64,000 nt of DNA from Actinoplanes sp. L3-i22. Its GTDB lineage: Bacteria; Actinomycetota; Actinomycetes; Mycobacteriales; Micromonosporaceae. The notes beneath the pieces were generated by a model that did not search any database, was not told the origin of the DNA, and worked only from the letters and a program-made list of their open reading frames with translations. The stretch spans positions 11,211,501 to 11,275,500 of the forward strand of contig NZ_AP024745.1 of NCBI RefSeq assembly GCF_019704555.1. The letters are read 5' to 3'. The translations under genes were made by a program, and so were the position numbers. Every line of letters starts with the position of its first letter. Within the stretch, counting starts at the first letter, position 1. Of this stretch, positions 1 to 64,000 are shown piece after piece.

Positions 1-373
1 CACGGGACGCGGCCAGCGGGGGCAGGTCGGGCCCCGGGTCGATGCCCATCGCGAGGCGGGCGGCCCGCACGTAGGCCAGCCCCTCCAGAGCGGACTCACG
101 GGCCAGCTCGAACTGCCGGACCGAGTTGGCCTGCTGCAGCTGGCCGCCGGCGGCGTTGTACCGCTCGCTCGCGTCGGCCAGGGCCTGCCGGGCGGCCGCC
201 TCGTCGGCGTGCAGGTTCATCACCTGACCGCCGAGCCGTTCGTACCACCTCGTCGCCTCGGCTCGGGCGTCCTCCAGCTGGGTCTGCTTCAGTTTGCCGC
301 CGCCGCGCTGGACGCCGACGACAACCAGGGCGACGATCGCCACGATGGCCAGGATGAGCAACACGCCGTTCAT
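1..373 (-). CDS. Membrane-anchored conserved protein, 3' end outside window
   Basis: The ATG at 373 opens a frame that stays open to the window edge (124 codons visible), so the C-terminus is missing. The product has an N-terminal hydrophobic anchor (about residues 2-20, rich in Leu/Ile/Val/Ala), then a charged helical stretch with a conserved-looking block WYERLGGQVMNL (about 43-54) and a second block containing YVRAARLAMG with DPGPDLPPL. I recall this arrangement from uncharacterised actinobacterial proteins that carry one membrane anchor and a cytoplasmic helical region, but I know no assigned function. It is divergent from rmuC, 54 bp away. The gene is not in an operon with anything visible. 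Existence of the gene is well supported; function is unknown. Confidence 0.75.
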   Translation of the reverse strand, partial: MNGVLLILAIVAIVALVVVGVQRGGGKLKQTQLEDARAEATRWYERLGGQVMNLHADEAAARQALADASERYNAAGGQLQQANSVRQFELARESALEGLAYVRAARLAMGIDPGPDLPPLAASR

Positions 374-427
374 GTTTTCCAAAGTACCCTCGGCGGTCTT
401 GTCGTACCTGTCTGGCAATCTGCGGTG

Positions 428-1561
428 GTGACGTACTCGACGCTCGGTGTGATCCTGGTCTGTCTGGCAGTCGGCGCCGCCCTGGGCTGGCTGGCCGCCC
501 GGGCCCGGGCCGCGGCCGACGTCGCCCGGCTGGAGGCGACGGTGGCCGCGGCCCGCGACGGTGAGCAGCGGCTGGAGCAGTCGATGCGGGCGCTGTCCTA
601 CGAGTCGACCGCGCAGTCGCAGGAGGCGGTGGCCCGCGCCGTCGCGCCGCTGCAGGACACCCTGCGCCGCTACGAGCAGCGGGTCGCCGACCTGGAGCGG
701 GACCGCGTCGACGCGTACGCGGAGCTGCGCGAACAGGTCCGGGCGATGGGCGCGGTCTCCACCGAGCTGCGCGGCGAGACCCGGCAGCTGGTGTCGGCGC
801 TGCGCACGCCGCAGGTGCGCGGCCGCTGGGGCGAGCACCAGCTGCGCCGGATCGTCGAGGCGGCCGGCCTGCTGGAGCACTGTGACTTCAGCGAGCAGGT
901 GTCCGGTGAGACCGATCATCAGGTGGTCCGGCCCGACCTGGTGGTCCGGCTGCACGGCGGCCGCACCGTGGTGGTCGACGCGAAGGCCCCGCTGGAGGGC
1001 TATCTGTCCGCCATGGAGGCCCGGGACGAACGTGACCGGGATCTCTACCTCGATCAGCACGCCCGGCACCTGCGCGCGCACGTGGACGCCCTGTCCGCGA
1101 AGGAGTATTGGACGGCCTTCGCCTCGTCACCGGATTTCGTGGTCCTGTTCGTGCCGGCCGACCCGTTCCTGGACGCGGCGCTGCAGCGCGACCCGGTCCT
1201 GATGGAGTACGCGTTCCGCCGCAACGTGGTGCTGACCACCCCGGCCACGCTGGTCGCGATGCTGCGCACGGTCGCGTTCTCCTGGCGGCAGGAGACGCTG
1301 ACCGGCAACGCGGTCGCCGTGCACACCCTGGCGCGGGAGCTCTACGGCCGGCTGGCGACGATGGGCGAGCACGTGAGCCGGCTCGGCGTGTCGCTGAACG
1401 GGGCGGTCAGCGCGTACAACAAGGCGGTCGGCTCTTTGGAATCTCGGGTTTTGGTCAGCGCACGGAAGCTCGCCGAGATGGGCGTCTCCGACGAGGAACT
1501 GGCGCAGCCACCTCAGATCGAGATCGCCCCACGCCAGCCCCAGGCCCCGGAGCTCAGCTAG
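428..1561 (+). CDS. rmuC: DNA recombination protein RmuC
   Basis: RmuC limits DNA inversion and rearrangement in E. coli and carries a PD-(D/E)xK nuclease-like core. The 377-residue product starts with a transmembrane helix (about 5-22), continues as a predicted coiled coil (about 30-120) and then has the RmuC domain with RGRWGE (131-136) and the nuclease-like strand VVVDAK (181-186). The frame is open upstream to 209, but that extension is compositionally antisense to the neighbouring gene and lacks similarity, so I start at the GTG at 428 (a GTG at 425 is equally possible), which places the membrane helix at the N-terminus as is usual. The 3' end overlaps the convergent ispH stop by 8 bp. 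Confidence 0.9.
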
Positions 1562-2531
1562 CCGCGCGGGCCGCGGCGGCGGCTTTCATGTCGCGGCGGA
1601 GCTCCTGCGGGAGGCTGAAAGTCAGCCGCTCCTCGGCGGTGGTGAACTCGGTGACCTCGCCGAAGCCGCGGTCGGCCAGGTGCGCGAGCACCTCCATGAC
1701 CAGGTCTTCCGGCACGCTCGCGCCGGACGAGACACCGACCGTGGTCGCGCCGGTCAGCCACTCGTCCTGGATCTCGCTCGCGTAGTCGACCAGGTGCCCG
1801 GCCCGGGCGCCGGCGCCGAGCGCGACCTCGACCAGCCGCACCGAGTTCGACGAGTTGGTCGAGCCGACCACGATCACCACGTCGCACTCCGGCGCGATCT
1901 CCTTGATCACGTGCTGCCGGTTCGACGTGGCGTAGCAGATGTCGTCGCTGGGCGGCGACTGCAGCAGCGGCAGCCGGGTCTTGAGCCGGGCCACGGTCTC
2001 CATCGTCTCGTCGACCGAGAGCGTGGTCTGCGACAGCCAGACGACCTTGGCCGGGTCCCGGATCACCACGTTGGCCACGTCGTCCGGACCGTCGACCAGC
2101 TGGATGTGCGCGGGAGCCTCACCGGCGGTGCCGATGACCTCCTCGTGCCCCTCGTGCCCGATCAGCAGGATGTCGTAGTCCTCGGCGGCGAACCGCTTCG
2201 CCTCGTGGTGGACCTTGGTCACCAGCGGGCAGGTCGCGTCGATCGCCTTGAGGTTGCGCTCGCGGGCCTGGTCGTGCACCTCGGGGGCGACGCCGTGCGC
2301 GGAGAAGACCACGGTGGCGCCCTCGGGCACCTCGTAGTTCTCCTCGACGAAGATCGCGCCGCTGGCCTCCAGCGTGCTGACCACGTGCTTGTTGTGCACG
2401 ATCTGCTTGCGCACGTAGACCGGGGCGCCGTAGAGCTTCAGCGCCTCCTCGACGGTCTGCACGGCGCGGTCGACACCGGCGCAGTAGCCACGCGGCTTGG
2501 CGAGCAACACCCGCTTACGAGGTTCAGTCAC
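1554..2531 (-). CDS. ispH: 4-hydroxy-3-methylbut-2-enyl diphosphate reductase
   Basis: IspH (LytB) is the last enzyme of the MEP isoprenoid pathway; it reductively dehydroxylates HMBPP to IPP and DMAPP using a [4Fe-4S] cluster. The 325-residue product has the three cluster cysteines in their family motifs: Cys17 in RGYCAGVDR, Cys101 in [11 protein letters not shown] and Cys199 in [11 protein letters not shown]. The substrate-binding histidines are seen in IVHNKHV (about 45-50) and SAHG (about 77-80), and the catalytic glutamate region is [11 protein letters not shown]. The GTG at 2531 gives a family-typical length; the frame continues further upstream but without similarity. It is convergent with rmuC and divergent from the membrane protein that starts at 2618. 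Confidence 0.97.
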
Positions 2532-2617
2532 CCGGCAATGGTACGTGCCCGCTCCCGGCCGCCGCCCTCCTGCGATCAGTGCCACAGCCCTTGCGTTCGG
2601 GTGGTAGAGATCCATCC

Positions 2618-3109
2618 ATGACGACCGACACCAGGATCGCCGATCACCCGTACCAGGTGCTGGTCGCCGCCGGGACCGTCGCGATCGGCGCGATCGCGGT
2701 CGTGTTCACGCCGGCCGGCCTGGTGCTGCTCGCCGCCGGCGCGACGATCGCGTTCTGGCATCGGCTGCGGCCCTCGGCCGCGTTCGCCGCGGTGGGCGCG
2801 GTGGCCGGTGCGGTCGCGGGTCCGCTCGCCACCCTGGGGGTACGGACGGAGCAGCTCTGCTGCATGTTCGGCTGGTCCGAGGACCGGGGCTGGCCGTCCG
2901 CGTGGCTGTCCCGGTGGGCGTCCGCGGACACTCCGGAGCAGGCCCGGGCGCTGGCGATCGCGGGCGGCTGGCAGCCCGACCCGGTCTACCTGGCCACGGA
3001 CGTGGTGCTCTGGGCGTACGCAGGCCTCTTGGTCTTTGTGGTGATCAACCTGGCCGGGCGCGCCTACCGCGCGCACCGCGGACCTCGGCCCGCCCCGAGC
3101 GGCTCTTGA
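2618..3109 (+). CDS. Small membrane protein with CC motif, first of a paralogous pair
   Basis: The 163-residue product has about three transmembrane segments: two adjacent hydrophobic helices near residues 15-45, another near 55-75, and one at the C-terminus ([18 protein letters not shown]). Between the third and last helices is a loop with a Cys-Cys pair (LCCMFGW), an RGWPSAW block and a [14 protein letters not shown] sequence. The next gene downstream (3156-3698) has the same architecture, with CCLADHP, RRGFPFPF and ADPRYLGADLVFWA at the same places, so the two look like tandem duplicates. I chose the ATG at 2618; an in-frame ATG at 2579 would add 13 residues that do not look like a membrane protein N-terminus. 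Function unknown. Confidence 0.8.
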
Positions 3110-3155
3110 TCCGTTTCGCCCCTTCCGGGCGGTAAGGGACGGGATACTCGGGCTC

Positions 3156-3698
3156 ATGAGCGCCGAGCGGGACGACGGGTGGCCCTCGATCCCGACCGTC
3201 ACGCGGGTGATGGCCGGCTGGTTCCTCTTCGGCGTCGGGCTGCTCGACCTGGTCACCGGCGTCGACGGCGTGGTCTACGTGACGTTCCACGTGGCGGTGA
3301 CGCTCGGCGGGATGGTTCTGCTGGCGCTGCACCGGATCCGGCCGGGCCGCGCGGGCTGGATCACGGCCGCGCTGGTCACCGTCGCCGGGCTCGCGACCGG
3401 CCTGCTCGTCGACACGTCCCGGTGCTGCCTGGCCGATCATCCGCAGCGCCGGGGCTTCCCGTTCCCGTTCCTCGGCCTCGGTGACGGGATCCACGCCGAT
3501 CCCCGATATCTCGGCGCTGACCTGGTCTTCTGGGCGTGCGCCGGGCTGGTCACGCTGGTTCTCGTGCGGTTCGTCGAAAAACAGATGCCCGAGCGACGTA
3601 CGCCGGTGGACCTCACCGGATACGTGGGACGGCACTCCGAGGCACACGCCTACTCGGCGCAGCATCGCGCCGACGAAAATGTCGGTGGGCTGACCTAG
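3156..3698 (+). CDS. Small membrane protein with CC motif, second of a paralogous pair
   Basis: The 180-residue product has four predicted transmembrane helices (about 18-36, 40-58, 68-86 and 125-143). The loop before the last helix carries CCLADHPQRRGFPFP and ADPRYLGADLVFWA, matching the loop of the preceding protein (2618-3109), which argues for a tandem duplication. The C-terminal 35 residues are hydrophilic and His/Glu-rich (RHSEAHAYSAQHRADEN). The gene lies 46 bp after its paralogue and 9 bp before xseA, so all three could be cotranscribed. No catalytic motif is recognised; the paired cysteines could be redox or metal ligands, which is speculation. Confidence 0.8.
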   Translation: MSAERDDGWPSIPTVTRVMAGWFLFGVGLLDLVTGVDGVVYVTFHVAVTLGGMVLLALHRIRPGRAGWITAALVTVAGLATGLLVDTSRCCLADHPQRRGFPFPFLGLGDGIHADPRYLGADLVFWACAGLVTLVLVRFVEKQMPERRTPVDLTGYVGRHSEAHAYSAQHRADENVGGLT

Positions 3699-3707
3699 TC
3701 TGGCCGG

Positions 3708-5030
3708 GTGACTGAAGCCCAGGCTGCCAGCGCTTCCCCGACCGGGTCGGCGCCGGCCAAGAGCACCGCCGACGATCCGTGGCCGGTGCGCGTGGTCAGC
3801 CAGAAGATCGGCGCCTGGATCAGCAAGCTCGGCTGGGTCTGGGTGGACGGGCAGGTCGCCCAGATCAACCGGCGCTCCGGCTCCCGCGGCCTGGTCTTCA
3901 TGACCGTGCGTGACCCCGCCGCGAATCTGAGCCTCACCGTCACCACGCACGAGGAGGTGCTCGAGGCGGGCGCCCCCGAGCTGGCCGAGGGCGACCGGGT
4001 GACGCTGCACGCCAAGCCGGAGTTCTTCCCGATGCGCGGCACGATGAGCCTGCGCGCCGACGAGATCCGCCAGGTCGGCATCGGTGAGCTGCTGCTCCGG
4101 CTGGAGCGGCTGAAGAAGCTGCTCGAGGCCGAGGGCCTGTTCGACCGCCGCCGCAAGCGCCCGCTGCCGTTCCTGCCCACCCGGATCGGCCTGATCACCG
4201 GGCAGAACACCGCCGCCGAGCGGGACGTGCTGTCGAATGTCCGGCGCCGCTGGCCGGGCGCCGAGTTCCGGGTCGCGCACGTCGCCGTGCAGGGGCCGAG
4301 CGCGGTGCCGCAGATCCTCGGCGCGCTCAAGGTCCTCGACGAGGACCCGGCCGTCGACGTGATCGTGATCGCCCGTGGCGGCGGCAGCGTGGAGGACCTG
4401 CTGCCGTTCTCCGACGAGGCGCTGTGCCGGGCGGTGTTCGCCGCGCGCACCCCGGTGATCAGCGCGATCGGCCACGACCCGGACACCCCGCTGCTGGACT
4501 ACGTGGCCGACTTCCGCGCCTCCACCCCGACCGACGCGGCCAAGCGGGTCGTCCCCGACCTGGCCGACGAGATCGACCGGAACTCCGAGGCCCGCTATCG
4601 GCTGGACCGGGCGATCCTGACCAAGATCGACCGGGAGCGGCAGCGGATCGACGCGTGGCGGTCCCGGCCGGTGCTGGCCCGGCCGGAGACGCTGGTCGAG
4701 CAGCGGGCCGCCGAGGTGACCGCGCTGCGCGACCGGGCCGGCCGCAGCCTGGAGCACCGGGTCCGCCGCGCCGACGACGAGATGCGGCACACCCTGGCCC
4801 GGCTGCGGGCGCTGTCCCCGCTGGCCACCCTGCAGCGGGGGTACGCGATCGTCCAGCGCGCCGACGGGCACGTGCTGCGGGCGGCCGGCGAGGTCGGCAC
4901 CGGCGATCCGCTGCGGGTGCGGCTGGCCGAGGGCACGGTCACCGCCGTGGTCACCCCGGAAGAAGACGTGGTCACCCCCGAAGAAGTGGTCACCCCGGAA
5001 AAAGTGGTCACCCCGGAAAAAGAAGCGTGA
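3708..5030 (+). CDS. xseA: Exodeoxyribonuclease VII large subunit
   Basis: Exonuclease VII degrades single-stranded DNA in both directions and contributes to repair; XseA is the catalytic chain. The product (440 residues, GTG start at 3708) has an N-terminal OB-fold (about 25-120), then the nuclease core with LITGQNTAAERD (about 162-173), the family motif IARGGGSVEDL (221-231) and SAIGHDPDTPLLD (about 252-264), and a long helical region before a C-terminal OB-like end. Unusually, the last 27 residues are a repetitive acidic tail in which VVTPEE/VVTPEK occurs four times, encoded by about 15-18 bp near-identical DNA units at about 4948-5025. The stop codon overlaps a possible ATG of xseB (TGATG), indicating cotranscription. 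Confidence 0.96.
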   Translation: MTEAQAASASPTGSAPAKSTADDPWPVRVVSQKIGAWISKLGWVWVDGQVAQINRRSGSRGLVFMTVRDPAANLSLTVTTHEEVLEAGAPELAEGDRVTLHAKPEFFPMRGTMSLRADEIRQVGIGELLLRLERLKKLLEAEGLFDRRRKRPLPFLPTRIGLITGQNTAAERDVLSNVRRRWPGAEFRVAHVAVQGPSAVPQILGALKVLDEDPAVDVIVIARGGGSVEDLLPFSDEALCRAVFAARTPVISAIGHDPDTPLLDYVADFRASTPTDAAKRVVPDLADEIDRNSEARYRLDRAILTKIDRERQRIDAWRSRPVLARPETLVEQRAAEVTALRDRAGRSLEHRVRRADDEMRHTLARLRALSPLATLQRGYAIVQRADGHVLRAAGEVGTGDPLRVRLAEGTVTAVVTPEEDVVTPEEVVTPEKVVTPEKEA

Positions 5031-5053
5031 TGACCGTGACGGGAGAGAAGCGA

Positions 5054-5257
5054 ATGAGCGACGAGAGTCTGAGCTACGAGCAGGCGCGGACCGAGCTGGC
5101 CGAGGTGGTCGGCCGGCTCGAACAGGGCGGCGGCAGCCTGGAGGAGTCCCTGGCGCTGTGGGAGCGCGGCGAGAAGCTCGCCGACATCTGCCAGAAGTGG
5201 CTCGACAACGCCCGCGAACGCATCGACACCGCCCGAGCCGCCCGCGCCACCGAGTAA
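5054..5257 (+). CDS. xseB: Exodeoxyribonuclease VII small subunit
   Basis: XseB is the small helical subunit that binds along XseA to make the active exonuclease VII. The 67-residue product contains the family pattern SYEQARTELAEVVGRLEQGG followed by SLEESLALWERGEKLADIC, two amphipathic helices. I start at the ATG at 5054 because a strong Shine-Dalgarno (GGGAGAGAAG, 5041-5050) sits just upstream; the alternative ATG at 5030 overlaps the xseA stop and would add eight residues (MTVTGEKR). Length is slightly below that of E. coli XseB. It is the last gene of the xseAB unit and is followed by a repeat-rich gap. Confidence 0.93.
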   Translation: MSDESLSYEQARTELAEVVGRLEQGGGSLEESLALWERGEKLADICQKWLDNARERIDTARAARATE

Positions 5258-5653
5258 ACCGCTCGCCCGCCCCACCGGCCGACGCGCCCGCGCCGCCGGG
5301 TGTCCGCGCACCGGGCGCTCGCGCCACCGGACGGCTCGCCCTGCCGAGCGCCCACACCGCCGGGTATCCGCGCACCCGGCGCCCGCGTCGGCGGGCGGCT
5401 CGCCCTCCCGAGCGCCCACCCTCCCGAGCGCCCGCGCTGCCGGGTGTCCGCGCTGCCGGGTGTCCGCGCCGCTCACGCTGCCGGACAGCCGTGGCTCGTG
5501 CCGCCGACGGCGCGGGTGGGCCGCTTCACGACGCCGACCCCGGCGTGGGCACGCGGGCGGGCTCCACGCCGCTCCACACCGCCGATCGGTGGGGGCACGC
5601 GGGCGGGCTCCACGCCGCTCCACACCGCCGATCGGTGGGGGCACGCGGGCGGG
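5258..5653. repeat. Repeat-rich non-coding gap between xseB and DUF4245 gene
   Basis: This 396-bp gap between convergent genes holds two kinds of tandem repeat. From about 5290 to 5420 an imperfect unit of roughly 66 bp (containing CCGGGTGTCCGCGCACC, later GGCTCGCCCT and GAGCGCCCA) occurs twice with partial further copies. From 5547 to 5655 a 46-bp unit beginning GGGCACGCGGGCGGGCT and containing CACACCGCCGATCGGTGG occurs twice perfectly, with a third partial copy that runs to the stop codon of the minus-strand gene. Frames on the plus strand through this area encode low-complexity Pro/Arg/Ala sequence and are not believed to be genes. Confidence 0.8.
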
Positions 5654-6628
5654 CTACTTCAGGGAGTTGGCGAGGTTCTCCAGGTTCGGCCGGCTGGTCT
5701 GGCCGATGATCAGGACCGTGCGCTTGGCCTCGGTGTAGATCAGCGCGGTCTCCTTCGGACGGCCGCTGTAGACCAGCCAGCTCCGGGCGTCGGTCCGGTA
5801 GATCCCGGTGCGCTTGCCGTCCTTGCCCACCTCGGCGGGGACCAGGGTGTCCGCCGGGATCGTGCTCTCCACCAGCTGGACCGGCTTGTCGTCCGGGTCG
5901 ACGTAGCCGATCCGGAGGGTCGCGCCGCCGCTCTCCCGCTTGAAGGTGGCCGTGGTGACCCGCCAGTCCGGGCCGAGGCCGGTCGGGGCGAGCACGGTGA
6001 ATTCCCGGGACGCCAGGTCGATCGACGAGGCCGGGTCGACGGTCAGCGGCTCGTCGCCGCTGAGCACCACCCGGTAGAAGGCCAGCAGCAGCACGATCGG
6101 CACCATCAGGACCACCAGCGACAGCGCCATGTCCCGCGGCGACCGGCCCTCGCGCTTGCTCAGCCGCGGCGAGTCCTGAACGGGCGCGTCCGACTCGACC
6201 GGCACCCCCGTGGCGACCGGAACGGCCAGCGCGTCCAACACGTCCGAACCGCCTCCCGCGCCGGAACCGTCGGCCGCACCCGAGCCCGTCGCACCCGAGC
6301 CGGCGGCACCCGAGGAGCCGGCCGCGCTCGGGGAATCCGAGGAGCCGGCCGCGCTCGGGGAATCCGAGGAGCCCGACGCAGCCGGAGCACCCGGCGACCC
6401 CGAGGCCGCGGCGGCCGGCGTGCCCAAGACGGGCGAGGCCGCGGAGGCCGGCGTGCCCAAGACGGGCGAGGCCGCGGCGGCCGGCGTGCCCAAGACGGGC
6501 GAGGCCGCGGGCGCCGACGCGCCCGGAGCGGCCGCGGCGGGCGTGGCCGGCGCGGGCTGGGCAGGGGCCGGGGAGGCGGTCGGCGAGGTCTCGGGAGCAG
6601 CGGGTTCCACCCGCTCATTGTTAACCAT
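5654..6628 (-). CDS. DUF4245 family membrane-anchored protein
   Basis: The 324-residue product has a long disordered Ala/Pro/Ser/Gly-rich cytoplasmic N-terminus (about 1-150), one transmembrane helix (about 168-188, [18 protein letters not shown]) and an extracytoplasmic C-terminal domain of about 135 residues resembling the actinobacterial DUF4245 family ([22 protein letters not shown] early, [12 protein letters not shown] at the end). Family members usually lie beside xseAB and glpX, as here. The disordered part contains internal repeats: [11 protein letters not shown] three times (30-bp DNA units, about 6411-6507) and SSDSPSAAG twice (27-bp units, about 6311-6370). The function of the family is unknown. 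The ATG start is 81 bp from the divergent glpX. Confidence 0.85.
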
Positions 6629-6709
6629 GTCGCTGAACCGGGACTTGGCAGTCCTGAGGTGCCAGGATCAGGGGATCCACCAGCCCCGCAACGACGCGAG
6701 GAGGCCGAC

Positions 6710-7750
6710 ATGCCTGCACGGATTCCCCAGGATCTCGACCGTAACATCGCCCTCGACCTGGTCCGGGTGACCGAGGCCGCCGCCATGGCCGCCGGTCGAT
6801 GGGTCGGGCGCGGCGACAAGAACGGCGGTGACGGCGCGGCCGTCGACGCCATGCGCAAGCTGATCAACTCGATCCAGATGCAGGGCGTCGTCGTCATCGG
6901 CGAGGGGGAGAAGGACGAGGCCCCGATGCTCTACAACGGCGAGCGGGTCGGCGACGGCACCGGGCCGGAGGTGGACGTCGCGGTCGACCCGGTCGACGGC
7001 ACCACCCTGATGAGCAAGGGCATGCCGGGCGCCGTGGCGGTGCTCGCGGTCGCCGAGCGCGGCGCGATGTTCGACCCCAGCGCGGTCTTCTACATGGACA
7101 AGATCGCGGTCGGCCCGGACTGCGCCGACGTGATCGACATCAACGCCGGCCGGACCGAGAACCTGCGCCGCATCGCGAAGGCCAAGCGGTCGAGCATCTC
7201 CGACGTGACCGTCTGCATCCTGGACCGGCCGCGGCACGCGGCGCTGGTCGAGGAGGTCCGGCAGGCCGGGGCGAACATCAAGTTCATCTCGGACGGGGAC
7301 ATCGCCGGCGCGATCTCGGCGGCCCGCGCGGAGTCCGACGTGGACGTGCTGATGGGGATCGGCGGCACACCGGAGGGCATCACGGCGGCCTGCGCGATCA
7401 AGTGCCTGGGCGGCATGATCCAGGCGAAGCTGTGGCCGCTCGACGACTCGGAGCGGCGCAAGGCGATCGACGGCGGTCACGACCTGGACCGGGTGCTCAC
7501 CACCGACGACCTGGTCACCGGCGACAACTGCTTCTTCGTGGCGACCGGGGTGACCTCGGGCGACCTGCTCAAGGGGGTGCGCTACCGGGCCGGTGGCGCG
7601 CACACCCAGTCGATCGTGATGCGGTCGAAGAGCGGGACGATCCGGGTGATCGACTCCTACCACCGGCTGGAGAAGCTGGCGCTCTACTCCGCGGTCGACT
7701 TCGACGGCCACCTGCCGACCGTCCCGATCGGCGAGGAGCCGATCATCTGA
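6710..7750 (+). CDS. glpX: Class II fructose-1,6-bisphosphatase
   Basis: This gluconeogenic enzyme hydrolyses fructose 1,6-bisphosphate to fructose 6-phosphate. The 346-residue product shows the GlpX metal- and phosphate-binding motifs [11 protein letters not shown] (64-74) and [10 protein letters not shown] (91-100), plus [15 protein letters not shown] further on. The ATG at 6710 has an excellent ribosome-binding site (GAGGAGG at about 6698-6704). The frame is open far upstream over the antisense DUF4245 gene, but that extension is a shadow. Length agrees with the family. With pckG about 8 kb away the window encodes two dedicated gluconeogenic steps. A strong hairpin terminator follows at 7764-7790. 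Confidence 0.97.
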
Positions 7751-7763
7751 GCAACGATCCGGT

Positions 7764-7790
7764 CCGGGGCGGCGCACACCGCCGCCCCGG
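7764..7790. terminator. Bidirectional hairpin terminator after glpX
   Basis: A perfect 11-bp inverted repeat, CCGGGGCGGCG (7764-7774) and CGCCGCCCCGG (7780-7790), is separated by a 5-nt loop. It lies 13 bp after the glpX stop and 5 bp before the stop of the convergent membrane gene, so it can serve both. Confidence 0.8.
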
Positions 7791-7795
7791 GTCGG

Positions 7796-9343
7796 TCACC
7801 GTGCCGGCCGCGCCCAGGCCGGCACGGGTGGCGGCGGCGCCGGGCGGACCGGCGTGCGGGCGGCCAGCCGGGCCAGCGACCGCACGGCGACCGCGAACAC
7901 CACCGCGTCGGCGACGATCAGGAGCCAGTGCCGATCGGTGCCGGTCCGGGTCCAGATGAGATAGCCGGCCAGGTGGGCGAGCCCGAGCAGGCCGGTGATC
8001 GTGGCCGTGGCCCGGTACCAGGCCCGCCACCCGTCCAGTCGACGGCGCACCTTGAGCAGGGCGACCGGCACGCAGACGGCGGCCAGCCCGGCCACGCCGA
8101 CCAGCAGCAACGGGATGGCCAGGCCGAACACCGAGCCCGGCGCGGCCACCCCGGCCCAGGCGAACGGGACCCCCGGCATGGCGAGGGCCAGCAACGGTGC
8201 CGCCGGGTTCCACGCCTGCGCGTCCCCGGCCCGGCGCAGCACCAGCGCGGCGCCGACGGTCACGGCCAGGACGAGCGACAGGGCCGCCAGGATCAGGGCG
8301 AGCGATCGGTCGTCGGGCAGCACCCGGTCGGCGGGCAGGAGGTAGGGCGTGTCCGCGTAGGCCGTCGCGTTCTCCGGGACCGGCGGCACCGGGAAGCCGA
8401 TCCGCCGCCAGGTGCCGTCCGGGTCACGCACGGCGAAACCGTCCCGCCCGTTGGCCACCACCACGACGTGCCCGCCGCCGGCCGCGGGCTTCACCGCGAG
8501 CGTCGTCGAGGACAGGTCGTCGCCGAGCGTGTCCATGTCCCCGTAGGCCCGGTAGAGCGTGCGGCGGTCGTCCCGGCCGATCGCCCAGGCGGTGACCCAC
8601 GGGCCGGCGCCGGTCCGGCTCTCGACCGCGAGCTGCCCCGGCACGACCCGGTAGCAGGTGTCGCCGGCGCAGCTGTCCTGCCGGTGGGCCGACGCCACGA
8701 CCAGCGGGACCGGGCGCCACGTCCGGCCGTCGTCGTGGCTGACCGCCCAGACCGCCGAGTCGGACCACTCGACGGTGCTGACGTAGACGGCGTCGCCGTC
8801 GGTGACCACCTGCACGGCCCGGGCGGGCCGGGTGGCGCTGGTCGCGGCGACGCCGGCCAGGGCCAGTGGTAGCAGGACGCCGACGCGCAGGGCCCGGAAG
8901 CGGCGCGTGCCCACCCGGGCCGGGGCCCGCCCGGCGCGGCGCAGCGACCAGGCGCACACCGCCAGCGCCGGCAGGGCCAGCAGGTCGGTCGGGTCGGCGC
9001 GGACCAGGGACGGCGTGATCAGACTCCAGGCGGCGGTGGCGAGCTCCGCGCCGTACGCCCAAGCCTTGGTCGTGGCGAAAGCGGCCGCGACCGTGAGTAT
9101 CGCGGCATGCCCGGCCGGTCGCGCCGGAAGGCGCGGAACGACGAGGACCGCGAGCGCCGCCAGCAGCGGCGGCGCGAGCACCAGCCCGGCCAGGTCACTC
9201 AGCTTGCCGGTGACCCAGCCCGGGAAGGCGGCCTTGAGCAGGTGGTCGTTGACGATGAGCAGCAGGAGCGCGGCCACCGTGGACGGATGGCCGAGCCAGG
9301 CGAACGTGATCCCCCGATTCGTGTTCACAGTGGACAAGATCAC
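7796..9343 (-). CDS. Polytopic membrane protein with extracytoplasmic Asp-box domain
   Basis: The 515-residue product has about four to five transmembrane helices in its first 170 residues, a soluble extracytoplasmic region (about 175-330), and about five more helices at the C-terminus. The soluble part contains SHDDGRTW, a match to the sialidase/BNR Asp-box pattern SxDxGxTW, and two cysteines close together (DSCAGDTCYRVV) that could form a disulfide. This suggests a beta-propeller-like module between two membrane blocks. I do not recognise a named family. A GTG at 9343 is the annotated start; TTG 9337 and GTG 9328 are alternatives. The start region carries an 8-bp inverted repeat described separately. 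Confidence 0.8.
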   Translation of the reverse strand: MILSTVNTNRGITFAWLGHPSTVAALLLLIVNDHLLKAAFPGWVTGKLSDLAGLVLAPPLLAALAVLVVPRLPARPAGHAAILTVAAAFATTKAWAYGAELATAAWSLITPSLVRADPTDLLALPALAVCAWSLRRAGRAPARVGTRRFRALRVGVLLPLALAGVAATSATRPARAVQVVTDGDAVYVSTVEWSDSAVWAVSHDDGRTWRPVPLVVASAHRQDSCAGDTCYRVVPGQLAVESRTGAGPWVTAWAIGRDDRRTLYRAYGDMDTLGDDLSSTTLAVKPAAGGGHVVVVANGRDGFAVRDPDGTWRRIGFPVPPVPENATAYADTPYLLPADRVLPDDRSLALILAALSLVLAVTVGAALVLRRAGDAQAWNPAAPLLALAMPGVPFAWAGVAAPGSVFGLAIPLLLVGVAGLAAVCVPVALLKVRRRLDGWRAWYRATATITGLLGLAHLAGYLIWTRTGTDRHWLLIVADAVVFAVAVRSLARLAARTPVRPAPPPPVPAWARPAR

Positions 9344-9350
9344 ACTGTGA
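9325..9350. promoter_or_regulatory. Inverted repeat at start of the Asp-box membrane gene
   Basis: TCACAGTG (9325-9332) and CACTGTGA (9343-9350) form a perfect 8-bp inverted repeat with a 10-bp spacer, overlapping the GTG start at 9343 and the 38-bp gap to the rhomboid gene. It could be an operator or an RNA hairpin over the translation start; the sequence alone does not decide. Confidence 0.45.
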
Positions 9351-9381
9351 GGTCACGGCACCGGCACGCTCCGGAGTCGAA

Positions 9382-9996
9382 TCAGCGGCGGCGGAACAGG
9401 AACGCGGAGATCAGGCCGCCGAGCAGGCCGAGCGCGTGGCCCTGCCAGGAGACCGCGCGGTCGGTCGGCAGGATGTTGTAGATCTGGTACCAGTAGAGCA
9501 GGCCGATGAACGCGGCGACGCCCAGGTTCCACCAGCTGCGCTCGACGAAGCCGCGGGCGAAGAGCAGCCCGAGATAGCCGAAGATCACGCCGCTGGCGCC
9601 GACCACGACCGTGCCCGGGTCCCCGACGAACCACACGCCGAGGCCGCTGACCAGCATGATCGTCAGCGTCGACCAGATGAACCGGCGCGCGCCGCCGGCC
9701 AGGGCGAACGTGCCGACCAGGATGAGCGGCACGGCGTTGCCGTAGAGGTGGTCCCACCCGGCGTGCAGGAACGGGCTGAACAGCACCCCGTCCAGACCGT
9801 CCAGCCGGCGCGGGATGATGCCGCCGGCCATGTCGAGGGTGCCGGGGCCGAGCGCCACGTCCAGCGCCTCGATCAGGAACAGCAGCGGGATCACCGCGCA
9901 CATGGTGACGAACGCGCGCCCCATGGACGCGTAGAAGCTCTCGGTGCCGAATCGGACGGCCTCGTCGTTACGCGTGTCGGGGAGCCCGTAACTCAT
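9382..9996 (-). CDS. Rhomboid family intramembrane serine protease
   Basis: Rhomboids cleave membrane proteins within the bilayer. The 204-residue product has about six transmembrane segments and the expected catalytic elements: HLYGN (83-87, the HxxxN pattern), the nucleophile Ser135 in GASGVIFGYLG, and His187 in SWQGHALGLLGG. The amphipathic N-terminal 25 residues are cytoplasmic. The ATG at 9996 was chosen because a longer frame upstream (to 10380) is antisense to the trypsin-like gene and lacks similarity. It lies 38 bp upstream of the Asp-box membrane gene on the same strand and may be cotranscribed with it. Confidence 0.92.
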   Translation of the reverse strand: MSYGLPDTRNDEAVRFGTESFYASMGRAFVTMCAVIPLLFLIEALDVALGPGTLDMAGGIIPRRLDGLDGVLFSPFLHAGWDHLYGNAVPLILVGTFALAGGARRFIWSTLTIMLVSGLGVWFVGDPGTVVVGASGVIFGYLGLLFARGFVERSWWNLGVAAFIGLLYWYQIYNILPTDRAVSWQGHALGLLGGLISAFLFRRR

Positions 9997-10043
9997 GACT
10001 CGATGGTGGCAGGTGACCGGGGCGGCGGCCACCCGTGCGCGGG

Positions 10044-10835
10044 TCAGGAGACTTTGCGGGTGGCGGCGAGGATCGCCGTACGAAACTTGGAGATCTGGGT
10101 GTAAACCCCCGGATAGGCGTCCCGGGCGCAGCCCAGCCCCCAGCTCACGATGCCGACCTGGGCCCACCGCCCGTCCGGCCCGCGCCGGACCATCGGCCCG
10201 CCGGAGTCGCCCTGGCAGGTGTCCACCCCGTGCCGCCCGGCGCAGATCGAGTCCTCTTTGACCAGGGTCACCTTCGCGGCCAGGTACGCCTTGGCGCACG
10301 CGTCGTCGCCGATGGTCGGCACGGTCGCGTAGTGCAGCCGCTGCTCCTGGCGCAGCGAGCCCTCCTTGGTCAGCCCCCACCCCATCACGGTGACCTCGCC
10401 CTGGTCGCTGCTCGCGTCCGGGACCAGGTCGAGGGTGGGTAGGCCGAGCGGCTTGTCGAGCTTGACCACCGCCCAGTCGTTGCCGCGGGTCTCGGTGGTG
10501 AAGCCGGGCGCGCGGATCACCTCGACGGAGTGCGCGGTGACCGCGTTGCGGGCTTTCAGGTCGGCGACCCCGGCGGTCACCAGGATCTTCGTGTTCGGGC
10601 CGGTCGGGCCGACGCAGTGGCCGGCGGTGAGCACCACCCGGGGCGCGGTGAGGGTGCCGCCGCAGCCCATCGAGAGCCGGACCGTCCAGGGGAACTCGCC
10701 GGTCTTGGCCACGTTGCCGCCGACCACTTCGAGGATCGGTGGTCCGCCGACGCCCGCGCGGGCCGGGCTGTCACCGGCGGCGAGGACGACCGCCACGGCG
10801 GCCGCCAGGACAAGCAAGGCGACATTTCGGACCAT
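10044..10835 (-). CDS. Secreted trypsin-like (S1) serine protease
   Basis: The 263-residue product has a Sec signal peptide (hydrophobic core about 4-20, likely cleavage after ARA at 25-27) and a chymotrypsin fold with the full triad: His73 in TAGHC, Asp120 in NDWAVVKL and Ser211 in GDSGGP. Asp205, six residues before the nucleophile, corresponds to the trypsin S1-pocket aspartate, so cleavage after Arg/Lys is predicted. No clear long propeptide is seen, but EVVGGNVAKTGEFPW (about 36-50) resembles the mature N-terminus. Expected location is outside the cell. The gene follows the lytic-transglycosylase-like gene on the same strand, separated by a terminator hairpin. Confidence 0.93.
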   Translation of the reverse strand: MVRNVALLVLAAAVAVVLAAGDSPARAGVGGPPILEVVGGNVAKTGEFPWTVRLSMGCGGTLTAPRVVLTAGHCVGPTGPNTKILVTAGVADLKARNAVTAHSVEVIRAPGFTTETRGNDWAVVKLDKPLGLPTLDLVPDASSDQGEVTVMGWGLTKEGSLRQEQRLHYATVPTIGDDACAKAYLAAKVTLVKEDSICAGRHGVDTCQGDSGGPMVRRGPDGRWAQVGIVSWGLGCARDAYPGVYTQISKFRTAILAATRKVS

Positions 10836-10856
10836 ACGGACATTTGATCACAATGG

Positions 10857-10891
10857 AACGGGGCCGAACGGCTTTGCCGCGCGGCCCCGTT
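10857..10891 (-). terminator. Hairpin terminator after the lytic transglycosylase-like gene
   Basis: AACGGGGCCG (10857-10866) and CGGCCCCGTT (10882-10891) form a perfect 10-bp stem; the 15-nt loop has further self-complementarity (CGGC/GCCG). It lies 24 bp beyond the stop at 10916 and about 20 bp upstream of the S1 protease start. Confidence 0.75.
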
Positions 10892-10915
10892 ACCGAAGCG
10901 TGCCCCAAGGGAGGG

Positions 10916-11617
10916 TCAGTACCAGCCGACGCTCTCCGAGTGGTTCCACGCGCCGCACGGAGTGTCGTAACGACCCTCGATGTAGCCGAGACCCCACTTG
11001 ATCTGGGTGGCCGGGTTGGTCTTCCAGTCGCTGGCGATCGAGGCCATCTTGCTGCCCGGCAGCGCCTGCGGAATCCCGTACGCCCCGGAACCGGTGTTGG
11101 TGGCCTTGTAGTTCCAGCCGCTCTCGCGCTTCCACAGCTTGTCGAGGCAGGGGAACTGGTCGATCTTGAAGCCGGCGTCCAGCATCAGCGCGCAGCCGAC
11201 GCCCCGGCTGCCGGAGAACTCGCTGCACGAGGACGGGATGTCGCCGGTGTACGGCACCGCCCCGCCGGACTCGGCGGCCTTCTTCTCGGCCGCGGCCTGC
11301 TTCTCGGCGGCCGCCGCGGCGATCGCCTTCTTCTCCAGCGTGTGCGCCTTGGACGCGGCGGCCTTGGCCTCGACGGCGGCCTTCGCGGCGGCGGCGTCCT
11401 CCGCGGAACGCCGGTACGCCCGGGCCGCGGCGTGGTCGGCCTGGCGCTCCTTGAGCAGCGAGACCTCTTCCGCGTTCGCCTGCATGACGAGCTGGGAAGC
11501 GTCGCTCTGCTGCTGGACGTCCCGGTCCTTGCCCAGGTACACACCACCGCTGAGGCCCACTACCAGCAGACCGACAGATGCCGTGCGCACTCCGAGCCGG
11601 CTCCAGAGCCGATTCAC
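10916..11617 (-). CDS. Secreted lytic transglycosylase-like protein
   Basis: The 233-residue product has an N-terminal membrane/signal segment (about 11-28), a long Ala/Lys/Glu-rich helical region likely to be coiled coil (about 40-118) and a C-terminal lysozyme-like domain (about 150-233). The domain has Glu165 in LWKRESGWNYKA as the likely catalytic residue, GAYGIPQALPGSKM, and a tryptophan-rich end (WGLGYIEGRYDTPCGAW). Four cysteines (131, 142, 157 and one near 221) could make disulfides. The role would be peptidoglycan remodelling outside the membrane. I start at GTG 11617, preceded by AAGGGA at about 11624-11629; a TTG at 11641 would add eight residues. It has an unusually long, structured upstream region with a CRP-like site. 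Confidence 0.87.
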   Translation of the reverse strand: MNRLWSRLGVRTASVGLLVVGLSGGVYLGKDRDVQQQSDASQLVMQANAEEVSLLKERQADHAAARAYRRSAEDAAAAKAAVEAKAAASKAHTLEKKAIAAAAAEKQAAAEKKAAESGGAVPYTGDIPSSCSEFSGSRGVGCALMLDAGFKIDQFPCLDKLWKRESGWNYKATNTGSGAYGIPQALPGSKMASIASDWKTNPATQIKWGLGYIEGRYDTPCGAWNHSESVGWY

Positions 11618-11646
11618 GAAGGATCCCTTCGTCGGGGGCAATGACG

Positions 11647-11684
11647 CGGCACGACTCGCGCTGCTCAGCGCAGTGGTCGTGCCG
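11647..11684 (-). promoter_or_regulatory. Strong hairpin in the 5' leader of the lytic transglycosylase-like gene
   Basis: CGGCACGAC (11647-11655) pairs perfectly with GTCGTGCCG (11676-11684), and inside it GCGCTG and CAGCGC form a second stem. A longer-range pairing is also possible: GCGAGCACC (11684-11692) with GGTGCTCGC (11754-11762). The element ends about 30 nt before the GTG start, so a transcript starting upstream of about 11765 would fold strongly. It does not match the riboswitch classes I can recall. Confidence 0.5.
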
Positions 11685-11798
11685 CGAGCACCGCGGCCCC
11701 GCGAGGGGTCCGGCCGGCCGACGACGCGATCCTCAACGTCACAGCCACGGCTTGGTGCTCGCCAGACACCATGGCGCAGCGTGACGGGGATGGGAAAT

Positions 11799-11867
11799 GC
11801 CAGCGCGGATCTGTGACTTTAGTCACCGAAATTTTCCCTACATTCGGGACAAAAGATCCGCGCTGGC
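11799..11867 (-). terminator. Large inverted repeat downstream of phoH-type gene
   Basis: GCCAGCGCGGATC (11799-11811) and GATCCGCGCTGGC (11855-11867) form a perfect 13-bp inverted repeat around a 43-nt loop. It begins 6 bp after the stop of the PIN-PhoH gene (11874), so it probably terminates that transcript. The loop is AT-richer than its surroundings and contains a CRP-like palindrome, so the element may also be regulatory for the next gene. Confidence 0.6.
11812..11827 (-). promoter_or_regulatory. CRP-like palindrome upstream of the lytic transglycosylase-like gene
   Basis: TGTGACTTTAGTCACC fits the TGTGA-N6-TCACA consensus of actinobacterial CRP/FNR-family regulators with one mismatch at the last base. 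It lies about 195 bp upstream of GTG 11617. In Mycobacterium tuberculosis, rpfA, another secreted muralytic gene, is controlled by CRP (Rv3676), so regulation here is plausible but inferred. Confidence 0.5.
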
Positions 11868-11873
11868 GTCACC

Positions 11874-13292
11874 TCACAGGGGAATGTCCTCCAACAGGTC
11901 GGTAACCACCTCGGCGATCGGGGAACGCTCCGAACGGGTGAGGGTCACGTGCGCGAAGATCGGATGCCCCTTCAGCGCCTCGATGACCGCGGTGACCCCG
12001 TCGTGCCGGCCGACCCGCAGGTTGTCCCGCTGCGCGACGTCGTGCGTCAGGATCACCCGGGAGTTCTGCCCGATCCGGGAGAGGACGGTGAGCAGCACGT
12101 TGCGTTCCAGCGACTGCGCCTCGTCCACGATCACGAACGCGTCGTGCAGGCTGCGGCCGCGGATGTGGGTCAGCGGCAGCACCTCGAGCAGACCGCGGGC
12201 CATCACCTCGTCGACCACGTTCGCGTGCACCACGGCGCCGAGCGTGTCGAAGACCGCCTGCGCCCAGGGCGACATCTTCTCCGACTCGCTGCCGGGCAGG
12301 TAGCCGAGCTCCTGACCGCCGACCGCGTAGAGCGGGCGGAACACGATCACCTTCTTGTGGCGATTGCGCTCCATGGTCGCCTCCAGGCCGGCACAGAGCG
12401 CCAGCGCGGACTTGCCGGTGCCGGCCTTGCCGCCGAGCGACACGATCCCGATCTGCTCGTCGAGCAGGATGTCCAGGGCGATCCGCTGCTCGGCGGAGCG
12501 GCCGCGCAGACCGAACGCGTCCCGGTCGCCGCGGACCAGCTTCACCGTCTTCTCCGGGGTGACCCGGCCCAGCGCCGACCCGCGCGGCGAGTGGATCACC
12601 AGGCCGGTGTGGCAGGGCAGGGTGTCCGCCTCGTCGACCGCCAGCTCGTCGCCGGAGTAGAGCGCGTTGACCTGTTCCTCGCCGAGCTCCAGGTCCGACA
12701 TGCCGGTCCAGGTGGGGTCGCTGGCCTGGCCGTGCCGGTACTCGTCGGCGGTGAGCCCGACCGAGGCGGCCTTGACGCGCAGCGGCATGTCCTTGCTGAC
12801 CAGCGTGACGTCCCGGCCCTCGGCGAGCAGCCCGAGCGCCACCGAGAGGATCCGGGTGTCGTTCGAGTCGTTGCGGAAGCCCTGCGGGAGCACGCTCTGG
12901 TCGGCGTGGTTGAGCTCGACGCGGAGGGTGCCACCCTCGTCGTTGCAGAGCACCGGCCGGTCCAGGCGGCCGTGCTTGATCCGCAGCTCGTCCAGCATCC
13001 GCAGGGACTGCCGGGCGAACCAGCCGAGCTCGGGGTGGTGACGCTTGTCCTCCAGTTCGGAGATGACCACGAGGGGCACGATCACCTCGTGGTCGGTGAA
13101 CCGGCGGAACGCCGCCGGGTCGGACAGCAGGACCGAGGTGTCCAGGACGAAGACCTTGCCGGCGGGGGCCGGCTCGGCGTCGGCGTGCCGGTCCCGCACC
13201 TTGCGGCGGGACGTCGTGGCACGAGTCCTGGTGACCTTGTCGGCCGGGTCGGAAGAAGAAGCGACACCGGCATCGGTACGGCGAGATGTCAC
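11874..13292 (-). CDS. PIN-PhoH family ATPase
   Basis: The 472-residue product joins an N-terminal PIN ribonuclease-type domain (about 46-180; [14 protein letters not shown] with Asp51, and [13 protein letters not shown]) to a C-terminal PhoH P-loop domain (about 250-470; Walker [10 protein letters not shown] at 287-295, Walker B FVIVDEAQ at 386-393). Proteins of this layout (PhoH2/YlaK type) are thought to act on RNA with ATP-driven activity. The frame is open to 13592, but the GTG at 13292, preceded by GGAG, gives the usual length. The first 45 residues are basic and disordered. The gene is divergent from otsB; the large inverted repeat at 11799-11867 follows it. Confidence 0.9.
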
Positions 13293-13565
13293 AGGCCTGC
13301 TCCAGCGGGCGTGCAACCCGCCACCCGCGGTCCGCCACCTCCGGTCGCCGGCACATGCACAGGGACGGATTGCGGGCCCTGTGGCGCATGAAATCGCAGG
13401 TCCGGGCCGACCGGCTGGCCCGGGATAACCCCGTGCCATGACACAAACGCTAGCGGTCAACTGCCTCCCGCGGTAGTGCGCAAAATCGGGCACCGCCGAG
13501 TGACGCTCGACCCACGCGAATTCCACCGGGCATAAAAGGTCACCCGCCACGGGTAGTCTGGCGAC

Positions 13566-14372
13566 GTGGCAGAGACCGAGCGTCCGACCCATCCCGCGAG
13601 CGCTGACGACGCCTGGGCGCGAACCGCCCGAGACGCGTCGAGGACCACGTTCTTCTTCGATTTCGACGGCGTTCTCTCACCGATCACCGAGGACCCGGAA
13701 AGCTCCCGGCCGGTGGCCGGAATTCCGGAGGTGCTGGACCGTCTGGCCGCAAAGGTCGCCCGGGTGGCGATCGTCTCGGCCCGGCCGGTCACCTTCCTGC
13801 ACTCGCACTTCGGGTCGCTGGCGCACGTCGACCTCTTCGGCCTCTACGGGCTGGAGGTGTGGCACGAGGGCCAGGTGGTGACGAAGCCGGCCGCGCTGAG
13901 CTACCAGGAGCCGATGCAGCGGCTGGCCGAGGCCGCCCGCGCGGAACTGGAACGCCCGGTCGAGGTGGAGTACAAACGGCTCGCCGTCGCCCTGCACTAC
14001 CGCAAGGACCCGGCGCGCGCCGCCCAGGTCGAGAAGTGGGCCCTGGAGCAGGCCGAGGAGCACGGGCTGCTGATCCAGCGCGGGCGCATGGTGGTCGAGC
14101 TGAAGCCCCCGGTCGACCAGGACAAGGGCATGGTGATCACCGAGGCCGTCCGGGACACCGGCTCGGCGTGGTATTTCGGGGACGACATGTCCGACGTCAA
14201 GGCGTTCGACGCGCTGCGTGCCCGGGAGGCGGTCGACCCGGCCTTCTTCGGCATGGCGATCGCGATCGCCAACGACGAGACCGGCGCGGAGGTCTCCAAC
14301 GCCGCCGACCTGACCCTCGACTCCCCCGGCGCCGTCGTGAAATTCCTCACCGAGGGCCTGGACCGCTTCTAA
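13566..14372 (+). CDS. otsB: Trehalose-phosphatase
   Basis: OtsB dephosphorylates trehalose 6-phosphate to trehalose. The 268-residue product is a HAD-fold phosphatase with the nucleophile motif [12 protein letters not shown] (about 28-39), a serine of motif II in AIVSARP, KGMVI (motif III lysine region, about 180) and the metal-binding YFGDDMSD (about 199-206). [12 protein letters not shown] lies in the cap region. Trehalose-6-phosphate synthase is not in the window, so the gene is detached from otsA. The GTG at 13566 is the start; the 273-bp gap to the divergent PIN-PhoH gene should hold promoters for both. Confidence 0.92.
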
Positions 14373-14429
14373 AAACCCGATTCGACGGTACGAACGGTGG
14401 GCGCGGTCCGCCGTTCGCCGCCGGGTTTT
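14372..14429. terminator. Nested bidirectional terminator between otsB and cis-prenyltransferase gene
   Basis: AAAACCCG (14372-14379) and CGGGTTTT (14422-14429) form an outer stem with an A-tract on one side and a T-tract on the other, enclosing CGAACGG (14391-14397) and CCGTTCG (14411-14417). The outer stem starts within the otsB stop codon, and the arrangement suits rho-independent termination in both directions. Confidence 0.7.
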
Positions 14430-14517
14430 CCGCGGTACGGACGATGGGCGCGCCCGAGCCGGCCCGCTCGGCCGGGACCGGGGCTGACGCCGTACGTCGC
14501 AATCGTGTTTGTGGGTC

Positions 14518-15288
14518 TTAAGCGCCGTAACGACGCTGGCGGCTGCCGTAGGAGCGCAGCGCGCGCAGGAAATCGATGCGGCGGAAGTCCGGCCAGTTGG
14601 CGTCGTGGAAGTAGAACTCCGAGTGCGCCGACTGCCAGAGCAGGAAGCCGGACAGCCGCTGCTCGCCGCTGGTCCGGATGACCAGGTCGGGGTCGGGCTG
14701 GCCGCGGGTGTACAGGTGCTCGGCGATGTGCTCGACGTCGAGGATCTCGGCGAGCTCCTCCAGGGTGCCGCCGGACGCCGCGTGCTGCTGCAGCAGCGAG
14801 CGCACCGCGTCGGTGATCTCGCGCCGGCCGCCGTAGCCGACCGCCATGTTGACCTCGACGCCGCCGGAGCGGTCCTGGGTCTTCTCCTGGGCGGCCTTGA
14901 GTGTCGCCGCGGTCGGCGCGGGCAGGATGTCGAGCGCGCCGACCATCCGCAGCCGCCAGGGATTGCCCTCCTCGGCCAGCTCGGTGGCCAGATCCTCGAT
15001 GATCTTCACGAGCGGATCCAGCTCGGCGGCCGGGCGGCGCAGGTTGTCGGTGGCCAGCAGGTAGAGCGTGACGTGCTCGATGCCGGCCTGATCACACCAG
15101 GTGAGCAGTTCCTTGATCCGGGCGGCGCCGACGCGGTGCCCGTCGTTGGGGTCGACGAAGCCCATCTCGCGGGCCCAGCGCCGATTGCCGTCGCACATCA
15201 CGCCGACGTGGCGGGGCACCGGCTTGCCGACCAGCTTTCCGGCGAGGCGCCGTTCATAGAACCTGTAGACCAGCGAGCGCAGACTCAT
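14518..15288 (-). CDS. Cis-prenyltransferase (isoprenyl diphosphate synthase, UppS family)
   Basis: This family condenses IPP onto allylic diphosphates to make Z-polyprenyl carriers for cell-wall synthesis. The 256-residue product has the pyrophosphate-binding MCDGNRRWAR (31-40, Asp33), LYLLATDNLRRP, VNMAVGYGGRREI and the C-terminal RTSGEQRLSGFLLWQ with a following ES/EFYF block. The N-terminal SLVYRFYERRLAGKL resembles the short-chain Z-prenyl synthases of mycobacteria (Rv1086 type), so it may make Z,E-farnesyl rather than decaprenyl diphosphate; the sequence alone does not settle this. ATG 15288 was chosen over an upstream codon at 15324. It is convergent with otsB. Confidence 0.92.
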   Translation of the reverse strand: MSLRSLVYRFYERRLAGKLVGKPVPRHVGVMCDGNRRWAREMGFVDPNDGHRVGAARIKELLTWCDQAGIEHVTLYLLATDNLRRPAAELDPLVKIIEDLATELAEEGNPWRLRMVGALDILPAPTAATLKAAQEKTQDRSGGVEVNMAVGYGGRREITDAVRSLLQQHAASGGTLEELAEILDVEHIAEHLYTRGQPDPDLVIRTSGEQRLSGFLLWQSAHSEFYFHDANWPDFRRIDFLRALRSYGSRQRRYGA

Positions 15289-15434
15289 CACCGGCAAGGG
15301 TAGCCATGTTCGCCGCGCACTCAAGCGGCGACGGTGTGCGGTGGAACCATCCGGGCCTGGATAAACCTGTTCGTGCCATGACCTCGTGGGCCGTCCGGGT
15401 GACGGACCTTGTCGAAAGCGTTATAGAAAGCCGG

Positions 15435-15468
15435 CCGCGCCCACCCGCGCCGTTGCGGGCGGGCGCGG
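15435..15468 (-). terminator. Hairpin terminator after pckG
   Basis: CCGCGCCCACCCGC (15435-15448) and GCGGGCGGGCGCGG (15455-15468) pair over 14 bp with one mismatch and a 6-nt loop. Read on the minus strand it begins 9 bp after the pckG stop and is followed by a T-rich stretch (CTTTCTATAA). Confidence 0.75.
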
Positions 15469-15477
15469 ACCGCGTCC

Positions 15478-17283
15478 CTAGGCGTCGGCCAGGCGTGCGC
15501 GCAGCGCGTCCAGCTCGGCCCAGAGCACCGCGGGCAGCTTGTCGCCGAACTTCTCGAACCACTCGGTGATCTGCGGCAACTCGGCGAGCCACTCGTCCTT
15601 GTCGACGCGCAGCACCGCCTCCAGGGCGGCCGGGTCGATGTCCAGGCCGGTGACGTCGAGCGCGGCCGGGGTGGCGACGTGCCCGATCGCGGTCTCCACC
15701 GCGTCGCCCTTGCCGTCCAGCCGGTCCATCACCCACTTGAGCACCCGGCTGTTCTCGCCGAAGCCGGGCCAGAGGAACCCGCCGTCCGCGTCCCGCCGGA
15801 ACCAGTTCACGTAGAAGACCTTGGGCAGCTTGGCCGCGTCGCCGGAGGCGCCCTTGGCCATGTCGATCCAGTGCTGGAAGTAGTCGCCGGCGTGGTAGCC
15901 GATGAACGGCAGCATCGCCATCGGGTCGCGGCGGACCACGCCGACCTGGCCGACCGCGGCCGCGGTCGTCTCGCTGGACAGGGTGGCCCCCAGGTAGACG
16001 CCGTGCACCCAGTCCCGGGCCTCGGTGACCAGCGGGATCGTGGTCTTGCGGCGCCCGCCGAAGAGGATCGCGTCGATCGGCACGCCGCGCGGGTCGTGGT
16101 ACTCGTCGGCGAGGATCGGGCACTGCTCGATCGGGGTGCAGAACCGGCTGTTCGGGTGGCTCGACGGCGCCTCCGACTCCGGCGTCCAGTCCTGGTTCTT
16201 CCAGTCGGTGAGGTGCGCGGGCGGCTCGCCCATGCCCTCCCACCAGATGTCGCCGTCGTCGGTCAGCGCCACGTTGGTGAAGACCGAGTTGCCCTTGGCC
16301 AGCGTGCGCATCGCGTTCGGGTTGGTGTGGAAGTCGGTGCCGGGCGCGACGCCGAACAGCCCGAACTCCGGGTTGGTGGCCCAGAGCCGGCCGTCCTCAC
16401 CGAAGCGCATCCAGGCGATGTCGTCGCCGACGGTCTCCACCTTCCAGCCCGGCAGAGTCGGCTCGAGCATGGCCAGGTTGGTCTTGCCGCAGGCCGACGG
16501 GAACGCGCCGGCGATGTAGCGGACCACGCCCTCCGGCGAGGTCAGCTTCATGATCAGCATGTGCTCGGCGAGCCAGCCCTCGTCGCGGGCGGCCACGCTG
16601 GCGATCCGCAGCGCGAAGCACTTCTTGCCGAGCAGCGAGTTGCCGCCGTAGCCGGAGCCGAACGACCAGATCTCCCGGGTCTCCGGGAAGTGCGAGATGT
16701 ACTTCGTCTCGTTGCACGGCCAGGCGGCGTCCTGCTCGTGCTTGCCGAGCGGCGCGCCGATCGAGTGCAGACATGGCACGTAGTCCGCGTCGTCGCCCAT
16801 CGCGGTCAGGACCTCGGCCCCCATCCGGGTCATGATCCGCATGCTGGCGACGACGTACGGGCTGTCGGTGAGCTCGACGCCGAACATCGGGTTGTCCGCG
16901 TCGAGCGGGCCCATGCAGAACGGCACGACGTACATCGTCCGGCCCCGCATCGACCCCCGGTACAGCTCCGTCATCAGGGACTTCATCTCGGCCGGCGGCA
17001 TCCAGTTGTTGGTCGGGCCGGCGTCGGCCTCGTCGGCCGAGCAGATGTAGGTGCGCTCCTCGACCCGCGCCACATCGGACGGGTCGGTCCGGGCCCAGAA
17101 CGAGTTGGGCTTCTTCTCCTGGTCCAGCCGGACCAGCGCGCCGGACTCGACGAGCTCGTCGGTCATCCGGGTCCACTCGGCGTCCGAACCGTCGCACCAG
17201 ACGATCCGGTCGGGCGTTGTCAGGGCGGCGACCTCGTCGATCCACGCCAGCAGACGGGGATGCGAGGTGTGGGGGTGAGACAA
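15478..17283 (-). CDS. pckG: Phosphoenolpyruvate carboxykinase (GTP)
   Basis: The enzyme converts oxaloacetate and GTP to PEP, CO2 and GDP and is the entry step of gluconeogenesis. The product shows the GTP-PEPCK fingerprint: YVVPFCMGP (about 118-126), the P-loop [12 protein letters not shown] (261-272, with the hyper-reactive Cys265), [20 protein letters not shown] and NWFRRD. I start at TTG 17283 (601 residues) because AAGGAG lies about 7 nt upstream and the N-terminus becomes [14 protein letters not shown], a normal family start. An ATG at 17358 would give 626 residues. A perfect-looking terminator follows the gene. Confidence 0.93.
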
Positions 17284-17584
17284 AGTGAAGCTCCTTCGGT
17301 CGGCACTGACCAATGACGGAGCAACCGGAGAAAAACCGGCTGTTGTCATGGGAGTCACATCAGGTTAAGCCCCGCACCCGTGCAGTTCATCGGCTGAACC
17401 TGTGGACAACCGCACAATCTTTGGTTGCGGTGCGCAATGACGATTGATTCTTCGCCGCAAAGCGCACGAGCGCGCAGTCGGGCCAGCCACACCGCCACAC
17501 CCGACAACTTTCGCAAAAGGGACATAGCGCCGTACACTTTCACCTAATCGGGCTTTCCACGCATTTCCTGCCACAGGAGGCGGA
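17284..17584. other. Divergent promoter region, pckG and sigma factor gene
   Basis: About 300 bp separate the two start codons. The right-hand end supplies a clear ribosome-binding site for the sigma factor (AGGAGG, about 17574-17579). I see no convincing open frame: two short minus-strand frames here lack similarity and use non-coding-like composition. No certain -35/-10 pair could be assigned by eye. Confidence 0.5.
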
Positions 17585-18349
17585 ATGACGACCCCGGGCA
17601 ACGACGTGGACTCGGACACGGATCTACTCGCCGCCGTCCGGGCCGGCGACACCGCCGCCTACGGGACGCTCTACGAGCGCCACCGGGCGGCGGCCCGCCT
17701 GTTCGCGTACGGCCTGGCGCGCGACACCGCCGACGCCGACGACCTGGTCGCCGAGACGTTCGCCAAGGTGTTCGCGTCGCTCCGGGCCGGCCGCGGCCCC
17801 CTGGTCGCGTTCCGCGCCTACCTGCACACCACCATGCGGCACGTCTGCTACCAGCGCGCCCGCTCGGACCGGCGGCTGGAGTTCACCGACGACCTGAGCC
17901 GCTACGACGCCGGCGAGCCGTTCACCGACCCGGCGCTGGACCAGCTGGAACGCAGCTTCGCGGCGGCCGCCTTCCGGCAGCTCCCGCCGCGCTGGCGGGA
18001 CGTGCTCTGGCAGACCGAGGTGGAGGGCAGCACGCCGGCCGAGCTCGCCCCGCAGATGGGGCTCACCCCGAACGCGGTCGCGGTCCTCGCCCACCGCGCG
18101 CGGGAGGGCCTGCGCAGTCTCTATCTACAGCAGCACGTCACGGTGGCCGAGCACCCGGAGTGCCGGTGGGCCGGCGACCGGCTCGGCCCCCAGGTGCGCG
18201 GCCGGCTCGCCGCCCGCGACGCCCACCGGATGCGCACCCACCTGGGACGATGCGCGGACTGCCGGGGACGGCTGGCCGAGATCCGCGAGATCGACGGCTT
18301 CCGTCACGTTCCGTACCGCCAACGTCACCATGCCGGTACCGCTGGTTGA
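17585..18349 (+). CDS. ECF-type sigma factor with C-terminal zinc finger
   Basis: The 254-residue product has sigma region 2 (about 10-85; AADLVAETFAKVF-like block DADDLVAETFAKVF) and region 4 (about 125-185; QLPPRWRDVLWQTEVEGSTPAELAPQMGLTPNAV). It then continues for about 65 residues into a zinc-binding module of the anti-sigma/zf-HC2 kind: HPEC (190-193) and HxxxCxxC with His219, Cys223 and Cys226 (THLGRCADC). So sigma and a ZAS-like element are in one chain, and no separate anti-sigma gene follows. ATG 17585 has an AGGAGG site 5 nt upstream. Target genes are not evident from the sequence. Confidence 0.88.
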   Translation: MTTPGNDVDSDTDLLAAVRAGDTAAYGTLYERHRAAARLFAYGLARDTADADDLVAETFAKVFASLRAGRGPLVAFRAYLHTTMRHVCYQRARSDRRLEFTDDLSRYDAGEPFTDPALDQLERSFAAAAFRQLPPRWRDVLWQTEVEGSTPAELAPQMGLTPNAVAVLAHRAREGLRSLYLQQHVTVAEHPECRWAGDRLGPQVRGRLAARDAHRMRTHLGRCADCRGRLAEIREIDGFRHVPYRQRHHAGTAG

Positions 18350-18401
18350 GACTGTGCAACGGGGTCAGCACGGAGTGCCCGGCGGCGGTACATTCGGTCG
18401 C

Positions 18402-18878
18402 GTGCCCCCACCCTCGTCGCGGCCTGCCGGAATGCGTGCCCGGCTACGCGCCCTGGCCCGGGAGGCGAGCAAGTTCGGCACGGTCGGCGCCATCGCGTTC
18501 GGCGTCGATCTGATCATCTTCAACCTGCTGCTGAGCACGGGCAGTGAGACCCTGACCGCCAAGACGATCTCCACGATCGTGGCCACCACGCTGGCCTTCT
18601 TCGGCAACCGGTTCTGGACGTGGCGCGACGGTGCGCACACCCACATGGCCCGGCAGTACACGACGTTCTTCGTGCTGAACGCGATCGGCCTGGGCATCGC
18701 CCTGGCCTGCCTGGCGATCAGCCACTATGCCCTCGGCCACTTCTGGCCGGCCCTGCGGAGCCAGGCCGCCGACAACATCGCGGGGCAGCTCGTGGGCACC
18801 GCGATCGGTACGATCTTCCGCTTCTGGTCCTATCGGAAGTTCGTTTTCCGGCCCGACATGGACCGGACCCCGGTGTGA
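18402..18878 (+). CDS. GtrA-like membrane protein (first copy)
   Basis: GtrA family proteins are small four-helix membrane proteins implicated in moving lipid-linked sugars across the membrane for wall glycan or polysaccharide modification. The 158-residue product has helices at about 25-42, 48-68, 85-105 and 125-145 and the family's conserved FFGNRFWTWR in the second helix end and FRFWSYRKFVF near the C-terminus. I chose GTG 18402; ATG 18432 is a plausible later start. It is followed 63 bp later by a second GtrA-like gene with the same signature residues. Confidence 0.87.
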   Translation: MPPPSSRPAGMRARLRALAREASKFGTVGAIAFGVDLIIFNLLLSTGSETLTAKTISTIVATTLAFFGNRFWTWRDGAHTHMARQYTTFFVLNAIGLGIALACLAISHYALGHFWPALRSQAADNIAGQLVGTAIGTIFRFWSYRKFVFRPDMDRTPV

Positions 18879-18941
18879 CATCGTCGTCACCCACACTTCC
18901 GTGATTCGGCGTTCTCGCCCTCGCCCCCGTAAGGTTGCCCA

Positions 18942-19490
18942 ATGCCTTCCGCCCTACCACTGACGGATCGCCTGCGTCGTCTCGCCCCCGAAGCCGTCGC
19001 CTTCGCCATCATCGGAGCCGGGAACACCCTGCTCTACATGGCGATCCTCTGGGTGACGCTGCCGATCGGCGCGGTCAAGTCGAGCATCGTCGCCACCGTG
19101 ATCACCACCACGCTGGCGTACCTGGCGAACCGCTACTGGACGTACCGGAACCACACCCGGACCGCGCTGCGCCGGGAGTACACGCTGTTCTTCGGCTTCA
19201 ACCTGATCGGCATGGTCATCCAGTCCGGTCTGGTCGCGGTCGGGAAGTACGGCTTCGGCCTCTCCGAGGAGACCGACGAGCTGATGTTCCTCGGCGTCAC
19301 CGTGGTCGGCATCGGCATCGCCACGATCTTCCGCTTCTGGGCGTACCGGACGTTCGTCTTCCTCAAGCCGCCGGTCGACGGGCACGAGGGCGCGATCACC
19401 GAGATGGACGCGACCGCCGGTTTCGCCGAGCTCAGCGCGATCGACGTGCCGGGAAGCGCGGCCGAGCTGGACGCCCGGCTGAAGAGCTGA
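18942..19490 (+). CDS. GtrA-like membrane protein (second copy)
   Basis: The 182-residue product has four transmembrane helices (about 18-38, 45-65, 82-102, 118-140) and GtrA family residues AYLANRYWTYR and FRFWAYRTFVFLKPP. It resembles the upstream copy in length and motif placement, consistent with an old tandem duplication. A 45-residue hydrophilic C-terminal extension (from DGHEGAITEMD on) is absent from the first copy; its coding end overlaps the convergent PH-domain gene by 59 bp, so the extension may have arisen by read-through. Likely role: translocation or flipping of a polyprenyl-linked sugar. Confidence 0.88.
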   Translation: MPSALPLTDRLRRLAPEAVAFAIIGAGNTLLYMAILWVTLPIGAVKSSIVATVITTTLAYLANRYWTYRNHTRTALRREYTLFFGFNLIGMVIQSGLVAVGKYGFGLSEETDELMFLGVTVVGIGIATIFRFWAYRTFVFLKPPVDGHEGAITEMDATAGFAELSAIDVPGSAAELDARLKS

Positions 19491-20007
19491 CCTCTTCCGG
19501 CTCGTCCTCGTCGTCCTTCTCCTCCGGGGCCTGCTCGATCAGCTCGTACAGCGTCGTCTGCACCTGCTGAGCGCGCGGGACCCCGGCCAGCCGGGCACTC
19601 TGCTCCCCGATCGAGTCGATCACCAGGGTGCCCGTGCCGAACATCCGATCCAGCAGCGACTGGGTCAGCGCGTGGTCGTTCACCCGGTTCAGCGGCAGGT
19701 CCCGGCGCTGCCGGACGAAGACGCCGCGCTGCGTGAGGATCCGCTCGTCGGTGATCACCCAGTGCGTGCAGCGCCACTGGGTGAGCGGGAGAACGCCGTA
19801 CCGAATGCCGTTGTAGAGCATGATCGCGGCGACCAGCCCCAGGCCGATCCGGCCGCCCTCATTGTCCGGCAGCAGCACCCAGGCCATGATCGAGCCGGCC
19901 AGGGTCAGCACGACCACCAGGGCCGGGCCGACCACCGACTTGCCGTGCGGGCGCAGGTGGAGAACGACCTGCTCCTGCTCCGTGAGAACTTCCGCCGGGA
20001 ACGCCAC
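19432..20007 (-). CDS. PH domain-containing membrane protein (YdbS-like, bPH2)
   Basis: The 191-residue product has two adjacent transmembrane helices (about 25-45 and 50-70) followed by a bacterial PH domain (about 75-150; WVITDERILTQRGVFVRQRRDLPLNRVNDHAL is split over its first strands, then LVIDSIGEQ). The C-terminus is acidic then basic and Ser-rich. I start at GTG 20007; it lies 4 bp after the birA stop, so the two genes are probably cotranscribed. Its 3' end overlaps the convergent second GtrA gene by 59 bp. The molecular role of the family is not established. Confidence 0.87.
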   Translation of the reverse strand: MAFPAEVLTEQEQVVLHLRPHGKSVVGPALVVVLTLAGSIMAWVLLPDNEGGRIGLGLVAAIMLYNGIRYGVLPLTQWRCTHWVITDERILTQRGVFVRQRRDLPLNRVNDHALTQSLLDRMFGTGTLVIDSIGEQSARLAGVPRAQQVQTTLYELIEQAPEEKDDEDEPEEVSSSAGRPARPRFPARRSR

Positions 20008-20011
20008 GCGG

Positions 20012-20866
20012 TCAGCGTACGTGCAGCACATCACCCGCCGAGACGCGATGTTCGGCGCCGTCCACCGTACGGATCACCAACTGCCCGTCCCGGTCCACCG
20101 TGGCCGCCTCGCCGGTCAGCTCGCCGCCGCCGGGCAGCAGCACCCGCACCTGACGGCCGATCGTCGAGCACAGCCGCTGGTACTCCCCGAGCAGCCCGCA
20201 CATCTCGGCGTCACCACCGGCTTCGCGCCAGCCGCCGTACCACCGCTCCAGCCCGCGCAGCAGCGCCCGCAGCAGCGGATCCCGGTCCAGACTCTCCGCG
20301 CCGGCCACGCGCAGTGACGTCGCCGGCACACCGGTGGTCTCCGGCAGCTCCTCGGCGTGGGTGCTCACGTTCAGTCCGATGCCGACCACGATCGCGTCAC
20401 CGGCCATCTCGGCCAGGATCCCGGCGCACTTCCGGTCCTCGATCAGCAGGTCGTTCGGCCACTTCAGGGTCGCTTCCACGCCGGCCACCCGGGACACCGC
20501 ACCGGCCAGCGCCACCCCGGCCAGCAGCGGCAGCCAGCCGAACGTGCCGGGCTCGGCGGCCGGCCAGTCCCGCTCCGGATTCGCGGCCGCGGGCCGCAGC
20601 AGCACACTCAGCGTGAGCCCGGCGCGGGCCGGGCTCAGCCACTGCCGATCCCGCCGGCCGCGGCCGGCGACCTGCCGCTCGGCGACCACGATCAACCCCT
20701 CGGGGGCGTCGGCGCGGGCGGCCTCGGCGGCGTCCGCGTTCGTGGAGCCGGTCTCCTCGCGGACCTCGATCCGCGACCAGAGGCTGCCGGGCTGGACCAG
20801 GGCCCGGGTCAGGGCACGCTCGGAGAGCGGCGGACGGTCCAGATCGGTGTACCCGGATGCGGCCAT
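20012..20866 (-). CDS. birA: Biotin--[acetyl-CoA-carboxylase] ligase
   Basis: BirA activates biotin with ATP and attaches it to the carrier lysine of biotin carboxylases; the substrate here is probably the alpha subunit encoded at 32858-34609. The 284-residue product has ETGSTN (38-43), the biotin-binding loop AGRGRRDRQW (67-76) and KWPNDLL (about 144-150), then a C-terminal SH3-like domain. There is no N-terminal helix-turn-helix, so it is a pure ligase and not the E. coli type repressor. ATG start at 20866; the gene leads into the PH-domain gene. Confidence 0.95.
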   Translation of the reverse strand: MAASGYTDLDRPPLSERALTRALVQPGSLWSRIEVREETGSTNADAAEAARADAPEGLIVVAERQVAGRGRRDRQWLSPARAGLTLSVLLRPAAANPERDWPAAEPGTFGWLPLLAGVALAGAVSRVAGVEATLKWPNDLLIEDRKCAGILAEMAGDAIVVGIGLNVSTHAEELPETTGVPATSLRVAGAESLDRDPLLRALLRGLERWYGGWREAGGDAEMCGLLGEYQRLCSTIGRQVRVLLPGGGELTGEAATVDRDGQLVIRTVDGAEHRVSAGDVLHVR

Positions 20867-20921
20867 TCCGGCAGCCTATTCCCGCTCCTACCCGGCCGGC
20901 CGCCCCGGTCCCGCCTGCTCC

Positions 20922-21080
20922 CTCAACCGTGCGGCCCCTCTTGCTCAGCCATGCGGGCCCGCTCGCTCTCAACCGTGCGGGCCCCCGCTTGCTCAACCGC
21001 GCGGGCCAGCTCGCTCTCAACCGCGCGGGCCGGCTCGCTCTCAACCACGCGGGCCGGCTCGCTCAACCGTGCGGGCCGGC
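20922..21080. repeat. Seven-copy GC-rich tandem repeat between birA and hypothetical gene
   Basis: A unit of 22 or 24 bp of the form CTCAACCGCGCGGGCCGG with CTCG or CTCGCT between copies occurs about seven times. The core varies only at a few sites (CCGTGC, CCATGC, CCGCGC, CCACGC). The last copy overlaps the stop codon and final codons of the minus-strand gene 21063-22178. Function unknown; polymorphic copy number would be expected. Confidence 0.8.
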
Positions 21081-22178
21081 GGCGTGGCGGCTTCGGTAGG
21101 ACGAGTCGGACTCGGCCGCGGCGGGGCGGGGGCGCGGGCGCGGCCGGGGGCCACGGTCCCGGGCCGGTTCGGCGTCGGCCGCGATGCGGCCTCGCCGCGA
21201 CGGGTCGTTCCAGGAGGGTTCCGCACGGTTGAATCCGATTTCGGTACGACGCCCGCCCCGCCCCTGCTCATCCCGCGTCGCCCAGGACCGGGGCAGCCGG
21301 ATCTGGTGCCCGGAACCCGGCGGTGTCCAGTTCGGCATCAGCGTGGTGGGCTCGGCCGCCTGCACCGGAGTCAGATCAAAACCGGTCGCCGACTCGTAGT
21401 CGGGGACGGACGGAAGGCGCTCCACCGGGACCGGCCAGCCGTACCCGCGAGCCGACGGCTCCGGATCGGCGTAGAGATCGTCCGGGACCGGGGTCCAGTA
21501 GTCGCCGGCCGGCGGCCGGTCGTCCAGATCCCGGTAGCGCGGGCGGACCCAGCCGTTGATCCGGTCGCCGTAGCCGCGGTCCGAGCGGTCGATCGGGGCC
21601 GGGCGGGGCGGCGGCCCCTGGTACCCACCGGACTCGCTGACCAGTATCCAATCGTCCTCCGCCGGTGCCGGCCCGGGCTCGGGCCGCCAGGGAGTGTTGT
21701 CGATGAACCGGGAGGCCTCGTCGTGACCGGGCTCACCCGGCTCCTCCGGATAGTCGTAGTCGCGGACCTCCTCGGGGACCTCGTCCTCGTCCTCGTCCGG
21801 GAGCTGGTCGTCGTACCAGGAATGGTCGTCCTGCCACGACTCCTCGGCCAGGCCGACCGAGGCCAGGCCGCGCCGCCGATCGGCGTCCGCCTCGGAGCGC
21901 CCACTGAAGGCGGCCGCGAGCCGGCGGCCACGACCCGGTTCGTTGTCCACCGGCGGCTCGTCGTCCTGCGGATACCCGGTCTCCCGGTGCGGTGCGCGGC
22001 GGGCCCGGGCCGGCGGCGCCGGGATCCGCGGGCGGTGCTCGCGCTCCGGGGGCGCGGCGGCCCGGGCCTGGCCCTCGTCATCGTCCCCGGCGCCGAACAG
22101 CACAGCGCGGAAACTGATCAGTGTGGCGAGGCCCCCCGCGATGAAGGCGAGCCCGGCCGCGGTCATCCAGTTCGTCAC
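21063..22178 (-). CDS. Single-pass membrane protein with long disordered acidic/Pro-rich tail
   Basis: The 371-residue product begins with a transmembrane helix (about 5-27, MTAAGLAFIAGGLATLISF) and is then almost entirely low-complexity: Arg/Pro-rich (about 40-70), strongly Asp/Glu-rich with Tyr and Trp (about 110-150), and Arg/Pro-rich again near the end. Short tryptophan-containing blocks such as DDWILVSESGGYQGPP and PSWNDPSRRGRI stand out from the disorder. I recognise no family. GTG 22178 is the start; ATG 22166 is an alternative. It is divergent from the carboxyltransferase gene. The frame is long and has codon-position bias like its neighbours, so it is probably real. Confidence 0.65.
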   Translation of the reverse strand: MTNWMTAAGLAFIAGGLATLISFRAVLFGAGDDDEGQARAAAPPEREHRPRIPAPPARARRAPHRETGYPQDDEPPVDNEPGRGRRLAAAFSGRSEADADRRRGLASVGLAEESWQDDHSWYDDQLPDEDEDEVPEEVRDYDYPEEPGEPGHDEASRFIDNTPWRPEPGPAPAEDDWILVSESGGYQGPPPRPAPIDRSDRGYGDRINGWVRPRYRDLDDRPPAGDYWTPVPDDLYADPEPSARGYGWPVPVERLPSVPDYESATGFDLTPVQAAEPTTLMPNWTPPGSGHQIRLPRSWATRDEQGRGGRRTEIGFNRAEPSWNDPSRRGRIAADAEPARDRGPRPRPRPRPAAAESDSSYRSRHAAGPHG

Positions 22179-22300
22179 GTGAGGCGTAACGAATGGGACA
22201 AGGGGTGTGAAACGGACGCCCAGCGACGCCCCCTTTCGGCGGCGGGTCCGCGGCTACGATCATCGGAGTGCATCGCCGCCCGCCGAGCGTGGAGACCATC

Positions 22301-23872
<1,572 letters not shown>

Positions 23873-23880
23873 GGGTTTTA

Positions 23881-23893
23881 CGGGCTATGCCCG
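23881..23893 (+). terminator. Short hairpin after the carboxyltransferase gene
   Basis: CGGGC-TAT-GCCCG lies 8 bp after the stop codon at 23872 and is preceded by a T-run. A second, imperfect G/C hairpin (about 23948-23975) follows. Either could terminate transcription; the stems are short or mismatched, so confidence is low. Confidence 0.35.
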
Positions 23894-24067
23894 GTTAGCC
23901 GCGATCGATCCCGGTCTGTCCACGAAGAAGGCATTCGCGAAAAAGACGGCCCCCGCCCTCCCAGGGGGGCGGCCCCAATGCCATTATCGCGAAGTCGGGA
24001 AAGATCACGCGGCTGCCCTGTGGACAGACCCACGCTGTGGACAACCCGCCCGTGCCCCGCCGATCTG

Positions 24068-24802
24068 CTAGCCGGCCACCGGGAGCCACTGACCGGCGAG
24101 CAGGAACGCCCCGCCAACCAGCGCAGCAACGTTGACCGCAAGGAAGACCCCGACCCAGAACAGCGCCGGCACATGGGTGATCCGCGCCAGCTGGTCCGGG
24201 TCCGAGTCACGCATCCGCCCCCGGCTGCGCAGGCTCTGCAGCTCGAACACCGGCCGCACCCCGCCGAACAGCAGGAACCAGACGCCCGCGTACGCGAAAG
24301 CCGACTGCACCTCCGGCGACGCGTACCAGGACACCGCGAACACGATCGCGCCGGTGACCAGCAGCGAGATCACCCCGAACAGGTTCCGGATGTTGATCAG
24401 CATGAGCAGCAGCAGCGCCACCGCCAGCCAGAGCAGCAGCGTGATCCGGTTACCGCCGAGCAGCCACGCGCCCAGCACCCCGACCAGTGACGGCGCGATG
24501 TAGCCGCCGAGCAGGGTCAGGACCATGCCGATGCCGGTCGGGCGCCCCGACGACAGGGTCAGGCCGGACGTGTCGAACTCCAGCCGGATCCCGCGCAACC
24601 GGCGGCCGGTCAGCAGCGCGAACAGGGCATGACCACCCTCGTGCGCGATGGTCACCGCGTTCCGGGCCACCCGCCAGGCGGGACGGAACGCCACCGCGAG
24701 GAGGCCGGCCACCGCGGTGAGAGCCACCAGCAGGCCGGGCGGGTCGGGCTGGGCGCCCAGAAGCTGGTCCCAGAGGTCGCTCACACCGTCGATCGACAAC
24801 AC
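24068..24802 (-). CDS. M50 family (site-2-like) metallopeptidase
   Basis: The 244-residue product is a polytopic membrane protein with the zinc motif HEGGH (54-58, in TIAHEGGHALFALLTGRR) in an early helix, and about six to seven transmembrane helices in all. Asp or Asn in LGGYIAPSLVG and INIRNLFGVISL may provide the third ligand region. M50B-like proteins of this short kind occur widely in actinobacteria; substrates are unknown. The frame is open to 24898; GTG 24802 is a conservative start, and a further GTG at about 24784 is possible. It faces away from the carboxylase genes and sits next to a small membrane protein and a receptor kinase. Confidence 0.83.
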   Translation of the reverse strand: MLSIDGVSDLWDQLLGAQPDPPGLLVALTAVAGLLAVAFRPAWRVARNAVTIAHEGGHALFALLTGRRLRGIRLEFDTSGLTLSSGRPTGIGMVLTLLGGYIAPSLVGVLGAWLLGGNRITLLLWLAVALLLLMLINIRNLFGVISLLVTGAIVFAVSWYASPEVQSAFAYAGVWFLLFGGVRPVFELQSLRSRGRMRDSDPDQLARITHVPALFWVGVFLAVNVAALVGGAFLLAGQWLPVAG

Positions 24803-24981
24803 GCGGGGGACTGTAGCCGATCTCGCTGGCAGTCGCGTCGCACCGGTTGTCGTTCCCTGCCGCAGCCTGCTGTTTCGCCTTCTGCGGTGCCAGATCAAAA
24901 CCTTCGGTCAAAACACGATTTCGACGTACGACCGGAAGCGCGCCCGCGCGTCGACAACGCGCGCCGCGAGGCATTCCGGGG

Positions 24982-25197
24982 TCAGGCGCGACGCCGGAAC
25001 TCGCCCTTCCCCGTCGCGGGAGTCCGTCGGCCGAGACTGCGGGCCGCGTAGACACCACCGGCCGTGACCAGCAGTCCTGCGATGATCAGCAGCATCAGGG
25101 CGGGGCCGGCGGCGGTCGCGATGATCGCGACGTCGGCGAGGGCGACAAGCATCCACAGGGCGACTGTGGGCTTACTGCCGTGCGGTCGGCAGCTCAT
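24982..25197 (-). CDS. Small two-helix membrane protein
   Basis: The 71-residue product has two transmembrane helices (about 12-30 and 32-52) and a basic C-terminus (RRTPATGKGEFRRRA). The start is decided by a perfect Shine-Dalgarno, GGAGGT, five bases before ATG 25197; longer frames upstream do not have one. It lies 82 bp downstream of the large receptor kinase gene on the same strand, with which it may be cotranscribed. No family recognised. Confidence 0.75.
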   Translation of the reverse strand: MSCRPHGSKPTVALWMLVALADVAIIATAAGPALMLLIIAGLLVTAGGVYAARSLGRRTPATGKGEFRRRA

Positions 25198-25278
25198 GAC
25201 GTACCTCCATCCGTGATTCTCGACAACTACCCGCGTTGCCGAGGAATCACGCATGAAGTTCGGGTTTTCGCCGCGCGC

Positions 25279-28158
25279 TCAGCTCAGCTTGAAGCCGGCG
25301 AAGACCGCGGCGAGGTCCTTCTGCGACGCGTCCCAGTCGTCTTCCATGGCGTACCAGCGGATCTCGTAGGTCATGCCGCCGACCTTGAAGCCACGCACCA
25401 GGACCCGCTGCTTCCCGCCGTTGCCGGTGCTGCGGTAGTACTGCCAGTCGGCGGCCGGCCGGCCCTGGTAGGTGGTCTTCTCCAGGCTGATCTGCCCCTG
25501 GAACCCGGACGGGCGAGGATTCAGCGGGAACATCGTCGCCGCGTCTCCGCCGCCGCCGTAGTGGAAGATGTACAGCTGCCGGCCGTTCCAGTCGGCCTCG
25601 TCGGCGCTGCCACTGGCGCTCGCCGGCACCGCGACCGAGTAGCCGCTCCCCGACAGCGTCTTCCAGCCGGCCGGGACGGTCGCGGCCGGGGCGCTGGACG
25701 CCGGCGGGGCCGAGGTCGGCTTGCTCGCCGCCGGGCTGCCGGCACCCTTGCTCGACTGCGCGGCCGGGGACTTGCCGCCCACCGCCGCCGGGTTCGTCGC
25801 CTTCGGGCCGGCCTGCTTCTCGTCGCCGCCGCCGAACGCCTGCACCAGGATGATGCCGACGAGCAGCACGAACGTCAGGACGATGGACGCGCCGATGATC
25901 GCCTGGCGACGGGTCAGGGTGGTGCCGAAAATCGTGATGCCGTCGATCCGGCGGACCGGCGGGCGGGTGGAGATCGGGGTCCAGGCCGGACGGTTCGACG
26001 GGGTGAACCCGGCGCCGCCGGGCCCGCCGCCCTGGCCGCCGTTCCCACCGTGCGGACCGCCGTTCCCACGCTGCGGACCGCGGCGAGCCGCCGGCATCGA
26101 GCTGACGACGCGGGTGGCGCCGTCGTCCGGGGTGGCGGCCGGGGGCTGCGGGGCCATCGCGGCGAAGTTGACGACCGAGGTCCGGTCCTCGTCGACCGGC
26201 GCCGGGGCGGGTCGCTGACCGGGGGTCAGGGGCGTTGCCGGGCGCTGGGCGACGGCCGGCTCGGCCTTGGTGGGCTCAGCCTTGGCGGGCTCCGCCGCTT
26301 CCGGCTCCGGGTCGGGCGTCGGCTCGGCGGGCGCTTCCGCCACCGCCGGGCTCTCAGGCGTCTCGGCAACCGCCTCGGGAGCGTCCTCGACCGGCGCGAC
26401 CGGCTCGGCGCTGTCCGATTCGGCCTGGTCAACATCGGACTTCGAGGGCTCCGCCTCGTACGTCTCAATGGTGGTTTTCCCGGCCGGAGCGGTGACGCTC
26501 TCGTCGGCCTGAGCCGGCGTGGTTTCCGCCTTTTCCGACTTCTCGGTCTCGGCGTGTTCCGGCTCGGGCCGCTCCGGCTCGGGCTCGGCCGGGGTGGCCG
26601 CGGCCTCGGGCTCCGGCGCGGGCGTCTCGATCGACGGCACCTCGGCGGGCGTCGCCGGCTCGTCCTCGGCGGTCTCGGCGACCGCGTCCGGGACCGCGAC
26701 CACGGGGTATGCGCCGGTCGCGGCGGCGAGGGAGGCCTCGTGCTCCGGCGCGGCCTGCTTACGGCGGTTGGCGGCCACGTCGGCGGCGGTGAAACCGACC
26801 CGTGCGGTGTTGACCACGCGGGCGGACGGCTCAGCCGGGGTCGCGCGGCCGGGGACCGAACCCGCAGCGGTGCCGCGAGCCGGAGGCGTCTGGCGCGGAC
26901 CCGCGGGATCGGCCGGGCCACGGGTGCCGGGCGTTTCGGACGGCTTGCCGGGTTCGTCGCGGACCGCCGGGCCGTCGAGCTTCGTCGCGTCCAGCGGCTT
27001 CTGCGCCGGACGCACCGGGGGCGCGGGCGGCACCGGGTTGCCCACCGTGGCGCGGCCGGGCGCGAAACTCGACCGGCCGACCGGCGGGGCCGGCGGACGG
27101 CCCTGACCGTTATTGCCCACGCCGCCGGGACCGCTCTGCGAACGGCCCTGCGCGTCACCCGGACGGGACGCCGCCGGCGGGCGCGGCGTCGGGACGACCG
27201 GGGCGGAGCCGGTGGCGGTGACGAAACCGCTGCCCGGCAGCACCGGCGGGCCACCCGGGCCGCTCGGCAACGACGGCCGCTCACGGCCGACCCCCGGCCG
27301 GCGCATGGTCGGGCTCATCGGGAAGCTGATCTTCGCCCGGCGGCCGGCGGCCCGCGCCAGCAGCCGCTCCGCCTCGTCGGCATCGATGCGATGTGCGGGA
27401 TCTTTCCGCAACAACCCATTGAGTACGGGCTTGAGCGGGCCCGCGTTCCGCGACGGCGGAACGTTCTCGGTGGCCAGCGCGGCCAGCGTGGCGATCGCCG
27501 ACGGGCGGGCGAACGGCGACTGGCCCTCGACCGCGGCGTACAGCGTCGCGCCGAGCGACCAGAGGTCCGCGGCGGGGCCGGCGGTGCCGTCCCGGGCGCG
27601 CTCGGGAGCGATGTAGGCCGGAGAGCCGAGGACGAGACCGGTGCGCGTCACGTTCGGGTCACCGGGAACGGTGGCGAGACCGAAATCGGTCAGCACTACG
27701 CGGCCGTCGCCACCCATCAGCACGTTGCCCGGCTTGATGTCGCGGTGCACGACGCCGGCCCGGTGCGCGGCCTTCAGCGCGTTCAGCACGCCGAGGCCGA
27801 TCTCCGCGGTGCGGACCGCGTTGTACGGCCCGTCGGCGGCGAGCACGTCCTGCAGCGAGCGGGACGGCACGTACTCCATGACGATCCACGGGTCGGCGTC
27901 CGTCCGCAGCACGTCGAAGACGCGGACCACGTTGATGTTGTTGAGGCGGGCGATGGCCCGGGCCTCACGCAGGGAACGCTCGCGCATCTCCTGCCGCTCG
28001 GACGGCGTCAGCCCAGGCGGGGGGACCAGTTCCTTGATGGCGACCTCGCGGTGCAGGACGACATCGGTCGCCCGCCAGACGCGACCCATCCCGCCCTGAC
28101 CGAGCGGCGCGATGAGCCGGTACCGATCAGCGACAATGAGCGGGGGAGAAGAAGACAT
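25279..28158 (-). CDS. Receptor-type Ser/Thr protein kinase with long disordered linker
   Basis: The 959-residue product has a Hanks-type kinase domain (about 10-270): glycine loop GQGGMGRV (20-27), Lys42 in VAIKEL, HRDIKPGN (138-145), DFGLA (158-162) and APERA. A Pro/Ala/Glu-rich linker of about 470 residues follows, then one transmembrane helix (about 750-772) and an extracytoplasmic domain of about 120 residues with GYSVAVPASASGS and YEIRWYAMEDDWDASQKDL. There are no PASTA repeats. The kinase and the external domain resemble the kinase at 44945-46879, so the two are paralogues. ATG 28158 chosen; GTG 28161 is immediately before it. The gene is divergent from accE. Confidence 0.92.
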   Translation of the reverse strand: MSSSPPLIVADRYRLIAPLGQGGMGRVWRATDVVLHREVAIKELVPPPGLTPSERQEMRERSLREARAIARLNNINVVRVFDVLRTDADPWIVMEYVPSRSLQDVLAADGPYNAVRTAEIGLGVLNALKAAHRAGVVHRDIKPGNVLMGGDGRVVLTDFGLATVPGDPNVTRTGLVLGSPAYIAPERARDGTAGPAADLWSLGATLYAAVEGQSPFARPSAIATLAALATENVPPSRNAGPLKPVLNGLLRKDPAHRIDADEAERLLARAAGRRAKISFPMSPTMRRPGVGRERPSLPSGPGGPPVLPGSGFVTATGSAPVVPTPRPPAASRPGDAQGRSQSGPGGVGNNGQGRPPAPPVGRSSFAPGRATVGNPVPPAPPVRPAQKPLDATKLDGPAVRDEPGKPSETPGTRGPADPAGPRQTPPARGTAAGSVPGRATPAEPSARVVNTARVGFTAADVAANRRKQAAPEHEASLAAATGAYPVVAVPDAVAETAEDEPATPAEVPSIETPAPEPEAAATPAEPEPERPEPEHAETEKSEKAETTPAQADESVTAPAGKTTIETYEAEPSKSDVDQAESDSAEPVAPVEDAPEAVAETPESPAVAEAPAEPTPDPEPEAAEPAKAEPTKAEPAVAQRPATPLTPGQRPAPAPVDEDRTSVVNFAAMAPQPPAATPDDGATRVVSSMPAARRGPQRGNGGPHGGNGGQGGGPGGAGFTPSNRPAWTPISTRPPVRRIDGITIFGTTLTRRQAIIGASIVLTFVLLVGIILVQAFGGGDEKQAGPKATNPAAVGGKSPAAQSSKGAGSPAASKPTSAPPASSAPAATVPAGWKTLSGSGYSVAVPASASGSADEADWNGRQLYIFHYGGGGDAATMFPLNPRPSGFQGQISLEKTTYQGRPAADWQYYRSTGNGGKQRVLVRGFKVGGMTYEIRWYAMEDDWDASQKDLAAVFAGFKLS

Positions 28159-28259
28159 CACGCAGAAAATACCTGGTTCTGTCGAGCGGCCGCGAATTGA
28201 TCAGCCGAGTGTGGGACACGTGTCACCGGAAGCCGGGGCACCCGTCGTACGCTCGGCCA

Positions 28260-28463
28260 ATGAATGAGGAACCGCTGGTCGGAGTCGTACGTGGAAGCCT
28301 AGACGATCATGAGCTCGCCGCTCTGGTCGCCATCCTGGCAGTCGGATCTACTTCGGTCAATTCCTCGACCCCGCCCCGCACCGCCTCAGACTGGATCCGA
28401 TCAGGGCGTCCGTCCGCCGGGGCACGCTCCTGGAAGACCTCCGCACTCCCCCGGCTGCACTAG
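28260..28463 (+). CDS. accE: Acyl-CoA carboxylase epsilon subunit
   Basis: The 67-residue product reads EEPLVGVVRGSLDDHELAAL at the N-terminus and ends in the basic tryptophan-containing pattern SDWIRSGRP...SWKTSALPRLH, which is the recognisable shape of the actinobacterial AccE/PccE subunit that stabilises the alpha-beta carboxylase complex. The ATG at 28260 fits the family length (about 60-80). In streptomycetes this gene follows the beta-subunit gene directly; here it is 4.4 kb away, separated by the three minus-strand genes, and upstream of the inserted WXG100/mycosin module. A divergent promoter with the kinase gene is expected in 28159-28259. Confidence 0.82.
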   Translation: MNEEPLVGVVRGSLDDHELAALVAILAVGSTSVNSSTPPRTASDWIRSGRPSAGARSWKTSALPRLH

Positions 28464-28533
28464 TCACCCGCTCTGTCCACAGGCTCTTCCACAGGGGTCG
28501 ATGTAGCGTGCGGTGAGCGGCTAACCTCGCTGC

Positions 28534-29178
28534 GTGGCTCCCAACGACGACCTATGGCGCGACGACGGTCACATCTCGGCCGACATCACCGCGATGGAAG
28601 ACTTCGCCAAAAAACTTCTGGCGTACGTCGACGACCACTACGCGCCGTCCGCCGACACGCTCGCGAACCGGATGTTGTCCGGCCTGCCCCCGACCGACAG
28701 CCAATTCGGCGAGCTGTCCGCGTTCGTGACGGTGCTGGCCTCCGCGCAGGACACCTGCCAGCAGAACATCTACAACTTCGCGAACGGCACCCACGGCTTC
28801 GCCAAAGCAGCCGAACAGGTGAGCGCGCAGTACCGAGGCTCGGACGCATTCGCCCACGCCCGCCTGTCCGACGTCGAGTCGGCGCTGGTGACGGCCGGCC
28901 TGCTGCCACCGTCGGCGACTCCGCCCGGTTCCTCATCGGCTGCCTCGTCAGGTGGGGTTTCTGACCGCCTGGCCGAGGCGTTCGCCTCCGACCATTCCGT
29001 CCCGTTCGACCCCTCGGCGGGATCGTCCCCACCGCCGCCCAGCCCAGCGTCACCGCCGCCATCGTCGTCACCGCCGCAGGCAGCGCCATCGTCGCCGGCA
29101 GCGCCGCTGTCGTCCTCGCCGTCCTCGCCGTCACCGTCCTCGCCGTCACCGTCGCCGTCAGCCAAGGGGGAGGCCTGA
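28534..29178 (+). CDS. WXG100-like secreted protein with Ser/Pro-rich tail
   Basis: The 214-residue product has two helices separated by a turn (about 18-48 and 58-98) in the size range of WXG100 proteins, although the turn reads MLSGLPP rather than WxG. After the second helix comes YRGSD (100-104), a match to the YxxxD/E type VII export signal. The rest (about 120-214) is a low-complexity Ser/Pro tail (SPSSPSPSPS). No signal peptide is seen, as expected for type VII substrates. The GTG at 28534 starts the three-gene unit; the stop overlaps the next start (TGATG). Assignment as an ESX substrate is an inference from architecture. Confidence 0.72.
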   Translation: MAPNDDLWRDDGHISADITAMEDFAKKLLAYVDDHYAPSADTLANRMLSGLPPTDSQFGELSAFVTVLASAQDTCQQNIYNFANGTHGFAKAAEQVSAQYRGSDAFAHARLSDVESALVTAGLLPPSATPPGSSSAASSGGVSDRLAEAFASDHSVPFDPSAGSSPPPPSPASPPPSSSPPQAAPSSPAAPLSSSPSSPSPSSPSPSPSAKGEA

Positions 29179-30482
29179 TGTTCGCCGAGTTCGACAACAA
29201 AGGCGGGACGGACTGGGCGCAAAAGAGCGTCCCGCAGATGTGGTCCATGCTGGCCGCCCACGACGGAACAGCCCACAAGAACTTGCTGGTCACGTGGCGA
29301 CAGTCCGCCGACCTGCTGATCGACCACCTGTCCCGGGTGAAGCGCTACCGGGACAACCTCGCCGAGGCCTGGCCCCCGGACAAGAGCCAGGCAGCCGCAA
29401 AGTACATGGACCGCCTGGACGACCTGATCGGCCACCTGAGCAGCACCTACCACGCAACCGTGGAAAACCATCGAGCCTTGGGCATCGCAACGTCCGCCCT
29501 GGTCGGCGCCCGGCTCAAGCTGGAGTCGATCTATCGACAGCACATGGCCAGCCAGCAGGAACTGGACGCCTACACCCGGAAGTTGGAGACCAATCAGCAA
29601 GTGACCGGCAAGTACCGCCCGATCACTCTGAACCCACCGACGGCGGCGCAGGCTCGCCAGGCCGAGCTCCAATTGCAGGCCCAGTCCGTGATGTCCAACC
29701 TGAGCACAGACTTGGCCCAAGCCCAGCTCAACATCACCACGCCAAAGCTTTACAGCCCCTATGGGAAGTTTTACGAAAGCGAGCCATTCAATCCGGACGG
29801 AATCGGATCAACGGCGCCTTTCCCCACCAGCAGCCCTTCGGCGGGAGGTTCGCCGACCACGCCTTCCGCTTCCTCAGCAACTCAAACCTACCAAACAAAT
29901 CCGATTTCCAATTCCTCGCACATCGCGCAATCCGCCATACAGCAGACTGGGCAGCAAGGCCCCCCTTTGAGTGGACCAACTCCGCCTTCCGCAGAGCTAG
30001 ATGTTCCCCCTTCAGTACCGACTCAACCGAACAAAGTAACTCAACTCTCGAACAACCCAAACAGCTTCATCCCAATATCAGGTACCACTCCCTTCTCGCC
30101 GCAGCCAACCTACCCTCGATCCTCGACCTACCCTCTACAGGAATCAACTAGTTCAGAACTTCGTAAAACGCAAAATCCGATTACTGGCGGAATAATCGGT
30201 GGCCCCCCGCCCACAGGAGGCACCCGTCCAGGGATGAACACCCCTCGAACTCGGCAAGTAAATCCAGTCGGCGGGATCATCGGCGGCCATGGTGCCGCTA
30301 CTGGAAGTCCCATTGGGCCCGGCAAGAAATCCGGTTCGCGCGATGACGAAACAACAAGAAAGAGCTGGGATCCGGACGACCCATGGGCCACGGAAGAAGG
30401 AATCAGCCCAATTCTGCTTCCTCCTGAAAAGAAAGCAATCGACCCAGGCCCCGCTATCGGGCTACCGCCATATGGCGGCTAA
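29178..30482 (+). CDS. PPE/EspB-like helical protein with Gly/Pro-rich tail
   Basis: The 434-residue product has a helical N-terminal region (about 15-215) with several tryptophans and WPPDKSQAAAKYMDRL (65-80), which resembles the W-x-G/P followed by SxxAA helix of PPE and EspB-type type VII substrates. From about 215 the chain is Ser/Thr/Pro/Asn-rich and then contains GGIIGGPPPTGG and GGIIGGHGAA, with an acidic Trp-containing block (SWDPDDPWATEEG) before the end. Base composition drops in the second half. It overlaps the upstream gene by the TGATG junction, and the mycosin-type protease gene starts within its last codons. No signal peptide or membrane helix. Function inferred only. Confidence 0.68.
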   Translation: MFAEFDNKGGTDWAQKSVPQMWSMLAAHDGTAHKNLLVTWRQSADLLIDHLSRVKRYRDNLAEAWPPDKSQAAAKYMDRLDDLIGHLSSTYHATVENHRALGIATSALVGARLKLESIYRQHMASQQELDAYTRKLETNQQVTGKYRPITLNPPTAAQARQAELQLQAQSVMSNLSTDLAQAQLNITTPKLYSPYGKFYESEPFNPDGIGSTAPFPTSSPSAGGSPTTPSASSATQTYQTNPISNSSHIAQSAIQQTGQQGPPLSGPTPPSAELDVPPSVPTQPNKVTQLSNNPNSFIPISGTTPFSPQPTYPRSSTYPLQESTSSELRKTQNPITGGIIGGPPPTGGTRPGMNTPRTRQVNPVGGIIGGHGAATGSPIGPGKKSGSRDDETTRKSWDPDDPWATEEGISPILLPPEKKAIDPGPAIGLPPYGG

Positions 30483-31572
30483 AGTGGCGCGACGCCTCAT
30501 CAACGCAGGGCTAGCCATGTCCGTGGCGGTGCCAAATGCGACCCTTCTCCGCGCGGACCCAGTGCGTGACGCTGAATGGTTCCTCGACTACCTCAAGATC
30601 GACAAGGCCCACTCGATAAGCATGGGCGCAGGCGTCACCGTCGCGATAACTGACACCGGCATCGACCCTCACGAGGATTTCATCCACAACATTATCCCCG
30701 GCATCGACTTGATAACAGGTGACATTGGCCAGGAAAAAGTCGACATCGACGGACACGGAACCGGGATGGCAGGCCTCATAGCCGCCCATGGGCACGGTTC
30801 CGGGGCAGGAATAATTGGCATCGCTCCACAATCGCATTTGCTGCCAATTAAGGTAGCTGAAGCCTCCTCATTACCGTCTCAGTTAGCGGCCGGAATCAAG
30901 TTTGCCGCCACGTCCGGCGCGCAAGTAATTAACGTATCGACAGGAACATCACCGTCTAAAGAGCTCATAGATTCTATAGGCCTCGCAACAAAAGAGGACG
31001 CCGTTGTTGTTGCCAGCTCAGGAAATGACTTCAATGCGTCTCAGATTGCTTACCCCGCCGCGATTCCGGGAGTACTGGCGGTAGGCGCCGTCGACCAGAA
31101 CGGAAACGTTGCATCCTTCTCTAAATCTGGACAGAACCTCGGAATTTGCGCCCCCGGAACCGATATAGTCACAACCGGACTAAATCAGAAATACAGCAAG
31201 ACTGACGGCACCTCTGCGTCCACTGCGATTGTTTCGGGGGCGGCGGCGCTGGTTCGGGCCAGGTTTCCTGGGATTTCGGCTCGCGAGACTATTCATCGGC
31301 TTACTGCAACGGCTACTGATATTGGGCCGCCTGGGCGGGACGAGCAGTGTGGGTTTGGTGTGCTCAATATTGTTAAGGCGCTGACTGCGGATGTGCCGCC
31401 GCTTGATGGTGAGGTCAGTTCCGGGGCTACGGGGGCGTCTAGCGCGGCGGAGCCTGGTGATGCTGGGCCTGGGCTTAAGAACGGGATTCTTGGGGGGATT
31501 GCCGCCGTACTTGCGGGTGGGGTTTTGGTTGGCTTTCTTGTTGTTCGGCGGCGGGGGCGGAAGCCGGTTTGA
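30472..31572 (+). CDS. Mycosin-type S8 subtilase, membrane-anchored
   Basis: The 366-residue product has a short N-terminal secretion segment (ARRLINAGLAMSVAVP, about 6-21), a subtilisin-like domain and a C-terminal transmembrane helix (about 333-353, GGIAAVLAGGVLVGFLVV) with a basic tail. The catalytic triad is visible: Asp in ITDTGIDP (about 57-64), His in DGHGTGMAGLIAAHG, and Ser in GTSASTAIVSGAAALVRA. These features match the mycosin proteases (MycP) of type VII systems. Two in-frame TTA leucine codons occur at 30871 and 30883. Hand-counted GC at 30841-30900 is 31/60, far below neighbouring genes. ATG 30472 overlaps the previous gene by 11 bp. Confidence 0.85.
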   Translation: MAAKVARRLINAGLAMSVAVPNATLLRADPVRDAEWFLDYLKIDKAHSISMGAGVTVAITDTGIDPHEDFIHNIIPGIDLITGDIGQEKVDIDGHGTGMAGLIAAHGHGSGAGIIGIAPQSHLLPIKVAEASSLPSQLAAGIKFAATSGAQVINVSTGTSPSKELIDSIGLATKEDAVVVASSGNDFNASQIAYPAAIPGVLAVGAVDQNGNVASFSKSGQNLGICAPGTDIVTTGLNQKYSKTDGTSASTAIVSGAAALVRARFPGISARETIHRLTATATDIGPPGRDEQCGFGVLNIVKALTADVPPLDGEVSSGATGASSAAEPGDAGPGLKNGILGGIAAVLAGGVLVGFLVVRRRGRKPV

Positions 31573-31745
31573 AGTGCTGCGGGGCTGGTCTGGCCTGCTG
31601 GCTGCGCGGTTCAACCACGCTTGGGCGGGGCCCGGGTCTGCTGCGAGGACGTGAACGTGCGGCTGCGGCGTGAGCGGCCTTGGGCTGGGTGGTGCGGCTG
31701 CTGGTCGGGCGGGGTGGCTGCTGGCTGAGTGGTGCGGCCACTGGC

Positions 31746-31773
31746 GGGGTGGGGCACGGGTTGGTGGGGTGGG
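31746..31773 (+). other. Guanine-quadruplex motif upstream of maf
   Basis: The 288-bp gap 31573-31860 has no gene and is strikingly G/T-rich on the plus strand. Within it GGGG-T-GGGG-CAC-GGG-TTGGT-GGGG-T-GGG gives five to six G-runs of three or more with short spacers, a canonical G-quadruplex pattern. It ends about 88 bp before the maf start, so it could affect the promoter or the 5' leader. Confidence 0.5.
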
Positions 31774-31860
31774 TGGTGGTGACTGGGTTGGTGGGATTAC
31801 CGGTGGAAGATGGGGCTTGCGTGCACTTTTGGGTGGCCAGGGCTTGTAGTCTCATTTTTT

Positions 31861-32475
31861 GTGCAGAGTGACAACGCGTATCGGCTGATTCTTGCCTCGG
31901 CCAGCCCTGCTCGGCGGGCACTGCTCACCGGGGCCGGGATTGATGCTGAGGTGATCGTCAGTGGGGTGGACGAGAGCGTCGTGGAGGCGGAGGACGCCTA
32001 CACGTTGAGCCTTGCGCTGGCTCGGATGAAGGCTCGGACCGTGGCGGCGGAGCTGCCTGCGGATCCGGCGGCGCTGGTGCTCGGGTGTGACTCCGTGCTG
32101 GCCTTCGAAGGGGAGATCTTCGGGAAGCCGGCCGATGGGCGGGAAGCGGCTCAGCGGTGGATGGCGATGCGGGGGAAGTCCGGGGTGCTGCACACCGGGC
32201 ATCACCTGACCGGGCTGGTCAGCGGGCGGCAGGCGGAAGCGGTCGGGACGACCGTGGTGCACTTCGCCGACGTGACCGATGCGGAGATCGAGGCGTATGT
32301 CGCTTCCGGGGAACCGCTTCAGGTGGCCGGTGCGTTCACGCTGGACGGGCGGGGTGGGGCGTTCGTGGAGCGGATCGAAGGGGACCCCGGCAATGTGATC
32401 GGGCTGTCGCTGCCGCTGCTTCGCACGCTGCTCGCCGAGATGGGTGTTCCGATCATCTCCCTCTGGCGCCGCTGA
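31861..32475 (+). CDS. maf: Maf family nucleotide pyrophosphatase
   Basis: Maf proteins hydrolyse non-canonical nucleoside triphosphates to monophosphates and act as house-cleaning enzymes linked to cell division. The 204-residue product has the N-terminal LILASASPARRALL (about 7-20), LVLGCDSVL (about 77-85, with the general-base Asp), FGKPADGREAAQRW, and TGHHL, followed by LDGRGGAFVERIEGDPGNVIGLSLP. GTG 31861 starts the protein in the family-normal place. In other actinobacteria maf lies between accE and the alpha subunit gene, as here once the inserted module is ignored. Confidence 0.93.
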   Translation: MQSDNAYRLILASASPARRALLTGAGIDAEVIVSGVDESVVEAEDAYTLSLALARMKARTVAAELPADPAALVLGCDSVLAFEGEIFGKPADGREAAQRWMAMRGKSGVLHTGHHLTGLVSGRQAEAVGTTVVHFADVTDAEIEAYVASGEPLQVAGAFTLDGRGGAFVERIEGDPGNVIGLSLPLLRTLLAEMGVPIISLWRR

Positions 32476-32857
32476 TCTTGGGGCGCGGCGTCATTGAGTG
32501 CGCTTGTCGCCCTTAACGAGTACTCCCGCAGCCCTTGGCAGCGAGGCAGCGGCACGCCCCGACCAGGCGGGCAGCGAGGGCCGGCTGCTGTGCCGCGCCG
32601 GCGCCCGGCGGGTCGACAGCGGGACAGCAAGCCATTGGGCCGAGCCGTGGCGGCAAGAGAAGCGGCTGACAGAAGCGGCAAGGCAGCCGGCCGGCGGAAG
32701 CGGCGAGGCAGGCGGCCGGCGGAAGCGGCAGGCGGAGCCGACAAAGACAAGCGCAGGCAGAAGCGGCAAGAAGTACAGCCAGCGGAGCGGCAAGAAGAAC
32801 ATGAGTAGCCCTCGGACGGGCCGCGACGCCAGGCTGAACTGCCGTTAGGCTCTAGCC
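32476..32857. other. Gap between maf and accA-type gene, with 25-bp tandem repeat
   Basis: No convincing gene is present in these 382 bp. Two overlapping plus-strand frames (about 32494-32808 and 32498-32848) encode low-complexity Arg/Ala/Gly/Gln sequence without similarity. A purine-rich 25-bp unit beginning GAAGCGGCAAGGCAG occurs at 32672-32696 and, with three changes, at 32697-32721, followed by a partial copy. The promoter of the alpha-subunit gene is expected in the last 100 bp. Confidence 0.55.
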
Positions 32858-34609
32858 GTGCGGAAGATATTGATCGCCAACCGCGGCGAGATCGCCCTCC
32901 GGGTCATCCGGGCCTGCAAGGACGCCGGCCTCACCAGCGTCGCCGTCTACGCCGACAGTGATCGCGACGCGCCACACGCCCGGCTCGCCGACGAGGCGTA
33001 CGCACTGGACGGCGAGACCGCCGCCGACACGTACCTCCGGATCGACAAGTTGATCGACGTGGCGACCAGGGCCGGCGCTGACGCCGTACATCCGGGTTAT
33101 GGGTTTTTGTCAGAAAATGCCGAATTTGCCGAGGCGGTCGAGACAGCGGGCCTGACCTGGATCGGCCCGAGCCCGCAGGCGATCCGCGACCTCGGCGACA
33201 AGGTCACCGCCCGGCACATCGCGCAGCGGGCCGGCGCGCCCCTGGTCCCCGGCACCCCGGACCCGGTCGCGAACGCCGGCGAGATCGTCGCGTTCGCCGA
33301 GGAGCACGGCCTGCCGGTGGCGATCAAGGCGGCGTTCGGCGGCGGCGGCCGCGGCCTGAAGGTGGCCCGCACGATCGAGGAGATCCCGGCGCTGTTCGAG
33401 AGCGCGACCCGGGAGGCGATCGCCGCGTTCGGCCGGGGCGAGTGTTTCGTCGAGCGCTACCTGGACCGCCCGCGGCACGTCGAGGCCCAGGTCATCGCGG
33501 ACACGCACGGCAACGTGGTGGTGGTCGGCACGCGGGACTGCTCGCTGCAGCGCCGCCACCAGAAGCTGGTCGAGGAGGCCCCCGCGCCGTTCCTCAGCGA
33601 GCTGCAGAGAAAAGCGATCCACGACAGCGCGAAGGCGATCTGCCGCGAGGCCGGCTACTACGGCGCCGGCACCGTGGAGTACCTGGTCGGTCAGGACGGG
33701 ACGATCTCGTTCCTGGAGGTCAACACCCGGCTGCAGGTGGAGCACCCGGTCAGCGAGGAGACCGCCGGTATCGACCTGGTCCGGGAGCAGTTCCGGATCG
33801 CGGCCGGTGAGCCGCTGGCGATCACCGAGGACCCGGAGCCGCGCGGGCACGCGATCGAGTTCCGGATCAACGGCGAGGACGCGGGTCGCGGCTTCCTGCC
33901 CGCGCCGGGCACGGTCACCGCGCTGACCTGGCCGTCCGGCCCGGGCGCGCGGGTCGATTCCGGGGTCGAGGCGGGCAGCGTCATCGGCGGCAACTTCGAC
34001 TCGATGCTCGCCAAGATCATCGTGACCGGCGCGACCCGGGAGCAGGCCCTGGAGCGTTCCCGGCGGGTGCTCGACGAGACCGTGATCGAGGGCCTCGCCA
34101 CGGTCCTGCCGTTCCACCGCGCGGTGGTCCGCGACGAGGCGTTCACCGCCGAGCCGTTCACCGTGCACACCCGGTGGATCGAGACCGAGTGGAACAACGA
34201 GGTCAAGCCGTTCCTCGCGCCCGCCGCCGGCGGCGGCGAGGCCGCCGAGCGCGAGACCGTCGTGGTCGAGGTCGGCGGCCGGCGCATCGAGGTCCGCCTC
34301 CCCAAAAACCTGATTGGGGGTACGGCCGGAACCCCGTCCCCGCAGAAGCGCGCCGCCCGCCCACGCGGCGGTGCCGCGGCCGCCACGGCGAGCGGGGACA
34401 GCCTGACCGCCCCGATGCAGGGCACCATCGTCAAGGTCGCCGCGCAGAACGGTGACCAGGTCAACGAGGGTGACGTGATCGTCGTCGTCGAGGCGATGAA
34501 GATGGAGCAGCCGCTCTCGGCGCACAAGGCCGGCACGGTCGACGGCCTGTCGCTGGAGGTCGGCGCCACGGTCACGGCCGGCGCCGTGGTCTGCACGATC
34601 GAGGACTAG
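32858..34609 (+). CDS. Acyl-CoA carboxylase alpha subunit (biotin carboxylase-BCCP)
   Basis: This chain carries the ATP-dependent biotin carboxylase and the biotin carrier. The 583-residue product starts [17 protein letters not shown] (about 2-18), has ATP-grasp elements [15 protein letters not shown] (about 154-168) and [16 protein letters not shown] (about 285-300), and ends in a biotinyl domain with EAMKMEQPL, the biotinylated residue being Lys548. A disordered Ala/Arg linker (about 480-510) separates the two. The partners are the beta (22301) and epsilon (28260) subunits, and biotin is attached by BirA (20012). GTG start at 32858. Its stop overlaps that of the convergent TetR gene by 3 bp. 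Confidence 0.95.
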
Positions 34610-35247
34610 CCACCCATCTGGCGGACGCGGCCCAGGATCTGCCGGGCCGCCTCCACCGGGTCCTCCTGGGCGCTGTCCGGGAAGGCGCCGCTGAGCCAGA
34701 GCGTGGCGAAGCCGTGGACCATCGACCAGGCGGCCAGCCCGACCTCGCGGACCTCGTCGGAGACGATCTCGGCGGTGCCCTCCCGGGCGGCCTTGGCCGG
34801 GCTCGCGGCCGAGGCGGACGGGTCGGCGAGCGGCGCGTCGGGCAGGTCGGTCATCCCGGCGTAGAGCGCATCGGCGGCCTGGCGCCGCGCGGCCAGCAGA
34901 TCCGGGTCGTCCGCGTGGTAGAGGTCGGTCCGGAACATCACCTCGAACGTGGCCCGGTTGGCCAGCGCGAACCGCAGGTACGTCACGCCCAGCTCGAGCA
35001 GGCTGTTGCTGGCCAGCCGCGAGGTGGCGAGCGCCTTGGCGAGTTGCTCGAACCCGTCGGTGGCGAGCGCGGTGAGCAGGCCGGCCCGGTCCTCGAAGTG
35101 GTGGCCGGGAGCGGCGTGCGACACCCCGGCCCGGCGGGCCAGGTCACGCATGCTGAGCGCGTTGACGCCGGTGTCGGCGATCGCCTCGGACGCCGCCGTC
35201 AGCAGGGCCCGCCGCAGGTCACCGTGGTGGTAGCGCTGCTTCGTCAT
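34606..35247 (-). CDS. TetR family transcriptional regulator
   Basis: The 213-residue product has an N-terminal helix-turn-helix (about 8-55; [18 protein letters not shown], then [20 protein letters not shown]) and a larger ligand-binding domain related to TetR_C_33/WHG-type domains ([19 protein letters not shown], and [15 protein letters not shown] near the end). ATG 35247 was chosen because a palindromic operator lies just upstream (35259-35277); the frame continues to 35274 and would overlap it. The regulator probably represses itself. The target could also include the DedA gene on the other side; its ligand is unknown. Confidence 0.9.
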
Positions 35248-35258
35248 GCCCCCAGAGT

Positions 35259-35277
35259 ATCTTGTCGCTGACAAGAT
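35259..35277. promoter_or_regulatory. Probable TetR operator
   Basis: ATCTTGTC-GCT-GACAAGAT is a perfect 8-bp inverted repeat with a 3-bp spacer, ending 11 bp upstream of the TetR start codon. Its size, position and symmetry are those of an autoregulatory TetR-family operator. Confidence 0.75.
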
Positions 35278-35551
35278 GCCCCAGTGGGCGGGCCGCCGAT
35301 ACGGGACCTACCGGCGGCCCGCGGCCCCGGCGCGTCGGAACGGGGGATCCGGCGCCGGCGGGCCGCCCCAACGGTACGCCCCGCCGCTGTGCACTCCGGG
35401 AAAACCACGGGCGGTACGGGGCCTTTCGGCCGTACCGTGGCGGGCATCACGGCCTGGTTCGACACGGAGAGGCGCATGCTGAACACAGCGCTCTCTCAGG
35501 TGCGCTCGCGGAGAATGCCGTGAGCCCTGAAACCGCGAGGTGGCCCCTGCG
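35278..35551. other. Gap between TetR operator and dedA-type gene
   Basis: No gene is evident. CGGTACGG (35412-35419) and CCGTACCG (35430-35437) form a perfect 8-bp inverted repeat with a 10-bp spacer, about 115 bp before the DedA start; it may be a hairpin or another operator. Short frames here have no similarity. Confidence 0.4.
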
Positions 35552-36241
35552 ATGACCGATCTGCTGACGATGGTGACCGCCCCGCTCTGGGTCTACCTCG
35601 CGCTCTTCGGTTTCCTCGCGGTCGACGCGCTGATCCCGGTCGTGCCGATCCAGGCCATCATGATCACTTCGGGCGCGCTGACCGTCTACGGCGACCTGCA
35701 CCTGGCCGTGGTGATCGCGATCGGCGCGCTCGGCATGTTCACCGGCGACGCCGTGGCGTACATCCTGGGCCGTTCGACCGGGCACCGGCTCAGCGCGTTC
35801 CGTGCCCGGTTCGCCCCGCGAAGTGAGGATGGCGGGAATTCGCGGACCAGGCAGGCCGCCGAGCGCTTCACCCGCGGCCTGCGCCGGCCCGGCCCGCTCG
35901 TGATGCTGCTCTGCCGGTTCGTCCCGGGCGGCCGGATGGCGTCCGGCTACAACGCCGGTCGCACCGGCTACCCGATCCGCCTCTTCGTGGCCTACGACGG
36001 CGCCGCCTCGCTCTGCTGGGCCTGTTACGGCGGGCTGGTCGGGCACCTCGGGGGCACCGCCGTCACCCAGTCCGCCTGGCGGCTGTTCGCGATCGCGGCC
36101 GGCGCCGCCCTCGTCTTCGGCACCGCCGGCTGGATCCTCGCCCTGTTCGGGGGCAAGGAGCCGGCGGCTACTGAATCTCGTGCTGCATCAGCTGACGAGC
36201 CGCTTCCGCGATCGAACCCGACAGCGACGGATAGATCGTGA
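35552..36241 (+). CDS. DedA family membrane protein
   Basis: DedA proteins are polytopic membrane proteins of the VTT/SNARE-associated superfamily, implicated in lipid-carrier recycling (several act as undecaprenyl phosphate or phospholipid flippases). The 229-residue product has about five hydrophobic segments and family features: VDALIPVVPIQAIMITSGAL near the N-terminus, GDAVAYILGRSTGHRL, and the motif RFVPGGRMASGYNAGR (about 127-142). ATG 35552 was chosen over GTG 35540. The hydrophilic C-terminal 30 residues are encoded over the 3' end of the convergent lpdA gene (74-bp overlap). Confidence 0.88.
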   Translation: MTDLLTMVTAPLWVYLALFGFLAVDALIPVVPIQAIMITSGALTVYGDLHLAVVIAIGALGMFTGDAVAYILGRSTGHRLSAFRARFAPRSEDGGNSRTRQAAERFTRGLRRPGPLVMLLCRFVPGGRMASGYNAGRTGYPIRLFVAYDGAASLCWACYGGLVGHLGGTAVTQSAWRLFAIAAGAALVFGTAGWILALFGGKEPAATESRAASADEPLPRSNPTATDRS

Positions 36242-37568
36242 TCGTGTGGGCCAGCTGGTCCACGGTCAGGTTGTTCTCGATCGCCATGGTGATCGGCAGG
36301 ATCAGCTCGCTCGCCTTCGGCGCGACCACCACGCCGCCGACGATCTGGCCCGTTGCCGGACGGCAGAACAGCTTCACGAACCCGTCCTGCAGGCCGGCCA
36401 TCTTGGCCCGGGCGTTGCCGGTCAGCGGCAGCATCACCTGACGCGCCGGGGTCCGGCCGGAGTCCACCTCGTTCTGCGAGACGCCGACGGTGGCCAGCTC
36501 CGGGTCGGTGAACACGTTCGCCGAGACGGTGCGCAGGCGCAGCGGGGCGACCGCCTCGCCCATCGCGTGCCAGATCGCGATCCGGCCCTGCATGGCGGCG
36601 ACGCTGGCCAGCGGCAGCACGCCGGTGCAGTCACCGGCGGCGTAGATGCCCGGCACGTTGGTGCGCGACACCCGGTCGACGGTCACGTAGCCGCCGTTGC
36701 CGACCGCCACGCCGTACTCCGCCAGGCCCAGCTCGTTCGTGTTCGGCACCGCGCCGACCGCGATCAGCGCGTGCGAGGCCTCGATCACCTTGCCGTCGGA
36801 GAGGGTCACCCGCACGCCGTCGCCGGTGTTCACCACCGAGTCGCCGCGCGACTGGCTGAGGATGGTCATCCCGCGGTCCCGGAACACCCGCTCGATCGCC
36901 ATCGCGGCGTCGGCGTCCTCGTGCGGCATCACCCGTTCGCGACTGGAGACCAATGTCACCTTCACGCCCATCGCCAGGTACGCACTCGCGAACTCGGCGC
37001 CGGTCACCCCGGAGCCGATCACGACCAGGTGCTCGGGGAGCTCGGTGAGGTCGTAGACCTGCCGCCAGTCGAGGATCCGGACCCCGTCCGGACGGGCGGT
37101 GGGCAGCACCCGCGGGGTGGCGCCGGTGGCCAGCAGGACGGTGTCGGCCTCGACCGCGAACTCCGCCCCCTGGTCCGGGGTGATCAGCACCTGGTGGGTG
37201 TGACCGAGCCGGTCCTCACCCAGCCGCGCGCGGCCGCGGACCACGTCCACACCCGCCTTGACCAGCTTGGTCTGGATGTCGCCGGACTGCGCCAGCGCCA
37301 GTCTCTTCACCCGCTCGTTGACCGCCGCGGCGTCGACGCTGACCCCGTCGAGCCCGCTGGAGCGGATCCCGAAGCGCTCGTTGTGACGATATCCGGTCAT
37401 CACCTCCGAGCTGGCGATGAAGGTCTTCGACGGCACGCAGTCGGTCAGCACGCAGGCGCCACCGGGCCCGTCCGCCTCGACCAGGGTCACATCGGCATCG
37501 AGCTGGGCGGCGACCAGGGCCGCCTCGTACCCGCCCGGTCCGCCCCCGATGATCACGATCCGACTCAC
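36168..37568 (-). CDS. lpdA: NAD(P)H-quinone dehydrogenase, LpdA type
   Basis: The 466-residue product is a flavoprotein disulfide-reductase family member: FAD-binding IVIIGGGPGGYEAAL (about 4-18), GGACVLTDCVPSKT with Cys39 and Cys44, NAD(P)-binding LVVIGSGVTGAEFASAY, YAAGDCTG, and a dimerisation domain. Near the C-terminus the sequence is ITIYPSLSGSIAEA where true lipoamide dehydrogenases have HPT...E, so the catalytic histidine is missing. That matches the mycobacterial LpdA (Rv3303c) group, which are quinone reductases. GTG 37568 has GGAGGT upstream. The 3' end overlaps the convergent DedA gene. Confidence 0.85.
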   Translation of the reverse strand: MSRIVIIGGGPGGYEAALVAAQLDADVTLVEADGPGGACVLTDCVPSKTFIASSEVMTGYRHNERFGIRSSGLDGVSVDAAAVNERVKRLALAQSGDIQTKLVKAGVDVVRGRARLGEDRLGHTHQVLITPDQGAEFAVEADTVLLATGATPRVLPTARPDGVRILDWRQVYDLTELPEHLVVIGSGVTGAEFASAYLAMGVKVTLVSSRERVMPHEDADAAMAIERVFRDRGMTILSQSRGDSVVNTGDGVRVTLSDGKVIEASHALIAVGAVPNTNELGLAEYGVAVGNGGYVTVDRVSRTNVPGIYAAGDCTGVLPLASVAAMQGRIAIWHAMGEAVAPLRLRTVSANVFTDPELATVGVSQNEVDSGRTPARQVMLPLTGNARAKMAGLQDGFVKLFCRPATGQIVGGVVVAPKASELILPITMAIENNLTVDQLAHTITIYPSLSGSIAEAARQLMQHEIQ

Positions 37569-37655
37569 GATTCCCCGACCTCCAAATAACGGCATCTGTG
37601 CCGACACGCACGTCTCATATTCTCACCGACGGTCAGGGCGACTATCGTCGTCGCC

Positions 37656-38120
37656 GTGCGTCATTACGCCGCGTATGGCTCGAACCTGGACCCAGCCCGC
37701 ATGCTGGCCTACTGTCCGCACTCCCCCATGGTCGGGGTCGGGTGGATCGAAGGCTGGCGCCTGACCTTTGCCGGAGAAGGGGAAATGGGCTGGGAGGGGG
37801 CCGTGACGACGATCGCCGAGTCGCCTGGCGACCGCGTCTTCGTCTCCCTCTACGACGTCCATCCGTGGGATGCTTCACAACTCGACGAGGTCGAGGGGGT
37901 GCCGGCCGGCACCTACCAGAAGCTCACCGTGCGTGTATCGACGCTTGACGGTGAGGTGCCCGCCTGGGTCTACGTCTTCGCCGGCTACGAGGGCGGCCTG
38001 CCGACCGCGTGGTATCTCTCCGAGATCGCCACCGCGGCCGAGAAGGCCGGCGCTCCCGACGACTACGTGAGCGACCTGCGGCACCGCCCGACCCGGACGG
38101 CGTCGCCCGAGGTTCCCTGA
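37656..38120 (+). CDS. Gamma-glutamylcyclotransferase-like protein
   Basis: The 154-residue product has the substrate loop YGSNL (7-11), FVSLYDV and LDEVEGVP with the likely catalytic Glu79, and YVFAGYEGGLPTAWYL near the C-terminus, all typical of the GGCT/AIG2-like fold. Members cleave gamma-glutamyl or related amides with release of 5-oxoproline; in an actinomycete the natural substrate may not be glutathione. GTG start at 37656, 87 bp from the divergent lpdA. It ends 4 bp before the convergent acetyltransferase gene. Confidence 0.87.
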   Translation: MRHYAAYGSNLDPARMLAYCPHSPMVGVGWIEGWRLTFAGEGEMGWEGAVTTIAESPGDRVFVSLYDVHPWDASQLDEVEGVPAGTYQKLTVRVSTLDGEVPAWVYVFAGYEGGLPTAWYLSEIATAAEKAGAPDDYVSDLRHRPTRTASPEVP

Positions 38121-38124
38121 GCCG

Positions 38125-39129
38125 CTAGGACCGGGCCGCCGTCACGGTGGTCTGGTACACGTTCGCCCGGTAGAGCGGGGTCATCCCGACCTTCCGGTAG
38201 AGCCGTGCGGCCTCGGTCGGGTTGGCCATGTCGACCCCGAGGCCGACCTGCGGCCGGCCCTTGGCGGCGTAGGCGGCGAACGCGCGGCGCAGCAGGGCCT
38301 CGCCGATCCCCCGCTTCCGGTACGGCCGCAGCACCGCCAGATACCGCACCCAGGCCTCGTCGCCGTCGTCCTCCGGGCCGGTCGACTGCAGCACCCCGGC
38401 GACCTCGCCGTCGGCCCACGCCACGAACCACTCGTCGTAGGCGACCGTGCTGTCCCCCTCGAACTGGCGTCGCCAGTCCTCGTACGCCATCGAGGGGTGA
38501 TCCGAGTCCTGGAACGCCTCCTCGATGATCGCGTGGAAGCGCCGCATCTCGCCGTCGTCGTCGTGACGCACCGCCCGGATGGTCACGCCCACCGGCGGCG
38601 CCGGGGCCTCGGCCGGAACGCCGGCCAGCGGCATCCGCATCCGCGCGTGCTGCTTCAGGAACGTGAACCCGGCCGCGGTGAGCGCCTCGATGTACGCCGT
38701 CTCGTTCGGGATCGCCCCGGCCCGCACGGTGTAGACGTCGTGACCCAGCTCGGCGGCGCGCCCGGCCATCCGCGCCATGATCAGGTCGAGCAGCGGACGT
38801 TGCGCCGGCAGGCCCCGCTCGGGCCAGACGTAGACCTCCAGGAAGTCCCGGGCCTGCCCGGTGTGATTGCGCGGATAGGCCCACCCGGCGAGCCGCCCGG
38901 CCTCGTCGAAGGCCAGCCACGAGTCCCGGGACATGTCGGTGTTCGGCCCGGTCAGCTCCTCGCGCACCTCGTCGGCGCTGAAGTCCGGCTCACCGACCGC
39001 GGCGATGTCGCTGGCGTGCACCAGCTCGAGAATGCGCGGCACGTCGTCGAGGGTGGGCCGGCGGATGGTCCAGCCGGTCGGGAGCGCGCTCATGCCCGGC
39101 ATCGGATCACGCCGATAGTCATCTGCCAA
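38125..39129 (-). CDS. Two-domain GNAT N-acetyltransferase
   Basis: The 334-residue product carries two GNAT folds, like mycothiol synthase. The N-terminal half (about 15-165; TIRRPTLDDVPRILELV start, then FLEVYVWPERG) is degenerate at the acetyl-CoA loop. The C-terminal half (about 180-330) has VRYLAVLRPYRKRGIGEALLRRAF, the R-x-x-G-x-G/A acetyl-CoA binding motif, and NPTEAARLYRKVGM. The substrate is unknown. TTG 39129 has GAGGG about 9 nt upstream; ATG 39102 and ATG 39093 are alternatives. It lies 12 bp after the next minus-strand gene and may be cotranscribed with it. Confidence 0.85.
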   Translation of the reverse strand: MADDYRRDPMPGMSALPTGWTIRRPTLDDVPRILELVHASDIAAVGEPDFSADEVREELTGPNTDMSRDSWLAFDEAGRLAGWAYPRNHTGQARDFLEVYVWPERGLPAQRPLLDLIMARMAGRAAELGHDVYTVRAGAIPNETAYIEALTAAGFTFLKQHARMRMPLAGVPAEAPAPPVGVTIRAVRHDDDGEMRRFHAIIEEAFQDSDHPSMAYEDWRRQFEGDSTVAYDEWFVAWADGEVAGVLQSTGPEDDGDEAWVRYLAVLRPYRKRGIGEALLRRAFAAYAAKGRPQVGLGVDMANPTEAARLYRKVGMTPLYRANVYQTTVTAARS

Positions 39130-39141
39130 TCGAATTCACCC

Positions 39142-39879
39142 TCAGCGGGTAAACCGATGGGAGAGCGATTCCAGCAGGCCGGCCAGTTCGACCCGCTCCG
39201 GACGGTCGAGCGTCTCGAACGCGTGGCCGGCCATCGAGTTCGCCACCGCCTCGGCCCACATCAGCCGGCGGACCAGCGGCCCCGCGGACGGATAGGGCGA
39301 CTGCCAGCCGAGCGCCACCGCCCCGGTCTCCCCCTCCGGCCCGGCGATGATCGCCTCCAGCGGGGTCAGCCCACCGGCCCGGACCGCGATCACGTGGATC
39401 CCCTGCCGGTGCTCGTGCAGCAGGTGCAGCAGCACCGCGGCCCGCGCGCCCGGGTCCTGGCTCGGCATCGGCATCGCCTGCCAGGCGGCGAAGAGCGGCA
39501 GCCCGGCCGGGTCGACCGCGTCCACCACCCGCTCGGCCAGCTCCAGCAGCCGGGTCAGCCGCGGGAAGCCGCCGACCTGCTCCTCGCCCCAGGTGCACAG
39601 CTCACGCAGGTGCCAGCTGGCCACCTCGGACGGCTGCGAGCTCTTCGCCGTCGCCTCCCACCCCTCGGTGACCGCCTCGGGCGCGATGAACGCGATCGCG
39701 GCCGCCACCGTCTCCGGCCGCACGTCGCCGAGCGCGCCGGCCCGGGCCGACACGTGGTAGGCCCAGCCGCTCAGCCCGAGCAGGCGGGCACGGCGCAGGG
39801 TCTGCGGGGATTCGGCGAAAGCTCCGACGATGGTGGCGACGCTCGCCTTGGCGTTGGCCGCTGCCTGTTCGGGGGTCAC
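39142..39879 (-). CDS. SCO6745/SalK-like family protein
   Basis: The 245-residue, mostly helical product starts with a region of the type RARLLGLSGWAYHVSARAGALGDVRPETVAAAIAFI in overlapping pieces (about 28-65), which I recall from the uncharacterised actinobacterial SCO6745/SalK family. Later blocks are GLPLFAAWQAMPMP and HLLHEHRQGIHVIAV, followed by GGLTPLEA and RRLMWAEAVANSM. No catalytic motif is known, though a conserved HLLHEHRxG pattern could bind a metal or ligand. GTG start at 39879. The family assignment rests on memory of its overall pattern and is moderate. Confidence 0.72.
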   Translation of the reverse strand: MTPEQAAANAKASVATIVGAFAESPQTLRRARLLGLSGWAYHVSARAGALGDVRPETVAAAIAFIAPEAVTEGWEATAKSSQPSEVASWHLRELCTWGEEQVGGFPRLTRLLELAERVVDAVDPAGLPLFAAWQAMPMPSQDPGARAAVLLHLLHEHRQGIHVIAVRAGGLTPLEAIIAGPEGETGAVALGWQSPYPSAGPLVRRLMWAEAVANSMAGHAFETLDRPERVELAGLLESLSHRFTR

Positions 39880-40213
39880 CGCCCGATTCTGCTCCGCTTG
39901 ACCGATTAAGAAAACGCTCTACTTGTCCGCCGCCGTCCGGAACCGGCCTCGGTGCCGGGATCGATCACCGCCGTGGCCTGCCCCGGAAGACCCCAATCAA
40001 GATCAAATTCAAGAGATCGATGTCGTAGGCTGCGGCCGATAACTGATCGCTGCTCCCGCCGGGGCCGGGCGCGGCGATCTGGCCGCTGGCGCGTCCAGGA
40101 CGATCGCCGCACCCTTCATTCTGCGTGGGTGGTTCCGGAAACCCTTGTCCGGTTCACCAGCCGATGATCAGTCCAGCTCTTCCAACGCGGCCGCACGCCT
40201 CACCAGCCGATGA
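39880..40213. other. Non-coding gap with dispersed repeat and gene-end duplication
   Basis: No gene is seen in this 334-bp gap. It contains one copy of a 22-bp dispersed repeat (40028-40049), which recurs inverted at 43156-43177, and a 46-bp direct duplication (40155-40200 and 40201-40246), whose right copy includes the last codons of the minus-strand gene 40214-41218. Confidence 0.6.
40028..40049 (+). repeat. 22-bp dispersed repeat, copy 1
   Basis: The sequence begins GGCTGCGGCCGATAAC and ends TGATCG. The reverse complement is present without mismatch at 43156-43177, with similarity continuing outward (GCTCCCGC, then GGGG). Both copies are in intergenic DNA beyond the 3' ends of minus-strand genes. 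Confidence 0.7.
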
Positions 40214-40246
40214 TCAGTCCAGGTCCTCCAGCGCGGCCTGCACGTC
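40155..40246. repeat. 46-bp tandem duplication over a gene end
   Basis: Two 46-bp copies begin CACCAGCCGATGATCAGTCC at 40155 and 40201 and continue with a few substitutions (GCTCTTCCAACGCGGCCG against GGTCCTCCAGCGCGGCCT). The second copy carries the stop codon and final codons of 40214-41218; the first is a decayed remnant of the same coding end. Confidence 0.75.
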
Positions 40247-41218
40247 ACCGACCCGGCGCCGGGCGGCCGCGGACTCGCGCTCGGCGGTCCGCCGGCCCAG
40301 CTTGCGGCGGCCCACCTCGGCGACCGCCTCGGTACGCCGTCGCTCCAGCTCGGCCAGCTCCGCCTCCAGGTCGTCGACCAGGCTCTCCGCGTCCCGCTCC
40401 GCCGACTCCGCCCGTTTCAGCTGGTCATCGGCCCGGCGTTCGGCGGCCTCGGCGGCGCTCAGTTCACGCTCCAGGTCCCGGCGGCGGCGCTCGACCTCCC
40501 GGCGGTGCCGCTCCCGAGCCGCCCGTTCCCGAGCCGCTTCCTCCCGAGCCGCGTCGTCATGCCCGGCCTCCCCACCGCCGGCGTCCCGGCCGCCGGCGTC
40601 GCTCCGGCCGGCTTCGACGCCGTCCGCGCCGCCCCATCCCGGCTCGCCGCCGCTCCGGCCGGACGACGGATCGGGCTGCTCAAGATCGTCGCCGAGGTCC
40701 TCGTCGCCACCGGTGATCAACCGCAGCCGCGGCCGCGGCACCTCCCCGAACCCGGCATACGCCGCGGCCCGGATCAGCCGCCCGGTCCGCACCTGCCCGG
40801 CCACCTCCGGGTCGGCGAGCGCCGCGGTCAGCGTCGCCTCCACCTCACCCAGCGGCAGCTTCCCGGCCCCCGCCCCGGCCGCCACGGCCAGCTTGCGCGC
40901 CGCCGTGACCAGCGCCGACACGAACGCCCGCCGCTGCTGCGAGAGCTCCCGCAACTGGTCGCCCCGCAGCTCCCGCTGCGCGGCCCGCAACGCCCCGGAC
41001 AACTCGACCAGCTCCCCGATCAGATCCGGGCGCCTACGGGCCAGCAGGTTGACCACCCACGCGGCCACGGTCGGCTTCTTGAGGGCGGCGAGCCGCTTGG
41101 CGGTGTCCCGGTCACCGGCCGCCCGGGCCGCCTCGATCGCGGCCGACCGGGTCGCCACGAAACCGTCCGGCGGCTCCTCGTAGAGCCGCCGGACCACGTC
41201 GTCGATCAGCTCCGGCAC
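40214..41218 (-). CDS. Uncharacterised helical protein with charged coiled-coil C-terminus
   Basis: The 334-residue product has a globular helical N-terminal part (about 1-165; VVRRLYEEPPDGFVATR, AAGDRDTAKRLAALKKPTVAAWVVNLLAR) that I recall from conserved actinobacterial proteins of unknown function. A Gly/Asp-rich linker (about 170-215) leads to a strongly charged Arg/Glu coiled coil (about 218-330) ending QAALEDLD. The GTG at 41218 lies 1 bp after the stop of the metallo-beta-lactamase-fold gene, so the two form an operon. No enzymatic motif is seen; a structural or nucleic-acid-associated role is possible. Confidence 0.75.
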   Translation of the reverse strand: MPELIDDVVRRLYEEPPDGFVATRSAAIEAARAAGDRDTAKRLAALKKPTVAAWVVNLLARRRPDLIGELVELSGALRAAQRELRGDQLRELSQQRRAFVSALVTAARKLAVAAGAGAGKLPLGEVEATLTAALADPEVAGQVRTGRLIRAAAYAGFGEVPRPRLRLITGGDEDLGDDLEQPDPSSGRSGGEPGWGGADGVEAGRSDAGGRDAGGGEAGHDDAAREEAARERAARERHRREVERRRRDLERELSAAEAAERRADDQLKRAESAERDAESLVDDLEAELAELERRRTEAVAEVGRRKLGRRTAERESAAARRRVGDVQAALEDLD

Positions 41219-41219
41219 G

Positions 41220-41855
41220 TCAGTCGAGCGTGGTGCCGGGTGCCAGGTGCTGATAGCGGGTCTGGGCGAACTTCTCCAGATGACCGTCGGAGACGGCCGC
41301 CCCGCGCTCGTTGAGCAACCCGTCGTGGATCGCGAACGCCCGCTCCGGCCGGACCGCCCGGGCGAACTCGATCGCCTCGGAGATCTTCATCCACGGCGCG
41401 TTGAGCGGCACGCCGAGCGCCTCGACGGCCACCCCCTCGGGCACCACGAACGAGTCGCCCGGGTGGTAGACGTTCGAGCCGCCGTCCGAGATCAGGTAGC
41501 CCAGGTTGGCGATCCGCGGGATGTAGTCGTGGATCACGGCGTGCCGGCCGCCGTACGCCCGGAGGGTGTAGCCGGCCGCCTCGAACTCCTCGCCCGGCTT
41601 CACCGCCGTGGTCGCCCCGGCGACGTCGCCGAGCTTCGCCAGCACCTCCTCGTGCGCGAAGATCCGCAGCTCGGGACGGCGCCCCACCGCCGCGGTCACC
41701 GCCGCGACGTCGAGGTGATCGAAGTGCTCGTGGGTGATGACCACCGCATCCGCACCGTCCAGCACCGACTTCTCGGAGAATTCGCCCGGATCGACGACGA
41801 GCACCCCCGCCCCCTCGATCCGTAGACAGGCATGGGTGAACTTCGTGACACGCAC
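41220..41855 (-). CDS. MBL-fold metallohydrolase, UlaG-like
   Basis: The 211-residue product has the metallo-beta-lactamase motif HxHxDH at 42-47 (THEHFDHLD), a further histidine in GGRHAVIH, YHPGDSF (metal-bridging Asp) and AIHDGLLNERG near the C-terminus. The short form without extra domains resembles UlaG-like and YtnP-type hydrolases; the substrate is not predictable. GTG 41855 has GGAGG 6 nt upstream. It is the first gene of a two-gene unit with 40214-41218 and is divergent from the DUF4349 lipoprotein gene. Confidence 0.88.
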   Translation of the reverse strand: MRVTKFTHACLRIEGAGVLVVDPGEFSEKSVLDGADAVVITHEHFDHLDVAAVTAAVGRRPELRIFAHEEVLAKLGDVAGATTAVKPGEEFEAAGYTLRAYGGRHAVIHDYIPRIANLGYLISDGGSNVYHPGDSFVVPEGVAVEALGVPLNAPWMKISEAIEFARAVRPERAFAIHDGLLNERGAAVSDGHLEKFAQTRYQHLAPGTTLD

Positions 41856-41963
41856 GGTGCTCCTCCGTCGCTGAATCGTGACCGGTCAACTCGCAGTCTG
41901 CCGGAACCGGGAACCGGGCGTCGAACGTCCCAGCGGTCAGTCGTACCGACGATCGGAGTGGTG

Positions 41964-42926
41964 ATGCTGAAGCGGGGATACATAATGCTCGGCGCTGTGG
42001 TGCTCAGCGGCGCACTTCTGGCCGGCTGTGGCAATGACAGCGCGACCGACGATTCGGGCGCGTCCAGCGCGGACAAGGCGGCCGCGCCCGCCGCGGGGCG
42101 GGCCGACTCACAAGTCGACCCGCAGGCCGCGCCGCAGGGCGAGGCCCAGGCCGGCGCGGACGCGGGGCAGGGCAAGGACACCACCGCGCAGGCGCCGGAT
42201 CTGCGGGTGGACCAGCGGTCGATCATCTACACCGGCACGATCACCATCCAGGTGAAGGACGTCAACGCGGCCGCCGCACAGGCCACCGGCATCGCCGGCG
42301 GGACCGGCGGGTTCATCGGCGGCGACGACCGGCAGAGCGGCGGGGGCGGCACCGACACCGCCACGCTGAAGCTGCGGATCCCGGCCGACAAGTTCGCTTC
42401 GGCGCTGGAGCAGATCGGCAAGCTCGGCACCGAGAAGAGCCGGGCGATCAGCACCGAGGACGTCACCGAGCAGGTCGTCGACCTGGACGCCCGGATCTCG
42501 GTGCAGCAGGCCCGGGTGGACAGCGGCCGGAAGCTGCTCGGCCAGGCCAAGTCGCTCAACGACCTGGTGATGCTGGAGAAGGAGGTCGCCACCCGGGAGT
42601 CCGACCTGGCCTCGCTGCAGGCCAAGAAGCGGCGCCTGGCCGACCTGAGCGCGCTCAGCACGGTCACCGTGGTGCTGCTCGGCCCGGACGTCCCGGCGCC
42701 GGCCGGCGACACCCAGGAGCCCGGCTTCCTCAGCGGCCTCGCCGACGGCTGGCACGGCCTGCTCGCCTCGCTGTCGGTCCTGCTGGTGATCATCGGTGCG
42801 CTGCTGCCCTGGCTGCTGGTCCTCGGCCCGCTCGCCTGGCTGGTCGTCTACCTGCGCCGCCGCCACCAGCGCACCCACCCGCTGACCACGCCCACCAAGC
42901 CCACCGACTCCCCCGCCACCCCCTGA
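41964..42926 (+). CDS. DUF4349 lipoprotein
   Basis: The 320-residue product has a lipoprotein signal with lipobox LLAGC (Cys22), an Ala/Gln/Asp-rich linker (about 25-75), the DUF4349 domain (about 80-260; SIIYTGTITIQVKDV, then TLKLRIPADKFASALEQI, and VTEQVVDLDARI), a coiled-coil segment in the middle of the domain (about 180-225), and a C-terminal transmembrane helix (about 265-300) with a basic tail. Domain order is typical of the family, which is probably an envelope component of unknown function. ATG 41964 follows GGAG; the frame is open upstream to 41832 without a lipobox there. Confidence 0.9.
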   Translation: MLKRGYIMLGAVVLSGALLAGCGNDSATDDSGASSADKAAAPAAGRADSQVDPQAAPQGEAQAGADAGQGKDTTAQAPDLRVDQRSIIYTGTITIQVKDVNAAAAQATGIAGGTGGFIGGDDRQSGGGGTDTATLKLRIPADKFASALEQIGKLGTEKSRAISTEDVTEQVVDLDARISVQQARVDSGRKLLGQAKSLNDLVMLEKEVATRESDLASLQAKKRRLADLSALSTVTVVLLGPDVPAPAGDTQEPGFLSGLADGWHGLLASLSVLLVIIGALLPWLLVLGPLAWLVVYLRRRHQRTHPLTTPTKPTDSPATP

Positions 42927-43198
42927 CCCAGCCCCGCGCCCGCGGCACCCGGCTGGTCCCCACGGCTGTTTCGGGGCGCCGAAGGCAGCCCCCAGCACCA
43001 GCCGGGGCCGGGAGGCGCGGCTGGGCGTTGGGCCGGCGACCGGGGCGCGTGGGTCCTTTGAAACCGCAACCACCCGCGGACGTCGCCCTTGCGGGTCTCG
43101 TGTTCTGGGCGCCCCGGCGCCCTTGCGAGGCCCGGAAGGGTCCCCGCGGGAGCGACGATCAGTTATCGGCCGCAGCCGAGGCAAAAAAGATCTTGAAG
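42927..43198. other. GC-rich gap between DUF4349 and M20 genes
   Basis: No gene is seen in these 272 bp between convergent genes. It contains copy 2 of the 22-bp dispersed repeat (43156-43177) and several G/C-rich self-complementary stretches that may include terminators, none clear enough to annotate. Confidence 0.45.
43156..43177 (-). repeat. 22-bp dispersed repeat, copy 2 (inverted)
   Basis: Exact reverse complement of 40028-40049. It lies 21 bp beyond the stop of the M20 peptidase gene. Confidence 0.7.
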
Positions 43199-44455
43199 TT
43201 AGAAAGCGGCGGTGGCGAGCGCGGCCAGCGCGGTGTGCGTCATCACCCGGATGCCGTGGCCGATGCAGTTCTCGTCGACGTCGAAGTCGCCCTGGTGCAG
43301 GTCGTGGCGGACGTCCGAGCCGGGCACCGCGGTGCCGAGGCGGATCATCGAGCCGGGGACGTGCTCCAGGTAGAACGAGAAGTCCTCGCCGCCCATGCTG
43401 ATCTCGGCCTCGACCACCCGGTCGGCACCGAGGGCGGCGCCCGCCGCGCCCGCGATGATCGCGGTCGCCATCCGGTCGTTGATCACCGGCGGGACGCCGC
43501 GGCGGTACTCCACCTCGACCTCGGCGCCGGTCGCGGCGACCACGTCACGGATCAGCTTGGTGATCATCTGCGGGGCCTCGCGCCAGGCCTCCCGGTTCAG
43601 GATCCGGACCGTGCCGCTGACCTCGCCGGTGCCCGGGATCGCGTTGAACGCCTGGCCGGCGTGGACCGAGCCCCAGACCAGCGAGACGCCGGCGCGCGGG
43701 TCGACCCGGCGGTCCAGCAGGGCCGGCACGTCGACGATGACCCGGCCGAGCGCGTGCACCAGGTCGGCGGTCAGATGCGGGCGGGCGGTGTGGCCGCCGG
43801 GGCCGTTGAGCGTGACCTTGACCGTGTCCGCGGCGGCGGTGAACGGGCCGGAGCGGACCCCGACCAGGCCGGCCGGCAGCTGCGGGTAGCAGTGCAGCGC
43901 GTAGATCGCGGCGACGTCCTTGAGCCCGCCGGCGGCGATCACCTCGGGCGCGCCGGACGGGATCGCCTCCTCGCCGGGCTGGAACAGCAGCCGCACCCGG
44001 CCGGGCAGCTCGCCCTGCTCGTTGAGCTGGGCCAGGGCCAGGCCGAGGCCGAGCAGGATGGTGGTGTGCACGTCGTGGCCGCAGGCGTGCGCGACCTTCT
44101 CCACGGTGCTCCGGTACGGCACGTCCTTGAGGTCGTGCAGGGGCAGCGCGTCCAGGTCGGCACGGAAGGCGATCACCTCGTCGCCCTCGCCGATGTCGCA
44201 GATCACGCCGTTGCCGCGGGGCATCAGGCGCGGCGCCAGGCCGGCCAGGGTCAGCTCCCGGGCGACCAGCGCGGCCGTCTCGAACTCGGAGTGTGACCGC
44301 TCCGGGTGGGCATGGATGTGCCGACGGAGCGCTACCAGCTCGGCTCCCCGGGCGGCGAGCCAGCGGTCGAGCCGGCCGGGCAGGGGGTCGGCACCGGGCA
44401 GGGGCGCCGGCCACGCCGTATCGGCACCCTCGGGCGCCGTCAGAGCAGTAGTCAC
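43199..44455 (-). CDS. M20 family amidohydrolase
   Basis: The 418-residue product belongs to the M20D aminoacylase/IAA-amino-acid-hydrolase type: RRHIHAHPERSHSEFETA near residue 45-60, FRADLDALPLHD, HACGHDVHTTILLG (metal-binding His/Asp), FQPGEEAIPSGAPE, and MGGEDFSFYLEHVPGSM near the C-terminus. The inserted dimerisation domain is present (VTLNGPGGHTARPH). Likely reaction: hydrolysis of N-acyl amino acids or related amides in the cytoplasm. GTG 44455 chosen; the frame opens at 44551 but the extension lacks similarity. About 490 bp of non-coding sequence precede it. Confidence 0.9.
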   Translation of the reverse strand: MTTALTAPEGADTAWPAPLPGADPLPGRLDRWLAARGAELVALRRHIHAHPERSHSEFETAALVARELTLAGLAPRLMPRGNGVICDIGEGDEVIAFRADLDALPLHDLKDVPYRSTVEKVAHACGHDVHTTILLGLGLALAQLNEQGELPGRVRLLFQPGEEAIPSGAPEVIAAGGLKDVAAIYALHCYPQLPAGLVGVRSGPFTAAADTVKVTLNGPGGHTARPHLTADLVHALGRVIVDVPALLDRRVDPRAGVSLVWGSVHAGQAFNAIPGTGEVSGTVRILNREAWREAPQMITKLIRDVVAATGAEVEVEYRRGVPPVINDRMATAIIAGAAGAALGADRVVEAEISMGGEDFSFYLEHVPGSMIRLGTAVPGSDVRHDLHQGDFDVDENCIGHGIRVMTHTALAALATAAF

Positions 44456-44944
44456 GTCGACTTCCAGATCAATCTCGTGTTTCGTCGGATTTTGCGACGC
44501 GCGACAGCTTAATCCGATTTTGGTCACGCTGTGTAACGGTCGGGTAAACATGGCCGGCCCCGGTGGTGCGGTGCTGCGGACGGTTCGCCGCGGCCCACGG
44601 GAGATCGTCCCGGGCCGTCAACTCCATCAACGGGTAGCGAATCGCGGAGGTGACGCGACACACCACGCGTACGTTTTGCAGCCTGACAGGCCGATGGTCG
44701 GCCCGCATCCCGTGCGGTTTTGTGACAGACCTCACTCACCGTCGCACGCGGGCGCAACACCATCATCCTCAACCGTAGGACCACGATGGTCCCAGCGGTG
44801 GCCTTTTCGGTTCGGCGGCGTCCACCGTCGGCCACTCCGCCACTACCCTCGGTCGTTTCCCGATGAACAGTCCGGTCGCGACTTTCGTTGCGGGAGGCGA
44901 GCGGGCAAGATAGCTGCGTTGGCCCGGCCCCCTAGACCCCCTCG
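44456..44944. other. Long divergent promoter region, M20 peptidase and receptor kinase
   Basis: The 489-bp gap has no convincing gene. It is somewhat less GC-rich than flanking coding DNA, and several short frames on both strands lack similarity. Promoters for the two divergent genes are expected, but I could not assign -35/-10 elements with confidence by eye. Confidence 0.45.
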
Positions 44945-46879
<1,935 letters not shown>

Positions 46880-46902
46880 CGGCTCTGTGCTATCAATCCG
46901 TA

Positions 46903-48555
46903 ATGGCACCAGAAGTTGATATTGATTTGAGGGCGACGGCCGAGGCCTGGCTCGCGGACGATCCCGATCCGGTGAGCCGGGCCGAGTTGCGTGAGCTGAT
47001 CGACGGGCTGCCGGCCACCGCCGGGGAGCTGCGCGACCGGTTCGCCGGTCCCCTCACCTTCGGCACCGCCGGCCTGCGCGGGCGGTTGCGGGCCGGGCCG
47101 AACGGGATGAACCTCGCGGTGGTCACCCGGGCCGCGGCCGGTCTGGTGACCTGGCTGGCCGAGCAGAACGGCGACGGCCCCCTGGTGATCGGGTATGACG
47201 CCCGGCACGGCTCGCTGGAGTTCGCCGAGCAGACCGCCCGGGTGGCGACCGGCGCCGGGCGCGCGGCGCTGCTGATGCCCGGGGTGCTGCCGACCCCGGT
47301 GCTGGCCTACGCGGTGCGCGCGCTGGACGCGGTGGCCGGCGTGATGGTGACGGCCAGCCACAACCCGCCGCAGGACAACGGCTACAAGGTCTATCTCGGC
47401 GCCCGACTGGGCGGTCCGGCCGGCTCCGGCGCGCAGATCGTGCCGCCGGCCGACGCCGGCATCGAGGCCGCCATCCGCGCGGTCGCCAGCGCCGCGTCGG
47501 TCCCGCTGGGCGACGCGGGCACGGTTCTGGATCAGAAGATCATTGCGGGGTACGTCGACAGCGCCGCCGCCGTCCTCACCCGGAACGGCCCCCGCGACCT
47601 GGCCGTGGCCTACACCCCGCTGCACGGCGTCGGCGGGGAGACCCTGGTCGCCGCGTTCGCCGCGGCCGGCTTCGCCACCCCGGCCGTGGTCGCCGACCAG
47701 GCGGAGCCGGACCCGGAGTTCCCGACCGTCACGTTCCCCAACCCGGAGGAGCCGGGCGCGATGGACCACCTGGTCGCGCTGGCCGGCTCGACCGGGGCGG
47801 ACCTGGCGATCGCCAACGACCCGGACGCGGACCGCTGCGCGGTGGCGATCCCCGGGGCGGGCGGCGCCTGGCGGCCGTTGCGCGGGGACGAGCTCGGGGT
47901 GCTGCTCGCCGATCACCTGATCCGGCGCGGGACGCCCGGGACGTACGCCACCACGATCGTCTCGTCGTCGCTGCTGGGTCGTCTGTGCGCGGCGCGCGGC
48001 GTGCCCTACGCGGAGACCCTGACCGGCTTCAAGTGGATCGTCCGGGCCGCCGAGGAGCTCGCCTTCGGCTACGAGGAGGCGCTCGGCTACTGCGTCGCCC
48101 CGGCCATGGTGCGCGACAAGGACGGCATCACCGCCGCGCTGACCGTCGCGGAGCTGGCCGCCGGGCTCAAGGCCGAGGGGCGCACGCTCGGCGACCGGCT
48201 GGACGAGCTGGCGGTCGAGTTCGGGGTGCACGCCACCGACCAGCTCTCGGTCCGGGTGGACGACCTGGCCGAGATCGGCGCGGCGATGACCCGGGCGCGG
48301 CAGGACCCGCCGGCCGCGCTGCTCGGCACCGCGCTGACCGAGGTCACCGACCTGCTCCCGGCGAACGACGTGCTCACGTTCCGGACCGGGACGGCCCGGG
48401 TGGTGATCCGACCCTCGGGGACCGAGCCGAAGCTCAAGGCGTACCTCGAAGTGGTCGAACCGGTCGGGGACGGGGACGTGGCCGCGGCCCGGAGCCGCGC
48501 CTCCGCCGGGCTGGGTGCCCTGCGTGCGGAGATCGCGGCCGTCCTCGGCGTCTGA
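46903..48555 (+). CDS. Phosphohexomutase (PMM/PGM family)
   Basis: The enzyme interconverts hexose 1- and 6-phosphates. The 550-residue product has TFGTAGLRGRL (about 47-57), the phosphoserine loop VTASHNPPQDNGYK (149-162, Ser152 as the phosphorylated residue), metal-binding DPDADR (306-311), the sugar-binding GFKWI and the phosphate-binding RPSGTEPKLK near the C-terminus. The length and insert pattern fit the phosphoglucomutase/phosphomannomutase group with an N-terminal extension (PgmB/ManB-like, also glucose-1,6-bisphosphate dependent types). ATG 46903 chosen over GTG 46876. It may feed nucleotide sugars to the glycan cluster that begins at 49 kb. Confidence 0.93.
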   Translation: MAPEVDIDLRATAEAWLADDPDPVSRAELRELIDGLPATAGELRDRFAGPLTFGTAGLRGRLRAGPNGMNLAVVTRAAAGLVTWLAEQNGDGPLVIGYDARHGSLEFAEQTARVATGAGRAALLMPGVLPTPVLAYAVRALDAVAGVMVTASHNPPQDNGYKVYLGARLGGPAGSGAQIVPPADAGIEAAIRAVASAASVPLGDAGTVLDQKIIAGYVDSAAAVLTRNGPRDLAVAYTPLHGVGGETLVAAFAAAGFATPAVVADQAEPDPEFPTVTFPNPEEPGAMDHLVALAGSTGADLAIANDPDADRCAVAIPGAGGAWRPLRGDELGVLLADHLIRRGTPGTYATTIVSSSLLGRLCAARGVPYAETLTGFKWIVRAAEELAFGYEEALGYCVAPAMVRDKDGITAALTVAELAAGLKAEGRTLGDRLDELAVEFGVHATDQLSVRVDDLAEIGAAMTRARQDPPAALLGTALTEVTDLLPANDVLTFRTGTARVVIRPSGTEPKLKAYLEVVEPVGDGDVAAARSRASAGLGALRAEIAAVLGV

Positions 48556-48583
48556 TCCACCGGCCCGGGCGTTCCAGGGGCTC

Positions 48584-49267
48584 TCAGGAGACCTTAGGAG
48601 CGCCCAGGGCGGCCGAGATCGCCCGGCCCAGGGTGAGGACCACCAGCGCGACGCTGGGGCGGACGATCGAGTCCTCCATGCTGGCGCCGCCGGCGAAGCC
48701 GGCCCCGGCCGAGATCGCCTCGAGCCGGCGGTGGGCCTGCTCGGCCTCCTCCGGCGGAAGCTTCAGCGCCGGCTCCATCCGGGCGGCGCAGAGCAGGGTG
48801 GCCAGCGCCGCGGTGCGCTCGTCCGGCACCGTGTCGGTGGTCAGGGCGGTCTTCAGGCGGCCCCGGATCTCGGTCTCGAACGCGTGGTCGGTGGTCGGGT
48901 AGCGGTGCACGTGAATGAACTCGAGCTGGGTCTCGTCCACGTCCTTGATCACGCCGCGGGCGCACAGGTCCTCCAGGACCCGGGTGCGCAGCCGGTGCCG
49001 CAGGCGCTGCAGCCACTGGGCGGGGGTGTGCGGCGGGTCGCCGGCCAATTTGGTGAGCACCGCGTCGGCGATCGTGTCCCCGATCGGCGTCGCGTCCTTG
49101 ACCTGCAGGTAACCGTCGACATAGGCGACCCGGCCCGCCAGCGCGAGATCGATCAGCACAGCCGCGGCCATGCCAAGATCGAGCCCGATCCGGGAACCGG
49201 TCGCTTTGCCCGTCTGATCGTCGTACGCGAGAAGTAGGAGTTCCTCGGCGAGCGGAATGGAGGTCAT
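48584..49267 (-). CDS. GPP34 family phosphoprotein
   Basis: The 227-residue, all-helical product matches the Golgi phosphoprotein 3-like fold common in actinobacteria: LAEELLLLAYDDQTGK at the N-terminus, GLDLGMAAAVLIDLALAGRV, QWLQRLRHRLRTRVLEDLCARGV, and EDSIVRPSVALVVL. In eukaryotes the family binds PI4P and retains glycosyltransferases at the Golgi; bacterial roles are unknown, but the position next to a large glycosyltransferase cluster is suggestive. ATG 49267 was chosen over TTG 49273. It is 17 bp after the stop of the TagF-like gene 49285-52584, possibly in the same unit. Confidence 0.87.
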   Translation of the reverse strand: MTSIPLAEELLLLAYDDQTGKATGSRIGLDLGMAAAVLIDLALAGRVAYVDGYLQVKDATPIGDTIADAVLTKLAGDPPHTPAQWLQRLRHRLRTRVLEDLCARGVIKDVDETQLEFIHVHRYPTTDHAFETEIRGRLKTALTTDTVPDERTAALATLLCAARMEPALKLPPEEAEQAHRRLEAISAGAGFAGGASMEDSIVRPSVALVVLTLGRAISAALGAPKVS

Positions 49268-49284
49268 GGACAAAACATAACGGC

Positions 49285-52200
49285 TCAGCGCTCCACCGAC
49301 AGCAGCCAGTCGACCAGGTTCGCGGAAGCCCGCCCGGCGGCCCGGGGTCCGTGGGCCGCGGCGAAACTCTTCGTAGCCGCCGCATAATCCGCCGTGACCG
49401 TTTCCAGATCCCGCAAAGCGTCCGCCACCTCGGCCGACGTGCTCAGCAGCGGTCCGGGAGCCGATGACTCGACGTCGAGGTTGAGGCCCGGGGAGGATCG
49501 GAAATCCGCCAGATCGGGTACGTACAGCAGGACCGGTCGGCCGGTGGCCGAGTAGTCGGCGATCAGCGACGAGTAGTCGGAGATGAGTACCCCGACGGCG
49601 GGTAGAAGATCACTCGCCCGGGGCAGGGTGGACACGTCCAGCACCCCGTCGGCCAGCCCGGCCACGTCGTCGTGCAGTGCCGGATGGCGGCGGACCAGCA
49701 GCCGGTGGCCGGCCGGCAGGGCGTCCGCCACCAGGCGCAGGTCGAGCAGCCGGCCCGGGTCGCTCCAGCCCCGCTTGCGCAGGTCCATCAGGCGGCGGGT
49801 GGGGGCGTAGAGGACGAACCGGGTCGCCGGGTCCAGCCCGAGCCGCTCGGCGAGCGCGATCCGGGCGCTCTCGTGGTCGCGGTGCTCCAGCACGTCCGCC
49901 GCGGGGCGCCCGAACTCCAGGACCGGGCCGTCGAAGCGCAGCTCCTGGCGCAGCACCGGGGTGGCGTCCCGGCCCGGCGAGGCGACCGCGGTCCACTTCC
50001 CGGCGTCCGCGGTGAGCTGCTCGATCAGCGTCGCGCCGTACGGATGAGCCGCCGCCAGCGCCCCGAACCGGGCCACCGGCCAGCCCCCGGCCAGCCGCAG
50101 CACGGTCTGCCCGGCGCGCGGCCGGAACCAGCGGGGCAGGTCGTCGTTCGTGATGATCCAGCGGCTGGTGGCCAGCGCGGCCCGCCACTGCTCGCCGCCG
50201 AGCCGCACCCCGGTGGCCCCGTCCGGGACCGGCTCGCCGTGCTCGGCCGTCCAGAGCGCGACCGGCGCGCCCGGCCGGCCGATCAGCTCGTCCAGCAGCG
50301 CGGCCGGGTCGTCGAAGTAGCGCCGGCCGGGCGCGGCGTCGAAGAGCACCACGTCCCGCAGCGGGAGTTCGGCCCCCGGCGCCGACGTGACCTCGGCCGC
50401 CGCCACCGACACGGTGATCCGCTCGGCGGGCGCCCGGCGCAGCGCGATCCGGGTGCCGTCGGCGGTGGTGACCGCGCCGGGCAGCTCGGACCAGGCCTCG
50501 TCGGCGAACCCGAGCGGCGCGATCACCGGCCGGCGCTGCCCGTCGGCGCGGAACGTGACGTCCCAGACGCCCGACACCAGTGGCAGCGGGCCGGCCAGGG
50601 TGGGCACCGCGGTCAGGTCCACCACGGCCGTCCACGGGCCGTCGGCGGCCCGCAGCGGCACGGCCAGATCCTTGTGCCGGCCGCGCAGCCGCAGGAGCAG
50701 CTCGCCGTCGACCGGGCGGCCGCTGTCGCCGCGCAGGGTCAGGACGCCGGCCGGGCTCAGCTCGGCGGCGGTGACCACCGGGCCCAGCGGGCGGGTGCAG
50801 AGCCGGACCTGGCGGGTCTCCGAGACGGCCAGGTAGACCTCGTCGGCGCCGTACGCGGTCCGGGTCGCCCGGAAATCGTCGGCCGCCGCCAGCGGCACGG
50901 TCTTGCCGCCGGCCACCAGGTCCACGGCGAGGCGCTGGGTGTACAGGCCGGTCGCGTGGTTGTCATCGGTGCCCGGCAGCGCGACCGCGGCCAGCGGCAC
51001 CCGGGCGGTGAACGTCAGGTCGTCGGCCACCTCGGCCGGGACGGAGTGCGCGACGACGCCCTTGGCCCAGCTCAGGTCGATCCGGGCGGGGTCCGCCGGG
51101 CGGGTCCGTAGCCGGCCGGTCAGCACCAGATCGGCGCCGTCCCGGTGGCCGCCGGCGAGCGTCCCGGCCGCGCGGGTGACCTGGATCCGCAGGTGCTTCT
51201 TGACCTCGACCGGGGTGACCCGGACCCCGTCGGCCAGGGTGTGGCCGGGCGGCATCGCGTTGAACTCGAGGGCGAGCCGGACCGGGAGCTTGCGCGGGCG
51301 GTGCAGGCCCTGGGTGGTCGCGCCGGCCACCGTCCAGGAGTTGCCGGCCAGCAGCGCGGCCGGGTCGACGACGATCCGGAAGCCGCCCGGGCCGGCCGCG
51401 CGGTGCGGGCGGGCCCAGAGCGGGATCCGGCGGCGACCGCCGAGCACCTTGAGCCAGTAAAGCCGGACCACGCCGGCGCGCGGGCTGCCCGGCGGGGTGG
51501 AGGCGGTGCCGATCAGCTCCAGCCGGCCGTCCCGCCAGGCGACGTCGTGGATGATCGCTTCCGGTCGCGCCGCGGTCCGGGCGGCGTCCGCGGCCTGGCC
51601 GTCCCGGTCGACGAGGGTGACCAGGTCGTCCATCCGGCGCTCGCGGACCAGCTGCCACTGGCGGCGGATCGCCGGCGGCTGGTCGGCGAGCGCGTCCGGG
51701 CCGGCCTGCTCCAGGTACGCGACGGCCAGGTCGAGGAACGTGTCCCGGTACTCCGGGGACGCCCCGGGCAGGAACTTCAGGTAGTTGCTGAGCTTGTCCC
51801 AGATCGCCTGGCGCTCGTAGACCCGGCGCAGGTCCGGGCGGCCGGCGTCGTCGAGCAGCTTGCGGGTCAGGTTCGTGGTGTAGAACCGGTCGACCAGGTT
51901 GCGCAGGTCGTTCTCGGTCTGGGTGATCGAGCGGACCGCGCCCTCGCGGGCCCGCCAGAAGTAGATCGGCTCGGCGACCACGGCGACCTTGCCGGCCAGG
52001 GCGTGCGCCGGGATGGTGACCGGCACGTCCTCGAACAGGCGGCCGACCGGGAACTCCAGGTGGTGCCGGTCGTAGAACTCGCGGCGGTACAGCTTGTTCC
52101 AGACCGTCCGGTCGCGCAGCAGCGCGTGGTCCCGGGAGACGTGCGCGGCCAGGTCGGTGCGCTTGAGCGCGTCCCGGTGCAGGCCACCCTGGTACGGCCC

Positions 52201-52584
52201 ACGCGAGTTGAGCCGCAGCACCCCGCCGGCCGCGAAGTCGGCGCCGCCGTCGAGCGCCCGGACGAGCAGCTCGTAGCCGTGCGCGGCGACCACGTCGTCG
52301 CTGTCCACGAACGCCAGGAACTCGCCGTCGGCGGCCGGCAACCCGTTGTTGCGGGCCGCCGAGAGCCCGGCGTTGGCCTGGGTGATCACCTGGAAGCGGG
52401 GGTCGGCCGCGGCGTACTCGGCGGCGATCGCCGCGCAGCCGTCGGTCGAGCCGTCGTCGACCAGCACGACCTGGACGTCGGGGTAGGTCTGGGCGCGCAG
52501 CGAGTCCAGGCAGTCACGCAGGAACGGGGCCACGTTGTAGATCGGGACGACGACGCTGACCCGGCCGGGCACGTACTCAGACAA
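49285..52584 (-). CDS. GT2 / CDP-glycerol glycerophosphotransferase fusion
   Basis: The 1099-residue product has a GT-A family 2 domain (about 8-240; VSVVVPIYNVAPFL, VDDGSTDG, and FVDSDD as the metal-binding DxD region), a long beta-rich middle (about 370-720) of unknown function, and a C-terminal CDP-glycerol:glycerophosphate glycerophosphotransferase domain (about 740-1095; FVLYAPTRR, DVSTLPRASDLLPAVGVLISDYSSLIADYS in pieces, RPVLLYVPD). Such fusions make poly(glycerol- or ribitol-phosphate) wall polymers at the inner face of the membrane. TTG 52584, with GGGAG upstream, overlaps the previous gene by 8 bp. Exact polymer unknown. Confidence 0.85.
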   Translation of the reverse strand: MSEYVPGRVSVVVPIYNVAPFLRDCLDSLRAQTYPDVQVVLVDDGSTDGCAAIAAEYAAADPRFQVITQANAGLSAARNNGLPAADGEFLAFVDSDDVVAAHGYELLVRALDGGADFAAGGVLRLNSRGPYQGGLHRDALKRTDLAAHVSRDHALLRDRTVWNKLYRREFYDRHHLEFPVGRLFEDVPVTIPAHALAGKVAVVAEPIYFWRAREGAVRSITQTENDLRNLVDRFYTTNLTRKLLDDAGRPDLRRVYERQAIWDKLSNYLKFLPGASPEYRDTFLDLAVAYLEQAGPDALADQPPAIRRQWQLVRERRMDDLVTLVDRDGQAADAARTAARPEAIIHDVAWRDGRLELIGTASTPPGSPRAGVVRLYWLKVLGGRRRIPLWARPHRAAGPGGFRIVVDPAALLAGNSWTVAGATTQGLHRPRKLPVRLALEFNAMPPGHTLADGVRVTPVEVKKHLRIQVTRAAGTLAGGHRDGADLVLTGRLRTRPADPARIDLSWAKGVVAHSVPAEVADDLTFTARVPLAAVALPGTDDNHATGLYTQRLAVDLVAGGKTVPLAAADDFRATRTAYGADEVYLAVSETRQVRLCTRPLGPVVTAAELSPAGVLTLRGDSGRPVDGELLLRLRGRHKDLAVPLRAADGPWTAVVDLTAVPTLAGPLPLVSGVWDVTFRADGQRRPVIAPLGFADEAWSELPGAVTTADGTRIALRRAPAERITVSVAAAEVTSAPGAELPLRDVVLFDAAPGRRYFDDPAALLDELIGRPGAPVALWTAEHGEPVPDGATGVRLGGEQWRAALATSRWIITNDDLPRWFRPRAGQTVLRLAGGWPVARFGALAAAHPYGATLIEQLTADAGKWTAVASPGRDATPVLRQELRFDGPVLEFGRPAADVLEHRDHESARIALAERLGLDPATRFVLYAPTRRLMDLRKRGWSDPGRLLDLRLVADALPAGHRLLVRRHPALHDDVAGLADGVLDVSTLPRASDLLPAVGVLISDYSSLIADYSATGRPVLLYVPDLADFRSSPGLNLDVESSAPGPLLSTSAEVADALRDLETVTADYAAATKSFAAAHGPRAAGRASANLVDWLLSVER

Positions 52585-54583
52585 GGCGCTCCCCCAGGAA
52601 GACCCGGCGGACGACGCGCTCGGCGGCGTGCCCGTCCTCCAGTGAGCAGAACCGCTCGCGGAACCGGGCGCGGTACCCGGCCGCCTCGGCACTGTCCACC
52701 CGACCATCGCGGAACGCCTCGACCAGGTCGTCGAAGGTGCGCGCGAACGTGCCCGGGTGCTCGGTCGGCAGGTCGAAGGTGACCCCGCGGACCGCCTGGT
52801 AGACGTCCCAGTCCGGCGCGAAGATCACCAGCGGGCGGTCCAGGACGCCGTAGTCGAACATCACCGAGGAGAAGTCGGTGATCATCGCGTCCGACGCGAT
52901 CATCAGCTGCTCCACCGACGGGTGCCGGGACACGTCGAGCACCCGCGGATGCTGTGGCGGGAAGCCCAGCGAGTCGTAGAAGTAGTGCCCGCGCAGCAGC
53001 ACCCGGGTGTTCGGGCCGAGCGCCTCGGCGAGCGCGTCGACGTCCAGCACCGGGGTGAAGGCCGGGTGCCACTCGCGGTGCGTCGGCGCGTAGAGCACGA
53101 CCCGCTCGCCCGGGGCGATGCCGAGCGCGGCGCGGGCCGCGGCGGTGTCCTCCGCGGTCGCCCGGGCCAGCACGTCGTTGCGCGGGTAACCGGTCTCCAG
53201 GGTCTCGCCCTTGATCGGGAACTGGCGGTCCCAGAGCAGCGTGGTGTGCCGGTTCGCGGTGACGCTGAAGTCCCACTTGGCGATGTTGCGGAGCATCCGC
53301 TCGGCGTTGAACTTGCCCAGCGAGGCCGGGAAGCGGGGCTGGTCCAGGCCCATCGTCTTGAGCGGGGTGCCGTGGTGGGTCTGGACGTGGATGCTTCCGG
53401 GGCGCTTCACGACGTACGCCGGGAAGGTCGCGTTGTTGATCAGGTATTTGGCCCGGGCCAGCGCGCGGTAGTAGGCCCGGGTGCCCGGCTTGACGGCCGG
53501 CACCCCGGGCGGCACCTCGCCCTTGCTCACCCAGACGCCCTTGACTCCGGGCGCGAGCTCTTTCGCGGCCTCGTAGATCGCGGCCGGGTTGCAGGCGTAG
53601 CCGCGGTACCAGTACGCCGCGTAGACGGCCAGGTTCTCGTCCATCGGCAGCCGCAGCTGCCAGCGGTAGTAGGCGCGCAGCAGGCCCTTGCGCAGCTTGC
53701 CGCGCAGTTTGCCGGCGAACCCGCGCAGCTTTCCGGTGAGGCGCTCGGTGCGGCGGGCGGCCAGCAGGCGGCTCGCGCGCACGCCGTATCTACCCAGCAG
53801 CGCCGAGATCTCGCCGAGCATGGCGCGGCGCGCGGTGGCCGGGACCCGGCTCTCCAGGATGTCGAGCAGCTCACCGCCGACCCGCTCGACGGTCGCCCGG
53901 GACGGCGTGGCCAGGCTCAGGACGTGCTCGTACTGCGCGACCGCGGCGCGGTTCGCGGCGGCGCGCTTCGGCTGCCGCGGCACCCGGTGCACGTAGCAGG
54001 CCGCCTCGACGGTGGCGACGTTGTCGGTGGCGGTGAGGACGTCGTACCCGAAAGCGATCTCCGCGAGTGGGCCGGGCCGGAAGCGGATCGCCTGCTCGGC
54101 CAGGAATTCCCGGCGGATCACCAGACCGCCCAGCGGCGTGGGCGGCGCGGTCAGCGCCGCGGCCCCGGTCCGCACGTCGGCCGGCGCGGTCCAGCGGGTC
54201 ACCTTCCGGTTCCACGCCTCCCGGGCCACGCCGACGACCAGCACGTCCGGCTTCTCCGCGACGAGCCGCGCGACGACCACCGCGAGCGCGTCCGGCACGA
54301 TCCGGTGATCACCGTCGACGAACCAGACGTAGTCGCCGGTGGCCCGGGCCAGGCCGAGGTTGCGGGCGTCGCCCGGGTCGGTGAGGTGGACCGCGACCAC
54401 GCGCGGGTCCGCGGCGGCGCGCTCGTCGATCAGCTCACCGCCGTGGTCCGAGGAGGCGTCGTCGACCGCGACCAGCTCGACGCCGGCGGTCACACGCTGT
54501 TGCGTCAGAACCGAATCAAGGCACTCGGTGAGGTAGCCCTGGATGTTGCGGACAGGAGTGATCACCGTCAGTGAACTGGTCAT
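52577..54583 (-). CDS. GT2 / CDP-glycerol glycerophosphotransferase (TagF-like)
   Basis: The 668-residue product has an N-terminal GT2 domain (about 4-220; LTVITPVRNIQGYL, VAVDDASSDHGG, FVDGDH) and a C-terminal TagF-type polymerase domain (about 330-660) with YLINNATFP, VQTHHGTPLKTMG, VLYAPTHREW, ITDFSSVMFDYGVL and RPLVIFAPDW. These histidine and acidic residues match the catalytic core of TagF enzymes. It is thus a teichoic-acid-like polymerase with an added glycosyltransferase. ATG 54583 was preferred to the longer frame from 54664. It is the first gene of the two-gene tagF-like unit and is divergent from the acetyltransferase gene. Confidence 0.9.
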   Translation of the reverse strand: MTSSLTVITPVRNIQGYLTECLDSVLTQQRVTAGVELVAVDDASSDHGGELIDERAAADPRVVAVHLTDPGDARNLGLARATGDYVWFVDGDHRIVPDALAVVVARLVAEKPDVLVVGVAREAWNRKVTRWTAPADVRTGAAALTAPPTPLGGLVIRREFLAEQAIRFRPGPLAEIAFGYDVLTATDNVATVEAACYVHRVPRQPKRAAANRAAVAQYEHVLSLATPSRATVERVGGELLDILESRVPATARRAMLGEISALLGRYGVRASRLLAARRTERLTGKLRGFAGKLRGKLRKGLLRAYYRWQLRLPMDENLAVYAAYWYRGYACNPAAIYEAAKELAPGVKGVWVSKGEVPPGVPAVKPGTRAYYRALARAKYLINNATFPAYVVKRPGSIHVQTHHGTPLKTMGLDQPRFPASLGKFNAERMLRNIAKWDFSVTANRHTTLLWDRQFPIKGETLETGYPRNDVLARATAEDTAAARAALGIAPGERVVLYAPTHREWHPAFTPVLDVDALAEALGPNTRVLLRGHYFYDSLGFPPQHPRVLDVSRHPSVEQLMIASDAMITDFSSVMFDYGVLDRPLVIFAPDWDVYQAVRGVTFDLPTEHPGTFARTFDDLVEAFRDGRVDSAEAAGYRARFRERFCSLEDGHAAERVVRRVFLGERLV

Positions 54584-54717
54584 GTGTCGGGGGCAGACCA
54601 ATCGTGGATGTGATTCAAAGGCAGCGCAAAGGTTAACACCGGGTGGACCGGAGGCCATGACCACGAGGAGGCGGTCCGGTTACGTGCGGATAACCCGCGC
54701 GGGCGACACTAGCCTGC

Positions 54718-55242
54718 ATGAACTCCAACTCAACCGAGCCGTTCATCCACCCGTCGGCGGACGTGGAGGACGGCGCCCGGATCGGGGCCGGCACCAAGGT
54801 GTGGCACATCGCGCACGTGCGTAACAGCGCGGTCGTCGGCGAGGAATGCGTGATCGGCCGGAACGTCTACCTCGACGCGAACACGGTGATCGGCAGCCGG
54901 GTCAAGATCCAGAACAATGTCTCGGTCTACCAGGGCGTGACCATCGAGGACGAGGTCTTCGTGGGCCCGTGCGTGGTCTTCACGAACGACCTGCGGCCGC
55001 GCGCGCAGAACCCGGACTGGACGATCACCCCGACCCTGATCAAGCGCGGCGCGTCGATCGGCGCGAACGCGACGCTGGTCTGCGGCATCACGGTCGGTGA
55101 GGGTGCGATGATCGCGGCCGGCTCGGTGGTGACCAAGGACGTGGCGCCGTACCAGCTGGTGCGCGGCAACCCGGCGCGGCCGGCGGCCTGGGTGGACGAG
55201 AAGGGCGAGATCGTCAGCCGGGACCCGTCCACGCGCCCCTGA
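54718..55242 (+). CDS. WbpD/WlbB-like UDP-sugar N-acetyltransferase
   Basis: The 174-residue product is a left-handed beta-helix acyltransferase: hexapeptide repeats run from about residue 10 to 150, with VKIQNNVSVYQGV (about 61-73), VFVGPCVVFTNDLRPR, ASIGANATLVCG and YQLVRGNPARPAAW. This is the pattern of WbpD and WlbB, which acetylate the 3-amino group of UDP-2-acetamido-3-amino-2,3-dideoxy-D-glucuronate. The 6-dehydrogenase gene is next to it, convergent, and a Gfo/Idh/MocA-type oxidoreductase fragment is at the window edge, which supports a diacetamido-uronate pathway. ATG start at 54718, 134 bp from the divergent polymerase gene. Confidence 0.85.
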   Translation: MNSNSTEPFIHPSADVEDGARIGAGTKVWHIAHVRNSAVVGEECVIGRNVYLDANTVIGSRVKIQNNVSVYQGVTIEDEVFVGPCVVFTNDLRPRAQNPDWTITPTLIKRGASIGANATLVCGITVGEGAMIAAGSVVTKDVAPYQLVRGNPARPAAWVDEKGEIVSRDPSTRP

Positions 55243-55254
55243 CTTTCACGAAAC

Positions 55255-55280
55255 GGCCCCTGGCATCTCTGCCAGGGGCC
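55255..55280. terminator. Bidirectional hairpin terminator
   Basis: GGCCCCTGGCA (55255-55265) and TGCCAGGGGCC (55270-55280) form a perfect 11-bp stem with loop TCTC, 12 bp after the acetyltransferase stop and 30 bp before the stop of the convergent dehydrogenase gene. Confidence 0.88.
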
Positions 55281-55309
55281 AATTCACAACCGATTGCCTG
55301 GGTACGGCG

Positions 55310-56593
55310 TCAGCCGCCGATCACCACGCGACGGATCGAACCGAGCCGCTCGGCGTCCGTGACCCGGCGGCCGTCCACGACCACCTCGACGCCCGGCAGC
55401 TCGGCCGGGGTCAGGTTGCGGTACTCCGCGTGGTCGGCCTGCACGATCGCGGAGTCGACCGCCTCGCCCTCCCACGCGGGCAGGCCGTGCGCGACCAGCT
55501 CCTCGGAGGTGTACATCGGGTCCGAGACGTACGCGGTCGCGCCGCGCGCCCGCAGCTCCTCGACGGTCGGGAAGACGCCGGAGAACGCGGTCTCCTTGAC
55601 GCCACCCCGGTAGGCCGCGCCGAGCACCAGCACGCTGCGGCCCTTCAGGTCGCCGACCGCGGCGGCCAGCAGGTCCACCGCGTACGACGGCATGCCGGCG
55701 TTCGCCTCGCGGGCCGCCCGGACCACCGTGGCGGTCGGGTCGTTCCACAGGTAGAGCCGCGGGTAGACCGGGATGCAGTGCCCGCCGACCGCGATGCCCG
55801 GCCGGTGGATGTGGCTGTACGGCTGGGTGTTGCAGGCGTCGATGACCAGGTTCACGTCGATGCCGAGGGTGTCGGCGTAGCGCGCGAACTGGTTGGCCAG
55901 GCCGATGTTGACGTCCCGGTAGGTGGTCTCGGCCAGCTTGGCCAGCTCGGCCGCCTCGGCGTTGCCCAGGTCCCAGACGCCGTTGCCCTGCGCCAGGTCG
56001 GGGCGCTCGTCGAAGTCCAGCACGGCCTCGTAGAACGCGATGCCGGCCGCGGCCGACGAGTCGTTCACGCCGCCGACCAGCTTCGGGTACTTGCGCAGGT
56101 CGGCGAAGACCCGGCCGGTGAGCACCCGCTCCGGGCTGAAGACCAGGTGGAAGTCCTCGCCGGCGACCAGGCCGGAGCCCTCCTGCAGCAGCGGCGCCCA
56201 GCGGTTGCGGGTGGTGCCGACCGGCAGCGTGGTCTCGTAGCTGACCAGCGTGCCCGGGCGCAGGCCGCGGGCGATGTCCTTGGTGGCCGACTCCATCCAG
56301 CCGAAGTCGGGCTTGCCGTCCGCGTCCACGAACAGCGGCACGACCACGACGACCGCCTCCGACTCGGCGACCGCGGCCGCGGTGTCGGTGGTGGCGGTGA
56401 GGAGGCCGGCGCTGACCGCCTCCTTCAGCTTGACGTCGAGGTCGGCCTCACCCGGGAACGGGACCTCGCCCGCGTTCACCTTGCGGACGGTCGGCTCGGA
56501 CACGTCCGCGCCGATCACGGTGTGTCCCTTGGAGGCGAACTGGACGGCGAGCGGCAGCCCGATCTTGCCCAGGGCGACGACACAGATCTTCAT
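55310..56593 (-). CDS. Nucleotide-sugar 6-dehydrogenase (WbpA/WecC type)
   Basis: The enzyme oxidises C6 of a UDP-HexNAc to the uronate with two NAD+. The 427-residue product has the Rossmann start ICVVALGKIGLPLA (about 3-16), the central FSPERVLTGRVFADL, and the catalytic Cys273 in AVGGHCIPVYP, then KGRSVLVLGAAYRGGVKET. Given the neighbours, UDP-GlcNAc or UDP-ManNAc is the likely substrate. ATG 56593 has GAGGAG about 11 nt upstream. It lies 25 bp after the stop of the GT4 gene 56619-58139, so the two are cotranscribed. Confidence 0.92.
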   Translation of the reverse strand: MKICVVALGKIGLPLAVQFASKGHTVIGADVSEPTVRKVNAGEVPFPGEADLDVKLKEAVSAGLLTATTDTAAAVAESEAVVVVVPLFVDADGKPDFGWMESATKDIARGLRPGTLVSYETTLPVGTTRNRWAPLLQEGSGLVAGEDFHLVFSPERVLTGRVFADLRKYPKLVGGVNDSSAAAGIAFYEAVLDFDERPDLAQGNGVWDLGNAEAAELAKLAETTYRDVNIGLANQFARYADTLGIDVNLVIDACNTQPYSHIHRPGIAVGGHCIPVYPRLYLWNDPTATVVRAAREANAGMPSYAVDLLAAAVGDLKGRSVLVLGAAYRGGVKETAFSGVFPTVEELRARGATAYVSDPMYTSEELVAHGLPAWEGEAVDSAIVQADHAEYRNLTPAELPGVEVVVDGRRVTDAERLGSIRRVVIGG

Positions 56594-56618
56594 GCTGACT
56601 GTTTCTCCTCGAGAGGGT

Positions 56619-58139
56619 TCAGGCCTGGTCGAGCAGGCCCCGGTACACGTCGATCAGGACCTGGGCCTGCGAGTCCCAGGTCCAGGTGTCGAGCAGCCCA
56701 GGCTTGTCGTAGACCGCCCGGTAGCGCTCCGGATCGGCCAGCACCGCCTGCACGGCACGGAGGTAGTCCTCGGTGTCCTCGGCCTTGAAGACCTCGCCCT
56801 GACCGGTGGCGCGGACCGTGGCCGACATCGTCCGCACGTCGCTGACCACCAGCGGCAGGCGGGCGTGCGAGTACTCGAAGAACTTGGTGATCAGCGCGAT
56901 CTCGTGGTTCGGCCAGTGGTGGATCGGGATCACGCCGAGCGTCGCGCCGGAGAGCAGCGGCACGACCTGCCAGTGCGGCACGTAGGAGAGCAGGTGCACG
57001 CGGTCGCGCACGCCCAGCTCCTCGGCCTTGCGCATCAGGCCCATCATGTAGCCGCTCTGGTGGTTGTTGGTCACCAGCGCGACGTGCACACCCGGCTGCT
57101 TCGGCAGCGCGTCGACCATGATGTCGAGCCCGCGCTGCGGCGCCGCGGCCCCGCTGTAGACGACCAGCGGCACGTCCGGCCCGACCTCGCACATCGCGCG
57201 CAGGTCGACGCCGGGCACGTCCTCGTCGTCCTCCGGGCCGTGCTCGAAGGCCGGCGCGTTGAGCATCACCTTCGGCGTCTCGGCCAGGCCGTGCGACTCC
57301 TGCAGCATCTTCGCCAGGTCGTCGGAGACGGTGGTGACGGCGTCCGCGTACGGCGCGTACTCCCGCTCGTGGGCCATGTGCCCGATCCGCCAGCGGGCGT
57401 GCTGGGTCCACGGGCGCACGCCGGGCAGGAACTCGTGCGCGTCCCAGACCAGCTTGATCGTGCGGCCTTCCGAAGCGGCGCGGATCTTCGCGCGCGCGCC
57501 GACGCCGAGCATCCGGAAGTCGTTGGCGTGGATCAGGTCGGGGCGCAGCTCGTCGATGACGTCGCCGTAGGCCAGCTCCCAGTCCCACAGGCCGGGCTCG
57601 ATGCGCCGCCACGAGCGGTCGCCCATGGCCCGCTGCCAGAACCAGGTGTAGAGCTTGTCGGACGGGGTCTCCAGCGACTTGCGGGCATCCCGCGCCCGGA
57701 CCATCTGCCCGCGCCGGATCGCGACCCAGCGGCCGGCCGCCCGGGCGGCCAGGCCCTCGGCCCGCAGCACCATCCGGTTCACGCCGTCCGGGTTCTGCGC
57801 CCGCTTGACCTTGAGGTCGGCCTTCCACGCCTTGACCGCCTGCGCGCGCTGCGCGTGGACGCCGGTGGGCGGGTACGCCAGCGGGGCGGTCAGCGGGTGC
57901 CGGCGGAACTCGTGCGGGCGCTTGGACAGGTCGATCTTCATCGGCACCAGGCGGACCTTCGCCGGGCCGAGCGTCCAGTGGTGTTCCAGGTTGTCCGGCG
58001 AGCGGCCCAGCAGTGTCACGTCGAAGCCGGCCTCGGCAGCCGATCGCGCCTGCTTCTGCACGCGCGAATCGCCGTTCACACCGTTGTCCACCAGCATGAC
58101 GATCCGACGCCCAGACGGCGCGGTCTCGTCAACATCCAT
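56619..58139 (-). CDS. GT4 family glycosyltransferase
   Basis: The 506-residue product starts RRIVMLVDNGVNGDSRVQKQA (split over about 12-32, the GT-B N-domain loop) and has DLIHANDFRMLGVGA, WDAHEFLPG, TVSDDLAKML, VVYSGAAAPQRGLDIMVDAL and, in the C-domain, HEIALITKFFEYSHARLPLVVSD, where the E/xxx/E-type nucleotide-sugar site lies. It is a cytoplasmic GT-B enzyme adding a sugar to a lipid-linked glycan; donor and acceptor are unknown. A long middle part (about 100-170) is Arg/Lys-rich. ATG 58139 was chosen, preceded by GGAAGAG. It is the first gene of the unit that includes the 6-dehydrogenase. Confidence 0.88.
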   Translation of the reverse strand: MDVDETAPSGRRIVMLVDNGVNGDSRVQKQARSAAEAGFDVTLLGRSPDNLEHHWTLGPAKVRLVPMKIDLSKRPHEFRRHPLTAPLAYPPTGVHAQRAQAVKAWKADLKVKRAQNPDGVNRMVLRAEGLAARAAGRWVAIRRGQMVRARDARKSLETPSDKLYTWFWQRAMGDRSWRRIEPGLWDWELAYGDVIDELRPDLIHANDFRMLGVGARAKIRAASEGRTIKLVWDAHEFLPGVRPWTQHARWRIGHMAHEREYAPYADAVTTVSDDLAKMLQESHGLAETPKVMLNAPAFEHGPEDDEDVPGVDLRAMCEVGPDVPLVVYSGAAAPQRGLDIMVDALPKQPGVHVALVTNNHQSGYMMGLMRKAEELGVRDRVHLLSYVPHWQVVPLLSGATLGVIPIHHWPNHEIALITKFFEYSHARLPLVVSDVRTMSATVRATGQGEVFKAEDTEDYLRAVQAVLADPERYRAVYDKPGLLDTWTWDSQAQVLIDVYRGLLDQA

Positions 58140-58457
58140 GGCGTTCTCTTCCGTTCGAGCTCCGGGTCTTCCGATCAAATCCGGTGCGGAGCGAATGCGG
58201 GCACACCCTGTCCAAGACTCCGGGCGAGTCGGACCTTAGCGGTTGATTATCACAGGGCCAAACGAACGGAAGCTGTGGACCCGCTGCCATGAAAGGTACT
58301 TCGCGTTGCCAAGATAACCTGTGAGCGTGGATACTCTGCCGGCGACTTGCCGCGGCATTCGATTTCCCCCGAATCGCCGGAGATAGCCGCTTCTCCCCCG
58401 CAGCCCCACCCCACTTCGTAGACGACCGCATTTACCAGTGCCAGTGAGGCCGCACAC
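58140..58457. other. Divergent promoter region between two glycosyltransferase genes
   Basis: These 318 bp have no gene and are AT-richer than the flanks. A TAAC-containing sequence around 58310-58320 (AAGATAACCT) could be a -10 element, but no certain -35 partner could be placed. The region should drive both the minus-strand unit ending at 55310 and the plus-strand unit starting at 58458. Confidence 0.45.
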
Positions 58458-59867
58458 ATGACTCGAGAACACCGGTCGATCGGCCGGCGCTGGGCCCGGG
58501 TTACCGGCCCCCGCCGACGTCCCGACACCGGCCGCCCCCACGCTTACTACCTGGCCATCGGGTTCCCTCCGGCCGCGAAGAGCTCCGCCTACCGGATGCG
58601 CGAGACGGCGAACCAGCTGTACGCGGCCGGCTGGGACGTCACGGTGATCACGATCTGCCAGGAGGCGTGGGAGCGCGAGTTCGGCCTCGACCACAGCCTC
58701 TCCGCCGAGGTGCACCCGGCCATCCGGATCGTCGAGCTCCCGCTCATGCGGCAGGACCTGGAGACCGACGTCCGCAAGTTCGGGCGGGACCGGTCCCTGG
58801 ACCCGCAGCGCTGGACCGCGGAGGAGGTCGTCCGGCACCGGGAGCAGTTCCCCGAGCCCCGCTTCGGCGGCTGGCGGCCGGCGCTCGAGGAGGCGATCCT
58901 CGACCTGCACCGGAGGGACCCGGCCGACCTGGTGGTCACCACCTGCGCGCCGTACGTGAACCTCGCGCCCACCTGGCGGCTCTGGGAGGAGCACCGGGTG
59001 CCGTACGTCGTGGACTTCCGCGACGGCTGGTCGGTCGACGTGATCGGCGGCGGCGAGGCGTTCCCCAAGTCGTCGATCTCCGGTCAGTGGGAGGCCAAGC
59101 TGCTCGGCTCGGCCGCCGCGATCTGGTGCGTCAACGACCCGATCGCCGGGCACTACCGCGCCCGGTACCCGGAGCTGGCCGACCGGATCACCGTCGTCCG
59201 CAACGGGTACGACGAGGGCAGCGTCCCGGCCACCACCCGGACCCCGGACCCGGACGCCGGGCTGCGCTTCGGTTACCTGGGCACGCTCACCTTCCAGCCG
59301 ACCCTGTTCGCGGCCGTGCTGGAGGCCTGGCACCAGGCCCGGCTCGACGAGCCGGCCCTGAAGAACGCGACGTTCGAGATCCGCGGGCACATCGGCGCGG
59401 GCTCGGCGCGCGAGGACAACGCGTACATGGAGATGCTCCGCAAGGCCGAGGGCGACGGGGTCCGGTTCGCCGGGCCGGTCGCCAAGGCCGAGGTGGCCGG
59501 GGTCTACGCGGGCTGGGACGTGATCGTCTTCATGGTGATCGGCGGCCGGTTCATGACCTCCGGCAAGGTGTACGAGATCCTCGCCTCCGGCCTGCCGGTG
59601 GTCTCCGCGCACGAGGTCGAGCACGACGCGTCGACCGTGCTGAGCGACAGCCCGCTCTGGACCGGCGCCGTCGGCTTCGACGCCGGCCTGCTCGCCGGCT
59701 CCTTCGCCAAGGCCGCGCGGATGGCGCTGGACACCACGCCGGAGGTGCGGGCCGAGGTCCGGGCGATGGCCGGCAAGTACGCGCGGGCCGCTCAGATCGA
59801 GCCCGCCGTGCGGGCCGTCACCGCCACCGTCCTGCAGGGCGCGCACGCCGGGGAGCAGCCGTCATGA
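58458..59867 (+). CDS. GT4-like glycosyltransferase
   Basis: The 469-residue product has a GT-B fold: an N-domain with YYLAIGFPPAAKSSAYRMRE (about 30-49), LVVTTCAPYVNLAPTW and VPYVVDFRDGW, and a C-domain with FGYLGTLTFQPTLFAAVL, FAGPVAKAEVAGVYAGWDV, and GKVYEILASGLPVVSAHE, the donor-binding segment. A preceding Arg-rich N-terminus (about 1-28) may be membrane-associated. ATG 58458 start. The stop overlaps the next gene's start by 4 bp (ATGA), so the two are translationally coupled. Sugar and acceptor unknown. Confidence 0.88.
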   Translation: MTREHRSIGRRWARVTGPRRRPDTGRPHAYYLAIGFPPAAKSSAYRMRETANQLYAAGWDVTVITICQEAWEREFGLDHSLSAEVHPAIRIVELPLMRQDLETDVRKFGRDRSLDPQRWTAEEVVRHREQFPEPRFGGWRPALEEAILDLHRRDPADLVVTTCAPYVNLAPTWRLWEEHRVPYVVDFRDGWSVDVIGGGEAFPKSSISGQWEAKLLGSAAAIWCVNDPIAGHYRARYPELADRITVVRNGYDEGSVPATTRTPDPDAGLRFGYLGTLTFQPTLFAAVLEAWHQARLDEPALKNATFEIRGHIGAGSAREDNAYMEMLRKAEGDGVRFAGPVAKAEVAGVYAGWDVIVFMVIGGRFMTSGKVYEILASGLPVVSAHEVEHDASTVLSDSPLWTGAVGFDAGLLAGSFAKAARMALDTTPEVRAEVRAMAGKYARAAQIEPAVRAVTATVLQGAHAGEQPS

Positions 59868-61996
59868 CCCACGTCCTGATCGTTTCCAACTGGATACCGG
59901 GCCGCCCCTCGGTCCTCGCCGACACCGTCCGGCAGCTGCACGCCGACGGAGTGCGGGTGAGCGTCGTCTGCGGCTGCGACCCGGAGAAGATCACCCTGCC
60001 CGAGGGCACCGGCCGGGTGTTCGGCCTGGTCGCGACGAAGCAGCTGTCGCACGGCGACCGGATGGACTACCGCGACGCGCTGAAGAGCCGCAAGCTGTGG
60101 CTGCGCGCCCGGGCCGACAAGCGGCTGCGCAAGCTCGCCTCGACCGCGGACGTGATCGTGGCGCTGGACGTGACCGCGGTGCACACCGTGTGGCAGCTGG
60201 CTCGCCGGTTCCGGACCGCGGACGCGGTGATCGGGCTGGTCCCGGCGGTGCAGGCGGTCAAGAACCGGGCGACCAGCCCCAGCCGGAGCGCGCTGCGCCG
60301 GGTGCTGCGGCCGGTGCCGTCCCCCGCGCTCGCCGTCGAGCAGGTCGGCGAGCGGACCGGGCGCCTGGTGGAGAAGGTGGCCCGCCGGGGCGCCGGCCGC
60401 CGGGTGCTGCGCGACCCGCGGGGCCGGGCGGCCTGGCGGTTCCTGCTGGACGCGCCGCTGCTCGGCGACGCCCGCCGGGCCCGCTGGGGCGAGCGGGTGG
60501 CGGACAAACTGCTCGAGATGAAGATGCCGGACGAGGCCGGGCGGACCCGGGCGGCCACCGCCCGCCGGATCCACCACACCAACGAGACCGCCGACAAGCT
60601 GGACGAGGCGGCCAAGGCCGAGTTCGAGGCCGGCCGGATCCCGGTCTTCATCCGCGAGGCGGCCGCCGCCCACCTGGAGCTCGCCGACAAGGCGCTGGCC
60701 CGCGACGACCTGACCGAGGCCACCAAGCGGTTCGCCAAGGTCATTCCGCTGCTGTTCAACCGCGCGGTGCACTTCGACTCGCTGGAGTCGCCGAGCGCCA
60801 AGGACCCGCGGGGCTTCCTGGCGCCGCTGCACGAGAGCGCGGTCGGGCAGGCCCTGGCCGCCCCGCGCGGGCGTCGCACGCCGGCCGCGCCGGCCCCGGC
60901 CGACCGGCCGCAGCGGCTGCTCTTCGTGACCCACACCAACGTCTACTTCCTGAACGACATCATGGCCCGCTACCAGGAGGACCCGCGGTTCGAGGTCCGG
61001 CACCTGGAGCTGACCAGCAACGACGACTGGGCGCTGCTGAGCCGGCAGACCGGCCGGCTGATCAACCACCAGCTGGCCCGCGCCTCGGAGTACGGCGACG
61101 CGCTGCGCGAGATCTTCGCCGACGGCGTCGACTGGGCGGACACCATCTTCGTGGACTGGTCGCTGGGCCACGCCGCGATGCTGTCCACCCTGGACCCGGG
61201 CACCACCCGGGTGGTCGTCCGGCTGCACAGCTACGAGGCGTTCACCGTCTTCCCGCACCTGATCGACTGGTCCCGGGTGGACGACCTGGTCTTCGTCTCC
61301 GAGCCGCTGCGCGAGTTCACCATGGCCGCGGCGCCGCGGCTGGCCGGGCCGGGCGCGCCCCGGACCCCGGTGATCACGAACGCTGTCCGGCTGGCCCGCT
61401 ACCGCCGGCCGAAGGCCGCCGAGGCCCGCTTCACGCTCGGCCTGGTCGGGCTGAGCGCGATCGCCAAGGACCCGCGCTGGGCCTTCCAGGTGCTGCGTGA
61501 GCTGCGCCGGCAGGACGAGCGCTACAACCTGGTGCTGGTCGGCAAGGAGATGGACGGCGGGCCGAACGCGGTCGCCGCCGCCTACCACCGTAAGTACGCC
61601 GCCGACGTGGCCGACCTGGAGGGCCACGGCGCGCTGCGCCGGGTCGGGCAGACCGACGACGTCGCCGGCGCGCTCACCGACGTCGGGGTCATCCTCAGCA
61701 CCTCGGTCCGGGAGAGCTTCCACCTCGGCCTGATCGAGGGGGCCGCCAGCGGCGCGCTGCCGGTGGTCCGGGACTGGCCGTTCTTCGCCCACCAGCAGCA
61801 CGGGGCGAGCAGCATCTTCCCGGCCGACTGGGTGGTCGCGTCGCCGGCCGCCGCGGCCGAGCGGATCCTGGAGCACACCGCGACCGAGGAGGCCTGGCGC
61901 AAGGCCGGCGAGGCCGCCGCCGAGCACGCGCTGATCACCTGGGACTGGTCGGTCACCCAGCAGCAGTACGACCGGCTGCTGCTGCCCGAGGGCTGA
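59864..61996 (+). CDS. Large GT4-like protein with two Rossmann-type halves
   Basis: The 710-residue product begins THVLIVSNWIPGRPSVLADTV, a GT-B N-domain-like start (about 2-110), then has a helical, Arg/Ala/Lys-rich middle (about 130-320; TNETADKLDEAAKAEFEAGRI, LADKALARDDLTEATKRFAK). A second GT-B unit follows from about 345 (RLLFVTHTNVYFLND, TRVVVRLHSYEAF, DDLVFVSEPLREF, TLGLVGLSAIAKDPRWAFQVL, then FHLGLIEGAASGALPVV). The second unit holds the probable donor-binding site (HLGLIEGAASG). The first unit may be a degenerate transferase or acceptor-binding domain. GGGGAG precedes ATG 59864, which overlaps the previous gene by 4 bp. Confidence 0.82.
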   Translation: MTHVLIVSNWIPGRPSVLADTVRQLHADGVRVSVVCGCDPEKITLPEGTGRVFGLVATKQLSHGDRMDYRDALKSRKLWLRARADKRLRKLASTADVIVALDVTAVHTVWQLARRFRTADAVIGLVPAVQAVKNRATSPSRSALRRVLRPVPSPALAVEQVGERTGRLVEKVARRGAGRRVLRDPRGRAAWRFLLDAPLLGDARRARWGERVADKLLEMKMPDEAGRTRAATARRIHHTNETADKLDEAAKAEFEAGRIPVFIREAAAAHLELADKALARDDLTEATKRFAKVIPLLFNRAVHFDSLESPSAKDPRGFLAPLHESAVGQALAAPRGRRTPAAPAPADRPQRLLFVTHTNVYFLNDIMARYQEDPRFEVRHLELTSNDDWALLSRQTGRLINHQLARASEYGDALREIFADGVDWADTIFVDWSLGHAAMLSTLDPGTTRVVVRLHSYEAFTVFPHLIDWSRVDDLVFVSEPLREFTMAAAPRLAGPGAPRTPVITNAVRLARYRRPKAAEARFTLGLVGLSAIAKDPRWAFQVLRELRRQDERYNLVLVGKEMDGGPNAVAAAYHRKYAADVADLEGHGALRRVGQTDDVAGALTDVGVILSTSVRESFHLGLIEGAASGALPVVRDWPFFAHQQHGASSIFPADWVVASPAAAAERILEHTATEEAWRKAGEAAAEHALITWDWSVTQQQYDRLLLPEG

Positions 61997-62012
61997 CCGG
62001 GCCGGAACTGAC

Positions 62013-62042
62013 GACGGGGCTGCCGGTTCACCGGCGGCCCCG
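62013..62042. terminator. Bidirectional hairpin terminator
   Basis: ACGGGGCTGCCGG (62013-62025) and CCGGCGGCCCCGT (62030-62042) pair over 13 positions with one G-T wobble and loop TTCA, followed by TTCCC. It separates the plus-strand transferase from the convergent GT2 gene. Confidence 0.85.
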
Positions 62043-62051
62043 TTTCCCGTC

Positions 62052-63608
62052 CTAGCGGCCGAGCTTGCGGCGCAGGCCGCGGGCCAGCTGGCCGACCGCG
62101 AGCGGGAGCACCACCAGGCGCAGCGCGCCGTCCTTGTCCGGCGCGACGCCGATCAGGAACATCCGCGCGCCGACCCGGTGCAACCGGCCGCGCACGGCCG
62201 AGACGTCCTTGATCGACAGTGGGTATCTGGCCTTCTGCCCCTCGGCGGTCCGGACGAACGAGACCGCCCGGGGGCCCAGCCGGGGGCGGCCCCCGGCGAG
62301 CGCGTCCAGCGGGATCGCCGCCGTCGCCGTGACCTGGCCGAACTCGCCCCGTACCGCGACCGGGACGTCGAGGCCGCCGCTGATCCGCAGCACCGGCTCG
62401 GCCTCGTCGGGCTGGGCCGGCAGCCAGGTCGGCCAGCTCGCGGTCAGCGCGGGCCGGCCGTCGGCGGTGCGGCCCCAGGCGAGCCGGGCCGGGCCGAGCT
62501 GGTGCTCGCCCTTGTATGCCTCGGCGGTGGCGTCGAACCACTCGTCCGGGAAGCCACCGGCGCGGAAGCCCGGGAACGCGGCGTAGAAGCGGCCGCCGTC
62601 GTGCACCAGCGGTCCGGCCCCGTGCTCGGCGTAGTGCTCGGCGACCGCGGCGACGTCGTCGGCGGTGCCGTGCTGCGCCACGCTGATCGCGACCCGGTGC
62701 CGGACGTCCAGGCTGCGCCGGACCTCGTCGGTCAGGTACGACTCGACGAGCTTGGCGACCCCCTGCCGCACCGCCTCGCGGTCCTCCGGCCCGGCGGCCA
62801 GGAAGCGGGCGCCGACCAGCTTGCTGACCTCCCAGCTGAAGTGCCGGCGGAGCACGTTGAACCGGGCCCGCGGCTCGGTGATCAGCGTGTCGGCGAAGGC
62901 CATCAGCGTCTCGGTGTCGTGCAGGAACCGGGTCACCGAGGTGCGGAACGTGATGTTGCTGGAGTCGGTGCGCCGGACCGCGTAGTAGAACTCGTAGCCG
63001 GTGCGGACCGCGATGCGCCGGGCCGCCAGCAGCGCCCGGATCGTGAACGGCTGGTCGCTGCAGGAGGCCATGTCCTCCGGGTAGCGGATGCCGTGCTCCT
63101 CGATCAGCGACCGGCGGAACAGCTTGGTGTTGGAGAGCGCCCAGGACAGCTGGGCATCGGCCAGGCTGATGTCGTCCTGGTCGCCGGGGCGGAAGACGGC
63201 CTGGTTGACGTAGCGGCCGCCGGCGCCGACCAGGCGGCCGAGCAGCACGTCGGCGTCCAGCTCGTCGGCGGCGCGGACCAGTCGCTCCAGCGCCTCGGCG
63301 CCGAGCCGGTCGTCGGAGCCGACGAAGAACACGTACCGCCCGGTGGCGTGCTCCAGCGCGAGGTTGCTCGGGCCGGCCGGGCCGCCCGAGTTCGGCTGAT
63401 GCAGGACGACCATGCTGTCCGGGAATCGGGCCGCCCAGCGGTCCAGCTCGGCGCCGCCGCCGTCGGTGGAGCCGTCGTCGACGGCCACCACCTGCAGACG
63501 ATCGGTGCCGATGCTCTGCGCGAAGAGCGATTCCAGACACTCGGTCAGGTACGGCATCGTGTTGTACACCGCGACGACGACCGTCACGTCCGGAACGTGC
63601 TCTTCCAC
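62052..63608 (-). CDS. GT2 family glycosyltransferase with beta-rich C-terminus
   Basis: The 518-residue product has a GT-A family 2 domain (about 6-230): VTVVVAVYNTMPYLTE, VVAVDDGSTDGG, FVGSDDR as the DxD-like metal site, and SNTKLFRRSLIEEHGIRYPED (acceptor side) in pieces. A helical part (about 240-330) and a beta-rich C-terminus (about 330-480) follow; the latter is similar in type to the middle region of the polymerase at 49285-52584. No TagF domain is present. GTG 63608 is the start. It is probably in the same glycan pathway as its neighbours; sugar unknown. Confidence 0.88.
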   Translation of the reverse strand: MEEHVPDVTVVVAVYNTMPYLTECLESLFAQSIGTDRLQVVAVDDGSTDGGGAELDRWAARFPDSMVVLHQPNSGGPAGPSNLALEHATGRYVFFVGSDDRLGAEALERLVRAADELDADVLLGRLVGAGGRYVNQAVFRPGDQDDISLADAQLSWALSNTKLFRRSLIEEHGIRYPEDMASCSDQPFTIRALLAARRIAVRTGYEFYYAVRRTDSSNITFRTSVTRFLHDTETLMAFADTLITEPRARFNVLRRHFSWEVSKLVGARFLAAGPEDREAVRQGVAKLVESYLTDEVRRSLDVRHRVAISVAQHGTADDVAAVAEHYAEHGAGPLVHDGGRFYAAFPGFRAGGFPDEWFDATAEAYKGEHQLGPARLAWGRTADGRPALTASWPTWLPAQPDEAEPVLRISGGLDVPVAVRGEFGQVTATAAIPLDALAGGRPRLGPRAVSFVRTAEGQKARYPLSIKDVSAVRGRLHRVGARMFLIGVAPDKDGALRLVVLPLAVGQLARGLRRKLGR

Positions 63609-63715
63609 CTAAGCCCCGTGCTCGGTCGCGGAGTGGAATTCAAGATTCCACTGTCTGTTTGAATTCGCGGCAGTTTAACCGCACCGAAATATCGGCACAA
63701 CCGTACCCCGAATAG

Positions 63716-63748
63716 CACTCAGGGTGGCGCGGGGCGCCACCCTGAGTG
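63716..63748. terminator. Long perfect hairpin terminator
   Basis: CACTCAGGGTGGCGC (63716-63730) and GCGCCACCCTGAGTG (63734-63748) form a perfect 15-bp stem with a GGG loop, 18 bp beyond the stop of the oxidoreductase gene and upstream of the GT2 start. Confidence 0.9.
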
Positions 63749-63765
63749 AATTGTTGATCGGTATT

Positions 63766-64000
63766 TCAGGATTCGATCGCGGTGACGTCCACAGTGATGC
63801 TCTCGCGCGCGGAACGCAGCACCGAAGCCGCCACCTGAACGGTCCGCATGCCCTGCTGCAGGGTGACGATGTCGCTCTGCTTGCCCTCCACCGCGTCGCG
63901 GAAGCGCTCGTGCTCGACGAGCAGCGGCTCCCGCTTCGGGATGGCGTAGCGGACCATGTCGCCCTCGCTGACCCCGCGGAACGCGCGCAGCGCCTCCCAC
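63766..64000 (-). CDS. Gfo/Idh/MocA-type oxidoreductase, C-terminal fragment
   Basis: Only the last 78 codons are in the window; the frame is open to the edge, so the N-terminal Rossmann domain is outside. The visible part (WEALRAFRGVSEGDMVRYAI, then EPLLVEHERFRDAVEGK and VTLQQGMRTVQVAASVLRSA) fits the C-terminal helices of NAD-dependent sugar dehydrogenases such as WlbA and WbpB, where a partner-oriented helix follows the E-P-L segment. In such pathways this enzyme oxidises C3 of a UDP-sugar uronate. Assignment is from a short fragment. Confidence 0.7.
   Translation of the reverse strand, partial: WEALRAFRGVSEGDMVRYAIPKREPLLVEHERFRDAVEGKQSDIVTLQQGMRTVQVAASVLRSARESITVDVTAIES

What the first reader, a model, noticed from the sequence alone, without database searches (positions are those of the whole stretch)
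28534..31572. Orphan type VII-like substrate/mycosin cassette inserted in the acyl-CoA carboxylase locus
Seen: three overlapping genes encode a two-helix protein with YxxxD and a Ser/Pro tail, a PPE/EspB-like helical protein with a Gly/Pro tail, and a membrane-anchored subtilase with intact Asp, His and Ser motifs. GC falls to 31/60 in 30841-30900, against 46/60 in 33241-33300. Known: mycosins (MycP) are essential parts of ESX systems, normally beside eccB/eccC/eccD. Inference: this is a mobile or satellite cassette that uses an ESX machine encoded elsewhere, or a protease-substrate pair with its own role. The lack of any ATPase or channel gene nearby makes it unusual.
Basis: partly seen in the sequence, partly recalled or inferred. 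Interest (0 to 1): 0.75.

Follow-up and report, generated by a model that had tools for sequence, protein, structure and literature searches.

The report
Orphan PE-PPE-mycosin secretion unit
Three overlapping genes in a soil actinomycete look like a pair of partner proteins made for export by a type VII secretion machine, plus their own membrane protease; the set has long been kept at this site in its bacterial family, although such protein pairs have been called unique to mycobacteria.

Summary
Observation confirmed: p1 (28534-29178), p2 (29178-30482) and a mycosin (30472-31572) overlap end to end; the nearest EccC/EccD lies about 398 kb away. p2's N-terminal domain has the PPE fold; p1 is a PE-like hairpin whose YxxxD is kept in 37 of 37 genus copies. 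It is not a recent insertion: the genes lie between the same kinase and maf in the genus (kinase 35/35, maf 34/35) and in 14 of 20 loci from 19 other genera, and relatives share the low GC. p2-mycosin pairs recur at other sites, and homologous PE-PPE-mycosin blocks follow EccC in ESX loci of five genomes of a related genus and one of another family. These mycosins form one tree group (61 rows, UFBoot 100/SH-aLRT 98), though three rows I had expected there fall outside. p2 ends in a tail (W..EGV.PV..P..DPGP.IG) found directly upstream of a mycosin in 26 of 28 hits in 16 genomes (19 of 21 not used in the profile). Best reading: an ESX-related substrate pair exported by an ESX machine in trans and handled by its own mycosin at the tail; export and cleavage are inferred. 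New variant of a known kind; 'mobile cassette' rejected.

The parts
25279..28161 (-). Divergent Ser/Thr protein kinase; conserved left neighbour (context, not part of the unit)
   Evidence: Pfam Pkinase 6.9e-42; found beside the unit in 35 of 35 other genus genomes and, together with maf, in 14 of 20 other-genus loci
28534..29178 (+). p1, PE-like helical hairpin with Ser/Pro-rich tail
28831..28845 (+). YxxxD type VII export motif of p1 (YRGSD, residues 100-104)
   Evidence: Y and D in 37 of 37 genus copies, window included
29178..30482 (+). p2, PPE-fold protein with long Pro/Gly/Ser linker and conserved C-terminal tail
29370..29378 (+). WPP at the helix 2/3 turn of p2 (residues 65-67), where PPE proteins carry WxG
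   Evidence: W65 invariant in 105 rows of A4; position between helices 30-64 and 71-142; letters checked
30366..30461 (+). C-terminal tail of p2: WDPDDPWATEEGISPILLPPEKKAIDPGPAIG, shared by the unit's PPE-like proteins
   Evidence: 6 columns invariant in 23 chosen sequences; 26 of 28 genomic hits directly upstream of a mycosin, 19 of 21 if the 7 rows used in the profile are left out
30472..31572 (+). mycosin-like S8 protease with C-terminal membrane segment
   Evidence: TIGR03921 259.6 bits (cut-off 278.75); D61/H95/S248 invariant in 27 sequences; tree group with other unit mycosins
31486..31542 (+). predicted membrane anchor of the mycosin
   Evidence: Best 19-residue hydropathy 2.48 from residue 339; C-terminal hydrophobic segment in 37 of 37 genus copies
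31810..32475 (+). maf; conserved right neighbour (context)
   Evidence: Found after the unit in 34 of 35 other genus loci; in the last (L076) the contig ends first

Best explanation
The three genes are an old unit made of a type VII substrate pair and a dedicated mycosin. p1 (PE-like, with YxxxD) and p2 (PPE-like) pair as a helical bundle; the resident ESX machine, encoded elsewhere, recognises the pair and exports it; and the unit's own membrane-anchored mycosin, the product of the third gene, acts outside the membrane on p2's conserved C-terminal tail, as a processing protease or docking partner. The unit is related to EccC-PE-PPE-mycosin blocks inside ESX loci and also exists as detached copies. 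Shown here: anatomy, fold of p2, YxxxD conservation, long presence at this site, relation to ESX-embedded blocks, a separate mycosin tree group, and tail-mycosin linkage. Inferred: pairing of p1 with p2, export by ESX, cleavage or docking at the tail, and which ESX is used (the EccD-EccC-mycosin locus is the best candidate).
For: PPE fold of p2. Hairpin and invariant YxxxD of p1, spaced as in PE25, whose motif is 87-YATAE (PMC3935865 passage) and whose residues 7-91 align to p1 17-104. No N-terminal hydrophobic signal (over 1.3) in any of 37 p1 or 38 p2, so Sec export is unlikely. Homology to PE-like and PPE-like proteins next to EccC, one of which scores PF00823 PPE at 2.5e-5, 24.8 bits against a cut-off of 26. 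One tree group for unit mycosins and for mycosins that follow PE-PPE in ESX loci (61 rows). Tail directly upstream of a mycosin in 26 of 28 hits, 19 of 21 without the profile's own rows. Synteny in genus and family. Translational coupling: 1-nt overlap in 32 of 37, and p2-mycosin gaps of -11 to +3 in 36 of 37. Distance co-variation of p2 and mycosin after controlling for three neighbours: partial r 0.52, permutation p 0.001, 31 of 34 loci used. EccB in 199 of 200 family genomes. The two of 16 genomes with a single EccC hit at E up to 1e-140, G159 and G091, both carry the unit.
Confidence: 0.6

Rival explanations
1. The unit's mycosin mainly serves as a stabilising subunit, in trans, for ESX loci that lack their own mycosin; p1/p2 are ordinary substrates and the tail is unrelated to the protease.
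For: Mycosins stabilise ESX membrane complexes independently of proteolysis (PMC5082899, passages). 9 of 52 EccC loci in 16 genomes have no mycosin row within 25 kb, 3 of them in the window's genome, two of these with EccC, EccD and EccB.
Against: G159 and G091 have one EccC hit, with a mycosin beside it, and still keep the unit. The unit mycosin goes with tail-bearing p2-like genes; whether it also goes with mycosin-less ESX loci was not tested.
Confidence: 0.2
2. The three proteins work without any ESX machine, for example as an envelope stress or signalling module with the divergent kinase: p1/p2 cytoplasmic or exported otherwise, the protease acting on envelope proteins.
For: A kinase is the conserved divergent neighbour; no EccC/EccD within 398 kb.
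Against: Invariant YxxxD, PPE fold, no Sec signal, relatives embedded in ESX loci. No kinase hit lies in the ten detached loci L158-L167.
Confidence: 0.13
3. A mobile or satellite cassette that recently inserted here.
For: Low GC at 29.5-31.3 kb; tandem duplications at the site in L083, L084 and L171; detached copies nest among this site's mycosins in the tree, so units have been copied between sites.
Against: Same site in the genus and in 14 of 20 loci of other genera; low GC3 of the mycosin gene in all 35 genus loci that have it, window included (0.52-0.80, against 0.94 for the window's accA).
Confidence: 0.05

Closest known systems
Mycobacterial PE-PPE pairs (PE25-PPE41, PE8-PPE15)
   Same: Adjacent genes; PE-like hairpin with YxxxD; PPE fold over the whole N-terminal domain of p2
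   Different: No Pfam PE/PPE hit in the window's proteins, no N-terminal PE or PPE motif, WPP instead of WxG, conserved C-terminal tail, own mycosin, and it lies in Micromonosporaceae, whereas print calls the families absent outside Mycobacterium (PMC1660551, passages; PMC12209268, passages)
EspB and its protease MycP1
   Different: EspB carries both the WXG motif and the signal in one chain (PMC11217815 passage); here there are two genes plus a mycosin with no ESX genes beside them
EccC-PE-PPE-mycosin block in ESX loci of genus g26, probably Micromonospora (L255-L259), and in G240 of another family (L260)
   Same: Homologous PE-like, PPE-like and mycosin genes in the same order
   Different: There the block follows EccC in an ESX locus, which in L255-L257 also has a first mycosin; the p2 tail profile does not match
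esxB-esxA-mycP cluster without ecc genes noted in Micromonospora lupini (Milup08_40380-40382, PMC4182475, section read)
   Same: A three-gene cluster of two substrate-like genes and mycP apart from the machine genes; possibly a printed sighting of such a unit
   Different: Named as Esx proteins there; not analysed, and I did not check that it is the same unit
LXG-Lap substrate complexes of type VIIb systems
   Same: Substrate plus small helical partner (PMC11217815 passage); a Lap chain is among weak p1 matches
   Different: Bacillota; toxin domains and no mycosin (from general knowledge and the same passages)

Membership tests
PE family (mycobacterial) | About 100-residue two-helix hairpin | tested here: met
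   Helices 11-48 and 59-99; the fold match to PE25 alone is not decisive
PE family (mycobacterial) | YxxxD/E at the end of the domain | tested here: met
   37 of 37 genus copies
PE family (mycobacterial) | Pro-Glu near the N-terminus / Pfam PE model | tested here: not met
   Window p1 starts MAPNDDLWRD, though some relatives start MIPE; no PE model hit in the window's p1 or among 25 members
PPE family (mycobacterial) | About 180-residue PPE helical fold | tested here: met
PPE family (mycobacterial) | WxG between helices 2 and 3 | tested here: not met
   W65 invariant but followed by PP, not xG
PPE family (mycobacterial) | N-terminal PPE motif / PF00823 over cut-off | tested here: not met
   No hit in window p2; 105 members give only weak WXG100_2 (6), EspB_PPE (1), WXG100 (1) among other chance-level families; an ESX-embedded relative in G240 reaches 24.8 of 26 bits
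PPE family (mycobacterial) | EspG chaperone partner | tested here: inconclusive
   0 of 23 genomes match PF14011, but no control genome rang
Mycosin (MycP) | S8 protease with intact Asp/His/Ser | tested here: met
Mycosin (MycP) | TIGR03921 equivalog cut-off | tested here: inconclusive
   Window 259.6 of 278.75 bits; two large subtilases of the same genome score 258.0 and 250.1; 7 of 15 unit mycosins in the 16 genomes pass
Mycosin (MycP) | Groups with ESX mycosins apart from other subtilases | tested here: met
   97 rows against 4 other S8 rows of the window's genome, SH-aLRT 97; only four outgroup rows, and the root was placed on them by me
Mycosin (MycP) | C-terminal membrane anchor and N-terminal signal | tested here: met
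   C-terminal segment 37 of 37; N-terminal hydrophobic segment over 1.3 in 31 of 37, the window's own scoring 1.17
Mycosin (MycP) | Encoded with eccB/eccC/eccD | tested here: not met
   Nearest EccC/EccD about 398 kb away
Mobile genetic element | Sporadic distribution and variable site | tested here: not met
   Same site in the genus and in 14 of 20 loci of other genera; one same-genus genome of 36 (G088) had no p2 match
Anti-phage defence system | Match to a defence model beyond generic kinase/subtilase domains | tested here: not met
   p1 and p2 none; the subtilase matches one subtilase model, and the kinase many models, the strongest over the kinase domain

The most novel reading that the evidence does not exclude
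PE-PPE pairs are older than mycobacteria, and in Micromonosporaceae they travel with a private mycosin as a plug-in unit; the W..EGV.PV..P..DPGP.IG tail is the recognition or cleavage tag by which a mycosin knows its own PPE partner after export.
Probability: 0.4. Interest if true: 0.8.

Novelty: new variant of a known kind. Interest (0 to 1): 0.6.

Why it matters
Only EspB was named as a mycosin substrate in the 2016 paper whose passages I read (PMC5082899), so how mycosins choose substrates is open. A unit that puts one PPE-like substrate, a conserved tail and one mycosin side by side, away from the machine, makes that question directly testable in non-pathogenic actinomycetes. It also conflicts with the printed view that PE and PPE are confined to Mycobacterium (PMC1660551; PMC12209268) or were added to a plasmid-borne ESX cluster (PMC4791881, passages).

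Tried and rejected
Mobile cassette: rejected for this site, although units have evidently been copied between sites. Defence system: p1 and p2 match no model; the others match subtilase and kinase models. Polymorphic toxin: no toxin domain in p2; PMC3482391 notes mycosin-like proteases near one toxin family (passage). Direct sequence matches of the p1, p2 and ESX-embedded PPE-like profiles to solved structures: none at E up to 1. Strong TIGR03921 hits of the window's genome far from ESX genes (L104, L105, L107) are 605-872-residue subtilases without a p2-like gene beside them; two of them score 258.0 and 250.1 bits, about as much as the window's mycosin. A count of 14 of 52 EccC loci without mycosin was too high because I had pasted only rows of 219 bits and more; with all 119 rows it is 9 of 52. 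EspG search: uninformative. Tree rows: 13 of the 34 genus mycosins went in, 21 rows from 20 other-genus loci, 20 'paralog' rows (10 of them, L158-L167, chosen because p2 matched there), 10 rows labelled EccB-type of which four have no EccB hit. The 61-row group was named after looking at the quick tree and then checked in a fuller tree; L188 (a 'paralog' row with no p2 neighbour) and two L266 rows that I had labelled ESX-embedded fell outside and were left out of that test. Distance co-variation used 31 of 34 loci (three lacked a control gene); tandem second copies, L087 (misplaced p2 start) and L099 (no mycosin) were dropped. Not-in-print claim: searches (40 of 58 papers listed; 10 of 20; 15 of 55) gave no paper describing this unit in what I saw; I read passages or one section only, and the M. 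lupini table may be an unrecognised sighting.
Full report
What is there. The three ORFs are as described. p1 and p2 share one base, and p2 overlaps the subtilase by 11 bp. Across the genus copies that I extracted, p1/p2 overlap by one base in 32 of 37 and p2-to-mycosin spacing is -11 to +3 in 36 of 37, which suggests translational coupling. Pfam gives only Peptidase_S8 for the subtilase and nothing significant for p1 and p2; NCBIfam gives TIGR03921 mycosin at 259.6 bits, below its cut-off of 278.75. No p1 (0 of 37) or p2 (0 of 38) has an N-terminal hydrophobic stretch over 1.3; one p1 has an internal one over 1.6; the mycosin has a C-terminal hydrophobic segment in 37 of 37.

Age and place. 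p2 finds a match in 36 of 60 genomes (the 35 other genomes of the genus and the window's own) and in 0 of 24 from other families of the order. In the 35 other genus genomes p1 and p2 are present in 35 and the mycosin in 34; the divergent kinase lies on the left in 35 and maf on the right in 34, the last contig ending first. With a profile, 147 of 200 family genomes and 32 of 44 genera match; one same-genus genome of 36 (G088) does not. Of 20 loci fetched from 19 other genera, 14 have kinase-p1-p2-mycosin-maf in order, 3 have only the maf side (L147, L150, L156; in L147 and L156 the order of the three genes differs) and 3 have neither neighbour. A scan by kinase gave 80 named loci; 8 of them hold p1: 6 have the full order (Actinoplanes, Paractinoplanes, Micromonospora, Asanoa), Symbioplanes lichenis lacks the mycosin, and one is cut off. 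In the order as a whole, 49 of 298 genomes match, 46 of them in this family. The low GC is not a sign of recent arrival: GC3 of the mycosin gene is 0.52-0.80 in all 35 genus loci that have it, window included, against 0.94 for the window's accA. The genes evolve fast: mean distance 0.49-0.56 against 0.07 for the kinase and 0.23 for maf.

Machines in the same genome. The window's genome has five EccC loci. One has EccB, EccD and a mycosin, one has EccD and a mycosin, two have EccC-EccD-EccB but no mycosin within 25 kb, and one is divergent. The nearest EccC/EccD is about 398 kb from the unit. EccB occurs in 199 of 200 family genomes, so its presence does not discriminate. Of 16 genomes, G159 and G091 have one EccC hit each (E up to 1e-140), and both carry the unit, so a type VII route there would have to use that ATPase unless a more distant EccC exists.

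Relatives of the unit. In the 16 genomes, 54 mycosins pass the TIGR03921 cut-off: 30 lie within 25 kb of EccC/EccD, 7 are this site's, and 17 are elsewhere. labels 32 rows (219 bits or more) as away from EccC/EccD and from this site; I fetched 20 of the 32: 9 have a p2-like gene directly upstream, 6 have EccB beside them, 5 neither. With ten further loci chosen by p2 (L158-L167) that makes 19 detached p2-mycosin units; a p1-like gene was detected in 10 of the 19, clearly (43-64 bits) in 6, and no Ecc gene was found in the stretches fetched. L265 (G095) has the PE-like gene and the mycosin, but its PPE-like gene was not detected. G240, from another family of the order, has EccC-PE-PPE-mycosin with EccB nearby (no EccD identified; p1-like only 15 bits); its PPE-like protein reaches PF00823 at 2.5e-5 (24.8 of 26 bits). 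Profile comparison links p1 to the embedded PE-like proteins (E 2.3e-12, with the YxxxD aligned) and p2 to the embedded PPE-like proteins (E 8.8e-17). The mycosins of this site, the detached units and the embedded blocks are one side of a branch (61 rows; SH-aLRT 97, UFBoot 100/SH-aLRT 98), apart from the other ESX mycosins, the EccB-type mycosins and four other subtilases. That set was named after the first tree; L188 and two L266 rows fall outside it. Within it, this site's mycosins are not one group: 9 genus rows and the window fall in one 11-row set with one other-genus row, four genus rows elsewhere, and some detached units nest among site rows. So units have been copied between sites, or the tree lacks resolution there.

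The tail. All 23 p2 tails that I aligned, from this site and from detached units, share W, G, PGP and G. A profile of the tail alone found 28 places in the 16 genomes; 26 lie directly upstream of a mycosin. Seven of the 28 are rows of the profile itself; without them it is 19 of 21 (overlap worked out from coordinates). Of the two others, G148's is followed by a mycosin split over two frames and one is a weak hit with a stop inside. The embedded PPE-like proteins do not match the tail profile, though G240's ends in QHPGPALGRS. Since p2 and mycosin are inherited together, this linkage is strong evidence of a unit and only suggestive of tail recognition. p2 and mycosin distances stay correlated after removing three neighbour genes (partial r 0.52, permutation p 0.001).

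How it most likely works. By analogy with PE-PPE pairs, whose YxxxD and WxG sit side by side as a composite signal (PMC7028111, passages), p1 and p2 should pair and be exported folded. Mycosins sit on the outer side of the machine and have two roles, complex stability and processing; only EspB is named as a substrate (PMC5082899, passages; PMC11217815, passages). The simplest reading of the gene order, tail and separate group is that this mycosin handles its own PPE partner. Two species that keep p1 and p2 without a mycosin at the site (L099; L268) show that the protease is not always needed in cis; whether they have one elsewhere was not tested.

What is known. [quoted passage not shown] PMC12209268 calls them unique to mycobacteria (passages); PMC4791881 places their gain on a plasmid ESX cluster and reports ESX-4 clusters in nine species of orders without mycolic acids (passages). 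PMC4182475 lists an esxB-esxA-mycP cluster without ecc genes in M. lupini (section read), possibly such a unit; not checked. Automatic database names for some p1 and p2 relatives are 'PE family' and 'PPE family'. Because the N-terminal PE/PPE motifs, the WxG glycine and the Pfam cut-offs are not met, I call the pair PE/PPE-like and do not file it in the mycobacterial families.

Noticed in passing
L173:3704-6376 and 447-3707; L174:12896-15586: Two ESX loci of the window's genome (9.43 and 2.58 Mb) have EccC-EccD-EccB, an ~890-residue protein without any Pfam match and, at least at 9.43 Mb, a beta-helix plus EccA-like AAA fusion, but no mycosin within 25 kb.
   Followed up: partly
L186, L189, L191-L194: A mycosin beside EccB but far from any EccC found: the family's core ESX seems split over two loci.
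   Followed up: partly
L255:7469-8287: A SUKH-3 immunity-type protein sits between EccB and EccD in an ESX locus of genus g26; genes of similar size sit there in L256 and L265 (not identified).
   Followed up: no
L099 (G001) and L268 (Symbioplanes lichenis): p1 and p2 are kept but the mycosin is missing; maf follows p2 directly, and in L099 the tail is altered (EGG for EGV).
   Followed up: partly
L083, L084, L171: Tandem duplications of the unit at the same site, in L084 without a second p1 and in L083 with further mycosin-like fragments.
   Followed up: no
genus g34: The g34 genomes have only a weak EccB (best E about 1e-45 to 1e-58) and none appears in the match list; a possible link between loss of an ESX type and loss of the unit.
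   Followed up: no
L264 (G226, genus g26): A remnant of p2 with its tail remains but no mycosin hit beside it: a decayed copy of the unit.
   Followed up: no
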